Source: Methanobacteriota archaeon (GTDB lineage Archaea > Thermoplasmatota > Poseidoniia > Poseidoniales > Poseidoniaceae). Taken from it: 53,858 nt of DNA. The notes under the pieces were generated by a model. That model was not told where the DNA came from. It ran no database searches and was given only the letters and a program-made list of their open reading frames with translations. Position 1 is the first letter of the stretch; each line of letters begins with the position of its first letter. This document shows, piece after piece, positions 1 to 53,858 of the stretch. The DNA lies in contig WTJK01000040.1 of the NCBI GenBank assembly GCA_011524855.1, positions 7,641 through 61,498 of the forward strand, read 5' to 3'. A program made the translations under genes and the position numbers.

Positions 1-1061
1 TAAACGCTGCAAGCGTTGCCTGAGCTGGAGGAAAGGTTCTGGATGCTGAAGTCATCGTGATCGCTGTCAAGGTCCTCCCACATGTTGGAGGTGGTGTTGT
101 ACCAGGTCCAATCCACCGTGAAGGTGTAGTTGCCGATGCTTTCATTCGCGAGGGCCGTGGAGGTGACGTTGTGGGAATCGTAGGTTTGCATCGCAGTCCA
201 GTTGAACGAACCCGTGTCTACGGTGGTGTTGGTGTCGGTGTTCTTGATGCTCCAATCGAGCATGAGGGTTTCGTTCAACAAGGCGCAGTAGCTGTATATC
301 ACGCCGCCGAAATCCTCACCAAGGTCGTACACATAGGTGTCTGAATATGCCCACACCGAGGCATCGGAGGGTTCGGAGCCGCAATTGCTGCCACCCGAAT
401 TGCTGAAGTTGTACACCATGAACCAGTCTGAGCCGTTGTCAAGCTCCTCCCACATGTACGATGAGGTGTTGTACCATGAAAGGGTCGCGAGGAAACTGAA
501 GTTGCCTTCGCTTTGTGTGCTCAACGCCGTCGAGTTGACCGTGTGATACTCGCTTGAAGTGAAGATGTTCCAACTAAACGATCCCGAATCGACGGTCGAA
601 TTGGTGTCGTCGTTGACGATGGACCATGTGAGGTTCAAGGCCTCGGTGGTAAAGCTGCAGTACGAGTCGATTTGACCGGTGAAATTCTCACCAATGTCGA
701 ACATGCTTTGACCAGCGTACGGTGAAACCGTGCACGTCGGCGATTGAACGGTGAAGCTCATGCTACCGGTGAGATTGACGGCGCCGGTGTAGTTGGTGAG
801 GTGATATTCAAGTGTGTAGGTGTCTGCAGACAGGTTCGAGAAAATCACGTTGTTTGATGACCATGAGTTGGTTGCGGTCCATGACCAGTCGCTGCTTTGG
901 TATTCGTATCCACTGCTGTCGTTCAGCCAGTACTCCATGGTGTGAGAGTCGTTCGCAATTGGACACTGGATGTAGAACGTGGCGTTCACGTCATCGTTGT
1001 GGTCCGGCGAGGAGGGGGTGGTCCAAACGCTCACGTTGACCTGACTCGCATTGGAGCCGCA
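1..1061 (-). repeat. Tandem diverged protein repeats (unit starts at Cys codons ~1061, 734, 383, 11)
   Basis: Units of 327, 351 and 372 nt, e.g. 'CTVSPYAGQSMFDIGENFTGQIDSYCSFTTEALNLTWSIVNDDTNSTVDSGSFSW...STALSTQSEGNFSFLATLSWYNTSSYMWEELD' and 'CGSEPSDASV...LGEDFGGVIYSYCALLNETLMLDWSIKNTDTNTTVDTGSFNWT...STALANESIGNYTFTVDWTWYNTTSNMWEDLD'. Confidence 0.8.
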
Positions 1062-1205
1062 GCCGCTGGAGCGACCACCGGCTTCAAACAACGGGCCCTC
1101 CCATTCCGCAGTTCGGAGGTCTTCCCCTGGCAGCGTGTTGAGTGATGCAGCCATTGATTGGGCAACCAAGAGGGCCACGAGAATCCACATGCGGGCGCGT
1201 TTCAT
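1..1205 (-). CDS. Secreted repeat protein, partial (runs off left edge)
   Basis: Open minus-strand frame from ATG at 1205 (MKRARMWILVALLVAQSMAASLN..., signal peptide) to the window edge; repeated ~109-124 aa units with two Cys, 'DSGSFxW' and 'WYNTSS' motifs. Absent from the ORF track because it has no stop in the window. Confidence 0.85.
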   Translation of the reverse strand, partial: MKRARMWILVALLVAQSMAASLNTLPGEDLRTAEWEGPLFEAGGRSSGCGSNASQVNVSVWTTPSSPDHNDDVNATFYIQCPIANDSHTMEYWLNDSSGYEYQSSDWSWTATNSWSSNNVIFSNLSADTYTLEYHLTNYTGAVNLTGSMSFTVQSPTCTVSPYAGQSMFDIGENFTGQIDSYCSFTTEALNLTWSIVNDDTNSTVDSGSFSWNIFTSSEYHTVNSTALSTQSEGNFSFLATLSWYNTSSYMWEELDNGSDWFMVYNFSNSGGSNCGSEPSDASVWAYSDTYVYDLGEDFGGVIYSYCALLNETLMLDWSIKNTDTNTTVDTGSFNWTAMQTYDSHNVTSTALANESIGNYTFTVDWTWYNTTSNMWEDLDSDHDDFSIQNLSSSSGNACSV

Positions 1206-1254
1206 GTGGGAGGATGCATCCGGTTGGTTATAGTGATTGCTGTTCTGGCCGAAA

Positions 1255-3033
1255 TCAGCCGTTTTTCATGATCACTTCACTCAAGGGAGCCAGCGGTACC
1301 TTTGCGGTAGCAAACCACCGTTCAACGCTCTCGAACGGCGCTGCAGGGCCCCGTTTCCGTGCTGCTTTGGCCCGGGCAGCGACCAGCGACCACGCGGATT
1401 TCGTTCCGATACCGGGAACGGCGGCAAGTTGTTTCTCCGTCATCGTCCAAGGGTTGAGGTCCACTTCGATGCCGGTGATGGAACGGGCACCGTGGCCGGT
1501 CACGATCACGTCGGAGACCGTTTCAAGCGGAATCGTGTAGGATGCTCCAATGAGAATGGGGTACGCACCGAGTTGCCGACCAAAGGTGACGCCCGCTCGA
1601 CCGTGCACCTCGGGAGAAGTGTGGGCCTCGGTGAGGTGAACGGGCAGTCGCGTGCGCCCGTCGTGGGCTTCCCAGTGCACTTCGGACAAGCGTTGGCCCA
1701 AGGGGAAAAGTTCCTCCAGCAACGGCTTGTCGATCGTGTCCCGGACGGTTGCCTTGAACGAAGCAAACGCCGTTTCGGGTACGGCTTGGAAGCCCTCGCC
1801 CTCCACCTGACGGATGTTGATGCGGCGCAGCAGCAACCCGTCGGCGCGCAGGTCGTTCAGCAAGGCGAGGTTCATGCCGTACGTGGCTTCGGTTTCGCCG
1901 TTCAACCCGGCGATGAAGTTGAGGCCGGGCAGCAATTTCGGTAAACCGCGTTCACCGCGCACACGACCGTGCTTGTTGATCAGCCGCACCGCTGATTTCA
2001 GTTGAGCCGGGTCGCAATTCAACCAGTTGGCTTCGTGGACGGAGGGGTCGGCAGATTCGAGGCCAAAGGAAAGGACGGCACCGTCCGACAGGGTCTCAAC
2101 GAGCGTTTTGGTGATCGCCTCGGCCGGTTCAAGGTGCTCGGCGATGATGGACGGGTTGCCGTTGTCGGTGTGGAGCAGGGACAGCCGCTCGTCGTTGCGC
2201 AAGCCGTGGAGGAGTTGCGCGATGGGTTCGGGGTTGGGAACGGGGTACTCAAGCTCCCGAACGCCGTCGGCCATGTAGGTGTAAGTGTCGGTCATGCCGC
2301 CAAGACGGACGTGCTGCACACCAGCGTCGTGAGCGAGACGTACTTCTTCGATGATGTCCTCCGGGGTGCGCCACAGCGGCACGCCTTTCTTCGGCTCGAT
2401 GCAGAATTTGCAACCGCGCTTGTACCGTACGCAGCCCTGGTACACCTCGACCTCGAACGTCAGCGGTCCAGGCCCGTGGACGCCGTGCAGGTCCGGATGG
2501 GCATGAACGGCCAAGCTGGCGGCGCCGGCGTGCGCCCAAGTTGTCCATTGTTCGGACGTTCGGCGCCGATGATGCCATTCACCGGTGTTCAGAAAACCGT
2601 CCAGCGTGGCGTCGGTGTCCTGAACCGCAAGAAACAGGTTGGGTCGCAGCGGCTGCCATCCTTGTTGACGCCACCCCCGAATGGCCCATCCTCCCATCAG
2701 GACGGGGAGGCCCTTGGGGACGGACCTGAGCAGTTGTTGGGTTTCGTTGAGGGAGATGGGTGTGCCTCGCAGGTACTTGCCCGGCACCACGGCGCCCGCG
2801 ACGCAGACCACGCCCAAGGCGTGCTTCAGTACGTCCGCCACCTCGTCAGGTTGCTGGCGTTCCATGCGCCGCCATTGGTCGACCGTCAGGTAGAGGTAGG
2901 GCAAGCGGTGGGTTTCAAGCACGCCGCACACGTAGCGCACGTGGAATCCCACATAGGGCGGCACGCCAAACGCAGCGGGCTCGTCCTCGTAACCATCGAT
3001 GACCAGCCAACGCGGTTCGGTGGCCTCGGTCAT
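1255..3033 (-). CDS. Radical SAM protein with C-terminal helix-hairpin-helix (COG1031-like)
   Basis: 'VYQGCVRYKRGCKFCIEPKKG' Fe-S cluster motif; C-terminal HhH 'LAAVPGIGTKSAWSLVAARAKAA'. Confidence 0.75.
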   Translation of the reverse strand: MTEATEPRWLVIDGYEDEPAAFGVPPYVGFHVRYVCGVLETHRLPYLYLTVDQWRRMERQQPDEVADVLKHALGVVCVAGAVVPGKYLRGTPISLNETQQLLRSVPKGLPVLMGGWAIRGWRQQGWQPLRPNLFLAVQDTDATLDGFLNTGEWHHRRRTSEQWTTWAHAGAASLAVHAHPDLHGVHGPGPLTFEVEVYQGCVRYKRGCKFCIEPKKGVPLWRTPEDIIEEVRLAHDAGVQHVRLGGMTDTYTYMADGVRELEYPVPNPEPIAQLLHGLRNDERLSLLHTDNGNPSIIAEHLEPAEAITKTLVETLSDGAVLSFGLESADPSVHEANWLNCDPAQLKSAVRLINKHGRVRGERGLPKLLPGLNFIAGLNGETEATYGMNLALLNDLRADGLLLRRINIRQVEGEGFQAVPETAFASFKATVRDTIDKPLLEELFPLGQRLSEVHWEAHDGRTRLPVHLTEAHTSPEVHGRAGVTFGRQLGAYPILIGASYTIPLETVSDVIVTGHGARSITGIEVDLNPWTMTEKQLAAVPGIGTKSAWSLVAARAKAARKRGPAAPFESVERWFATAKVPLAPLSEVIMKNG

Positions 3034-3059
3034 AACCGGTCAGCCCGAATCGCTGCCCT

Positions 3060-4481
3060 TCAATCCTTCTTCGGGCGACGGCGACGGGAGCGCTTCTTGC
3101 CCGACCCGCCTTCCTCGCGGAGGGCTTGGAGTTCTCGTGCGGATTTTCCACCGGCGTCCTTGCCCCCGGAACGACCGCCGCCACCTTTGGCCTTGGCAAC
3201 ATCGACCTTGATGGTGCGCCCGTCGACCTCTTGACCGTTCAGGGCTTTCACCACGGCGTCGCCTTTGTCCTTCTCGGCAATGAACACAAATCCGAAGCCC
3301 TTGGATTTGCCACCGGGCCCGGTGGCCAAGGCCACTTCGTTGACCGTGGCGTGCTTGCTCACGAGCGCTTGGAGTTGGTCCGCTTTGGTCGAGAACGAGA
3401 GGTTGCCGATGTACAGCTTGAGGCCGGCCGGTTCAGCACGACGTCCGCCCTTTTTGTCGCCCTTCTTGTCGTCGTCTGCGTCGCGTACGCCGATCCGACG
3501 TCCGTTGATGCGGTGACCGTTGAGGGCCTGAATGGCTGCATCGGCCATGGCCTTGTTCGCATAGGTCACGAACCCGAAGCCTCGGTTCTGTCCGGCATCA
3601 TCGGTCAACACGATGCAGTCGGTCATGTCGCCATGGGCCTTGAACAACGCACGAAGTTCCTCGGTGCCCACATCACGGGGCAAACCACCAACAAACAGTC
3701 GGGTGCCGGGGGCTGCCTTAGGTGGACGGCCCCCTCGACCTCCGCCTTGGCCTTCGAACCGGAAGTAGGTGCGTTCCCGTCCGTCTTCGCGAACGTCGGC
3801 AGCGATGAAGGTGGCCCGGCCGGCGGGGCCTTTGGCGAACATGGCTTCGGCGGCAGAGCCCCAACGCTTGCCGGCGTTGTTGAGGGCACTGGCACCTTCT
3901 TCCAGTTCAGCCCAGCCTGCACCGTAGTTATCGGCGAGCGCCCGGTAGGATTGGTGGCCGCATGTGGGGCATTGCACGTTCCAGTCCCCGTCGAGGTGGG
4001 GTTGGAGGGTGTCGCCGCACGGAGGGCAAAGGGCGTGGAGCACACCGCAGTCGTTGCGCTCTCGGAAGTCGAGGCGCACCACGGGGCTCACCTCACGAAT
4101 CAGGGCTCGACACACGTCGCGGCGGCGAAGCGCATCCGAGGTTTGGTGCATGAAGCGGTCAACCAGGCCCGTGACGAAGAATTGGCCGTACAGGTGCTGA
4201 GGTTGAATGGACCCTTGCTTTCCCTCGATGGCGAGAAGTTTGGCTTCACCGTTCTTTTCGTTGAGTTTTTCGACGGCCACGATGGCGGTGTCACCAACGG
4301 CCGGTGTCACGACCGGTTTACCAGGAGCGACGGACACGACGCCGTCGGTGATGCTCACGTACCCAATGACGGTGGCGACGATGTGCTCGCCCTGAACCGT
4401 GGCACCCTCACCGGGGGTGTGGTCGTTGGGGCTACCGATGGTGCTTCCGGGTGTGACGAGGCTCGCCGTCATGTTGCTCAT
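3060..4481 (-). CDS. Exosome Csl4-like subunit fused to two RRM domains and a basic tail
   Basis: N-terminus 'MSNMTASLVTPGSTIG...' with S1-like region and zinc ribbon 'GVLHALCPPCGDTLQ...VQCPTCGHQSYRALADNYGAGW' resembles archaeal Csl4; then RRM1 (RNP2 'LFVGGL', RNP1 'RGFGFVTY') and RRM2 (RNP2 'LYIGNL', RNP1 'KGFGFVFI'); tail 'KKRSRRRRPKKD'. Listed ORF begins at a TTG at 4574; the ATG at 4481 or 4472 is more likely. Confidence 0.88.
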   Translation of the reverse strand: MSNMTASLVTPGSTIGSPNDHTPGEGATVQGEHIVATVIGYVSITDGVVSVAPGKPVVTPAVGDTAIVAVEKLNEKNGEAKLLAIEGKQGSIQPQHLYGQFFVTGLVDRFMHQTSDALRRRDVCRALIREVSPVVRLDFRERNDCGVLHALCPPCGDTLQPHLDGDWNVQCPTCGHQSYRALADNYGAGWAELEEGASALNNAGKRWGSAAEAMFAKGPAGRATFIAADVREDGRERTYFRFEGQGGGRGGRPPKAAPGTRLFVGGLPRDVGTEELRALFKAHGDMTDCIVLTDDAGQNRGFGFVTYANKAMADAAIQALNGHRINGRRIGVRDADDDKKGDKKGGRRAEPAGLKLYIGNLSFSTKADQLQALVSKHATVNEVALATGPGGKSKGFGFVFIAEKDKGDAVVKALNGQEVDGRTIKVDVAKAKGGGGRSGGKDAGGKSARELQALREEGGSGKKRSRRRRPKKD

Positions 4482-4570
4482 TCCTGTGGCAGGCATGGCC
4501 CGATGTGGGTCGCACGCCGTGTTCGCCGTTTTGAGGCGAGGGCTCTTCCCATTTGAACCCCCCTTACGGG

Positions 4571-5224
4571 TCAACTGTCCGGTGCATCGGGCAATTGGGC
4601 GTCACCGAGGCGGTGGAACCGCCAGCAGGTCACGTCGGTGTTGAGGGAGCGTTTGGTGTGATGGAGGTAGGCTGCCGGTAGGCGAAAGTCCGTTCGTATG
4701 AGGCGCTCGTGTTCCCAGCCCGCATCCCGCCCCATGCGTTCGAGGTGGGTGGCATGGGTGTGGTGGAGCACGTGAACGGCCCGCTTCGCTTTGGCAAATG
4801 CGGCCTCCAGCAGCGGGCGATCCGCTTTCGCCGTTTGCGTGCCCCACGGTGGGTTCGTGATCACGAGGTCCACCTGCGGTAAGTCGGTCTCGTCAACCCC
4901 AAGACGGTGGGTGAGGACGGTGGATCGCGAGGTGAACCCTTCGCCCAGCCCGGTCAAATTGGCGTTGAGTGCGATGATGGCGTCCTCGTCAACCTCAACA
5001 AAGGTCACGTGCTTGGCCCCGAGCATCAAACACGCCACGCCAAGCACACCGTTGCCGGCCCCCAAGTCAAGCACGGTGGCTCCCTCCAAACCGTCGGTTT
5101 CGTCCACCGCCAGCATCCAATATGCTGCCAGGTCACCTTCGGTGGCGTATTGCTCCAACTCCAAACGAAGGCAAGGATGGGGGGTCAACTTGGACAGTTG
5201 AATGGCCAAGTGTTTGGGGCGCAT
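4571..5224 (-). CDS. METTL5-like (COG2263) RNA methyltransferase
   Basis: 'LEQYATEGDLAAYWML', SAM motif 'VLDLGAGNGVLGVACLMLGA', catalytic 'ITNPPWGTQ'. Start chosen at MRPKHLAIQ; longest ORF extends to 5293. Confidence 0.85.
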   Translation of the reverse strand: MRPKHLAIQLSKLTPHPCLRLELEQYATEGDLAAYWMLAVDETDGLEGATVLDLGAGNGVLGVACLMLGAKHVTFVEVDEDAIIALNANLTGLGEGFTSRSTVLTHRLGVDETDLPQVDLVITNPPWGTQTAKADRPLLEAAFAKAKRAVHVLHHTHATHLERMGRDAGWEHERLIRTDFRLPAAYLHHTKRSLNTDVTCWRFHRLGDAQLPDAPDS

Positions 5225-5228
5225 GCCT

Positions 5229-5417
5229 TCACCAGCGTCGTTGCTGCTGATACGGGTTGGCTTGTTGAGCCTGCATTTGCAAGCGGTATGCATGGATCTG
5301 TTGTGCCTCCATGCGAAGGCGTTGGAGCAGCGGTTCCCCGGGTTGCTGGTTGCCGCAGTAGCGACAGAACTTCGTGCCGTCGGGATGTTGTTGGCCGCAA
5401 TTCACGCAGAACCCCAT
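5229..5417 (-). CDS. Small zinc-ribbon protein
   Basis: 'MGFCVNCGQQHPDGTKFCRYCGNQQPGE' with two CxxC pairs; stop is 4 nt before the methyltransferase start. Confidence 0.65.
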   Translation of the reverse strand: MGFCVNCGQQHPDGTKFCRYCGNQQPGEPLLQRLRMEAQQIHAYRLQMQAQQANPYQQQRRW

Positions 5418-5463
5418 GGTACGTCCTCCACCTGCGGCTCAGGTCCAACACATTTCAAGGTTC

Positions 5464-6555
5464 TTAGCCCATGGAGGCGACTTGCATGAGGATCGGCCAC
5501 GGTTCGACACCGGCTGCCAATGCACGTTCGTTGATGTCCTCCCAACGGGGGTCGTCCATGAACGAAGAGGGTTCCACGCCAGCCTCCATCAACTCTGCGA
5601 AGAAGGCGCGCAACTCGGCTTCTGCGTCGCTCATTGGCTCGCCTTCAGGTTCGGCTTCCCCCTCGGGCAGCGGGATGGCAACCTCAGAAGAAGGATCGGG
5701 CGATGGTTTTCCTGGTGCCTCCTCCGGTTCGGAGACGGCGGAGATCGGTGCCGCCTCGGCTGCAGCGCTGTTCGGTGGCAACGGGACCTGTACCTCCTCG
5801 ACGACGGGTTCAGGGGCCTTGGTAACAGGAGGCAACGGGACCGCAGCAGGTTCGTTTGCTGCCGTCACGGCCTCGGCGACATCGGACGGCGTGGGCGCTT
5901 CGCTTGCGGGTTCGGGTGTGGCGGGTTCAGCCTCCTGCACCGGTTTAGGGGCGGGTGTTGCAGGTGGCTCGGAGGCTTTGGGTTTCTCCAGTCGGCCGAT
6001 ACCGAGGACCTCGGCTTGTTGGCGAGCCATTTCCGCAGCGGCGCGTCGTGGCAGGCTGACGAAGCACTTGCCCGGCAAGGCGTCGGGAGGGAACGGCAGG
6101 TAGTACCGCTCGAGCGGTGGCAGCGAGGGATGCCGGAAGCACAGCGTCCGGATGGTTTCGAACGCACGCTGGGTCGGCAGGCCCACCGAGAACGGCGTCG
6201 AGGCGATCTCCACGGCGCCGCGTAACCACCCCTCGCCGGTCACCAGGTGTTGCATCCAGGGTCCGAGGTCAGCCGTAGCGATGTCAACAAATTGGAAGGA
6301 AGCGTCCCGGGGATTGAACCCTTGCTCCACGAGGAGGTCGGCCTCGTGCCGAGGTCGGTGAAAGACGCTCATCACCGGTTGGCCGTGTTCCACCATGTCA
6401 CCGTGCAACTCCATCAACTTGCGTTCCCGTCGTGGACACATCAGCAAGACACAGGTTCGGCTGGCCATTCGGTCCCAAATCTCACCCCAACGCTCTGCGG
6501 CTTCGAAGGTGAGTTGACCGATGGTCATGTCCGGAATCATCGCTGTGAGTCCCAT
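5464..6555 (-). CDS. Hypothetical protein with long Pro/Ala/Glu-rich linker
   Basis: Start MGLTAMIPDMTIGQ at 6555; ordered N-terminal domain, low-complexity PAE linker, short C-terminal domain 'AELRAFFAELMEAGVEPSSFMDDPRWEDINERALAAGVEPWPILMQVASMG'. Confidence 0.7.
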   Translation of the reverse strand: MGLTAMIPDMTIGQLTFEAAERWGEIWDRMASRTCVLLMCPRRERKLMELHGDMVEHGQPVMSVFHRPRHEADLLVEQGFNPRDASFQFVDIATADLGPWMQHLVTGEGWLRGAVEIASTPFSVGLPTQRAFETIRTLCFRHPSLPPLERYYLPFPPDALPGKCFVSLPRRAAAEMARQQAEVLGIGRLEKPKASEPPATPAPKPVQEAEPATPEPASEAPTPSDVAEAVTAANEPAAVPLPPVTKAPEPVVEEVQVPLPPNSAAAEAAPISAVSEPEEAPGKPSPDPSSEVAIPLPEGEAEPEGEPMSDAEAELRAFFAELMEAGVEPSSFMDDPRWEDINERALAAGVEPWPILMQVASMG

Positions 6556-6589
6556 GGGCGCACCGCTCGGAAGGAACGGGTGACGGCCT

Positions 6590-7681
6590 TTAGCCCTGTG
6601 CCCGAGTCGGGCGGAGGAGGCCCATGTCCACGGCCAATTCGGCCAGGTACACGACCCCGCCGGCGGCACCTCGTAACGTGTTGTGGGACAGGGCCTCAAA
6701 CCGGACTCGATGGCGGTCGACCTCCATGTTGCCCACCACCACAGCCATGCCCAGATTGAGGTCAACCGAAGGATCGCCCTCGGTTGTTACGTGGCTCCCG
6801 TTGGCATTCACGTGGCGTATGGGGTCAACAGCGTCCACGAGCATGATGGCGTTGTCAGGAGCCGAGGGGAGGTGCCGTGGCGTGACTCGCTCGGACCATG
6901 CAGACAACGCATGGGTCACGTTCGAGAGCTCGAGTTCACGTTCGAAGGATGCTTCAACGAACACGTGATGCCCGTCGGTGCGACGGACGCGACGGCAGGA
7001 CAAGGTGGCCTCACCTTCCCAGTTGAGCAGGTGGCGGAATTCAGCCTCGGTTTTTTCTGCCTCACCAGGGATGTCGGTGGGGCACTCCCCGGTGCGGTCG
7101 ACTTCATCGATGAGACCGTATCCTCCGCCTGACAAGGCTTGTTCACTTCGCATGGTCCACGAGAGGAGCCCAAAGGCTTCATCGAGGGCGGCGAGCGGCA
7201 GCAGCAACGGCAAAAGCGTGCAGTTCGTGGCGCAAGCCAAAGGGGAATTGGTTTCGGTCAGACCCTTCAGGTCGGTTGGGTTCACCTCGGGCACGACCAA
7301 AGGGACCCCCTCAACGCGACGATAAGCAGCGGCGTTGGACAGCACAGGCATCCCCGCCCTGGCCCACATCGGCTCCACACGACGGGCGACCTCGGTGGGC
7401 AAAGCGGAGAAGACGACGCCCACACCTTCTGCACGGCATCGCTCGATGGTCGCTGCATCGTCGAGGGCGATGACCTTCAGGTCGGGTAGGATCGGGCGAG
7501 GTTCCGGCAAACGCCAAACGAGGTCGTTCAGCGGCTGCCCGACGCGACCCGGTGAGCCAGCCACAGCGTGTGTCTCGAACCACGGATGCTGGGCCAGCCG
7601 CTGCAAGAGCCGTTGCGCCACCAGTCCACCCGATCCCAGGACGACGGCTTTGATGCGTGGCATGACGGGTCCTCCATTCAA
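6590..7681 (-). CDS. asd: Aspartate-semialdehyde dehydrogenase
   Basis: 'IKAVVLGSGGLVAQRLLQRLAQHPWFE' Rossmann start; 'CATNCTLLPLLLPLAALDE' active-site Cys region; 'SGGGYGLIDEVD'. Start may be an internal ATG (MPRIKAV, ~7663). Confidence 0.8.
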   Translation of the reverse strand: MNGGPVMPRIKAVVLGSGGLVAQRLLQRLAQHPWFETHAVAGSPGRVGQPLNDLVWRLPEPRPILPDLKVIALDDAATIERCRAEGVGVVFSALPTEVARRVEPMWARAGMPVLSNAAAYRRVEGVPLVVPEVNPTDLKGLTETNSPLACATNCTLLPLLLPLAALDEAFGLLSWTMRSEQALSGGGYGLIDEVDRTGECPTDIPGEAEKTEAEFRHLLNWEGEATLSCRRVRRTDGHHVFVEASFERELELSNVTHALSAWSERVTPRHLPSAPDNAIMLVDAVDPIRHVNANGSHVTTEGDPSVDLNLGMAVVVGNMEVDRHRVRFEALSHNTLRGAAGGVVYLAELAVDMGLLRPTRAQG

Positions 7682-7690
7682 CGGCGTTGT

Positions 7691-8395
7691 TCATCGAGCG
7701 GGCGTTGGAAACACCTTCCGTGTGATCAGTTTTCTCAATATCTCCCATCCGTCTGCGGTCGACCCCAACTTCGCCTCACCAAGCCGGACGCTGTAACGAA
7801 TGGGAACGTAGCCGAACGACACCCTGTGATGCACCATGCTGGCGTACATTTCGGCCTCGAGTTCGAACGAGACGCTGTTAAGTTTCATCCGGGTGATGGC
7901 CGAGGCCGTCATGGCCCAATAACCCGAACACAGGTCGAGGGTGGTGTGGCCGTAAAGCGCGGTGGCGGTCCAGGTGAGCAGGTGATTGCCGACGAAATTC
8001 AACCGCGTCATTGCGCCGTCATCGATGCGACCACCCAACCGATCGCCGATGACAACATCCCATTGCTCCAAACGGTCGACCAGCCTGATCATGTCGCCGG
8101 GTGCGTACGTGCCGTCAGCATCCAACATCACCACCACGTCGGCGTTCATGGCCAAGGCTCGTTCAAATCCTTGGCGAATCGCGCTGCCTTTGCCCGCTTC
8201 CGTCTGGACCAGTACCTGCACGCCGTGTTCGTCTGCGACCGACATGGAGCCGTCGGTGCTGTGACCGTCCACCACCAGAACCGAAGTGCGGTAGTTACGG
8301 GTGACCAACTCGTCGGTTGGAAGACGTTCCAGCACCCATCGCAAGCCCAGCGCTTCGTTGAGCACGGGCAACAACACGACGAGGTGGTTCACGAC
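7691..8395 (-). CDS. Glycosyltransferase family 2 (dolichyl-phosphate sugar synthase-like)
   Basis: 'LVVLLPVLNEALGLRWVLERL', 'VLVVDGHSTDGS', 'GKGSAIRQGF', 'VVVMLDADGTYAPGDM'. Longest ORF to 8554 overlaps the upstream gene; probable GTG start near 8395. Confidence 0.85.
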   Translation of the reverse strand, partial: VVNHLVVLLPVLNEALGLRWVLERLPTDELVTRNYRTSVLVVDGHSTDGSMSVADEHGVQVLVQTEAGKGSAIRQGFERALAMNADVVVMLDADGTYAPGDMIRLVDRLEQWDVVIGDRLGGRIDDGAMTRLNFVGNHLLTWTATALYGHTTLDLCSGYWAMTASAITRMKLNSVSFELEAEMYASMVHHRVSFGYVPIRYSVRLGEAKLGSTADGWEILRKLITRKVFPTPAR

Positions 8396-8438
8396 AAGCC
8401 CCAACGAGCCCTCAGGGTGCGGAGGTTTAATCCTGCGC

Positions 8439-10763
8439 TCATCGCCATTCCGTCCAGTGCCACCGCACACCGGTGGAGTCCCAAAGCACGTTGTCTCGGC
8501 CGGACAATCCCATGGGATTGAGCCACGAACGGGGCGCATCGGCTTCCCAATCAACGGTCAACCGTTGAATGGCGTTTGAGGCATCGAGGTCCATGCAGGT
8601 TCGGTGGAACCCTGCGTCCGTTCGCATGCTGTAGATAGGACGCTCCGTTCCCTGGTCGGGTTGGATCGACCAAGGTTCAACCTCCCCTACCACCTCGTAG
8701 ACAACGCACAACCGGGAAGGTGCCCACAAACGGCTGGGGGTGGCCGGTCGAGTCAACTGGACCGTGTCATCCTCGCTTTCCTGTGTGAAGGCACGTGTGT
8801 CGCCCAAGCCAAGCGGATCCCTGAACCGGTGGTCACGCCACGGGTCAGGTCGCTCGTCGCACGCCTCGCAATGTTCGTGCGTAAGGGCCACTTGTTCCAC
8901 CACGTGTCCCGATCCGTTCGGTACATGGCGCCAGAGAACCGCACCATCGGCATGATCGAGTTCTTCCCAGTACGGCGATGAAGCAAGCGTCCACTGCATC
9001 GACCCGAGGGGTGAGGTCAAGGCGTGCATCATGTTGTGTTCCTGCATGTAGGTCAGGTTGTCGTAATGGATCGCCAACGAGGCATTGCCGTGTTCGCTTT
9101 GGTCGATGTGAACCAGTCCCAGCGAGGGGATGCTCGTGGTCAAGACGCCTTCGGGTGCGTTCCAAACATAGCCCCAATGCATGTTTTCGGTGTAGACCGT
9201 GCCCTCGAGACCCTCCAACACGCCACGGAGCTCCAAGTCACCGGGGCTCACCGCCCAGAGCTCTTCGTGTTCATCCAACATCAAGGCCACGCTCCCGGCC
9301 ATCCCTGCACCGAGGACCACTGCTGCGATCATCATCGCCGAGACACCGTCTGGAACACGGAACGTGACGAGCGGTTCGTCCGGGTCCAGCGCAGACAGAC
9401 GGCTGGACGGTGACCACCACAGGGCCACCAGTGCCGCCAACGGGACATGGAACGCATGCAACGCCATGGAATACAGGGTATAGGAAAGCAGCGAGAGCAC
9501 CGGGACGTGCTGGAGCCCTTCGATGAGGTGAACCAGCGACAGCACCCAAAGCATGGCAAACCACGTGATGAGGATGCGCCCCTCCAGGGATTTTCGAAGG
9601 AACACGGCGGCCCACATCGCCAGCACGATGAGCGGTCCGTTGTAGACCAGCATCGGCAGGCCGCCCTGCCACCCGTATTCGGAAAACACCGCTTCATCGA
9701 ACAGCCGAGGAGCGAAGACCAACAGGGCCACGCCGAATCCCAACGTGATCAGGCCGGCCGTCACGTAGGCCATGGTTCGAAGCAACGCGAGCGTGTCTTC
9801 GTCCTCAATGCGAATGCTCTGGAGCACGTGGCTCAACATCAACAGGGCGAGGTAGATGGCGCCGGTGGGGTGAACGAGCCCCACGGAGATGACGGCGAGC
9901 ACCAACCCAATCGTATGATGGCGATGACGGTCGTGCGTGGGCCGCAACAGCACCAACAGCCCGACCACCAAACCGAGTTGGCTTGTGACGCTCGGGTAGC
10001 CCGAATCGAACACTTTGGCGAAGAGTGCAAGCCCAAACCCCATGGCCAGCATGGCCTGGCCCCCGGCACCGTAGCGATCGAGCGCTCCCATCAACCCGAG
10101 CAACAACGCAAACAGCGCGTAGTGCCCCAGCACAAACACCGCTCGACCGGCATCGGCCGACGAGGTGACGACCACCCATCCGGCGAGTGAAGGAAAAGCG
10201 GGGGGGTACGTCCAGAACCCTTCGTTGGTTCCAGCGAGTGAAAAATCTCCCACCACAGCCGTTTGCTGCGCCAACATGGCGAAACCGACCCAGTCCACGC
10301 CAAAAGGAATCGATTGAAGCATCGGGCTGAGCAACGCCAGGAGGGCCAAGGCCGTCCCCAACACCATCAAGGGAACGTTGCGGGCCTCACGAATCAGCCG
10401 CTGCTGTTCGGCCTCGACCTCCACCGAGGGGCTGATTTCCTCAAGATCGACACCGTTCATGGCGGCTTCCAACCGTTGCCACCTCGTCCATTGAGCGACT
10501 TCCACATGTCGAACGTGGATCAAGCGGTAGGCCACCACGTTCAATCCCACGAGGCTCAACCCGAGCGCCCAAGGTGACCAATGCCCCAACGCCAGCCAAC
10601 CCCCTGACACGCCGAGCAACAACAGCAACCCAAGCGCCGGTGTCAACAACGCCTTGCGCCAACGGTCCCCGCTTCCGTCAAGCACGGTGGCGAGCGCCCA
10701 ACCTGGCATCAGGCTGGGCAAGATCACCCACGCCAGCGTGCCGAACATCGTGTCCGCCCACAA
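8439..10763 (-). CDS. Large polytopic membrane protein, possible membrane glycosyltransferase
   Basis: Many hydrophobic segments over the first ~500 aa followed by a soluble domain; directly upstream of the GT2 gene on the same strand. Confidence 0.65.
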   Translation of the reverse strand: MWADTMFGTLAWVILPSLMPGWALATVLDGSGDRWRKALLTPALGLLLLLGVSGGWLALGHWSPWALGLSLVGLNVVAYRLIHVRHVEVAQWTRWQRLEAAMNGVDLEEISPSVEVEAEQQRLIREARNVPLMVLGTALALLALLSPMLQSIPFGVDWVGFAMLAQQTAVVGDFSLAGTNEGFWTYPPAFPSLAGWVVVTSSADAGRAVFVLGHYALFALLLGLMGALDRYGAGGQAMLAMGFGLALFAKVFDSGYPSVTSQLGLVVGLLVLLRPTHDRHRHHTIGLVLAVISVGLVHPTGAIYLALLMLSHVLQSIRIEDEDTLALLRTMAYVTAGLITLGFGVALLVFAPRLFDEAVFSEYGWQGGLPMLVYNGPLIVLAMWAAVFLRKSLEGRILITWFAMLWVLSLVHLIEGLQHVPVLSLLSYTLYSMALHAFHVPLAALVALWWSPSSRLSALDPDEPLVTFRVPDGVSAMMIAAVVLGAGMAGSVALMLDEHEELWAVSPGDLELRGVLEGLEGTVYTENMHWGYVWNAPEGVLTTSIPSLGLVHIDQSEHGNASLAIHYDNLTYMQEHNMMHALTSPLGSMQWTLASSPYWEELDHADGAVLWRHVPNGSGHVVEQVALTHEHCEACDERPDPWRDHRFRDPLGLGDTRAFTQESEDDTVQLTRPATPSRLWAPSRLCVVYEVVGEVEPWSIQPDQGTERPIYSMRTDAGFHRTCMDLDASNAIQRLTVDWEADAPRSWLNPMGLSGRDNVLWDSTGVRWHWTEWR

Positions 10764-10821
10764 CGATGCATGCTTTCATGATTCTGCGAAACCTCTTGGT
10801 CCCCGGCCCCCAGCCCGCCTC

Positions 10822-11439
10822 ATGGACGGTGAAGCGGGGTTTCATCCGGCTGTGATCTTCGATGAACCGTATTGGGTGCACGATTTCACCCGTCCTCCCG
10901 CCGACGGTTGGGTCTGCCCGTACCCTTTTTCGGTGGGCCGGTACGACGAACCGAGGCCGTGGATGTACACCGATGATCTGTTTGGAGGTGTACGCCATCA
11001 CCACGTTGGGCTTGACCTCGGAGCGCCGGCGATGACACCGATTCACGCCTGTTGGGACGGCGAGGTCTGGTCGACGGGCGTGAACGATGAACCGGGTTCG
11101 TACGGCCCCACCCTCATCACGGTTCACGAAGCCCCGCTCCCATCGGCCGTCGGTGAACCACCATCGGGTCCCCCCGTCCGGTTTTTTGTTCTCTATGGCC
11201 ACCTTCACGGCGACAGTCTCGCCACCATGTCGGTTGGGCAAACCGTTCGTCGAGGCGAGATCATCGGTCGGTTGGGTACCGAAGATGAAAACGGAGGTTG
11301 GCCGCCACACGTGCACATCCAGATGGCGCTGGAGGAGCCAGCGGTGTGCGACCTTCCAGGGGTGGTGTCCCCGGAGGAGCGGCAAGATGCGTTGAGCCGT
11401 TACCCCGACCCGCGTCTCATCTGCGGGCCGCTTTACTGA
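10822..11439 (+). CDS. LytM/M23-like metallopeptidase domain protein
   Basis: 'HHHVGLDLGAP', 'LYGHLHGDSLATMSVGQTVRRGEIIGRLGTEDENGGWPPHVHIQM' match the M23 ligand layout. Start at MDGEAGFHP. Confidence 0.75.
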   Translation: MDGEAGFHPAVIFDEPYWVHDFTRPPADGWVCPYPFSVGRYDEPRPWMYTDDLFGGVRHHHVGLDLGAPAMTPIHACWDGEVWSTGVNDEPGSYGPTLITVHEAPLPSAVGEPPSGPPVRFFVLYGHLHGDSLATMSVGQTVRRGEIIGRLGTEDENGGWPPHVHIQMALEEPAVCDLPGVVSPEERQDALSRYPDPRLICGPLY

Positions 11440-12530
11440 ACGCTGCTCAAGTGCGCTTTCAGAGCGTTGATGGGGCCGATGGCGGCCGGGTCCTTGCCGT
11501 GAAGCACGGCCAACGACAAGGACAGCCAATCCATCACAAGGCAATGGTAGAGAAGTGCTTCCAGCAACGAAGGCCCCTCGCCAGCAAGGTTCCATGCCGT
11601 TTCCGTGGTGGTGTGGGCCACCATCCAATCGATGCGTTGTTGAACACGTGGGTGCATGCCATCCCACGTCAGAAACAGCAGCGCTTGATTCGGCACATCA
11701 GGGTCTTGGTCGTCACCAACCCCGCCCCACGCCACGCTTTCGTTGTGGTTCATTTCGGGGACGACGCCCGGTCGGACGAAGCGAGAAGCGTTCTCGTTGA
11801 ACTGGTTCTTGAGTCGGTTGAGCACAGGGGCCAGCTCGGTGGGCCCAAGAGCCGCAATCGGGCGCTCAACAAGCGCAGCGGCCAAGAGCGCCACGTCACC
11901 CTCCGGCTGTTGAACAACATCGAACTGCTCGTTGTGTGCTTGCAACCGCTGGAGCATGGCAGCACGCTGTTCGGGTTCTTGTCCTTCCATGAGGCCGAGG
12001 TGCTCCAACAAGGCCAGTTGGCGACTGAAGAGGTGGCCGAAGGCCGTGCGAGGGGGTTGGCCGCCAACGGAAGGAATGAGGTGGCACCGTTCGTTCAATT
12101 CAGCCAAACCGGCGAGGTGGCCACCGGTAGCAATCACCACAACGGTGGCGCCTTGGCGCAGGGCTGCTTCGGTCGCAGCAATGGTTTCCTCGGTGTTCCC
12201 GCTGTGGCTCGTGGCGATGACCAGGTGGTTCGGGTTCCACCAAGCCGGGAGGCTGTAGTCGCGATGAACGTGAACCGGGCATCGGCCTTGCTGTGCGGCG
12301 AGGGAGGCGAGGAAATCACCTCCAGCGGCGCTGCCGCCCATCCCCAAACACAGCACACCCTGCCAGGATTGAGCGGCCACTCCCTCCAGCCAAGGGCAGG
12401 TCGATGGACCCACGGCGGCAAAGCCTCGTTCAAGATCCTCGACGAATCGGCGGGTGAACCCAACCATGCCTTCGCCATCAAGGGCGTCAAAAAGGTCCAC
12501 CAGCGAGGGCTCGTTTTCAGTTGGGATCAT
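11433..12530 (-). CDS. Bifunctional phosphoglucose/phosphomannose isomerase
   Basis: 'LCLGMGGSAAGGDFL', 'VIATSHSGNTEETIAA', 'PRTAFGHLF', 'EMNHNESVAW'. Start MIPTENEPSL. Confidence 0.88.
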   Translation of the reverse strand: MIPTENEPSLVDLFDALDGEGMVGFTRRFVEDLERGFAAVGPSTCPWLEGVAAQSWQGVLCLGMGGSAAGGDFLASLAAQQGRCPVHVHRDYSLPAWWNPNHLVIATSHSGNTEETIAATEAALRQGATVVVIATGGHLAGLAELNERCHLIPSVGGQPPRTAFGHLFSRQLALLEHLGLMEGQEPEQRAAMLQRLQAHNEQFDVVQQPEGDVALLAAALVERPIAALGPTELAPVLNRLKNQFNENASRFVRPGVVPEMNHNESVAWGGVGDDQDPDVPNQALLFLTWDGMHPRVQQRIDWMVAHTTTETAWNLAGEGPSLLEALLYHCLVMDWLSLSLAVLHGKDPAAIGPINALKAHLSSVQ

Positions 12531-13600
12531 GCTGCATCCTCCTGCTCGTCCAAACCCATCCATGGAAGGGCCATCCACTCGCCGTCCACACGTGCGATTA
12601 AGCCTTGCCGGCCAGGCGTGTGGTCGAAGGGAAGGCGAACGGACTCCATCGTCCACGTGTTCGGGTCGAGAAACTCCCCAACCGAGGCGTCCTCGTTGAT
12701 GAACGGCACACGAAGCATGGCTGAGCGTTGAGCAACCACGCTGGCTTGCTCGAGGTCTCGCCACGTTGCTCCTGTCCGCTCACGCCGGTCCACACGCTCC
12801 AAGACCGCGCCTTCCTTGGTCCACGTTGAGGGTCGCCAATGGTGATGGCGCCAGTGAACCAAATCGCCGATTTCATAACCGGGTTTGCGGTAGAGCAAGG
12901 TCAATCGCGTCACGTCCACACCGTCCTTGCGGCCCACCGTCGTGTTGGTTTCCACGGTCATGCCGCCGTATTCATCCACCAAATGGCGACCCCATGCCCG
13001 TGCCAATCCTTTGCTGCCCAACACGACATCGTACCCACCGGTGACGGGTCCTTCGTTCGTGATGAAAAACATCGGATCATCCGACAACTTTGCAAGCACT
13101 TCATCAAGCGTGGTCCGCAATTTGGTGAATTCTTCTTCGGAAAGGCGACGACCGCTCGACCGAAGTTGGACGGTGGCTTCGAAGTAATTCCCTGCGCGTC
13201 GCGTGCAGGTCAAGCACACGCCGTTGGCCATTCTGGCGCGCATGGTGTGCTCCTCTTGGTACAGGAGTTCATCGATGACCCCCTCGATTTGGATGTGGAG
13301 CAGGGTGTGACGGTCTGACACCTTCACGGGCTCCATCGCCAACTGGATGTCTTCGGCCCGCTCGTGAACGCCAAGGTGACGGTGAAGCAACTCGTCCCAA
13401 ATGTCCGCTTCCTTCGTTGCTTCCCATTTTCCATCGAGCTCCACGATGCCGCAACGAGCGCATCGGACCCATGGCACGTTTTCTGGTACGGTGGCGAGGG
13501 TGGTGCGAACGCGAACACACGATTCACACATGCGGTCGCCGAAGAGAGGAGGGTCTGCGCCGCAGACCAAACAAAACTCACCGCCCAATCGACCGCTCAT
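12527..13600 (-). CDS. NMD3 family ribosome-export/biogenesis protein
   Basis: N-terminal CxxC pairs 'FCLVCGADPPLFGDRMCESCVR' and 'VRCARCG', plus 'GVCLTCTRRAGNYFEATVQLR', typical of archaeal NMD3; ATGA overlap with the PGI/PMI gene. Confidence 0.85.
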   Translation of the reverse strand: MSGRLGGEFCLVCGADPPLFGDRMCESCVRVRTTLATVPENVPWVRCARCGIVELDGKWEATKEADIWDELLHRHLGVHERAEDIQLAMEPVKVSDRHTLLHIQIEGVIDELLYQEEHTMRARMANGVCLTCTRRAGNYFEATVQLRSSGRRLSEEEFTKLRTTLDEVLAKLSDDPMFFITNEGPVTGGYDVVLGSKGLARAWGRHLVDEYGGMTVETNTTVGRKDGVDVTRLTLLYRKPGYEIGDLVHWRHHHWRPSTWTKEGAVLERVDRRERTGATWRDLEQASVVAQRSAMLRVPFINEDASVGEFLDPNTWTMESVRLPFDHTPGRQGLIARVDGEWMALPWMGLDEQEDAA

Positions 13601-13660
13601 GCCCTGACCGTTGTGTGGTCAATGGGCGGGGCTTTCAACGTGTCCGTTGGGCCATGCCGC

Positions 13661-13825
13661 TCATGCCTGTTCTGCCTCACCGCTGTCGAGGCGGTCAAGT
13701 GCGGCTTCCATGGCATCGAGTCGGTCGGCCAGTCGTCGGCTGCGCACCACGACGGTGTAGGTCCACAGGCCAATGCCCACCACCATGCCGAAGTACCCCA
13801 CGGCCAAATACGTCATGCCTTCCAT
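13661..13825 (-). CDS. CcmD-like small membrane protein (54 aa, absent from ORF track)
   Basis: MEGMTYLAVGYFGMVVGIGLWTYTVVVRSRRLADRLDAMEAALDRLDSGEAEQA*: single TM plus basic/coiled region; its ATG overlaps the ccmC stop as TAATG. Confidence 0.75.
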   Translation of the reverse strand: MEGMTYLAVGYFGMVVGIGLWTYTVVVRSRRLADRLDAMEAALDRLDSGEAEQA

Positions 13826-14529
13826 TACGGGCCACCTCCGTCCATTCGTCGCTGCAGTTGAAGCAGCCGCTGTTCGCTGTTCGTGATGAGCATCGACGTC
13901 AGCATATGGCCGATGATCAGCACGGTGAAGGACACGGCGCCGACCAACAGGACGAGCCCCATGTCGCCGTTGATCGACCCCTCTTCGCCGGTGGCAACGA
14001 CGGGTCCGGGGTGTCGGATGGCCCAGATGCGTGTGGCAATGTAGGTGAACGGCACCAATACGAAGCCGTAGAGCCCGAAGCCAGCAAAGGTGTCACGGGT
14101 TTCAATGCCATCGGGTTGGCTGGCACGCCCAAGCACCAGGTAGACCGCCAACAGGGTAAGGAGGCCGAAGGTGTTGAGGCGAACATCGCTCCAATCCCAC
14201 GGCGTTCCCCACTCTGCTGCACCCCACACACAGCCGGACCAAACGGTGATCAGGCCGGTAGCCAGGCCGGCTTCAGCGCCCGCCACATGGAGTCGCCACA
14301 TCCGTTCTGAACGCTTGAACAACCATCCGGCTGACCCCAAGAACAACGCTCCGAAGGCAATGAATGCCGCCCATGCCGCTGGGACGTGCCAGTAGAAGAT
14401 GCGTTGAGCGGCAGGTGATTCGAACGCATCAAGGGAGACACTGGGTGCCCACAAAAGGGCCAACAGCAGTGTGCTTGTGATGCCAAGAAAGCCGATGAGA
14501 AGGAGGGCTTCTCCCACTCGGACCTTCAT
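13825..14529 (-). CDS. ccmC: Cytochrome c maturation / heme handling protein CcmC
   Basis: WWD-like segment 'GCVWGAAEWGTPWDWSDVRL', 'IFYWHVPAAWAAF', multiple TM. Start MKVRVGEALLL. Confidence 0.85.
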   Translation of the reverse strand: MKVRVGEALLLIGFLGITSTLLLALLWAPSVSLDAFESPAAQRIFYWHVPAAWAAFIAFGALFLGSAGWLFKRSERMWRLHVAGAEAGLATGLITVWSGCVWGAAEWGTPWDWSDVRLNTFGLLTLLAVYLVLGRASQPDGIETRDTFAGFGLYGFVLVPFTYIATRIWAIRHPGPVVATGEEGSINGDMGLVLLVGAVSFTVLIIGHMLTSMLITNSEQRLLQLQRRMDGGGP

Positions 14530-14570
14530 ATCGGAGGGCACTGATGCGACCTTCTTGAAGGTGGTTGTCC

Positions 14571-15800
14571 TCAAGCCAACCAATCGACGAGGAGGGCATA
14601 GGGCAACAGCAGCACCGGCGTGAACAGGCCCACGAACACCGCCTGAGGTCGGGCGAGGCGTCGCACCGAACGCTGCAAGAAACCCATCGACCATGCAACA
14701 ACCGCACTCAGGCCAGCTCCCGCCGCGATGTATCGAAGGTCGATGCCGCCGGTCAGGGCGATGCCGGCGAGCAGGGTGAAGGCGGCGCCCAATGCTGCGA
14801 TCAACGGTGTGCCGTGGGCGGTTCCCAGGCCAACAGCGAGGCGCCAGTCGTCGCACCGCTCTTCGCGGCCCAGACTTGCCATGGCTTCGCCTACCAACCC
14901 AGCGGCTGCGGCTGGAGCGAGCATGAGCGCCAGCGTCTGGGAAGCGCTCAGGCTGGTTTCGATGTCCCCCAGAACCAACAGGACGCCAAGCGTGAGCAGG
15001 GCAGCAACCCCGTTGATGGACAACCAGGCCTGTGTTCTCAGGTGTTGACGGCGGCCGAAACGCCCCCCGCTTTCCGTCGTGAGCGGTTCGGTGGCAACGG
15101 GTTGCAGCGAAGACGTAGGTTCCCCACTATCGGGGGGAGAGGTCGATGCTTGAAGTTGGAGGCTGGCCATGTCAAAGGTGTGCGTGCACGTCTGCACCAC
15201 CTCCTCGATGTGGCTGGACACCAGCAACGCATGGCCGCGCCGGGTCAACTCGTTCATCCACGTCAGGGTCTGTGCACGAGCGGCGGCATCCAAGCCCGTG
15301 GTCGGCTCGTCCAACAGCACCAAGCCCGGCGAGGGTGCGACGAACGCAGGAAGGAGTCCAGCGAGCACGGCGACTTTTCTGGCTTGACCCTCGGAGAGGT
15401 GGGCGATGAGATCGTGCCGTCGATGCTCCAGCTTGAACCGTTCCAGCCAGGGTTGGAGGTCGGTTTGGCGCCCCACCGAGGACATCGCAGTGCGAAGGTG
15501 CTCTTCGATGGTCTCGCTACCCATCGCACCGTTGCGTTGCAACGTCAGCCCGTGCAGCGTGGTGCTGACGGCTCGAGCACCATCGGGTCGAACGACCGCG
15601 ATGTTGTCATGGCGGATTTCGCCCTGTTCGAGGGTGAGCAAGCCAGCACAGGCTTCGAGGAGGGTGGATTTCCCACTGCCGTTGGGGCCGACAAGGACGG
15701 CGGATTGGCCGCCATCGAGGGCGAGGTTGCACTCGGAGAGCACGATGTCCATGCCTCGGCGGACCGTGATGCGGTCCACCTCCAGCATCGTGTTCGCCAT
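14571..15800 (-). CDS. ABC transporter ATPase (CcmA-like) fused to a CcmB-like membrane domain
   Basis: Walker A 'VGPNGSGKSTLLEACAGLL', signature 'LSEGQARKVAVLAGLL', Walker B 'LVLLDEPTTGLD', H-loop 'LLVSSHIEEV'; hydrophobic C-terminal ~150 aa with 'LGREERCDDWRLAVGLGT'; next to ccmC. Confidence 0.8.
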   Translation of the reverse strand: MANTMLEVDRITVRRGMDIVLSECNLALDGGQSAVLVGPNGSGKSTLLEACAGLLTLEQGEIRHDNIAVVRPDGARAVSTTLHGLTLQRNGAMGSETIEEHLRTAMSSVGRQTDLQPWLERFKLEHRRHDLIAHLSEGQARKVAVLAGLLPAFVAPSPGLVLLDEPTTGLDAAARAQTLTWMNELTRRGHALLVSSHIEEVVQTCTHTFDMASLQLQASTSPPDSGEPTSSLQPVATEPLTTESGGRFGRRQHLRTQAWLSINGVAALLTLGVLLVLGDIETSLSASQTLALMLAPAAAAGLVGEAMASLGREERCDDWRLAVGLGTAHGTPLIAALGAAFTLLAGIALTGGIDLRYIAAGAGLSAVVAWSMGFLQRSVRRLARPQAVFVGLFTPVLLLPYALLVDWLA

Positions 15801-15861
15801 GGCACCACCATCAGCGCTGCCCGCATGAACCCTCCTCTCGTCCGTTCACAATCGCCTTCAA

Positions 15862-16941
15862 ATGCGGCGGCGCCCACCGTCACCCATGACCTACTTTGCC
15901 ACGGTCTTCACGCCGGCGGAGTGGGTGGTGGCGTTGTTGTGGGCCGCAGCGGTCGTAGGCCCGCTGGTTTACGCCTACCGGACCTCGACCTCGGTGGCGA
16001 TGGGGGTGACCGTCAGCGTTCTGTTGGGTTCCGTGGTGCAGGTGTTCTGGGGCATGTTGTATCAGTGGGGCACGGTGGACGTGTGGGTGTGGTACGACGC
16101 CGTGTTGGTGCCAAGCCGTGCGTTTGACCCGGCGTTTCTCCACACCTTGGTGACTGCAGGGTTCCTTCACGCCCAGAACGATCTGATGCACGTGCTGGGG
16201 AACGTCATCATTCTGGCATTGGTTGGTGTGCCGCTCGAACAGCGCTTGGGCCGAAGTCGGTTCACCGTCGTGTACGTCGTGGGTCTCCTCGGGGGTTCCA
16301 TCACGTGGGCCATCTTCAACAGCGGCTCAAACATCCCAGCGCTCGGTGCTTCGGGCGCAGCGTTTGGTCTCTTGGGCGCCTACCTCTCGGGTTGGCCCAA
16401 GGACGAAATTCCGTTTCCTCTCATCTTGATTCGACCGTGGCCCGTGGTCTTCATTGCACTGCTGTATTTTGGTCTCGAACTGGTGCGAGCCCTCTCGGTC
16501 ATGGACAGCGGCGTGTCCAGCGGCGTCGGCCACATGGCGCACATTGGCGGCTTCGTTGCGGCCTACGCTTGCCTGCCCTGGGTGGCGAAAGGCGGGCCGT
16601 ACGAGCTTGGCGTGGTGGACGGAGGGCCGATGCAACAAAGCGCCGTTGCCCAACGGTTGCAGCAGGTCAAATCGAACATGACCGACCTCCACTCCGAGGA
16701 GGACCCATGGACCGCTCGAGGCATCGCCGTGCCCAAACCGGTCCGGGCGCCACTGCGCAACCTGCTCGATGGCGGAGATGAGCCCGATACACGCCTCGCC
16801 TGGATGGAACACTTGGCCAACGTCGCTGCCTGCCCAGAGTGCGAAGCGCCACTGGGTGTGGTTGAACGTCGCTCGGGCCCTCACCTGCAGTGTTCTGCGG
16901 ACCGCAGTCATGTGGAATGGCCTTCTTCCGACCGCAACTGA
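15862..16941 (+). CDS. Rhomboid-family intramembrane serine protease with C-terminal zinc-ribbon-like motif
   Basis: 'LMHVLGNVIILALVGVPLEQRLG', catalytic 'GASGAAFGLLGAYL', 'GHMAHIGGFVAAY'; C-terminal 'AACPECEAPLGVVERRSGPHLQCSADRSHVEW'. Start may be MTYFATVFTP (~15886). Confidence 0.88.
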   Translation: MRRRPPSPMTYFATVFTPAEWVVALLWAAAVVGPLVYAYRTSTSVAMGVTVSVLLGSVVQVFWGMLYQWGTVDVWVWYDAVLVPSRAFDPAFLHTLVTAGFLHAQNDLMHVLGNVIILALVGVPLEQRLGRSRFTVVYVVGLLGGSITWAIFNSGSNIPALGASGAAFGLLGAYLSGWPKDEIPFPLILIRPWPVVFIALLYFGLELVRALSVMDSGVSSGVGHMAHIGGFVAAYACLPWVAKGGPYELGVVDGGPMQQSAVAQRLQQVKSNMTDLHSEEDPWTARGIAVPKPVRAPLRNLLDGGDEPDTRLAWMEHLANVAACPECEAPLGVVERRSGPHLQCSADRSHVEWPSSDRN

Positions 16942-17017
16942 ACCCCTTCCCTGCGACGGTTTGAGTGGATAGGCTCAAAGGTGGGCCGGTGTTGCTTCTT
17001 GGTGGGAGGCGGAACGC

Positions 17018-20000
17018 ATGCATGTTGAATCAAAATCAGCAACCCGCCGCGGTGCGTGGTTGCTCGTTCTGGTGTTCCTTGTTGCCGATGTCAGCGGGCT
17101 GGCGTTGGCGGACCGAGACGCCTCCCCTGTTGCCACCACGCATGCACCACCGATTCTGGTGGACGGGTTGCCGCCGTTGATGTGCGGCGAGGAACTCTGC
17201 GAACGGCCCACTCGAATGATCGACATTGGCGCCCGTCACACCGAAGAGCCGTTCCAATGGTGGCTAAGCTACGGTCCTGACCTGGACTGGAACGGCATGG
17301 ATGACCGGCTCCAGCGCGTGCTGGCCGGGGCTGAATCGGACTCCCCCACCGCCATCACCGGCCCAGACGGCCGTGCAACGGTTGCCATCGTCGTCGATTA
17401 TGCTTGGTATCCCAATGCCGATGACGTCGCCGGCTTGGTGGACGTTCTCACTGCCCACGGATGGGTGGGTGAGGACGGCGGCGCCTGGTTCCAAACCATG
17501 GATTCCCTCAACGCCGTGGTGGTCGACAAAGTCCCGGTCAGCGCACTGATGGACATCTATCACCTCGAAGGCGTGGTGGTTGTGGAACAACAAAACGTCA
17601 TGGTGCCGTTCAACGGCGTGGCCTCGCAAGCTGCACGTGCCATGCCATCGGACGTGTACGCTGCCAGCACTTACGAACGCGGTTACTACGGTGAGGGCGT
17701 TGTCATTGCTGTGCTCGACACGGGGGTTGACAACGAACACCGTTCCCTCAACGATTTCGACGATATCGACGACGACCCGGACAGCGATGCAACCAGTTAC
17801 AACGACCAAAAGTGGGTGGCCGGTTACGACGCCACCTCCTCGGCTTCAAACCCCGACGGCACCACCGACCCTGACGACGGGCAAGGCCACGGCACGCACG
17901 TGGCGGCCACGGCCCTTGGGACGGGCGGTGCTCAGCGCGTTCACACCGGGTCGGGCATGGGCGCCTATCTTGTCGACATCAAGGTCCTCACCGATGCCGG
18001 GGGTACCAATTCCCAGTATTCACTCAACGGCATCCAGTGGATGATCAACAACGTCAACACCGATTGGGGAAACAACGAGTCCAGTCGAGGCATCCAGGTC
18101 GCCTCAATGTCGTTTGGCTCCCTCGCGAGCCCACTCAACCCCGGTGACGAAGGGGACAACGGCTCGGGAGCTGAAGCCCGTTTGGTCAACGACGCCACAA
18201 CCGCTGGCATTGCCTGTGTGGTGGCGATGGGCAACGACGGAAGCCGCCGCGTCCCGTCCCCGGCCAGCGCTGATTCATCCATCGCCGTTGGTGCTGCTGA
18301 CGACCGAAACACCGTGAACCGGACCAACGATGTCGTGGCGGATTATTCGAACTACGGGCCACGGTTGGACGACGGCGACGACGATGAATGGGACGAACTC
18401 AAGCCGGACGTGACCGCTTTTGGTAGCGGCATCATGTCCGCTTCTGCGGCAACCGGTCCTTCGTTGCCTGGCCAACCCGAGCGTCCGCTGGCCGACAACG
18501 ATTACGAAAACAAAGACGGGACCAGCATGGCGACACCGGTGGTGTCGGGCATCGTGGCCGTTCTCCTGCAGGCTGATGACTCGCTCGAACCGTTGGAAAT
18601 TCGAGACATTCTGCGCAACTCCTCTGAGCAACGCGGGTCGGCCACGGAGCCCGGCATCTCCGACCGTTGGAACGACCAATGGGGCTTCGGTCTCGTGGAC
18701 GCTTCTTGTGCCCTTGACCGAGTCCTCGACCGTGTCTGCACGCCGTTGGAGGACAACGGCGACATCGTGATTGACCCCCCTCCCGGTGACGATGATTTCG
18801 GTTACGATGTGAGCATCTCTTCGCTGACCAACGGCACGCTGGTGCTGGCGGGGGATCAACTGACTGTCCAGGGCACCACCGACATCACGGAGCACAACTA
18901 CGAGGAGGTTCAGATCAAGATCGAACAAGTGCTCGATGGAGGCACGTCGAACATCCTCATGGACTGGTCCAACAGCGGTGGGTCGGTGGAGCAGTGGTAC
19001 CTCGACATCACGGTGGACGATGATTGGGCCGTGCTTGACGAGCAATATTCCTTGGTCATGGTTCGAGGCGTCACCGGGATGGGCGAGACGTCCAGCATCG
19101 ATCTTCGGGTGATTCACATCTCCCAACTCTCAGCAAGCATCGTTTCGCCACCGCTGGGCACCGCTTTGGTGGGCAGCGTGACCTTTGAGGGGACGGCCAT
19201 CGGTTCGGAACCCGACCGGCTTGAGTACAAAATTGACAACGGCGAATGGATGGCTGGTGACACGCTTGACCCGGACGTAAGCGGGGAGCAGGCGTGGTCG
19301 TTCAGCTGGGATTCCACTGCGGTGGACGACGGCAACCACCGCATCAGTGTGCGCATGGTCAACCTCAGCGGTGATGCGAGCGACATCGTTCGACGCAGCT
19401 ACGAAGTCGACAACCTTCCCGCCGCACCGAATTTCGCCTTCACGGGCAACGTCGAGGTGCTCGAAGGCGGGGTGGGTGTGAACAACGCCGTGGCAGGGAC
19501 GGTGCTTCAAATCCGATTCGAAGTGCGCAACATTGGCGACCTGGATGCTGGTGAAGTCTTCCTGCGGGTCAGCGGGCCAGGCGATGTGTCACCCACCTTC
19601 CCCTCGGAAGGCAAGTTGTCGGAATTGGAGCAGGGTGAAACGGTGCGAGCCAATCTCTACTGGTGGGCCACGGAGGCAGGCACGCATGAGGTCACCCTGG
19701 CCGTGGATCCCAATCGACAGTACGACGATCCCGACACCACCGACAACACGTACTCGTTCACGTTCACCGTCGATGAGCGTCCGGTCGAACCGATGCTCCG
19801 CTTTTTGCCCGGGGCTGCGCGAGCCGATCCCAGCATTCCCCAGCCCGGTGCCCCGTTCAACATCGTGCTGCGGTTGGACAACCTCGGTCAGTCCCCAGCA
19901 AGCAACCTCAACATCGGTCTTGAGCGCTGGGTCGAGGGCATTGGCTGGTACCGCATCGATGACAAAACCGTGACAAGCATCCAAGGGTCGCAAACGTCCT

Positions 20001-21925
20001 CGGGATACCAATTCATTCGTTTTGCTGATGTCAGCAACGAGACGGGGGCGGTGTCCTACCGTGCTGTTCTGAGCGGCTCAGGCGTGGAATTGGCTCACAG
20101 CGAAGCCCGGTTCAACGTCACCGTCGCCGAGTATCAGGTCGGCTCCAACATCAACGTCCCGCTGGGGTCGAGCGAGACCGTGGTCGATTGGGTTGGCGTT
20201 GATGGTGGCGGTCTGCTGTTCACCACGCGAGATGGAAGCCTCTACGCCCGAACCGTGAGCAACCAACTGGCGGTGCTTGGGGAAACCATGGTGGAAGAAG
20301 GTTGGGGTGGAGAACTCGCCACGTTGCAACGTGACGACGGTTTGGTGCACATGGCGTGGACTCGCCGTGCGCTGAGCCCTGAGGGGTACTACCTGACCGA
20401 CATCGCCATGGCGTCCATCACGGCCTCCGGCAAGACCACGCCCAAGCACTATCACATGACCCCGCTGAAACTTTCCGAGGGCGCCTACTTCGGATTCGCC
20501 ATGGACGAGCACGACGGGACGGTCGTGCTGACGGGGTATCATCGGGACAAAGCCACCGGCGGATCGTGGCAAGACATCACCTCCATTTTCGTCCTCTCCT
20601 CTTCCACGCCCGATCGCGGTTCTTCTTGGGGCAACGCCCTCACGGTGCTCAGCGACATTGACATTCGTTCCGACGATGCGCAGCCATTGGCGGTAGCGTT
20701 TGGTGAAGAACACCTCCACGTGCTCTACCAGGAGTACCGTTCGGACGTGACCGGCATCGAGCGTGTGGGCCTGATGTACACCCACGGGTCCTTTGCAGAG
20801 GCGTCATGGAGTTTCCAATCCTCGGTGGGTGACGACGCTTCCAACCCTGTGTTGTCGGTGAACGTGGTGGACGGGGAGGACCGCTTGTTCGCCGCATGGA
20901 TCGAAGGGGCCGGTAAAACGGCTGTTGTTCAAACCGTCAACACCAACGCCGTCTGGTCTGCGGATTCTCCCAACGGACTGGCCTCCCCGGGTGTGGAACG
21001 CCTCGCTGTCATGTCAACGGAAGACGGCACCTACCTGTTCCACGATGAGATGACGCCCAACGGCCCGGTAACTCGGTTGGGGATGGTGATGGACCACGAC
21101 GGGATGGCCATCAACGGCATGTCCAACTTCGTCGCCCCAGAGCGCCTCATCAAGGCTGCTTTGCTTGACCAGGATGTGGTGGTGCTGACCCTTTCTGCAA
21201 CGGGGACCGAGGCCCTGACCAAACTCGCCGCCATCGACTCGGACGGGGATGACACCGGTGCAGAGGGATGGTTGGACAGCATCATTCGCTACCTGCCGGT
21301 GTCATCGCAAGACCAAGCGGTGACACTGTTGGGTGTCAGCGGTGTTGGTCTGTTCATGTTCCTTGTCCTTGTGTCCGTCCTTGTTCGGCGGTCCCGGCGG
21401 GACGAAGAAGCGTTGCTCTCGTCGATGGAGCAAGGCGACGGCGACGGCGTCGAGCTGATGATTCAACCCGAGGTCGATCAAGGACCCTTGCTCACCGTCG
21501 AGGACGAGGGCGAGGAGGCTCTTGTGATTCATGCAACCGTGGACGAGGAGTCGGACGAAGAGATCAGTCTCGCCGAGACGCTGGAACAAAAGGTCGAGGA
21601 GGGTGAAGGCAACGCTCGACTTGAACGCCGGATGCGCCGAAAACAACAACGTGAGATGAAAGAACACTTGGACGCCGCCATGGGTCACCTTCCAGGGCCG
21701 ACCGGTCCAGCCGAAGGGGCAGCGCTGCCCCTTCCTGTGCTGCCCTTGCCGGTTGACCTGCCGCCGCCGGGTCAACTCCCACTCCCCACCCCGGGCGGCA
21801 TCGCTCCGCTGCCAGAACTCAAGCGTCAAGCCACCTGCCCTCAATGCAAAGCGACCTTTGGCGTTAAGGACTTGATGCTACGCAGGTTGCCATGTCCGGT
21901 GTGCAGCACGGAAATCGTTCTTTGA
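17018..21925 (+). CDS. Giant subtilisin-like (S8) serine protease with CARDB-like region, TM and cytoplasmic zinc ribbon
   Basis: Signal peptide; Asp 'VIAVLDTGVDNEHRSL', His 'DGQGHGTHVAATALG', Ser 'DGTSMATPVVSGIVAVLL'; TM 'LLGVSGVGLFMFLVLVSVLVRRSRR'; C-terminal 'ATCPQCKATFGVKDLMLRRLPCPVCSTEIVL'; purine-rich 'gggaggcgg' before ATG. Confidence 0.9.
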   Translation: MHVESKSATRRGAWLLVLVFLVADVSGLALADRDASPVATTHAPPILVDGLPPLMCGEELCERPTRMIDIGARHTEEPFQWWLSYGPDLDWNGMDDRLQRVLAGAESDSPTAITGPDGRATVAIVVDYAWYPNADDVAGLVDVLTAHGWVGEDGGAWFQTMDSLNAVVVDKVPVSALMDIYHLEGVVVVEQQNVMVPFNGVASQAARAMPSDVYAASTYERGYYGEGVVIAVLDTGVDNEHRSLNDFDDIDDDPDSDATSYNDQKWVAGYDATSSASNPDGTTDPDDGQGHGTHVAATALGTGGAQRVHTGSGMGAYLVDIKVLTDAGGTNSQYSLNGIQWMINNVNTDWGNNESSRGIQVASMSFGSLASPLNPGDEGDNGSGAEARLVNDATTAGIACVVAMGNDGSRRVPSPASADSSIAVGAADDRNTVNRTNDVVADYSNYGPRLDDGDDDEWDELKPDVTAFGSGIMSASAATGPSLPGQPERPLADNDYENKDGTSMATPVVSGIVAVLLQADDSLEPLEIRDILRNSSEQRGSATEPGISDRWNDQWGFGLVDASCALDRVLDRVCTPLEDNGDIVIDPPPGDDDFGYDVSISSLTNGTLVLAGDQLTVQGTTDITEHNYEEVQIKIEQVLDGGTSNILMDWSNSGGSVEQWYLDITVDDDWAVLDEQYSLVMVRGVTGMGETSSIDLRVIHISQLSASIVSPPLGTALVGSVTFEGTAIGSEPDRLEYKIDNGEWMAGDTLDPDVSGEQAWSFSWDSTAVDDGNHRISVRMVNLSGDASDIVRRSYEVDNLPAAPNFAFTGNVEVLEGGVGVNNAVAGTVLQIRFEVRNIGDLDAGEVFLRVSGPGDVSPTFPSEGKLSELEQGETVRANLYWWATEAGTHEVTLAVDPNRQYDDPDTTDNTYSFTFTVDERPVEPMLRFLPGAARADPSIPQPGAPFNIVLRLDNLGQSPASNLNIGLERWVEGIGWYRIDDKTVTSIQGSQTSSGYQFIRFADVSNETGAVSYRAVLSGSGVELAHSEARFNVTVAEYQVGSNINVPLGSSETVVDWVGVDGGGLLFTTRDGSLYARTVSNQLAVLGETMVEEGWGGELATLQRDDGLVHMAWTRRALSPEGYYLTDIAMASITASGKTTPKHYHMTPLKLSEGAYFGFAMDEHDGTVVLTGYHRDKATGGSWQDITSIFVLSSSTPDRGSSWGNALTVLSDIDIRSDDAQPLAVAFGEEHLHVLYQEYRSDVTGIERVGLMYTHGSFAEASWSFQSSVGDDASNPVLSVNVVDGEDRLFAAWIEGAGKTAVVQTVNTNAVWSADSPNGLASPGVERLAVMSTEDGTYLFHDEMTPNGPVTRLGMVMDHDGMAINGMSNFVAPERLIKAALLDQDVVVLTLSATGTEALTKLAAIDSDGDDTGAEGWLDSIIRYLPVSSQDQAVTLLGVSGVGLFMFLVLVSVLVRRSRRDEEALLSSMEQGDGDGVELMIQPEVDQGPLLTVEDEGEEALVIHATVDEESDEEISLAETLEQKVEEGEGNARLERRMRRKQQREMKEHLDAAMGHLPGPTGPAEGAALPLPVLPLPVDLPPPGQLPLPTPGGIAPLPELKRQATCPQCKATFGVKDLMLRRLPCPVCSTEIVL

Positions 21926-21934
21926 GGGGTCAAG

Positions 21935-23758
21935 ATGTGTGGAATTTTTGCATACCACGGCCAGCAACAGGCCCTGCCGCTTCTGGTGGAGGGTCTGCGT
22001 CGATTGGAATACCGCGGGTACGACTCCACGGGTGTCGCCCTTGCCAACGGCAACGAAGTCGTGCGATTTCGTACGGTGGGCAAGGTCGGTAACCTGCACA
22101 CGGTCCTCCCTTCCGACCACCCGGCGACCAAGGGCATCGCTCACACCCGGTGGGCGACGCACGGCGGTGTGACCGAGGCCAACACCCACCCGCATGCTTC
22201 CTTTGACGGAGAAGTGCAACTGGTCCATAACGGAATCATCGAAAATTTCCGTCAACTAAAGGCTCAACTGAGCGCTGCGGGCATCACATGCACCAGCGAA
22301 ACGGATTCCGAAGTGCTCGCTCACCATGTGGCCCTGGGCCTCAAGGAAGGCCGATCCCCTGAGGAAGCCGTAGCGGCGGTGCTGAACAAAGCGCGTGGGA
22401 CGTGGGGCCTGTGCGTCATGTTCAACGCTCACGACGCCTTGGTGTGTGCCCGTCACGGTTCACCCCTCATCATCGGAAAGGGCGACGGGGAGATGTTTGT
22501 GTCCAGCGACCCTCACCCACTCGCTTCGCACACCAACCGCGTGATTTACCTTGAGGACGGCGACTTGGCCACGATCACCTCCGACGGTGTGCGGGTGTCT
22601 CGGCTCGGTGGTCAAGAGGTTGAGGCCAATGTTACTGTGCTGGACAACGATTGGGGTGAATCCGAATTGGGCGATTCGCCTCATTTCATGCACAAGGAAA
22701 TCCACGAACAACCCGACGCCCTGCGTCACTGCATCGCTGGTCGTGTGGAACGCACCTTGGGCAAAGGACACCTCGGTGGCATGAAGCTCACCCACGAAAC
22801 CATCGTCCAAACGCCCCATGTCAAGTTGCTGGGTTGCGGCACCTCGTTTCACGCCGCCGAAATCGGTCAAATGTTGATCGAAAACATGGCGCGAATTCCC
22901 TCCGTGGCTCACATTTCAAGCGAGTACCGAAGCAACGAACCGGTCATCAATCCCAAGGCTCTCCATCTGGCAATTTCGCAATCGGGTGAAACCGCCGACA
23001 CCATCGCTGCCATCAAAGAAATTCACTTGAAAGGCGGGCAAGCCTTTGGCGTGGTCAACGTGGTGGGGTCCACCATCGCTCGGCTGTGCGGGCAAGGTGT
23101 GTACATTCACTCTGGTCCGGAGCAGTCCGTCGCCTCCACCAAGGCGTTTACGAACATGGTGGCGGCGTTGACGATTTTTGCCACCCAACTGGGGCGAACC
23201 GGCAACCTGTCTCGAAACGAAGGGCGTGCCATCATGGAGGGTCTGCAACAGGCACCGCACCTCATGGAAGCCTACTTCGACAACCCGGGTCCCATCGACG
23301 AAGCCGTCGACTTGCTCTGCAACGCAAAATCGGTGCTGTTTTTGGGCCGTGGACTCTCTGCCCCCGTCGCGAAGGAAGGTGCATTGAAACTCATGGAAAT
23401 TGCTTACATCCCGTGCTTGGCGTATCCGGCGGGAGAAATGAAGCACGGACCCATTGCCCTGCTGGAAGAGGGGAGTCCAGTGGTGGTCATTGCTCCCAAC
23501 GACCACGTGAAAGCAAAGACGTTGTCGGCCATCCACGAATGCCGGGCTCGAGGTGCGCGAATCATTTTGATTCATGAAAAAGGCGATGTTATTGCGGAAG
23601 AAGGTGATGTGAGCATCGCCGTCCCGGCGATTCATCCGTTGTTGACGCCCTTGCTGACGGTCGTGCCGCTTCAACTGATGGCGTACCGAGCCGCTGTGAA
23701 GTTGGGTCGCGATGTTGACCGACCCCGAAACCTTGCGAAATCCGTGACCGTTGAGTGA
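21935..23758 (+). CDS. glmS: Glutamine-fructose-6-phosphate aminotransferase (isomerizing)
   Basis: 'MCGIFAYHGQQQALPLLVEGLRRLEYRGYDSTGVAL', SIS motifs 'LLGCGTSFHAAEIG' and 'ISQSGETADT', C-terminal 'LAKSVTVE'. Confidence 0.97.
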   Translation: MCGIFAYHGQQQALPLLVEGLRRLEYRGYDSTGVALANGNEVVRFRTVGKVGNLHTVLPSDHPATKGIAHTRWATHGGVTEANTHPHASFDGEVQLVHNGIIENFRQLKAQLSAAGITCTSETDSEVLAHHVALGLKEGRSPEEAVAAVLNKARGTWGLCVMFNAHDALVCARHGSPLIIGKGDGEMFVSSDPHPLASHTNRVIYLEDGDLATITSDGVRVSRLGGQEVEANVTVLDNDWGESELGDSPHFMHKEIHEQPDALRHCIAGRVERTLGKGHLGGMKLTHETIVQTPHVKLLGCGTSFHAAEIGQMLIENMARIPSVAHISSEYRSNEPVINPKALHLAISQSGETADTIAAIKEIHLKGGQAFGVVNVVGSTIARLCGQGVYIHSGPEQSVASTKAFTNMVAALTIFATQLGRTGNLSRNEGRAIMEGLQQAPHLMEAYFDNPGPIDEAVDLLCNAKSVLFLGRGLSAPVAKEGALKLMEIAYIPCLAYPAGEMKHGPIALLEEGSPVVVIAPNDHVKAKTLSAIHECRARGARIILIHEKGDVIAEEGDVSIAVPAIHPLLTPLLTVVPLQLMAYRAAVKLGRDVDRPRNLAKSVTVE

Positions 23759-23844
23759 ACGCTACGGTCGTCATCAGCGGTTCATGAAACCCAACTTGGC
23801 AGAGAAGTGGGTAGCACCTGTGGAAGCGCCGCTGTCGGGCGGTG

Positions 23845-24564
23845 TCAGAGGACGCTGAAACGCTGTTCTTCCTCTTTCCAGTTGAACGGCTTGTAACCGA
23901 GCATGTGACGCGTGTGACGCATCTTGATGATTCCAATTTTCCTTTGCACATCGTCGTTTGAGCGCTCCATCACCAAATGAACCACGCTATCGGAGAGGTA
24001 GTCTTCAACGCCGTATTCGCCAAACTGTTTGTGGTCTTCGCCCGTCATTTCACAGATGAAAAACGACGTGAGTTCCAAACGGCGAACGGCTTCAAAGAGG
24101 CGGAAGATCTCGTCTCGCGGGTTGTCCATTTTCGTCAAGGTGAAGAACGCTCCCAACGAATCGAACACCAAGATTTCGAAACCGATGGATTGCCGGTAGG
24201 AGGTCAGTTGCTTGATGAGTTGGCCCATCCAATCCACGCGGTTGTTCATGCCTTGCTCGTCCAACTGGACGCGAAGGTCCGAGAGGTCGATGATGGCAAT
24301 GCGGTTGCGGACGCGTGGGTCGTCGACGTTCATGCCCATGTTGGCCATGTGGGAGCGGAGCGACTCCTTCCCTTGTTCAAGCGTGACATAGATGCCACTG
24401 GTTTCACCGTAGAGCACTGCGTTGTAGAGCATGGAGAAGGTCAGGCTGGATTTCATGGCTCCGGAGGCACCGGCCACGATAGCGATGTGACCTTGCGGAA
24501 TCCCCCCTTCCATGTTTTCATCCAGGCCCTCAATGTGTGTAGGAATGCGTTCAATCGTCACCAT
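23845..24564 (-). CDS. KaiC/RAD55-like single-domain ATPase
   Basis: 'GLDENMEGGIPQGHIAIVAGASGAMKSSLTFSMLYNAV', Walker B 'FEILVFDSLGAFF'. Confidence 0.85.
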   Translation of the reverse strand: MVTIERIPTHIEGLDENMEGGIPQGHIAIVAGASGAMKSSLTFSMLYNAVLYGETSGIYVTLEQGKESLRSHMANMGMNVDDPRVRNRIAIIDLSDLRVQLDEQGMNNRVDWMGQLIKQLTSYRQSIGFEILVFDSLGAFFTLTKMDNPRDEIFRLFEAVRRLELTSFFICEMTGEDHKQFGEYGVEDYLSDSVVHLVMERSNDDVQRKIGIIKMRHTRHMLGYKPFNWKEEEQRFSVL

Positions 24565-24659
24565 GGGGTTCCCTCGCTCCCCGGTGTTCGTCCCAATTCT
24601 TCAACCTCTCCCCTTGGCAGAATGAGAACGACCATGAGCAGTCCATGTTTCGGTGGAAC

Positions 24660-25244
24660 ATGCGCATCCATTTGGCATCCAACTCGCCTCGACGAATGGC
24701 CGTGCTCACGGAGCGTTACGACGAGGTTGTTCAACATGGATTGGAGGAGGTTGACGAAACGCCTCCTCCTGGAACAGTTGGCCACCAAGTGTTGACGATT
24801 TGCCAACGCAAAGCGGATGCCGTTCTGGCTTCCGACCCTTCAACGGCGATTGTCGTAGCAGACACCATGATTGCCGACCCGGATGATCTGTCGTTGAGCA
24901 TGGGGAAACCGAGGGATATGGCCCACGCTGCGACCATGCTTCACCGCCTCCAAGGACGGCACCATCAGGTGTGGACCGCCACCGGCGTGCGGGCCTTGGG
25001 TGAATGGCGTTTCTGGTGCGAATCGGCCACGGTGAAGTTCCCGTCATTTTCGGACGAGGTCATGGATCACCTGCTCCAAACGGAATCCTGGCGTGGCAAG
25101 GCAGGTGCTTACGATCTTCACGGTGAGATGGGTCAGCACGCAACCCTTGTGGACGGTGAGGCATGCACCGTGTTGGGTTTGGCCGCGTCGGCCCTCGAAT
25201 GGCTGGACGAGCTCACCGAGGCAACGGATCACATGAGCGGCTGA
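24660..25244 (+). CDS. Maf-like nucleotide pyrophosphatase
   Basis: 'IHLASNSPRRMAVLTE', 'AIVVADTMI', 'MGKPRDMAHAATMLHRLQGRHHQVWTATGV', 'GKAGAYDLHGEMG'. Confidence 0.88.
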   Translation: MRIHLASNSPRRMAVLTERYDEVVQHGLEEVDETPPPGTVGHQVLTICQRKADAVLASDPSTAIVVADTMIADPDDLSLSMGKPRDMAHAATMLHRLQGRHHQVWTATGVRALGEWRFWCESATVKFPSFSDEVMDHLLQTESWRGKAGAYDLHGEMGQHATLVDGEACTVLGLAASALEWLDELTEATDHMSG

Positions 25245-25795
25245 AGTCCCAGTCGGTGCTTCTGTGCATCCACCACCGTGCCCACGCCGGGCAGCATCAG
25301 AAGTTTGTCCTCAGCGTCGAGGGCGAAGGCGTTGATGCGTGCCTGATCGCATGCGAATTTCAGGTCACGACGGCATGCCATCTGATGGCTTTCCATGTGC
25401 ACCAATGGGCGGAGGTCAACGATGACGGTGTCCCCTTCCATCACGCGCTGGAGGATGGCGGCGGTGTGAATTCGCTTCATCTCGTCCGGTGCCACGTATC
25501 GCAGCGCTGTCGTTGCCAGTTGAGGAGGGCGCGTGACGTGAAGACCAAGGTCGTGGAACGGTTCCCCGTCGGGTGTGACGGGACCGTTCCAATTCTCTGG
25601 CACCGGCAACGGTTCAACGGGGGGTGTGCCATCCCCCACGCTGTCGATGGTCACCGGCGGCGATGGTGGGGTGGCGGGCGCACCATCGGTCAACGGCTCG
25701 GTCGGTGGGGCGGGGTTGGCTTGCGTTTGCGTGCGACGCTGGCCTCCTTTTGCTTCCGGGTCGGGGAGCCCAAAGAACTGCCACAAGTTGCCCAT
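25229..25795 (-). CDS. SepF-like cell division protein
   Basis: N-terminal amphipathic segment 'MGNLWQFFGL', Pro-rich linker, then 'VMEGDTVIVDLRPLVHMESHQMACRRDLKFACDQARINAFALDAEDKLLMLPGVGTVVD'. Confidence 0.72.
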   Translation of the reverse strand: MGNLWQFFGLPDPEAKGGQRRTQTQANPAPPTEPLTDGAPATPPSPPVTIDSVGDGTPPVEPLPVPENWNGPVTPDGEPFHDLGLHVTRPPQLATTALRYVAPDEMKRIHTAAILQRVMEGDTVIVDLRPLVHMESHQMACRRDLKFACDQARINAFALDAEDKLLMLPGVGTVVDAQKHRLGLQPLM

Positions 25796-25805
25796 GCCCT
25801 TCACC

Positions 25806-28800
25806 TCAGAACTCAAGGTCGTCCAACAGGGACTGGAGTTCGGCTGAGGCAGGCGTGGGGGCGGTTTGTTGAGGTTGCGGTGGAGGCGACGCCACCACGG
25901 GCTGCTGGACCGGTTCGAGCGGCGAACCAAACGCACCCATCGGTGCTGCTGCCGCAGGGGCGGGTGCAGGCTGCGAATCAAGCCACTGTTGCCCGTAATG
26001 CTGCCACTGCTCCATGGTCCAGCCCGGCGGTAGACCGCTGGCTGGAAGCGGGGGTCCTGAGGCGTAGACCGGTTGGGCTGGCGCAGGCGTTGGCACGGCC
26101 GGGATGGACTTCACGGGTGCCGGTGGTGCAGCGCCAAAGGCAGAGGTTGCAACGGCGGGTTGGAAGCCTTGCGCTTCGAGGACCGCCATGGTGTCGTTCG
26201 ATCGGCTGCCTCGGGTGAACAGCAAGAACGCCACGAGGCCGATGATGATGAAGCCCAAGGCAAAGATGACCAGCGTCATCGTCGTGCCAAAGGTTTCGGA
26301 AACGCTTTCGAAGATGCCTTCGGGTGGGCGTTCGGCGACCGAGAAACTGAACGCCGTTTGCTTGCTTTCACCGTCGTCGTCCAAGACGGTTAAGGTCACG
26401 GTCCAGTCCCCGGGAGGCAGGTTTTGGATCGTCCAGGTGGGGCCGGTGTGGTCCGTGTCGCCCATCGTATCGCCATCGCCATCGAAATCCAGGTGGTTGC
26501 TGTCCCAACGGTACACAAGGCTGGCTTTGTCGCCTTCGGTCTCCACCGATTCCAAGGCAGACAACGTCAGGTTGTCCCCTTCCATCAGTTCGACGTCATC
26601 GGTTTCGAGGCTGATGACGGGGGTGGGGGGGAGGTTGATGACGCTGATGTTGGTGGAGGCGCTCGCCACGGCACCGTCGTCGTCGATCACGTTGACGGTG
26701 ACCCAGCGCACGCCCCGTGTGGACCACGAAGTGGACAAGACGTTCCCTTCCTCGTCGCAATCGTTGCCCCTGACACCGTCGTTGTCGCTGTCGTCCGTGC
26801 TGTCCAGGTCCCAACAAATTCTGAGGTTGGCCAGATCTGAGGCCGTGTCGTCAGCGGTCACGGTGAGGTTCAGCATTTCGTCTTCAAACACCGGGAGCGA
26901 AACCGGAAGTTGTGAGACGGTGGGCGGCACGTTGTGCACGTTGATGTAGGCCTCACGAAGTTCAGAGGTGGCGCCGTCGGCGTCGAACGCTTGAACGAGA
27001 ATGCGGTGAAGTCCGGACGTGTTCCATGCCACCGGTGAGAGGGCGGTGGTACCGACGCTCTGCACGGTCCAGTTTTCATCGTCATCGGCCGAAGGGAACC
27101 ACTGGACGATGACGGTCCCCTGGTCGTTGGCCGTGTCGCTGGCTTGGATGCCCAGCACCCCGACTTCATCTTCATCGATGTTCCAGTGACCTTCGCTGTC
27201 GGGTTGCTGCTCCTCCCCGGCGACGGTCAGCGTGGGGTAGTTCAGCGTTGGAGCCACGTTCAGCACGTCGATGGTCGTCGTGTGCGTGGTTTCTTCGCCA
27301 TCGTCGTCCGTGGCGACGGCCGTGACTTCCATGGTGCCTTCTTGGGTGGGCGTGAACGTGCAGTTGGCCTGCGTGAGGCCTTCCGAGCAGTCCAGTCCGG
27401 GCCACGACACGGTGACCTGCTGACCGGAGGGTGAGGTCGTGTCGATGTCGCTGATGTTCACGGCTTGCACCGTGATGGGGGACTCCACGTACACCGATGG
27501 GGCGTGTACGAGATCAAAGGTTGGTGCACGGTTGAGGATTTCAATCTCCACCGAAAGGTCGTCGATGTCCAATTCTTCATCGATGACGAGGACGTTGACC
27601 GTCCACATGCCGCTGTCGGACCAGTTCCACTGCGTCCAGCAACCAGGTGCTTCAATCACCTCGACCAGGCCGGGTCGCGACTCGATCTCAAAGCGGCATT
27701 CAACCGACCCACCGTCTTCATCGAAGCTCCCGGTGGCATTGAGGGTGACGTTCTCGTAGGTGTAGAGCGGGTCGTCGGTGGTGAGGTTGCCCGTCGGGGC
27801 TCGTCCGATGAACACCGCTACGGCGCCGTCGTTGTTGGAGCGGTTGGCGTCGGCCGTGACGTTCTCGTCGGGGTCCACTTCAAACATGAGGGAAGCGGTG
27901 CCGATGGGCATGGCCGGTGGCACGGTCCAATTGACCAACACCCGCTGTTCAGCGTAAGGTTCCACCTCGGCCATCTCATAACGTGCCACGGTGCCGTCAG
28001 GCGTTTCAACCTCCATCACGGTGGCTGGAGCGGTCAAAACACCGCGATTTTGAGCAGGCAACGAGAACGTCAGGACATCACCCGGTAGGGCGTTGTAGCC
28101 GATGGCTGCGCCCAGGGTGCTGGTGATGCCTCCACGGGTGCGCTCGACGATGACCGAAGCGGACTGTGCGATGAGGTCAACGCCCACGACGTTGAGGTCC
28201 TGGACCACGGTGGCGGTGCCCACGATTTTGTTCACCGGGTCGTACACCACCACGCCGTTGCTGGTGTGGTCGTCGCTGGCGGCGGTGTCGTCGGTTTGGC
28301 TTGAGACGTTCAGTCCAATTTGAGCTTGGCCGTTGTTGTCCGTGGTGGGGTTGAGGATGGTGTTGGCCACCTCGTAGCGCAACTGCAGATTGGTGTTCTT
28401 GACCGGCAACGGCGGTGCACTGGCGATGCTGTAGTCGATGTAGATCTGCTCCACGGCATCGGGGAGGGTGGCCAGCGTACCGGTCGTCACCTCCAGGACG
28501 GTGTTGCGTCCACCAGCGTCCGAGGCCGGGTCGACGCCGTTGGAGTCCGCAGGCGTGTAGGTTTTCAGGATCCAATCGATGGTGAAGCCGGCAGGGTTGA
28601 TGACACGGTTCCACACCGTCCCACGGACTTCGGGACAGTACCAGTTGAAGCCCACGTTTACGCCGGTGGCGTTCCATTCCGAAATCTTGTACGAGTCGTC
28701 GCAACCCGTGTACTGCGGTGTGTCGCCGTCTTCGGTGGGTGCACCAGCTTTCACCACTTGCCACGAGTTGTTTTCTGCGGTGGTCGCGTTGAACAACGAG

Positions 28801-29477
28801 GGGTCGAAGTAATCCGATGTACCGTTGACAACCGTTTCGGTTTGAAACGACATGGACCATTGGTCACCGTTTCGCATTGGAAAGTCGTGACGCTCTTTGG
28901 CGGGCGTGTAGAGGTTCGTGAAGTCAATATCACCAAGGTCCTGTTTGAGCCAATTTTGGGGGAATCCGAAAAAGCACGGAACAAAGTCAACGCCAAGGTA
29001 GAACGAGGAATTCATGAGGCCAAGGTCGCGTACTCGCATGAGGTCAAGGCCCCTGTATTCAATGTCAATGCGACCGTTGGTGGGGGTGCCGTCGACCTCG
29101 ATCGTTGCGCCACAGTTGGTGTTGGAATTGGCGCTCGTGAAATCCCCGGCAATGGTCACCTCATAGGCCAACACGGTTTGCCCTGTTGTGTCGGTCGTGT
29201 AGACGATGTCCGTCACTTCGTTGGCGGTGTCGCCGGTCAACGTGTTCAGGCTGGCCGAGACGTTGGCTTGCGCCAGCAGCGTGGCGATGTCAAATTGGGT
29301 TTCGTAGACCCACTCGTCTCCGACTCGGTACGCTGGGACATCAACCGTGGTTGACGAACCGCTCGACGCCATGGGCGCGAAGGGAGGATTGAGCAGGCGT
29401 TCGCCCACGGCAGCGTGGACGGAGGCACCCATCAAGAGCCCGAGCACCAGCACTGGCAAGAGGGATCTGCGGTTCAT
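25806..29477 (-). CDS. Giant secreted/membrane-anchored protein with CARDB- and PKD-like domains
   Basis: Signal peptide 'MNRRSLLPVLVLGLLMGASVHAAVG'; repeated PKD-like motifs ('GSFDEDGGSVECRFEI', 'VLVIDEELDIDDLSVEIEILNRAP', 'VNVIDDDGAVASASTNISVINLPP'); C-terminal TM; tail 'SGLPPGWTMEQWQHYGQQWLDSQPAP'. Confidence 0.85.
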   Translation of the reverse strand: MNRRSLLPVLVLGLLMGASVHAAVGERLLNPPFAPMASSGSSTTVDVPAYRVGDEWVYETQFDIATLLAQANVSASLNTLTGDTANEVTDIVYTTDTTGQTVLAYEVTIAGDFTSANSNTNCGATIEVDGTPTNGRIDIEYRGLDLMRVRDLGLMNSSFYLGVDFVPCFFGFPQNWLKQDLGDIDFTNLYTPAKERHDFPMRNGDQWSMSFQTETVVNGTSDYFDPSLFNATTAENNSWQVVKAGAPTEDGDTPQYTGCDDSYKISEWNATGVNVGFNWYCPEVRGTVWNRVINPAGFTIDWILKTYTPADSNGVDPASDAGGRNTVLEVTTGTLATLPDAVEQIYIDYSIASAPPLPVKNTNLQLRYEVANTILNPTTDNNGQAQIGLNVSSQTDDTAASDDHTSNGVVVYDPVNKIVGTATVVQDLNVVGVDLIAQSASVIVERTRGGITSTLGAAIGYNALPGDVLTFSLPAQNRGVLTAPATVMEVETPDGTVARYEMAEVEPYAEQRVLVNWTVPPAMPIGTASLMFEVDPDENVTADANRSNNDGAVAVFIGRAPTGNLTTDDPLYTYENVTLNATGSFDEDGGSVECRFEIESRPGLVEVIEAPGCWTQWNWSDSGMWTVNVLVIDEELDIDDLSVEIEILNRAPTFDLVHAPSVYVESPITVQAVNISDIDTTSPSGQQVTVSWPGLDCSEGLTQANCTFTPTQEGTMEVTAVATDDDGEETTHTTTIDVLNVAPTLNYPTLTVAGEEQQPDSEGHWNIDEDEVGVLGIQASDTANDQGTVIVQWFPSADDDENWTVQSVGTTALSPVAWNTSGLHRILVQAFDADGATSELREAYINVHNVPPTVSQLPVSLPVFEDEMLNLTVTADDTASDLANLRICWDLDSTDDSDNDGVRGNDCDEEGNVLSTSWSTRGVRWVTVNVIDDDGAVASASTNISVINLPPTPVISLETDDVELMEGDNLTLSALESVETEGDKASLVYRWDSNHLDFDGDGDTMGDTDHTGPTWTIQNLPPGDWTVTLTVLDDDGESKQTAFSFSVAERPPEGIFESVSETFGTTMTLVIFALGFIIIGLVAFLLFTRGSRSNDTMAVLEAQGFQPAVATSAFGAAPPAPVKSIPAVPTPAPAQPVYASGPPLPASGLPPGWTMEQWQHYGQQWLDSQPAPAPAAAAPMGAFGSPLEPVQQPVVASPPPQPQQTAPTPASAELQSLLDDLEF

Positions 29478-29561
29478 GGTTGCAGGTGGGTGTCCTGCTA
29501 CAAAAGGAAACGCACGGTGGCCAATGCGCCATGGCGACGCAACAGCAGCGAATCAGCGGGC

Positions 29562-30176
29562 TCAGAGCAGGTCGGCGAGTTCGTCCTTGATGATCTCCAC
29601 GGCTTCGAGGATCTCGTCCTTGTGGCGAGCACCGGTGATGACCATCTTGCCGGAGCCGAAGATGAGGCAGACCACCTTGGGGTCGTCGAGCCGGTAGATG
29701 AGGCCGGGGAATTGCTCGGGCTCGTACTCAACCTTGTCAAACGGCAGGTGGAACGTCAAGTGGTTCAAGTTGAGCTTACGGGGCACACCGGCTTGGGGCT
29801 CGCCGGTGAACTTGTCGACACCGTCGTAGTCCTCGGGGTAGTGAAGGGCGTAGGTGGCGACCATGTTCTGCACCTCAATGGTGACGTCTTCGAGGTCCCA
29901 GGTTTCGATGCCTGCGGATCGCAGGTCCTTGATCATGCGGTCAATGCCGGTGTGGATGTTGTCCTCGTCCTTTCCACCGGTGCACACGGCACGGCCGGAG
30001 CGGAACATCAGAATGGCCAGCTTGGGTTCGGTGACGCGGTAGACCACACCGGGAAATTGCTCGGGTTCGTATTCGCAGTTCAACTGGATGGCGATGTCGG
30101 GCAGGTCGAGTTCTTCGGCAACGCGGGTGCTGGCGACAACGTTCACGACGGTGAGGCGCTCTTCATCGGTGGTCAT
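29562..30176 (-). CDS. tbp: TATA-box binding protein
   Basis: Two direct TBP repeats: 'VNVVASTRVAEELDLPDIAIQLNCEYEPEQFPGVVYRVTEPKLAILMFRSGRAVCTGGK' and 'FDKVEYEPEQFPGLIYRLDDPKVVCLIFGSGKMVITGARHKDEI'. Start MTTDEERLTV at 30176. Confidence 0.96.
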   Translation of the reverse strand: MTTDEERLTVVNVVASTRVAEELDLPDIAIQLNCEYEPEQFPGVVYRVTEPKLAILMFRSGRAVCTGGKDEDNIHTGIDRMIKDLRSAGIETWDLEDVTIEVQNMVATYALHYPEDYDGVDKFTGEPQAGVPRKLNLNHLTFHLPFDKVEYEPEQFPGLIYRLDDPKVVCLIFGSGKMVITGARHKDEILEAVEIIKDELADLL

Positions 30177-30183
30177 ATAAAAG
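30174..30183 (-). promoter_or_regulatory. Second TATA-like element overlapping the tbp start codon
   Basis: Minus strand 'CTTTTATATG', 25 bp downstream of the first element and including the ATG. Confidence 0.5.
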
Positions 30184-30197
30184 CCGAAACGGGCCGA

Positions 30198-30210
30198 GTA
30201 TATAAAAGGA
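30198..30210 (-). promoter_or_regulatory. Archaeal TATA box for tbp
   Basis: Minus strand 'GAAATTCCTTTTATATACTC'; TATA core centred ~27 nt upstream of the tbp ATG. Confidence 0.75.
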
Positions 30211-30337
30211 ATTTCGGCATTGTACCACCTCGCCAAGCGTCCACTTGTCAAGTTCCATGAGCTGTCGTTCCGGTGATTGCCTTCCCTTGGCGACCACCCT
30301 GGCTGAAACTCGATCGGAAGATGTCTCAAGCGTTCGT

Positions 30338-30356
30338 CCAACGCTGCGAGCGTTGG
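30338..30356. other. Perfect inverted repeat / hairpin between mvk and tbp
   Basis: ccaacgct-gcg-agcgttgg: 8-bp stem, 3-nt loop, 7 nt past the mevalonate kinase stop codon. Confidence 0.6.
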
Positions 30357-30362
30357 CGCAAA

Positions 30363-31349
30363 TCATGCATCAAGCCATGATGCTTCGGCGCCATGGTTGC
30401 CGAGGGTCGTGATCATGGCGGTCCCTCCCGCCGCTTCAATCGCTTCTGCTGTGGCTTCGGGGTCTCGGGTGAGGGCCATCATGCACCCGCCGCCGCCCGC
30501 TCCGGTTAATTTCACACCCAGCGAGGTAGGAGATGCGGCGTCGATCAGCCGTTCCAGGGCCTCTGAGGACACACCAAGGCTTCGAAGGACGATGTGATTC
30601 TCGGTCATGGCGTGCCCAACGGCCTCTGCGTCGCCCGCTTTCAAGGCCGCAAGGCCGCGTCGTGTGATGGCCTCGATGGCGCCGATGGCTTGCCGCTGTT
30701 CGGGATGTTGAGCGAACCGCTCCGCAAGCTGTTGGACTTGCCTGGCCGTGGGTGCGTGAACGCCGGTGTTGCCGATGACGAGGTGAACCCCTCCGAGTTC
30801 AGCCGAGAGGCTGTGAATCGACCAGGTCACGGTCCCCTCCGAGGTGTCCAATGAACGGTCGTACCGGTGGATGAGGTCCTCCTCTTTTCGGTTGGACAAG
30901 ACCACCAAACCGCCGAGCAAACTCGTTGAGGTGTCCATCGGCGAGGCACGGCCGTGCTGTGCATCGGCTTCAGCGAGGTGGGCCCATCGCCCTGCTTCGT
31001 CTTCGGAAACGGATCGGTCGGTCATCCGTTCCAAACTGCGCAAAAACGCTGCACTCAGCGCAGCGCTGGACCCCAGGCCTGAAGCAGGCGGCAACGCACC
31101 ACCCACCACGACGTCCATCGGTTTCAGGCCGTCCACGCCGCCCCAACGGTCCATCAGTGACACGATGTGTGGATGTTTCGCAGCATGGAGCGCCATGCCG
31201 TTGACGGTCCACGCCGTCGAGGGTGTCAACGTCAGGGTCATCCGTTGCTCAATGGCGACGGCGACGGCCGGTGCGCCGTAGACCACGGCATGCTCTCCGA
31301 ACAAGATGCACTTTCCCGGGGCGGTGGCGAACACCCCGCGCTGAACCAT
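30363..31349 (-). CDS. mvk: Mevalonate kinase (GHMP family)
   Basis: 'ATAPGKCILFGEHAVVYGAPAVAVAIEQR', 'GALPPASGLGSSAALSAAFLRSL', 'GVKLTGAGGGGCMMAL'. Start MVQRGVFATAPGK. Confidence 0.92.
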   Translation of the reverse strand: MVQRGVFATAPGKCILFGEHAVVYGAPAVAVAIEQRMTLTLTPSTAWTVNGMALHAAKHPHIVSLMDRWGGVDGLKPMDVVVGGALPPASGLGSSAALSAAFLRSLERMTDRSVSEDEAGRWAHLAEADAQHGRASPMDTSTSLLGGLVVLSNRKEEDLIHRYDRSLDTSEGTVTWSIHSLSAELGGVHLVIGNTGVHAPTARQVQQLAERFAQHPEQRQAIGAIEAITRRGLAALKAGDAEAVGHAMTENHIVLRSLGVSSEALERLIDAASPTSLGVKLTGAGGGGCMMALTRDPEATAEAIEAAGGTAMITTLGNHGAEASWLDA

Positions 31350-31474
31350 GCCTTGACCTGAGGTTCGGACCTTATGTCCCTTCGCCCTCATCGCCCGCTT
31401 CCGAGGGAACTTGACGGTGCATTGAAGGAGCGCCGTTGTTTGGAAGGAACTGCGCAACAGCGTCAGGTGATGAC

Positions 31475-33529
31475 ATGGAGCACCCTTTGTTCATGGACTA
31501 CGGCCCCGTTCCAGGTTGGGCCATCCTTTTGGTATTGTTCGGCGTATCGGGCGGTTTTTTCCTCTACCAGGTGGTCAAAGCCACCCGGCTGGTGATGCTC
31601 GGACGCCCGGAAGACCGGTTTGACAACTGGGGCGCTCGAATCAAGGAAGTGCTCGTTGGCTGGCTCGGCCAAAAGAAAGTCCTCCAGGACCGAATCGCAG
31701 GTGGCATTCACGTGCTCATGTTCTGGGGATTCCTGATGCTCTCCACCGACATGTTTGACCTCGCCAGTGGCAACAAGTTCTCGCACGATGTGCTGCCCGA
31801 TTTGCTGCGAGGACCATGGAACCTCATGGTGGAGGTTGGCTACACGATTGCCTTTGTGGGCTGCGTGCTGGCGCTGGTGCGACGGGTCGTGTTCACGCCA
31901 GAGAAACTCAAGGGCAAATCGCAGCTCGAGGGCAACGTCATTTTGTTGCTTATCATGACCATCACCACCACATCCTTTGTGGTTGAAGCCGGTGAGGCGG
32001 GTGTTTCGGCCACATGGGAACCCATTGGGCATTGGGTGGCTGCCACCTTGGTGCCGTCAACGGCGGTCGTGGTGGCTGCGTATTGGGCGCACATGCTGGC
32101 CATTTGCGTCTTTTTGTTCCTGATTCCCTTGTCCAAGCACATGCACTTGGTGATGGCCTTCCCCAACGTGTTCTTCCACGATCTGCGGCCCATGGCCACC
32201 ATGGAACCCTTGGCTCGGGGCTCCGATGGAAAAGCGGTGCTGCTCGACGAGTTGGACGTGGAATCCTTCGGTGCCGTGAACTACACCGATTTCACGTGGA
32301 GGGACCTCATTGACGGTTGGGCCTGCACGTCGTGCGCCCGTTGCCAGGACGTGTGCCCTGCTTACGCCAGCGGCAAGGACCTCAACCCCATGCAGATCAT
32401 TCACGATGTCCGTCACTACGCCAACGACAACGTGACCACCTTGATGGCCGGTGAGACGCCCGAACAGGACATCATTGCCCGCTTTGGTGAGTCCTCCATC
32501 TGGGCCTGCACCACCTGCCATGCGTGTGTTGAGGCCTGCCCCATCTACATCGACCATGTTCCCAAACTCACGGACGCCCGTCGCCACATCATGATGGAGC
32601 GCATGGAATTTGACGCATCGGTTGAAGACACCGTGTTGCCGCTCATGGCCACCATTGAGAACCTTGAATCCGATTCCAACCCCTACGGCCTCCCTGCACA
32701 CGAGCGCGGCGAGTGGGCGGAAGGCTTGGACGTGAAGGTCGCTGAACCGGCCGAATACATCTACTTCGCAGGCTGCGCTGCGTCCTTTGACGAGCGCAAC
32801 AAGAAAGTGGCTCGCGACACGATCAGCATCATGAAAGAGGCCGGCCTTGATGTCGGTATCCTCGGCATGCAAGAAGGCTGCAGCGGTGACGCCGCTCGGC
32901 GGGCAGGCAACGAGTACTTGTTCCAGATGCTGGCAGAAACCAACTTGGCGACCTTTGAAGAGATTGGCGTCAAGAAAATCGTCGCTTCGTGCCCGCACTG
33001 CTTCCACACGCTGGGGAAGGAGTACAAGGACTACGGCGGCGAAGACATCGAAGTCATGCACCACTCGCAACTCATCAACCACCTCCAACAGGAAGGCAAG
33101 TTGCCTCAACCCAAGCACGACGGTTCGGTGACCTACCACGACCCCTGTTACCTGGGGCGCATCGGAGGAGAGCTCGAGGCGCCTCGGCAAGCCATCGGCG
33201 GCGTGGATGTCGAAGCCGATCGTCACGGACGTGAGTCCTTTTGCTGCGGTGCAGGCGGGGCACAAATGTGGATGGAGGAACACGTCGACGAGGGGTACGA
33301 CCGCGTCAACGTCATTCGGTCCAAGGAACTCGCCAACACCGGTGCTGATACCGTTGCCGTGGGTTGTCCCTTCTGTTCAACCATGGTGACCGATGGCCTG
33401 AGTGCCATCGGTGCAGAGATGGATGTGAAGGACATCGCAGAACTCGTATGGGAGCAAATCAAGGCCAACGACGCGAAAATTGAGGCCAAGAAAACAGCCA
33501 CGGAATCCGCCGACCTCGCCGAAGCATGA
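31475..33529 (+). CDS. Membrane-bound Fe-S oxidoreductase (HdrD/GlpC-like with N-terminal membrane cytochrome-like domain)
   Basis: N-terminal TM domain; ferredoxin motifs 'CTSCARCQDVCP' and 'CTTCHACVEACP'; CCG-type cysteine clusters 'SCPHCFHTLGKEY', 'YHDPCYLGR', 'FCCGAGGAQMW', 'GCPFCSTM'. Confidence 0.88.
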   Translation: MEHPLFMDYGPVPGWAILLVLFGVSGGFFLYQVVKATRLVMLGRPEDRFDNWGARIKEVLVGWLGQKKVLQDRIAGGIHVLMFWGFLMLSTDMFDLASGNKFSHDVLPDLLRGPWNLMVEVGYTIAFVGCVLALVRRVVFTPEKLKGKSQLEGNVILLLIMTITTTSFVVEAGEAGVSATWEPIGHWVAATLVPSTAVVVAAYWAHMLAICVFLFLIPLSKHMHLVMAFPNVFFHDLRPMATMEPLARGSDGKAVLLDELDVESFGAVNYTDFTWRDLIDGWACTSCARCQDVCPAYASGKDLNPMQIIHDVRHYANDNVTTLMAGETPEQDIIARFGESSIWACTTCHACVEACPIYIDHVPKLTDARRHIMMERMEFDASVEDTVLPLMATIENLESDSNPYGLPAHERGEWAEGLDVKVAEPAEYIYFAGCAASFDERNKKVARDTISIMKEAGLDVGILGMQEGCSGDAARRAGNEYLFQMLAETNLATFEEIGVKKIVASCPHCFHTLGKEYKDYGGEDIEVMHHSQLINHLQQEGKLPQPKHDGSVTYHDPCYLGRIGGELEAPRQAIGGVDVEADRHGRESFCCGAGGAQMWMEEHVDEGYDRVNVIRSKELANTGADTVAVGCPFCSTMVTDGLSAIGAEMDVKDIAELVWEQIKANDAKIEAKKTATESADLAEA

Positions 33530-33538
33530 GGTGGCACC

Positions 33539-34588
33539 GTGCTGTCGGCCAGCGACCAGCAAGCGTTGTTGAACTGGTACGACGAACACCAGCGTGATTT
33601 GCCTTGGCGGGCCACCGATGACCCTTGGGCCATTCTTCTCAGCGAGGTTCTTCTTCAACAAACCCAGGTCGCCCGAGGCTTGGTGTATTGGCAACGCATG
33701 GTGGAGGCCTTCCCCACGGTTGCATCCATGGCGCAGGCTCCGGTTGATGCGGTGCTCAAGGCGTGGGAGGGAGCGGGATACTACAGCCGAGCTCGCCGGC
33801 TTCATGCGCTGAGCCAGCGCGTTGTGCTCCCGGCGATTGAGGGGGGCTTTGATGGTCGGTTGCCTTCCTCCTACGATGCGCTGCTGTCCCTTCCCGGTAT
33901 CGGTCCGTACACCGCAGCAGCCGTGGCGAGCATTGCCTTTGGCCAACCGGTGGCCTGCGTGGACGGAAACATTCGGCGGGTCATGGCCCGGCAAACGGCT
34001 CAACCCGCCCCCGCTCCAACCGATGTTCAAACCTGGGCGGACGGTTCATTGCACGCCGAACGCCCTGGTGATTGGAATCAGGCATTGATGGAACTGGGTG
34101 CCACCGTGTGCACGCCCAAACGCGTGAGGTGCGAGCAATGCCCCGTTGCTCCTTCGTGTGCAGGGCGTTCCACGCCGGAACGCTATCCGCTGCCCAAACG
34201 GCAACGCATCAAATCCGTGGTGATGACCGCCATCGTCGATCACGATGTCCAAGGCCGTCCGCTGCTCCACCAGCGACCTTCAGCAGGGTTGTTCGGTGGT
34301 CTGTGGGGACCCGAGTATCTGGAAGGTCGAGTCCAACGCGGTGAAAAGTACCTCCACGCAGGGGTGGTGAAGCATCAACTCAGCCATCGTTCCATGACCG
34401 TTGATGTGCTGGTGGGTGTGTCTCCGGTTGCTTCGGATGGGGTGGAGCGTGCGGCCGTCGCTACTTCGACGCTGGATGAAAAAGTGCTGGCTCTTGCAAC
34501 ACGCGCTCTCGAGGCTTCCATGTCCAACGACGAGGACAAACGAAGGTCGTATGAGAAAAAGGAGGTTGGAGATGGTGCTGAGGTTTGA
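33539..34588 (+). CDS. mutY: A/G-specific adenine glycosylase
   Basis: 'WYDEHQRDLPWRATDDPWAILLSEVLLQQTQV', HhH 'LLSLPGIGPYTAAAVASIAFGQP', 'VDGNIRRVMAR', Fe-S 'CEQCPVAPSC', C-terminal NUDIX-like domain. GTG start. Confidence 0.92.
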   Translation: MLSASDQQALLNWYDEHQRDLPWRATDDPWAILLSEVLLQQTQVARGLVYWQRMVEAFPTVASMAQAPVDAVLKAWEGAGYYSRARRLHALSQRVVLPAIEGGFDGRLPSSYDALLSLPGIGPYTAAAVASIAFGQPVACVDGNIRRVMARQTAQPAPAPTDVQTWADGSLHAERPGDWNQALMELGATVCTPKRVRCEQCPVAPSCAGRSTPERYPLPKRQRIKSVVMTAIVDHDVQGRPLLHQRPSAGLFGGLWGPEYLEGRVQRGEKYLHAGVVKHQLSHRSMTVDVLVGVSPVASDGVERAAVATSTLDEKVLALATRALEASMSNDEDKRRSYEKKEVGDGAEV

Positions 34589-34883
34589 TGAACACTGGAG
34601 CGATATTTCCGAACGCTTTCGAAACCTGTTTGAGGGTTTGGGAGTTGTTACGGTCACCGAAGATCTCCTTTCCTTCCGTTCCATCCCTCCTGATGTGGCG
34701 ACCGGCATCGCGATCACGCGTTCGGGAGGGTTGGTGGCCAACATGCCCCTGCACGCTGTTGAAAGCCGTTTCACAACGGTCACGTACTCCTCAAGCCCAC
34801 CTTCGTTGACCCTCGATGGGGACGGCATGTCGTACACGTACGTCGTTCCACCGGCACTGCTCAAGCAGCGCAAAGACGGATGA
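34572..34883 (+). CDS. Conserved hypothetical protein (103 aa)
   Basis: MVLRFDEHWSDISERFRNLFEGLGVVTVTEDLLSFRSIPPD...; overlaps the end of mutY by 17 nt, suggesting coupling. Confidence 0.6.
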   Translation: MVLRFDEHWSDISERFRNLFEGLGVVTVTEDLLSFRSIPPDVATGIAITRSGGLVANMPLHAVESRFTTVTYSSSPPSLTLDGDGMSYTYVVPPALLKQRKDG

Positions 34884-35008
34884 AACCGTTTGACGCTCCC
34901 TCCTCCGGCGACGCTCCTTCAGGACGACGCGTTGACAACGACGCACGTGTTCGAGAACCAACACCAGCCTCCAGTGCAGGGTGGTTGTCGCCGGCCCTCA
35001 CGTCGCCA

Positions 35009-35683
35009 TCATGCCCCCGGGCCTTTCCCTTGCGTGGTGGAGCGGAGTTCGTGTCGGAACGAAGCCAGGCAAAGGAACAAGCCGGCGACGAGCACGTATT
35101 CTGCCGGGGCGGCGATGTTGATGCCGGCTTGTGCCTCGTTGAGAAATTGAGCGGTTGTCAGGTCGGTGGGGTCGACTCCGTTGCCTCCCCAGCGAAAGGC
35201 GACGATCATGACGATGAAGGCCGTGGCTGAGGCGAAGAACCCTCTTCGCCGCTCCCTCCGTCCTGCCACCGTACCTCGGTCACCCATCGCCAGATGGGCG
35301 GTCAAGGCCCAAGCCAGCCCGCCCCCGAACGCCAGCATGGAGGTGACAACATGGGGGTCGAGGTGGTTCCACATGTCGTAGCGTGCCAACAGGACCGCAT
35401 TCGCTCCGGCGACCATGCCCACCCCGTTGGCGATCCGCCACCAGCCGGGTCGTTGTGCTCCAAGCTCGCCTCCGAGCCGCCAAGCATAGGCCATCTGAGC
35501 GAACCCTCCCAGGGTCAAACCGATGGAAAAGATCCAACCCTGCAGGCCGGGGGCATCGGCCTCAGAGATGAAGAACGGTACTGCACGCGGTTCGTCCAAC
35601 CCATGAACCAGCATGGCCAGCACCAACGATGATGCAGGCAACGCCCAGCTGAGGTGGGCCAGAGCGACGCTGTTTCGTATCAT
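35009..35683 (-). CDS. Polytopic membrane protein (Frag1/DRAM-like or DUF998-like)
   Basis: 'MIRNSVALAHLSWALPASSLVLAMLVHGLDEPRAVPFFISEADAPGLQGWIFSIGLTLGGFAQMAYAW' plus further TM helices; 4-nt overlap with the upstream gene. Confidence 0.65.
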   Translation of the reverse strand: MIRNSVALAHLSWALPASSLVLAMLVHGLDEPRAVPFFISEADAPGLQGWIFSIGLTLGGFAQMAYAWRLGGELGAQRPGWWRIANGVGMVAGANAVLLARYDMWNHLDPHVVTSMLAFGGGLAWALTAHLAMGDRGTVAGRRERRRGFFASATAFIVMIVAFRWGGNGVDPTDLTTAQFLNEAQAGINIAAPAEYVLVAGLFLCLASFRHELRSTTQGKGPGA

Positions 35684-36699
35684 TGGAACGCCTTTACCGT
35701 GTCTTGGATGCAGGTGTCGAGGTCCTCCCACGTCATGCCTAATACCCGTTCTGCCTTTTCGCTGGAATAGAGGGTGTCCCCGCGCATCAGGCTCTTGGCC
35801 AAACGGCGCGTCAAGTACCGCGGTCGACCGAACAACCCGCCCATCCAGTCCTGAAACACAGCAAGCGGCAAGAGCACTTTCGGAAGGGCGCGTTTCGGTG
35901 CTTTGGTGTCCGGATTCAAGATCCGGATTCTTCGGCAGATGCTGGCCAAGGTCAGGCCGGTGTGAGGGGCGAGGATGAATCGCCCTTTCGCTTCGTCCAC
36001 CTCAAACGCCAGTCGGTGCGCCCGGGCCACGTCGCGCACGTGAACGACGGACATGGGGAACGGGGGAGCCACGGGGTAAGCTCCCCGCATGGCATCGGGA
36101 AAAAATTCCACGCTGGGTGTTGGTCGCACAAAACCACCCCCGTAAATCGCCGTCGGGTTCAGCACCCGAAGGTCCAACCCGAACTCCTCTGCTAACGCCC
36201 AAGCATGACGCTCCGACGATGTCTTTGCTTGGGTGTACGGAATCCCATCGTGCTGTTGCCAATCGTCTTCTGTCTTGATGCGTCCTTTGGGTTCGGTTCC
36301 CACCGCAGCCGTGCTGGAGGTGTAAATCACACGGGAGATTCCCGCTCGGTGGGCGGCGCTGAGCAAGTGGGTGGTCCCTTTGTTGGCGGTGTCCAAAATG
36401 GTGGCCGCCTCTCCTTTCGTGGCGTAGACGGTGGCGGTGTGGAACAGCCCGTCGCATCCTCGAACAAGATCGACCCAAGGGTCAGCATCCAGCACGTCGC
36501 CTTCCACCAGCTCCAACCGGTCTTCGACGCCCATTTCCTTCGCATGACCTCGGACGTGTTCGGTTTTTTCAGCATCCGAAAGGTCTCGAACCGACCCCTT
36601 CACACGGTAGCCGTTGGCCAGCAAATCGCGAACGATGTGATTTCCCAAATGCCCGTTCACACCGGTGACGAAGACCGTTTTGCCGTTCTCAGGCGTCAT
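35680..36699 (-). CDS. NAD-dependent epimerase/dehydratase (dihydroflavonol-4-reductase-like SDR)
   Basis: 'TVFVTGVNGHLGNHIVRDLLANGYRVKGSVRD', 'VIYTSSTAAVG', 'PYTQAKTSSERHAW'. Start MTPENGKTVFV. Confidence 0.85.
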   Translation of the reverse strand: MTPENGKTVFVTGVNGHLGNHIVRDLLANGYRVKGSVRDLSDAEKTEHVRGHAKEMGVEDRLELVEGDVLDADPWVDLVRGCDGLFHTATVYATKGEAATILDTANKGTTHLLSAAHRAGISRVIYTSSTAAVGTEPKGRIKTEDDWQQHDGIPYTQAKTSSERHAWALAEEFGLDLRVLNPTAIYGGGFVRPTPSVEFFPDAMRGAYPVAPPFPMSVVHVRDVARAHRLAFEVDEAKGRFILAPHTGLTLASICRRIRILNPDTKAPKRALPKVLLPLAVFQDWMGGLFGRPRYLTRRLAKSLMRGDTLYSSEKAERVLGMTWEDLDTCIQDTVKAFQ

Positions 36700-36760
36700 G
36701 ACCGACGCGACCGACCCGCCCCGTATGAACCTTGAAGTGGGATGTGTTTGACCGGCGTTC

Positions 36761-38251
36761 ATGCCCCTGCGCGTCCACGACACCCGTCGCCGCACCAAGG
36801 TGGAGTTCACCACCCTTGAACCCGGGAAGGTGTCGATGTACGTCTGTGGGGTCACGGTTTACGACCGATGCCACCTCGGTCACGCTCGGTGTTACTTGGC
36901 GTTCGACCTGATTCACCGATGGTTGGAAGCCAAGGGTTACGACGTCATGTACGTTCAGAATTTCACCGACATCGACGACAAAATCATCCATCGTGCCAAC
37001 GAAACCGACGGGGACTGGAAGGCCTTGGTCGACGCCAACATTCATGCGTACTATGAGGACATGGATGCGCTGAACATCCGCCGTGCCGATGCCTATCCGC
37101 GTTGCACCGAATACGTGGACGACATGGTTCGAATCACGCAGGACCTCATCGACAAGTCACACGCTTACGTCGCTGAAGACGGGGTGTACTTTCACGTCGA
37201 GTCAGCGCCCGAGAAGTACGGTCAGTTGACGGGTCAATCGATCGATGCCGTACAATCCGGGGCCGGGGGGCGCGTGGAGAAGACGGGGACTTCCAAACGC
37301 GATCACAAGGATTTCGCCCTCTGGAAGGCTGCAAAGCCCGGGGAACCCACCTGGGACTCTCCTTGGGGGCCGGGGCGACCCGGCTGGCACATCGAATGCA
37401 CCGCCATGTCGTTGGACCACTTTGACCGGGAGTTCGACATTCACGGGGGAGGTCATGACCTGCGGTTCCCGCATCACGAGGCCGAAATTTTCCAAGGCGA
37501 ATGCCACACCGGTCACAGCCCGGTGGTCCATCACTGGTTGCACAACGGCTTCGTCAACATCGACGGAGAAAAGATGAGCAAATCGCTGGGGAACTTCTGG
37601 ACCGTTCGGGACATTCTCGAGAAGGTGGACGCCATGGTCTTGCGGTTTGCGCTGATCAACGCCCATTACCGCTCCCCCATCGACATGAACGAGGCCCTGC
37701 TCAACGACGCAGAGCGCAACTACAACCGCTTGTTGGGGTGCTACGTGGACGCGCTCAAGGCCCGTAGCACCGCTTCTCCGGTGGCGCTGCCGCACCCCGA
37801 CATCGCTTCACCGCATCCGCTTGGGAAGGCCTTGGGGCTGCTCGAAAAGATGGGTGAAGGCTTCGCCATGGCGATGGACGACGATTTCAATTCCCGTGAG
37901 GGCGTTGCCAAGGTGCTGGGCATGGTTCGAGAAATCACGCGAACATTGAACGCCACCTCTTTGGACGATGCGGACCGCGATGCGTTTGCCCACTACGCCG
38001 TGGAGTTGCTTGAGGAAACCGCCGGTGACGTGTTGGGTGTCCTACCCGCTCAAGACGTGGCCTTGGCCGAACCGGAAGAGGACCCGCGTAAAGCCGCCAT
38101 CGCGGACCATGTCGAAGCGTTGCTCCTCCAGCGGGCGGAAGCACGCGAGGCCAAAGATTGGGGTCGCGCAGACGCCATTCGAGACGAATTGAACGCCTTG
38201 GGCGTCGTGGTTACCGATACCGCCAACGGACCCGAATGGGACCTGGCTTGA
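36761..38251 (+). CDS. cysS: Cysteinyl-tRNA synthetase
   Basis: '[29 protein letters not shown]', '[11 protein letters not shown]', 'WHIECTAMS', '[14 protein letters not shown]', 'KMSKSLGNF'. Confidence 0.97.
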
Positions 38252-38256
38252 GTGCG

Positions 38257-40767
38257 CTACTCCTCTTCCATTCCAGGGCTCAGCGGCGGGGGCGCCGGAA
38301 CAAAGGACGGGTGCGTTGAAGCGTCCTCCCACATCGCATCGATGGTGACCTTTTCGCTCAATTCGCCCGGCGGTTGGCGAGAGACGAACAGCAACAACAG
38401 GCCCAACAGGACCACAATGACAGCGAGCAGGGTCAGGGCTGAACTGGCTTGTTCCGACTCGGCTGCTTCTGGGTCAACGTTTGTGTCGGGGTCGAGCGCG
38501 GTCAGGCCGCCCTCCTGACCGTCGTTGTCCGGTAACGTGGAGTTGGTGTCATCGGTTTCATCATCGGGCGTTGGTTCATCATCGCTGGTCTGGCACGGCG
38601 GGCTGCTGCCGTCCGCGCACGTCTCGGTTGGAGCGGTTGGGGTGGTGAATTGGACCACCGGTTCGAGGTTCTCTGCACGGTCATAGTACCGGTCGTACAA
38701 CAACGACAAGTCCAGCTGGGCGTTGGCCACCGATGAGCCGTTGATCACCTCGAAGTAGCGCTGGTCGCCGTAGGTGTACCAGGGATCCAGGCCCACGGCC
38801 GTCATCCCCTGCGTTACGCTGGCAAAGTCGCTCGCATCCCCAAAGGCCGCTTGCATCTGGTCAGCATCAAACGCCAACGCCATGGTGAGGTTGTCAACGA
38901 TGCTCGACCATGATTGTGCGCCGTCGGGGACCGAGGTGAAGGTGATGTCAAGGGATTTTCCAAAGCGTCCTGCGGGCTCATGGTCCTCGCCGTTCAACGC
39001 CGTCATCAAATCGGTGTCACCGTACAACGGTAACCCTCCGACGATGGAGAGACGGACATCGGGGTCCACGGCGTTGATGAGGTTGCGGTAAGGATCGGCG
39101 TGAATGTTGTCCACCACGACCAAATCAGCGGCTGTTCCCGGTGTCAAGGTGCCCACGTCCTCGTGCCAGTTGGTGGCCCGAGCTGCACCGGAGGTGACCA
39201 TTTCAACGAGTTCGTAATCGGTGAAGATGTTGCCCAGCATTTCATCGTCCCACAAATCCGCGACCTTGAGTTCGTGCAGCGGTGATTTGGAGCCTGAGGG
39301 AGACCAGTCCGGGGCCAACGTGATGTGAACGCCGGCTGCTTTGGCAGCAGCCACATCCGCTGTTTGGCCGTACAGCAGCAGGTTCGAGAGGGGAGACCAT
39401 ACCAAACTTGTCCCAGCTGCGGCCATCTGGTCGAATTCGGTTGAGGTCAAGGCCACGCCGTGAATCAGCACGAGTTCCCCGACCAACAAATCGTTGTTGA
39501 CGAGTGTGTCGAATTCCGCACGACTGCGCTCGTCCACGCCTTCGGCGATGTGGACGAACCATGCATCAAGGGTGCCACTGGCGTTGCCGTTTTTGATGTG
39601 GTTGCCCACGTAATCCGATGTCAGTTCCGTGACTTTGGTATGGATTTCGTCTCGACCGAAATTGTAGTCCTCAATGTTGCGTGCGAGGATGCTGGCGTAA
39701 CTGTCATCGGGGTTGGAAGGGCTGCCCTGGGCTGCGGTGGTGCCGCCAACAATGGACTTCATTTCGATGTACTTCATGGCCTCCGACTCCATGTTCCAGT
39801 ACGGCCCTGAGTGGACCAGCATCTTCGGCTTCGTCACCTGTTCGCTGTAATCTGGGTGGTTTTTCCACTCGTACCGGTTGTTGTAACCGCCCCATGCGTT
39901 GCGGTCCGAAACGGGGAGATGTGGCTCCATGTCCCAGAGAGGTACCTGGTTGTAGTGCAGGTGGTTGTGGAGATCCAACAAGCCCGGGTAAATGGTGCCG
40001 TTGGTTGGGATGACGGGCACGTTGGTGAGCTGCACGTTGGCGGGGATGTTGTTTTCCCACACCGCAGTGATGGTGCCGTCCTGGACGAGCACGTGCCCCT
40101 GGTCGATGACATCGCCAGGCCCCGTCATCGGTACGATGCGTCCGGTCAGCACGTAGGCGCCGGTGTGAACGTGGTCGTTGGAACGGTAGCATCGAACAGC
40201 GTTTTGTGCCGTGCTTCGGTCCTCTTCGGGTCCCCAGCCCGGTGTAGGGGCATCCGCTTTCCAGAGGCTGCCGTTGTCGAGTCGCTCGTAGGGGCGGTCC
40301 CACCACGAATCCTCGCCGGGGTACACGAGTTGATCCACTCGGGCGCCGGTGTCGGTGGAAAGGGTCACCGCGTCCCCGTCCCAGTAGTCAAGTTCAATGC
40401 CAGAACTGTCCCTGAACACGACCAGGCGTTCATTGGGGTCCAAGGTCGTGTTCCATGCGAGACGACATGGCGGAGAGCCTCCATCTGGATCATCATCAAG
40501 CCACCAGTCGGACACGTCCACCGCTGTTTCACCCGTGTTCCAGAGTTCGATGTACTGGTCGGATACGGAGCCGATGGTGCCGTCACCGTTCCAATCGGTG
40601 CCGTTGTACTGCTCCGAGGAAGCCGAAACCAGCACCTCGGCGATGACCACTTGGCGTTGTTCAACGGTCGCTTCATGACCGTTTGCAGCAACACCGAGCA
40701 GCATCGGGCTGCTGGTGCTGAGGAAGAGAAGGGTCACGAGCCACATGCAGCGGTGTTGCTTAGCCAT
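38257..40767 (-). CDS. Secreted amidohydrolase with N-terminal lamin-tail-like domain and C-terminal TM anchor
   Basis: Signal peptide; LTD-like 'VVIAEVLVSASSEQYNGTDWNGDGTIGSVSDQYIELWNTGETAVDVSDWWLDDD'; amidohydrolase 'IYPGLLDLHNHLHYN', 'WFVHIAEGVDERS', 'LVLIHGVAL', 'HITLAPDWSPSGS', 'LTPGTAADLVVVD'; TM 'ALTLLAVIVVLLGLLLLFVSRQ'. Confidence 0.85.
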   Translation of the reverse strand: MAKQHRCMWLVTLLFLSTSSPMLLGVAANGHEATVEQRQVVIAEVLVSASSEQYNGTDWNGDGTIGSVSDQYIELWNTGETAVDVSDWWLDDDPDGGSPPCRLAWNTTLDPNERLVVFRDSSGIELDYWDGDAVTLSTDTGARVDQLVYPGEDSWWDRPYERLDNGSLWKADAPTPGWGPEEDRSTAQNAVRCYRSNDHVHTGAYVLTGRIVPMTGPGDVIDQGHVLVQDGTITAVWENNIPANVQLTNVPVIPTNGTIYPGLLDLHNHLHYNQVPLWDMEPHLPVSDRNAWGGYNNRYEWKNHPDYSEQVTKPKMLVHSGPYWNMESEAMKYIEMKSIVGGTTAAQGSPSNPDDSYASILARNIEDYNFGRDEIHTKVTELTSDYVGNHIKNGNASGTLDAWFVHIAEGVDERSRAEFDTLVNNDLLVGELVLIHGVALTSTEFDQMAAAGTSLVWSPLSNLLLYGQTADVAAAKAAGVHITLAPDWSPSGSKSPLHELKVADLWDDEMLGNIFTDYELVEMVTSGAARATNWHEDVGTLTPGTAADLVVVDNIHADPYRNLINAVDPDVRLSIVGGLPLYGDTDLMTALNGEDHEPAGRFGKSLDITFTSVPDGAQSWSSIVDNLTMALAFDADQMQAAFGDASDFASVTQGMTAVGLDPWYTYGDQRYFEVINGSSVANAQLDLSLLYDRYYDRAENLEPVVQFTTPTAPTETCADGSSPPCQTSDDEPTPDDETDDTNSTLPDNDGQEGGLTALDPDTNVDPEAAESEQASSALTLLAVIVVLLGLLLLFVSRQPPGELSEKVTIDAMWEDASTHPSFVPAPPPLSPGMEEE

Positions 40768-40857
40768 GGTATTGCTTGCGCATGATTGGCTTTAATCTCT
40801 GCACCCAAGGGTTTTCCATGACAGGTGTTCAAAAGGGATGGTGGTTCGGCAGAGGTT

Positions 40858-41229
40858 ATGCCCTCCGTGGAATTGACCGAGCCGGTGTTCGCAGACACCA
40901 TTGAGAACAATGAACTCGTGATTCTCGACTTTTGGGCGGAATGGTGCGGACCGTGCAAGGCTTACGGGCCCGTGTACGAACGCGTCTCTGATGAATTCCC
41001 TGACGTCGTGTTTGGGAAAATCGACACGGAAGACCAGCAAGCCTTGGCCGGTATGTTTGGTATTCGGTCCATCCCCACCACGATTGCCTTCAAGGAAGGC
41101 ATCGGGGTGTTCATGCAACCCGGTGCGCTGCCTGAGCAGGCCCTGCGTGACTTGGTCAAGATGCTTCAAGACCTTGACATGGATGAGGTTCGTGCTGAAA
41201 TGGCCGAGCGAGAGGCCCAGAGCGAATGA
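40858..41229 (+). CDS. trxA: Thioredoxin
   Basis: 'ELVILDFWAEWCGPCKAYGPVYERV...GKIDTEDQQALAGMFGIRSIPTTIAFKEG'. Start MPSVELTEPV. Confidence 0.93.
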   Translation: MPSVELTEPVFADTIENNELVILDFWAEWCGPCKAYGPVYERVSDEFPDVVFGKIDTEDQQALAGMFGIRSIPTTIAFKEGIGVFMQPGALPEQALRDLVKMLQDLDMDEVRAEMAEREAQSE

Positions 41230-41277
41230 GGCACGGCCGGCCGATTGGTTGAAATGCGACCCACGAAAGGATTGAGC

Positions 41278-43083
41278 ATGAACGCTCGACCATGGTTCGT
41301 GGTGTTGCTGTTCTTCACCGCCTCCTTGGCGGGTTGCTTCGGCGAAAACAACGACGACGATGTTCAGGTTGGGAGCAACGCCGCTTATCCGCAACCATGG
41401 GAACGCGCCGATCTCACCTACGACGACAGCGACGTGTTCGCCCGTGTTACGGTGAACGGGACGTACGGCATCGATGCGGTGCGCTCTGTCTTCGTGCCGG
41501 TTGACACCATCACGGCCGCCGATGGCGGCGCTGGACTCACCGGTGATGCAGCGGTCCACCTGGGGTTGTGGTTGCCCGTGATCGATGGCTGTGACTGGGA
41601 GGCTGCCGAACTCCCCGAATCGTGCCATGTACCGGTGATCGCCGAGGTAGGGCCGTACTACAACGACGGCGACGTCGACGCCCTCACACCGGCAGACCGT
41701 CTTGGGCGCATGCTCATCGAGAATTACGTGCCGCACGGCTACGGTGTTGCTCAGGTGTCGGTCTTCGGAACGGGGGAATCCAACCACTGCATGGACCTCA
41801 TGGGTACGGACGAGCAGCGCGGCATTGACGCAGCCATTACGTGGCTTGGCAGTCAACCTTGGTCCAACGGGAACGTGGGCATGATCGGCAAATCCTACGA
41901 CGGCTCAACACCCTGGCAGGCGGCCACTTTTGGCAACCCCCACCTTGCCACCATCGTGCCGATGTCTGGCCTCATCGGCGTTCACGAATTGATGTGGCGA
42001 AACGGAAGCATGGAGGCTCGTGGTATGATCATGCACAACGGCGTCTACGGGTCGTTTGGTATTGACGGCGACAGCGAAGACGCCCACACCTTGTGCGAAG
42101 GTTACCTCGAAGGGTACGTCAACGGACCCGCAGCGTACCTGTCGGGCGGGATGGTCACCTACGCCGGCAACGATTACTGGACGGAGCGTTCGTTCCTTGA
42201 CCGTGTGTTGACGAACTACAACGGCTCGATTTACATCATTCAGGGGATGCAGGACTGGAACGTTGACCCGCACATGGCGTTTCCCACCCACCAACTGGTG
42301 GAGGCCGCCGGCATTGAAGTGAAAACCCTCGCCGGCCAGTGGGCGCACGATTACCCCGACCGTCGCTCAGGCCACAGCGCTCTGCCCAGCGGTGAGGGCT
42401 TGGAGGCTTACCCCTACACCTTGCGCTGGGATTGGGCGGACGAGATGTTGTACTGGTTCGATTGGTACCTCAAGGGCGAGGGCGCTGCTCCCGTGCTGGG
42501 GGTGGAAATGCAAGACAACCGCGGTGGTTGGCGCTTCGAAACCACCTACCCCGCCCCGGATACCGAATACCTCGAAATCAGCGCAGCAGATTTGAACCCG
42601 TCCAGCGCCTCCATGGTGACCTCCACCGAGACGATCACCATGACGTACGGGCCGTTTGAGGAGGACGTCTTCATCGCTGGGATGCCAACCTTCCACATCG
42701 CCATCACACCCCACACCTCCAACGGGGCCCACGGTTACCTCGAAATGACCGATGGTAGCGGTCTTCGACTCGGTCACGCCGTGATGGACTTCCGATTCCA
42801 CGAAGGCGGACGTGACGGCCAAGAAGCGCTTGTCCCCTTCTCAACCGTGCTGGGGAAAATGGAATTCATGGGCATGGACATCTTCCTCGAACAAGGAGAA
42901 ACCATCGTCATCACCTTGTCCCAAACAGGGAGGGACTACGTTCCATCGCCTGCGGCTTCAGGGGGGTACTCCGTGAATTGGGCCGAATCCACGCTTACGC
43001 TTCCCATCGTGACTCGAAGCTGCGACGACCTCTTCCAAGCCCCCATGCTCGAATACGGTGAAGGTGCCGGCCGAGCGTGCTGA
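41278..43083 (+). CDS. Lipoprotein peptidase of the X-Pro dipeptidyl-peptidase (S15)/CocE family
   Basis: Lipobox '[16 protein letters not shown]'; nucleophile '[17 protein letters not shown]'; 'MQDWNVDPH' and '[10 protein letters not shown]' for Asp/His; C-terminal jelly-roll-like region. Confidence 0.82.
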
Positions 43084-43180
43084 TGGGTCCATTGGCTTGC
43101 ATTCCGCTCTCTGATGTTGCGCTTCAGGAACGCAAGTTGCAGCGTCATCCTCTTAAGCCGATGACAAACCTTTCTTCACC

Positions 43181-45169
43181 ATGTCGTTGGCTGTTGCGCT
43201 GGGCGTGAGCGAGCGTCTGGCAGAGAAAATCACGACGCACTTCGGTTCAGAGACAAGCGTGATCACAGCGCTTGAATCGGGCGATGTCGGTCGTCTTGCT
43301 GAAGTCGACGGTGTTTCGGTGAAACGGGCGATGACCATCGCTCGTCAATTCACGGGCGGTGACGGCTCCTTCCTTGCGACAAAAGAGGCCGAACGTTTGC
43401 ACCATGCGCTCGTTCAACACCTCCAAGGGTTCACCGCTTGCTCGGCGTCCAAGGAGCGCATGGGCCTGCTGATGCCAGCCAAACACCTCGATGAGCGTCG
43501 AACCGTGGTAAGCGCTGCCATGGAACTGCCCCCGCCGTGGTTGAGTGAACAACATCAACGGTGGTCCAAACTCGCTCGCCTCAAGGAACCTCAGGGACGG
43601 TACGAGCGCGTGCTGGTCACGCCTGAACCGATGGACCATCTGAAGCGTTGGTGCCGTGTGCTCGTGCCCGGTGAACGAGAAACATGGAAGGATTACACCG
43701 TGTTCAAGACCGTCACATGGGTTGGCTCGGGTGCACCCATGGACCCTCCCGAAGGTTGGTTGGTCACGGGGTCCGGGGCGGACGAAGCCACGTTGATCCC
43801 CGAGCGCATCATTGACTGGTTCACGCACAACAGCTCCACCCTGGGTTTGGTGAACGAGGAAGTTCGTTCATGGATGGACGGCTTGTTGCCAGACAACGTC
43901 GCCCTTGAACCGCTGACCGAAGCGTTGCAAGCGCTGCGCGACCTCCCCGACGCCATGACCTTGGTCGGTGATTCGCAGGACGCAGCCGTCATCGCTCAAC
44001 TGCGTGACGAATTGTGGACGGTGGTGAAAGGTCTGGAAACCGAGGTCAACCAAGAAGTGGAGGCGGCCATGAACGACGCCAAAATGGCGCTCTCGGGAGC
44101 GGAGTTGTTGGAAGCCCTCGCCGACGGTGCAGCGTTCCAACGGCGGCTCAGGGACGCCACGGGCGAGGTCATCGCCGAAGCCATGCAGAAGGCCCGTGAG
44201 CGACTGGCGAGTTTTCTTGAACCGGCCAAGGTCAAGTGTCCGTACGACATTTTCACTTCTTCTTGGCCTGCGAAATTGGACCGAGAAGCCATCGACGGTG
44301 TGGACGCTGCATTGGAGGTCAAACTCAACGCCGCCACGACGGACCACTTGGTGCAAGCTGCTCACCGACTGGGCCCGCTGAAGCCCTTGTGTGAAGTGGC
44401 CGTTCAACGCATGATTGAGCTCGACCAGTGGTGTGCCATCGCCCGTTGGGCCCATCACGATGCGTGTGTTATGCCAACGTTTGGCGACCATGGGATTGCT
44501 CTTGAGGCCGGGCGGCATGTGTTGCTCGGCGTTCAACCCGACCCGGTGACGTACGGGTTGGGGCGGGTGGCCGCACCCGACGATCGCCAATCTTTGGCCC
44601 TCCTGACCGGGGCCAACTCGGGTGGGAAAACCACCCTGTTGGAGTGCCTGGCCCACGCTTGCATTCTTGCCCACATGGGTCTGCCAGTGCCGGCCCGTTC
44701 AGCCAAGGTTGGACGGGTGGACGCCCTCCACATCTTGGCCAAAGCCGGTGGCACCCAAAGTGCAGGTGCGCTTGAGCAAACGCTGGTTGAATTGGCGGAT
44801 GTGGTCAGTGACCCAGCGCCAAAACTCATTCTTGCGGACGAACTTGAAGCGATCACGGAACCCGGTGCTGGCGCCCGCATCATCGCCGGTATGCTGCTCG
44901 CGGCAGAGGCCCAGCCTCACACCACCATGATGCTCGTGACGCACCTGGCACCTGCCATTTTGGAAGCGACCGGGCGGGACGATCTCCGCGTGGACGGCAT
45001 TGAGGCCCGTGGGTTGGGCGAAGACCTTGAACTCGTTGTGGACCGAACCCCGCGCAGAAACCATCTCGCACGGTCCACACCGGAATTGATCGTCCGGCGG
45101 TTGGTGGAGAAGAGCGAAGGTCACGCCAAAGCGTTGTTTTCAGACATCCTTGGTCGATTCACGTCCTGA
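43181..45169 (+). CDS. Archaeal MutS-like ATPase with N-terminal HhH
   Basis: HhH-like 'LAEVDGVSVKRAMTIARQF'; MutS ATPase 'LALLTGANSGGKTTLLECLAHACILAHMGLPVPA', 'GGTQSAGALEQTLVELADVV', 'LILADELEAITEPGAGARI'. Confidence 0.85.
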   Translation: MSLAVALGVSERLAEKITTHFGSETSVITALESGDVGRLAEVDGVSVKRAMTIARQFTGGDGSFLATKEAERLHHALVQHLQGFTACSASKERMGLLMPAKHLDERRTVVSAAMELPPPWLSEQHQRWSKLARLKEPQGRYERVLVTPEPMDHLKRWCRVLVPGERETWKDYTVFKTVTWVGSGAPMDPPEGWLVTGSGADEATLIPERIIDWFTHNSSTLGLVNEEVRSWMDGLLPDNVALEPLTEALQALRDLPDAMTLVGDSQDAAVIAQLRDELWTVVKGLETEVNQEVEAAMNDAKMALSGAELLEALADGAAFQRRLRDATGEVIAEAMQKARERLASFLEPAKVKCPYDIFTSSWPAKLDREAIDGVDAALEVKLNAATTDHLVQAAHRLGPLKPLCEVAVQRMIELDQWCAIARWAHHDACVMPTFGDHGIALEAGRHVLLGVQPDPVTYGLGRVAAPDDRQSLALLTGANSGGKTTLLECLAHACILAHMGLPVPARSAKVGRVDALHILAKAGGTQSAGALEQTLVELADVVSDPAPKLILADELEAITEPGAGARIIAGMLLAAEAQPHTTMMLVTHLAPAILEATGRDDLRVDGIEARGLGEDLELVVDRTPRRNHLARSTPELIVRRLVEKSEGHAKALFSDILGRFTS

Positions 45170-45297
45170 AGAAGCCCCCTTTTTCGGAAACCCGTTTGGC
45201 GGCCATGCGGGAATGGGTCTCTGCATTGGGGAGAAATCTCATTCGATCAACCATAGCGTCGATGCCGACACCGGTGTTGATTCTACCCCTTGCCGGT

Positions 45298-46692
45298 TCA
45301 GGCAGGGAGGTCCAACTCCACAGCAAAGAGCGGGTCGGGGTCGGTGGAATCGTGGTAGGCGACGACCACGCCACCATCGTTGAGGATGGCGAGGGAGGCG
45401 AAATCGAACCGAATGTCGTTGCCGGCGCCGGAGGTGGAGTCGAGGTCGCCCTGGCCGACGTAGGTCAGCGTGTCGGGCGAAAGATCGTCGCTGTAGCCTC
45501 GGACGTGGTACACCGTGTCCACGTCCGGTCCTTCAGTGGATTGATAACGAACGTTGAGGATGAACAAATCCAACTCACCGTTGGCTTGGAATTCCCATTC
45601 CTCGATTTGGGAAGCGTCGTTGCCGAGGTTGTAGGTCTGGTTGTCCCATGTTTGACCCCCGTCGTTGGAGAGGTAGTGCGTGAACGAGGTGCCGCTGTTG
45701 GCCACGCAATGCAGGCTTCCTGAGCGATCGATTTGGCAGTATTCGGACGGGAAGACGACCTCGAGTTCGTTCCACGACAAGGTGGTGTCCATGAACGCCG
45801 CATGACCGTTGTCGTAGTAGGCCGGGAACAGCAGGCCACCGCTGGGCACGGAGAATGCGCGCATTTCCTTGTGGGGCTTGTTCACGTCCCAATAGGCCGG
45901 CAAGTCGGCATCGGTGAAGTCCAGGTCCAGTTCAACGGTAGGGTCTCCCCCCGAGCGGTCGGGGAACTGGAAGGGGTAGTAGTTCAGTCCGTCCACGCTG
46001 ATTTGTCCTCCAGCGTTTTGGCTCTGGTGCCAGAAGTTGGAAATCACCATGCTGGCCCATTCGCCGGTTCCAAGGCTGGAATCAATGGGACCCACCACTT
46101 CAACCTGCCAGGAGCGGTCATAGAACGGTTCTGTCAACCGGTTGTAGCACCACTTCCATTCACCCTCTGAATCGTCGTACAGGATGGCGTAGAATTTGTC
46201 CAGTTTGAGGTCACCGCCCACGTAGGGGAACCATGACATTGAGATGATGTCGCCGTTGGTGGCCTGGACGATGCTGCCTTCGCCAAGCCCCTCCTGGCCC
46301 GGATTGGTGGGAATGAAGGTTCGGCATTGGCCGTCGGGCAGAGCAGGAGGGATGTAGGTGTCCCATTCATGGCCGCGATCGGTGGAAAAGACGGGGTACT
46401 CGCCGCCGATGTTCAAGATTTGGCCGTCAATGTCGGTGGCAAGGTAGTGCTCGCAACAGTTGCCGCCGTAGGTGGCGTCAAACACCGCCCAGGTGGTGTT
46501 GGTGGTGGCGTTGGTTCGGAGGTCCACCGTCACGAAGGTGCGTTCATCACCGTGAGGAGCAGGGTCAATCCGCTGATAATTCTCGAAGATGGACGTGGCG
46601 GTGTCCTCGCCCATCATCGCCTCACCGTCACCCATGCAACCGGAGGTCACCATGGCCACCATCAGCAGGACAGCGAGTCCACGGCGGTTCAT
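45298..46692 (-). CDS. Lipoprotein, BNR/sialidase-like beta-propeller
   Basis: Lipobox 'VAMVTSGCMGDG'; 'STDRGHEWDT', 'SNDGGQTWDN' Asp-box-like motifs. Confidence 0.65.
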   Translation of the reverse strand: MNRRGLAVLLMVAMVTSGCMGDGEAMMGEDTATSIFENYQRIDPAPHGDERTFVTVDLRTNATTNTTWAVFDATYGGNCCEHYLATDIDGQILNIGGEYPVFSTDRGHEWDTYIPPALPDGQCRTFIPTNPGQEGLGEGSIVQATNGDIISMSWFPYVGGDLKLDKFYAILYDDSEGEWKWCYNRLTEPFYDRSWQVEVVGPIDSSLGTGEWASMVISNFWHQSQNAGGQISVDGLNYYPFQFPDRSGGDPTVELDLDFTDADLPAYWDVNKPHKEMRAFSVPSGGLLFPAYYDNGHAAFMDTTLSWNELEVVFPSEYCQIDRSGSLHCVANSGTSFTHYLSNDGGQTWDNQTYNLGNDASQIEEWEFQANGELDLFILNVRYQSTEGPDVDTVYHVRGYSDDLSPDTLTYVGQGDLDSTSGAGNDIRFDFASLAILNDGGVVVAYHDSTDPDPLFAVELDLPA

Positions 46693-46729
46693 GGGGAGGC
46701 GTCGCTGCGGCGTGATTTGAAGCCGTCGC

Positions 46730-47494
46730 TTAGTCCCCGTCCTGCACGGGTGCGGTAAGTTCAGCGAGTTGCAACAAGCCTTGGCGAGTCCTCGCCCCCA
46801 TCCAGGTCAAGGCTTCTCCATCGATGCATTTGACCCACGGCCGTGTGCCACCGGCACGTTCCACTCGCTCTGCGATGGCCTCTCCTTCTTGGTGTGAGAA
46901 GGCATGGGGTTCGCTCGACATCAACAGTCCCTCCACGTTGTGCTCAAGGAGGTCCTTTTCGGTGACCGCTGGGTAACCGGTGCCCTCGGGGTCGATATCA
47001 GGCACGCTCCACCCAAGGGTGGACAGCATGCCACCTGCGTAGGTCCGTGCGTTGGCGATCATCAGCGGTTCGTGCCAAATGAAAGGCAAGACGGTCCCCG
47101 TTGCTGTTCTGTTCACCTTCGCGAGGGTGGCTTCGAGTTCGTTCGCCAAACGCTCGCCCTGGTTGCTCTGCTCAACGGTATCACCCAGCTGGCGAAGCAT
47201 GGAGGGGACGTCGGAGGGGTGGCGAACATCGCAAACAAACACCCCGTACCCTTGCTCAACGCACCAATCATGCACCGCTTTGGGGTTCTCGTCCCGGTCC
47301 ATGACCACGAGGTCGGGTGCTGCAGCATTGATTTTGGAGTAGGTCGGCGTTTTCGTGCCACCCACCACCGGGACGTTGTCCACTTCCGGTGAGGGATGAA
47401 CGCACCACGGTGTTCGCCCCACCACGTTCGTGCTGTCGAGGCCAAGGGCGAACAACGTCTCGGTGAGCGACGGTACCAACGACACCACGCGCAT
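46730..47494 (-). CDS. BtuF-like helical-backbone metal/cobalamin binding protein without signal peptide
   Basis: 'MRVVSLVPSLTETLFALGLDSTNVVGRTPWCVHP...VGGTKTPTYSKINAAAPDLVVMDRDENPK' is the mature PBP fold starting at Met1. Confidence 0.8.
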   Translation of the reverse strand: MRVVSLVPSLTETLFALGLDSTNVVGRTPWCVHPSPEVDNVPVVGGTKTPTYSKINAAAPDLVVMDRDENPKAVHDWCVEQGYGVFVCDVRHPSDVPSMLRQLGDTVEQSNQGERLANELEATLAKVNRTATGTVLPFIWHEPLMIANARTYAGGMLSTLGWSVPDIDPEGTGYPAVTEKDLLEHNVEGLLMSSEPHAFSHQEGEAIAERVERAGGTRPWVKCIDGEALTWMGARTRQGLLQLAELTAPVQDGD

Positions 47495-47503
47495 GGCCTT
47501 TCC

Positions 47504-50500
47504 TCATTCCACGGTGAACGCCACGGCAGCACCGTCCACTTCGAAGCGCTCGGCATCGGCTGGTCCGGCTTCATCGACGTGGAACACGGCTGTCGTTGCT
47601 CGGGTCTCTGTCGCCACGTATGCACGGTCGGCGTCGAGCACTTCGGGGGCGTTGTTCAGCCAGATGTTGAGAGCGACGGTGTCCTCCATGGCCAGGTCCA
47701 TGTCTTTGCGCTTGGCTTGGATTCGGCGGGTGATGTCACGAGCCATGCCCTTGGAGAGCAGGTCGGGTGTGTCGTTCATGTCAAGCACCAAGGTGACGTG
47801 AACGGTCTCACCGGCGAGTTCCACCTCCACGGTTTGAGCGGCGAAGCCTTCGCGCTCCACGCGTTTTATTTCGACGTCACCGAGCTCGATCTGAACACCG
47901 AGGAGTTCTGCGTTGCCGTCTCGAATCGATTGCAGCAAGGCCTGCGGATCGGTGTGTTCGCGAATGGCCTTGGCCACGTTGTTGACCTCGGCCCGGGCTT
48001 TGGGTGCGAGGGCTCTGAAATTGGGTGCGAGTTCAACACGCTGGAATCGGTCGAGATCGCTCTCCACATGCAACGCTTCAACGTTCAGCTCCTCGCCCAA
48101 CAGGTCGTGGAAGGCGGTCAAATCGGGACCTGCAACCAACCAGCCTTGGGCACACGGCAATCGCTGACGACGCCCTGCGTCGACCCGGACACGGCGTCCA
48201 GCCTCGGCCAATTCACGCACCAGTCCCATCGTGTCCTCAAGGTGCATGTCGTGTGGGGGCAACTGGGCGGTGGCAGCAGCAGCGGCTTCGTCCCATGCAT
48301 CGGCGGTGGCCCCCTCGAGGCTGCCGGGGGTGCCGACCGGCCAGGCAGCCTGATGGACGGACTGGCCGGTGAGCGCTCGGTGCACGGTGTCAACCATGAA
48401 CGGGGCGACCGGCGCCACCAACCGACAAACGGTGACAAGCACCTCGTGAAGCGTGTGCTGGCAGGCCAATTTGTCGTGGCTCTCGGCCTCGTCCCAAAGC
48501 CGGCGACGACTCCTGCGGACGTACCAGTTTGACACGTCGTTGACCACAAAATCCTCGAGATCCCTGCAGGCTTTGTGGTAGTCCCACGTCACGAACCCTT
48601 GGTGGTACTGTTGGGCCACCGTGTGGAGCTTGGAGAGAATCCACCGGTCAAGGGCCGGTCGTTGGTCCACGGGCGATGCGCTTTGTTCGGGGTCGAAGCC
48701 GTCCAGCGCAGCGTAATCGGCGTGGAACTTGTACACGTTCCAGAACGTCAGGAACATCTTCGCATAGGTTTCACGCACACCGTTCGGGTCGAATTTGAGG
48801 GGGTTCCAGGGTGCACCGGCGGTGACCATGTACCAGCGCGTGGCGTCGGCGCCTTCACGGTTGAAGTGGTCCCACGGGTCAACGATGTTGCCTCGAGACT
48901 TGGACATCTTCTTGCCTTCTGCGTCGAGGATCAGACCGAGGGACAGGCAACGCTTGTAAGCCATGCTGTCGAACACGGCGGTTGATACCGCCAGCAAGGT
49001 GTAGAACCATCCACGCGTTTGGTCAACCCCTTCGCAGATGTAGTCGACGGGGAAAGACGCGTTGAAGCGCTCTCCGCCGTCGAAGGGGTGGTGCCATTGT
49101 GCGAACGGAGCGCAACCAGAATCGAACCAACAGTCCATGACGAACGGTTCACGGTGCATCGCCTCTCCGGTGTCGGAAACGAGCGTGAACCCGTCCACCA
49201 CGGGACGATGCAGGTCAACATCATCGGGGCAGGCAGGATTGTCAAATCCGGCAGCGGAAGCCTTGGCGACCTCCTGTTGGAGCTCTTGGATGGAGCCGAT
49301 GCACTTCATTTCACCCGACGCACTTCGCCAAACGGGCAGCGGTGTGCCCCAGTAGCGTTCTCTTGAGATGGCCCAGTCCTTGACGTTGCGCAGCCATTCA
49401 CCAAAGCGACCTTCGCCGACCCAGTCGGGGGCCCATTCCACTTCATCGTTGAACGCCAGCAGTTTGTCCTTCACGGCCGTCATGCGGACGAACCAGGAAT
49501 CCATGGCGTAGTAGAGCAGCGGGTGGTCGGTGCGCCAGCAATGGGGGTAGTCGTGGAGGTACGATTTTTCACGGTAGAGCAACCCCGATTCGGGTCCCAT
49601 GCCGTTGGGACCTTTTGGAGCACTGAGCAATTCGATGATGGTGCTGTCGCATGCTTTGACGTAGCGACCGTCCAGTTCGGGATGGGTGCCTTCAACGAAC
49701 TGGCCCTCCATGTCCACGGTGTGTTGCGCGGGCAAACCCGCAGCCATGCCAAGGTTGTAGTCGTCTTCACCGTACATCACGGCGGTGTGAACGACGCCCG
49801 TTCCGTCGGTCGTGGTCACCCAATCCGCCTCCAGCACGGTCCAAGCCGACGTCGATTCACCGGCATCGATGGCCTCGGGGAACAACGGCTCGTAGCCACG
49901 TCCCACGAGGGAGGAGCCGGGGAACTCGTCGACGATGTCCACGTGGTGCCGCAGGACCTCTTTCATGAGGTCTTTGGCAAGGATCAACTCCTCGCCAACA
50001 GCGGCACCGCCCGCTCCCGTCCAGTTGTCACCGGCGGGTTCGCGAACCTTGCATCGCACGTAGGTCACCTCCGGGCCAACGGCCAGGCCGACGTTGCCCG
50101 GCAAGGTCCACGGGGTGGTGGTCCATGCCAAGATGGAAGCATCATCGTCCAAGAGCTTGAATTTCACGTACACCGATGGCTCTTCGACTTCTTTGTAGCC
50201 CAAGGCCACTTCATGGCTGGAATACGAGGTGCCCGTTTGCGGGCAATAGGGCAACACTTTGTGACCGCGGTAGAGCAAGCCCTTGTCGAACATTTGCTTG
50301 AGCGCCCACCACGAGGATTCGATGTAGTCGTTGTGCAGCGTCACGTACGGATCATCGAGGTCCACCCAATACGCCATGCGCTCGGTCATTTCTCGCCAGG
50401 CGGCCTCGTAGGTCCAAACCGATTCACGACAGGCTTGGTTGAACTTGTCCATGCCGTACGCTTCAATGGCTTCGTTGCTCATGAGGTCCATGCGCTTTTG

Positions 50501-50791
50501 GACTTCAATTTCGACCGGAAGGCCGTGGGTGTCCCAACCGCCTTTTCGTTCAACCTTGAAGCCCTCCATGGTTTTCCAGCGGCACACGAGATCCTTGTAG
50601 GTGCGAGCAACGACGTGGTGGATGCCCGGTTTACCGTTCGCTGTGGGGGGGCCCTCAAGGAAAATGAAAGGAGCACCGTCTTGCCGGGAGGCAATGGAAT
50701 TGCGAAACGCATCTTCGCTCCGCCACCGCTCGAGCAGTGCGGTTTCGAGTGCCACAGCGTCCAGTTCACCGGCAGGGGACAAGCGAGGCAT
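47504..50791 (-). CDS. ileS: Isoleucyl-tRNA synthetase
   Basis: 'FLEGPPTANGKPGIHHVVARTYKDLVCRW', 'RKGGWDTHGLPVEIEVQK', 'AWTTTPWTLPGNVGLAV', 'KKMSKSRGNIVDPW'. Start MPRLSPAGEL at 50791. Confidence 0.95.
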   Translation of the reverse strand: MPRLSPAGELDAVALETALLERWRSEDAFRNSIASRQDGAPFIFLEGPPTANGKPGIHHVVARTYKDLVCRWKTMEGFKVERKGGWDTHGLPVEIEVQKRMDLMSNEAIEAYGMDKFNQACRESVWTYEAAWREMTERMAYWVDLDDPYVTLHNDYIESSWWALKQMFDKGLLYRGHKVLPYCPQTGTSYSSHEVALGYKEVEEPSVYVKFKLLDDDASILAWTTTPWTLPGNVGLAVGPEVTYVRCKVREPAGDNWTGAGGAAVGEELILAKDLMKEVLRHHVDIVDEFPGSSLVGRGYEPLFPEAIDAGESTSAWTVLEADWVTTTDGTGVVHTAVMYGEDDYNLGMAAGLPAQHTVDMEGQFVEGTHPELDGRYVKACDSTIIELLSAPKGPNGMGPESGLLYREKSYLHDYPHCWRTDHPLLYYAMDSWFVRMTAVKDKLLAFNDEVEWAPDWVGEGRFGEWLRNVKDWAISRERYWGTPLPVWRSASGEMKCIGSIQELQQEVAKASAAGFDNPACPDDVDLHRPVVDGFTLVSDTGEAMHREPFVMDCWFDSGCAPFAQWHHPFDGGERFNASFPVDYICEGVDQTRGWFYTLLAVSTAVFDSMAYKRCLSLGLILDAEGKKMSKSRGNIVDPWDHFNREGADATRWYMVTAGAPWNPLKFDPNGVRETYAKMFLTFWNVYKFHADYAALDGFDPEQSASPVDQRPALDRWILSKLHTVAQQYHQGFVTWDYHKACRDLEDFVVNDVSNWYVRRSRRRLWDEAESHDKLACQHTLHEVLVTVCRLVAPVAPFMVDTVHRALTGQSVHQAAWPVGTPGSLEGATADAWDEAAAAATAQLPPHDMHLEDTMGLVRELAEAGRRVRVDAGRRQRLPCAQGWLVAGPDLTAFHDLLGEELNVEALHVESDLDRFQRVELAPNFRALAPKARAEVNNVAKAIREHTDPQALLQSIRDGNAELLGVQIELGDVEIKRVEREGFAAQTVEVELAGETVHVTLVLDMNDTPDLLSKGMARDITRRIQAKRKDMDLAMEDTVALNIWLNNAPEVLDADRAYVATETRATTAVFHVDEAGPADAERFEVDGAAVAFTVE

Positions 50792-50921
50792 GTAGCCTGC
50801 ACTTTGGTGCTGGTTTTCAACCTCACTCGGGTTGCGCTCGTGTTGCGGGTCATCGTCGAGTCTTCCGACAGCACCGAGCAGTGGGGTCTGCCAAATCCTT
50901 GAAGGTCTTTGATGACCACGA

Positions 50922-53858
50922 ATGGCCATGACCGGTGTGCGTCATCGCAGCCTCGCCCTTGGGCTGGTGCTGCTGATGCTGACCACTCCGCTGGTCGGAC
51001 TGATGAGCAACGACCGCTCACCCCAAACCCAACTGGAGGAGCGCCGGCCGATGCTGGTCGGTGCAGGCGACGAGGTCAACCTCACCCTCTCCACGGTGCC
51101 CAACAGTCAACTCACGCTTGACCTGCCCACCGACGAGCCGGTCTATCGGGCCGAGTTGGCGCTGGCGCCTCGCGTCTTGCCTGCCCACTCCGGTTTTGTG
51201 TGGGACCAGGCCAGCGACTGGGAGCACCCCGACGCCATGCGAAACGGAACCTTGGCCACCGGGGGCATGTTGACCGGTACAGCGGAAGGTCAGCTCTGGG
51301 ATTTCAACAACGGTGCGCAAGGCTGGACTTTTTCCAACTCGTTCAGCGGACGCATCACCACGCCGGCCTGTGGCTTCAACGGTTCCACCGGTGGGTCCAT
51401 CCGAACCCACGGCGGTTCCACGTACGCCACCTCGCCCGTGGTTGATCTGACCGGCGGGCAAAACATCCCGTTCCATGCTTGGGTGCTGCAAGGGTCGTTT
51501 TCCTGCGGAGAGGAGCCCGACAGCGGTGAAAACCTGCAATTCCAGTACAAAAGCGCAGCAGGATCGTGGGTGACGTTCCAAACCTACCTCGGTTCAACCA
51601 GCGGCGGGTCTGCCATCCAGTTCATGACCACCCTGCCCAACGCAGCCCTGCACGCCACCTCGCAGTTCCGTTTGCACCAAACCAGCGGGAGCACCTCGTG
51701 TTGTGATTTCTGGTACATTGACGACGTTCACCTCGCGACACCGCCTGAATCCAACTGGACCAGCCCTTCCCTGGGTCATGCTACGGGCGTGACGGTGCCG
51801 CTGGCCGATGACACGTACATGCCCCTTCACATTGAAGCGACGATTCCCACGGGTTCCTGGCTCAATTGGAGCGTGTTGGACGCCACAGGCGAACCCATTC
51901 CTGGCATGTTTGGCTCCAACACGCATCGGGTCCCCCTCAACCTGCTTGACCACACGGAACACGACGAAGTCCGTTTGTTGCTCGAATTCAAAGGGGGCGA
52001 AGACGGCATGCCACTCGTTCACGCCGTCAGCGGGGATGGCGCCATCGTGGAGACGATGATGACCGACCCTGCCTTGCGGGGTTGGACCCACCAAGGCTCA
52101 TCCCACAACGGCGAGCACGTCCCGGTGCCTGCCACCGATGGCTGCGGTGTGGACCCCGCCCTGGCCAGCATTGAAGCCTATCCCGACCATCCCGTGTTCA
52201 ACCTCACGGCGACCTTTGGCGCTACGCTTTTGTTGACCTGCAACCCGCAAGGGGCAGCGAATCGAGTGGCTTGGAACATCACCGACGAGGCCGGCGACGA
52301 CGTGGACAGCGGCAGTTTCCAACTCTTGGCACCCAACGCTGCTGGTGCCTACAGTGAACGAACGCTGACCTCCAGTTCCTTGGACGACGAGCAACCGATG
52401 AATTACACCCTAAGTACGGTTTACGAGGTGTTCAACACGAGCACGAGCACGTACGACGAGCAGGCGTGGTCCAATGCGTCCTTTGCCACGGCTCGTGTGA
52501 TCGACGTCGCCACAGGAAAAGTCGACGTCGCCGTGGTGGGTGCGCTCTCCGGTGAACAACCGGTGGGGGATTGCTCTGTGGATGCCGCTGTTGACGGGTT
52601 GCACGTTGATCTTGGTGAAGCCTTTGAAGGCCGTTTGGTCAGTTCTTGTCCGGTGTTGAACGAAACGCTGGAGGGCTCATGGACCTTGGTCGACCTCAAC
52701 ACCAACAGTGCGATTGACTCGGGTACATTCAACTGGACGAACACCGGTTCCAACCGCACGAACTCGGTCACCTCGAACGTGTTGTCGACGCAATCGGCGG
52801 GCCAGTACAGGTTCAACAGCGCCCTGCGATGGTACAACACCCTCTCTGGGCAATGGTCGACCCTCGACAGCGACTTCGCCTTGGTCACCGTGGCCAACCA
52901 CACGGCGCTGTACAACACCACCGTCTGCGGCGCGACCGTTCACCCTTATGCGGCGACGATGAGCCTTGGCGATGGTTTCACCGGCACGGTTGAATCGACC
53001 TGCGGTGTGGTGAACGCCACCCTGCGTGCCGATTACGCCATCATGCCCTCCGGATCCTCAACCGTTGTTGCCAACGGCTCCATCAACTGGACGAACAGCG
53101 AGTATCACCGGCGTTCGACGTTGACGGTGACCGACCTGTCTTCCCAACCTGCAGGTTCCTACGATGTGGAAGTGCGGCTTCTCGAGTACAACGCCACCAC
53201 CACCAACTGGACCACCTCCTCACAGTTCGTCTCGTACGTCGACATCGTCAACGAGACCGTGGTGGACGCTCCGCCTTCCCAGTGCACGGTGCGCATGTCG
53301 CCGGGGCGCGCCATCGCTGAACTGGGTCAGGGGTTCACCGGTCAAGCCGACACCCTGTGTTCACCCACACGTGACAACCTCACGCTCACCTGGTCCCTGA
53401 CCAACACCGACAGCAACACCACCGTGACCACCGGTAGCGTGACGTGGACATCGACACAAGCTGCCATGCTTCACCCTCTCTCGTCCAGCGCGCTGGCCAC
53501 ACAACCCGAAGGGAACTATTCCCTTGCCGGTGTGCTGTCGTGGTACAACACGAGCGCCTTGGCGTCGCAAACCTTGGACAGCGCTTCCAGCACCTTCGAG
53601 GTGCGCAACACCTCAGCCATCGGCGTGAGCGATATGATCTGTTCGGTGGACGTTCGCTCGACGAGGGTCCACTACGTTCAGGGCTCGACGTTTGAAGGTG
53701 AACTGCACACCCAGTGCCCTCGGACGAACGCCACCCTTTGGGTGGATTGGACCCTTGAAAACACCGATGCGTCCGTTGTCATCGATTCGGGTTCGTTCGC
53801 CTGGACCAACACGGCCTTCCATCGGGAACAGAACATCACCTCCACGGCCATTTCAGGT
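50922..53858 (+). CDS. Secreted repeat protein, partial (runs off right edge)
   Basis: Open frame from ATG 50922 (or 50928): MAMTGVRHRSLALGLVLLMLTTPLVGLMSNDRS... signal peptide, 'LWDFNNGAQGWTFSN' MAM/discoidin-like region, then Cys-paired repeats to the window end. Absent from the ORF track because it has no stop in the window. Confidence 0.88.
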   Translation, partial: MAMTGVRHRSLALGLVLLMLTTPLVGLMSNDRSPQTQLEERRPMLVGAGDEVNLTLSTVPNSQLTLDLPTDEPVYRAELALAPRVLPAHSGFVWDQASDWEHPDAMRNGTLATGGMLTGTAEGQLWDFNNGAQGWTFSNSFSGRITTPACGFNGSTGGSIRTHGGSTYATSPVVDLTGGQNIPFHAWVLQGSFSCGEEPDSGENLQFQYKSAAGSWVTFQTYLGSTSGGSAIQFMTTLPNAALHATSQFRLHQTSGSTSCCDFWYIDDVHLATPPESNWTSPSLGHATGVTVPLADDTYMPLHIEATIPTGSWLNWSVLDATGEPIPGMFGSNTHRVPLNLLDHTEHDEVRLLLEFKGGEDGMPLVHAVSGDGAIVETMMTDPALRGWTHQGSSHNGEHVPVPATDGCGVDPALASIEAYPDHPVFNLTATFGATLLLTCNPQGAANRVAWNITDEAGDDVDSGSFQLLAPNAAGAYSERTLTSSSLDDEQPMNYTLSTVYEVFNTSTSTYDEQAWSNASFATARVIDVATGKVDVAVVGALSGEQPVGDCSVDAAVDGLHVDLGEAFEGRLVSSCPVLNETLEGSWTLVDLNTNSAIDSGTFNWTNTGSNRTNSVTSNVLSTQSAGQYRFNSALRWYNTLSGQWSTLDSDFALVTVANHTALYNTTVCGATVHPYAATMSLGDGFTGTVESTCGVVNATLRADYAIMPSGSSTVVANGSINWTNSEYHRRSTLTVTDLSSQPAGSYDVEVRLLEYNATTTNWTTSSQFVSYVDIVNETVVDAPPSQCTVRMSPGRAIAELGQGFTGQADTLCSPTRDNLTLTWSLTNTDSNTTVTTGSVTWTSTQAAMLHPLSSSALATQPEGNYSLAGVLSWYNTSALASQTLDSASSTFEVRNTSAIGVSDMICSVDVRSTRVHYVQGSTFEGELHTQCPRTNATLWVDWTLENTDASVVIDSGSFAWTNTAFHREQNITSTAISG
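52143..53858 (+). repeat. Tandem diverged protein repeats (unit starts at Cys codons ~52143, 52572, 52926, 53283, 53640)
   Basis: Unit lengths 429 (degenerate first), 354, 357 and 357 nt; shared 'CxV...LGxxFxGxxxSxC...NxTLxxxWxLxNTxTN...DSGSFxWTN...TSxxLSTQxxGxYxFxxxLxWYNT' pattern. Confidence 0.85.

Follow-up and report, generated by a model that had tools for sequence, protein, structure and literature searches.

A Csl4 exosome subunit naturally fused to RNA-recognition motifs in the marine archaeal order Poseidoniales

Introduction

How the archaeal exosome chooses its substrates is poorly known. The poly(A) preference of the Sulfolobus exosome comes from Rrp4 and DnaG, and the eukaryotic exosome works with separate adaptor proteins. 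The Poseidoniales, or Marine Group II, are abundant marine archaea that are uncultivated.

The cap subunit Csl4 has been altered experimentally in Sulfolobus. Its N-terminal domain is the main anchor to the Rrp41/Rrp42 ring, and Sulfolobus Csl4 alone binds poly(A) poorly and has little preference for it (PMC4227792). When Hou et al. (2014) joined the N-terminal domain of DnaG to the C-terminus of S. solfataricus Csl4, the resulting protein (Csl4-NT) bound poly(A) strongly, and the Csl4 exosome degraded poly(A) and a transcript with an A-rich tail faster (PMC4227792).

Here we describe a Poseidoniales gene in which Csl4 continues into two RNA-recognition motifs (RRMs). It lies in a stretch of 53,858 nucleotides that was analysed as a whole (hereafter the window). 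A search of non-subscription literature returned no earlier description of an archaeal Csl4-RRM link or of this fusion.

Results

Csl4 and two RRMs share one open frame

The fusion gene, its domains and its two neighbours are as follows.

3063..4481 (-), Csl4-RRM1-RRM2 fusion gene, 473 aa, open frame
4347..4460 (-), Csl4 N-terminal domain (Pfam ECR1_N, aa 8-45)
4047..4304 (-), Csl4 S1-type OB region (aa ~60-145; PRK09521 and 2ba1 alignments; AF2 strands E65-E138)
3921..4046 (-), Csl4 C-terminal zinc ribbon (C152-x2-C155-x15-C171-x2-C174)
3756..3896 (-), 'RW' linker module, 47 aa (N..GkRW..aAE..F..G.a.R...IaaD.ReDG)
3492..3698 (-), RRM1 (Pfam RRM_1, 77.5 bits; RNP2 LFVGGL, RNP1 RGFGFVTY)
3207..3416 (-), RRM2 (Pfam RRM_1, 49.4 bits; RNP2 LYIGNL, RNP1 KGFGFVFI)
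3063..3191 (-), basic Gly/Lys/Arg tail with a C-terminal helix conserved in family f1
3099-3143 (-), C-terminal helix GKSSRELQAxREE of f1 (aa 447-461; AF2 helix 448-461)
4571..5293 (-), METTL5-like rRNA/RNA adenine methyltransferase, directly upstream of the fusion (PDB matches)
1255..3033 (-), radical-SAM protein with a C-terminal HhH, directly downstream of the fusion (Pfam Radical_SAM, 2.4e-10)

Relatives are assigned below to three families. Family f1 is Poseidoniaceae, on the basis of the relatives in the close-relative scan; f2 is probably Thalassarchaeaceae, because the NCBI taxonomy lists no further family in the order; and f3, a sister group and third family of the same class, is probably Marine Group III.

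The frame of the fusion gene (3060-4574, minus strand) is open throughout, with no interruption. Translation from ATG 4481 gives 473 aa, one residue fewer than the 474 of the preliminary description, and ATG 4472 gives 470 aa; the latter is the start with MTxSLVTPG in nearly all f1 relatives (alignment A1). From the N-terminus, the protein consists of the Csl4 N-terminal domain, the S1 region, the four-Cys zinc ribbon, a linker, RRM1, RRM2 and the basic tail. The earlier proposal that Csl4, two RRMs and a basic tail occupy a single frame holds in every important respect. ECR1_N, 2ba1 and RRM_1 all match, none of them at chance level, and profile searches recovered both Csl4 and RRM.

The Csl4 half is recognized along its entire length. 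Pfam ECR1_N matches with an E-value of 8.5e-7 (29.1 bits against a cut-off of 27), and PRK09521, the NCBIfam model of archaeal Csl4, aligns over model positions 2-179 of 180 (E 4.6e-24). The window protein scores 85.2-88.1 bits against PRK09521, 2-5 bits below the curated cut-off of 90, which is exceeded in 107 of the 144 genomes of the relatives search, nearly all of them Poseidoniales, with a maximum of 128.6 bits. Archaeoglobus fulgidus Csl4 (2ba1) is the top PDB match of this half by sequence (phmmer, E 2.6e-14, aa 8-189) and ranks first in a Foldseek search with the AF2 model (E 2.8e-16, ~26% identity); the f2 fusion model also matches eukaryotic Csl4 chains. The zinc-ribbon cysteines are kept in 92/92, 92/92, 92/92 and 91/92 f1 sequences, all four together in 91/92. 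The fusion is a genuine Csl4 whose domain architecture is new.

In the C-terminal half, Pfam RRM_1 (gathering score 20.7) matches two stretches with an overall E-value of 7.8e-35, and among PDB sequences this half best matches proteins with tandem RRMs, for instance PABP, nucleolin and hnRNP A1/A2. The aromatic residues of the RNP motifs are strictly retained: F/F/F in 78/78 f1 sequences for RRM1, and Y/F in RNP2 with both F residues in RNP1 in 88/88 f1 sequences for RRM2. Three RNP positions are aromatic throughout all sequences of all three RRM groups.

The fusion is real and under purifying selection

A close-relative scan of 84,980 species genomes yielded 79 loci, 77 of them in Poseidoniales (one with the RRM half only, at a contig edge); the other two are bacterial stretches whose match is confined to the RRM part. 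The same fusion, which the preliminary description had suggested looking for in related genomes, is present in more than 75 other Poseidoniales contigs.

An assembly chimera, a frameshift or a contaminant behind the fusion has a negligible probability in our estimate. G132, G171 and G316 do carry the gene in two frames, with the break at three different places, and extra sequence or RRM copies occur in contigs L073 and L076 and in a few genomes. However, the same uninterrupted architecture with the same neighbours occurs in the more than 75 other contigs, including CM001443.1, a chromosome-level Marine Group II record of 2,064,136 bases (2.06 Mb), and two isolates, AG-333-I22 and AH-287-P07, whose record names resemble single-cell genomes. 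When the locus was checked for a frameshift or an assembly join between the halves, an uninterrupted fusion was found in dozens of independent assemblies, with dN/dS of ~0.03-0.2. By region, pairwise dN/dS is ~0.07-0.17 for Csl4, 0.03-0.09 for the linker, 0.04-0.11 for RRM1 and 0.06-0.23 for RRM2, with synonymous sites near saturation and part of the ratios not computable. All domains are under purifying selection. The relatives, this selection and the shared neighbours rule out the artefact or frameshift reading; the fusion is no assembly join, and the gene is not a pseudogene.

It is also very unlikely that the product is cleaved, or initiated separately, to give Csl4 and an RRM protein as two molecules. 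Low conservation of the Gly-rich hinge (aa 241-258) and of the 336-352 spacer would suit such a division, but no start-type codon is conserved between the halves. The best position, aa 214, is a start-type codon in 52/92 sequences and ATG in 48/92, and sits within the RW module; an internal translation start between the halves was therefore rejected for lack of a conserved candidate.

Several relatives depart from the common form. L073:738-2570 and L076:2998-4734 encode variants (611 and 579 aa) in which additional sequence separates the RRMs, and L073 has an apparent partial third RRM copy, possibly an assembly error. G057 (frames of 472 and 444 aa) and G097 (contigs C12 and C27) each contain two copies of the Csl4 fusion, and either a mixed bin or true paralogues are possible in both.

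The fusion is the only Csl4 beside a complete set of exosome partners

Profile search of the genome of origin (84% complete) found one Csl4, the fusion; a weaker second match is Rrp4, which lies beside Rrp41 and Rrp42. These genes belong to a cluster on contig C49, PsmA-SBDS-Rrp4-Rrp41-Rrp42, in which PsmA and SBDS are presumed names, given from the sequence and the known archaeal superoperon. A DnaG gene is present on contig C26. With Rrp4, Rrp41, Rrp42 and DnaG all present, loss of the exosome is ruled out. Contig C41 of the same genome (G000, 529-918; L160) encodes a third RNase PH-fold protein besides Rrp41 and Rrp42, clearly a bacterial-type RNase PH (TIGR01966, 244.7 bits against a cut-off of 141.5) that is unexpected beside an exosome.

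A separate canonical Csl4, the existence of which had been raised as an objection, appears neither in this genome nor among the relatives: no standalone Csl4 was seen in the 144 genomes of the relatives search, where the listed Csl4 matches of at least 70 bits all lie in long frames. Two Csl4 frames shorter than 300 aa are explained by a contig edge (G050) and by a frameshift with continuation in the next frame (G132). For comparison, the standalone Csl4 of f3 scores 132-166 bits.

The METTL5-like gene lies directly upstream, as had been claimed, with PDB matches to PH1948 (1wy7, 2.2e-25) and human METTL5 (6h2u, 2.2e-19), and it adjoins the fusion in nearly all loci. The radical-SAM gene is found downstream in most loci that reach that far. 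Its product matched no NCBIfam equivalog, and the linkage of this radical-SAM/HhH gene to METTL5 and Csl4 extends across the order.

Two arm designs on a probable single ancestral fusion

Sampling was in depth within Thermoplasmatota and went beyond the phylum through the close-relative scan. Every one of the 22 Poseidoniales genera sampled has RRMs, essentially always in the fused gene; those among the matches listed lie inside the fused frame. With few exceptions, f1 genomes have two RRMs and f2 genomes one: the f1 architecture is Csl4-RRM-RRM, and the f2 architecture is Csl4-CxxC-x17-CxxC zinc finger-RRM; f1 proteins of the window type have a second RRM instead of the zinc finger. In f2 this treble-clef finger between Csl4 and RRM scores 40.7-40.8 bits with TIGR04272 (cut-off 36) and 39.9 and 39.1 bits with PF23477 (cut-off 27). 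Pfam and NCBIfam profiles found no CxxC-x17-CxxC zinc finger in the window protein.

In f3, Csl4 is a standalone protein of 185-214 aa in most genomes, its gene adjoins METTL5 on the same strand, and the RRM is encoded by a separate gene (85-105 aa protein). In the other Thermoplasmatota sampled, RRM proteins are also standalone (81-158 aa) and occur in a minority of genomes. The shared METTL5 neighbour makes the fusion orthologous to the standalone Csl4 by synteny, and parsimony points to a single fusion event in the ancestor of Poseidoniales, after its split from f3. In f3 the RRM genes and Csl4 are on different contigs, so joining of two adjacent genes is unsupported as the route. In a tree of RRM domains (78 columns) the fused RRM groups are set off from the standalone RRMs (95/91); at this length the tree does not separate one capture followed by duplication from separate captures of f1 RRM1, f1 RRM2 and the f2 RRM.

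That RRM genes stand alone in f3 and in the other RRM-bearing Thermoplasmatota would fit a fusion that works also, or mainly, off the exosome as a general RNA chaperone or RNA-binding protein in the manner of the small bacterial-type RRM proteins, with the Csl4 part as a passenger or in part-time use. RRM2 matches an NCBIfam RNA-binding regulator model, and in Sulfolobus co-expression work Csl4 was sub-stoichiometric in the exosome (PMC2806925), both of which point the same way. We nevertheless consider this role improbable, as the protein is the sole Csl4 of its genome and keeps a full N-terminal domain and zinc ribbon under purifying selection, and the fused RRMs group apart from standalone RRMs.

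A conserved linker and a C-terminal helix flank the RRMs

The RW linker, placed behind the zinc ribbon, is the most conserved stretch of the protein, above the RRMs and Csl4, with the lowest dN/dS and a mean identity of 0.79. Its core, N..RW...D.R, is invariant and common to f1 and f2. A linker profile (A3) matched 59 of 60 Poseidoniales genomes. Each has a single copy, except G097 with two, and every copy lies within the Csl4 fusion; the profile found no match in the Thermoplasmatota genomes sampled outside Poseidoniales. Neither Pfam nor NCBIfam matched the linker, and the samples of the order and the phylum held no further copy; we rejected its assignment to a known domain. AF2 predicts weak helices in it. 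In the C-terminal helix, R449, E450, A453, E456 and E457 are invariant (alignment A1), and the helix looks like a short docking motif. Docking on the exosome or on a partner would most plausibly involve these two elements.

The same elements underlie the main rival to substrate recruitment, in which the main task of the fused RRMs is not substrate selection but localisation or tethering of the exosome, with ribosomes, nascent RNA or a protein partner as possible anchors, and the RW linker and SSRELQAxREE helix are protein-docking motifs. The linker, more conserved than the domains around it, and the invariant helix residues look like protein-contact motifs; the linker stays constant while the domain set varies between families; and the METTL5-like neighbour also favours a tether. 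On the other hand, the RNP1/RNP2 aromatics are 100% conserved, which suggests that RNA contact is under selection, and the exosome interactors SmAP and Nop5 of Sulfolobus are proteins in their own right (PMC7667871). Weighing these points, we regard tethering as unlikely. The RRMs may still have a role other than recruiting substrates.

Discussion

We propose that the fusion is an exosome Csl4 cap subunit whose C-terminus is permanently joined to a flexible RNA-capture arm, a reading to which we give a probability of about 0.7. A built-in substrate-recruitment adaptor, as the preliminary description put it, is the best-supported mechanism and has a direct laboratory precedent in Csl4-NT (PMC4227792), with RNA binding and exosome incorporation deduced from domain content and conservation. 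The conserved Csl4 domains suggest that the N-terminal domain would dock on the Rrp41/Rrp42 ring and that the S1 domain would sit at the pore, with the zinc ribbon on the outside. The RW linker and the Gly-rich hinge would then project two RRMs from the cap in f1, and the treble-clef zinc finger and one RRM in f2. By binding single-stranded RNA, the arms would concentrate it locally at the pore, and the cap would therefore select or hold substrates for 3'-5' phosphorolysis or A-rich tailing. Since the DnaG gene is also present, the RRMs would add to DnaG, as a second RNA-binding cap subunit, and not replace it. In this reading the fusion arose in the Poseidoniales ancestor and was later rearranged differently in f1 and f2. 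The two AF2 models (pLDDT 75 and 72; pTM 0.42 and 0.39) support the domains but not their arrangement, and that of the window protein (pTM 0.42) does not place the RRMs confidently with respect to Csl4. From the sequence, the fusion probably lets the exosome choose substrates.

More tentatively, and with odds that we put somewhat below even, the cap may be a covalent RNA-recognition platform throughout the order: RRMs would occur essentially only on Csl4, the RNA-binding module would be swapped (RRM-RRM or zinc finger-RRM) with the docking linker kept fixed, and mRNA decay or tailing would be sequence-selective with no separate adaptors.

Such a protein would put classical RNA-recognition domains directly on the exosome cap across one of the most abundant marine archaeal groups. 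The unfused state survives in the sister group f3, and the two families offer two alternative arm designs. This makes it possible to test substrate selection by the cap with a single recombinant subunit and its point mutants.

Among known proteins, A. fulgidus Csl4 (AF_0206; PDB 2ba1/3m7n) has ECR1_N, the S1 domain and the zinc ribbon in common with the fusion, and the standalone Csl4 of f3 has the METTL5 neighbour in common with it. Ordinary Csl4, however, stops right behind the zinc ribbon, with a chain of 179 aa in 2ba1 and 185-214 aa in f3, whereas the fusion has ~285 extra residues that make up the RW linker, RRM1, RRM2 and the tail. The tandem RRMs of eukaryotic two-RRM proteins (HuD, Sex-lethal, hnRNP A1 and PABP) are the best PDB matches to the C-terminal half in sequence and fold, but these proteins have no attached exosome subunit and the resemblance is at the domain level only. 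Small bacterial-type RRM proteins of the NF058537 type and standalone Thermoplasmatota RRM proteins have the same fold and RNP motifs and are the likely source of the fused RRM domain, although they are single-domain proteins of 80-160 aa that are not joined to Csl4. DnaG in the archaeal exosome is, like the RRM arms as proposed here, an RNA-binding cap component, and it raises poly(A) binding; unlike the fused RRMs, it is a separate subunit with a Toprim domain. The closest parallel is Csl4-NT, which also carries an RNA-binding domain on the C-terminus of Csl4. Csl4-NT was made in the laboratory with the N-terminal domain of DnaG, whereas the Poseidoniales fusion is natural and carries RRMs, and is thus a natural counterpart to a fusion that has already been built and tested.
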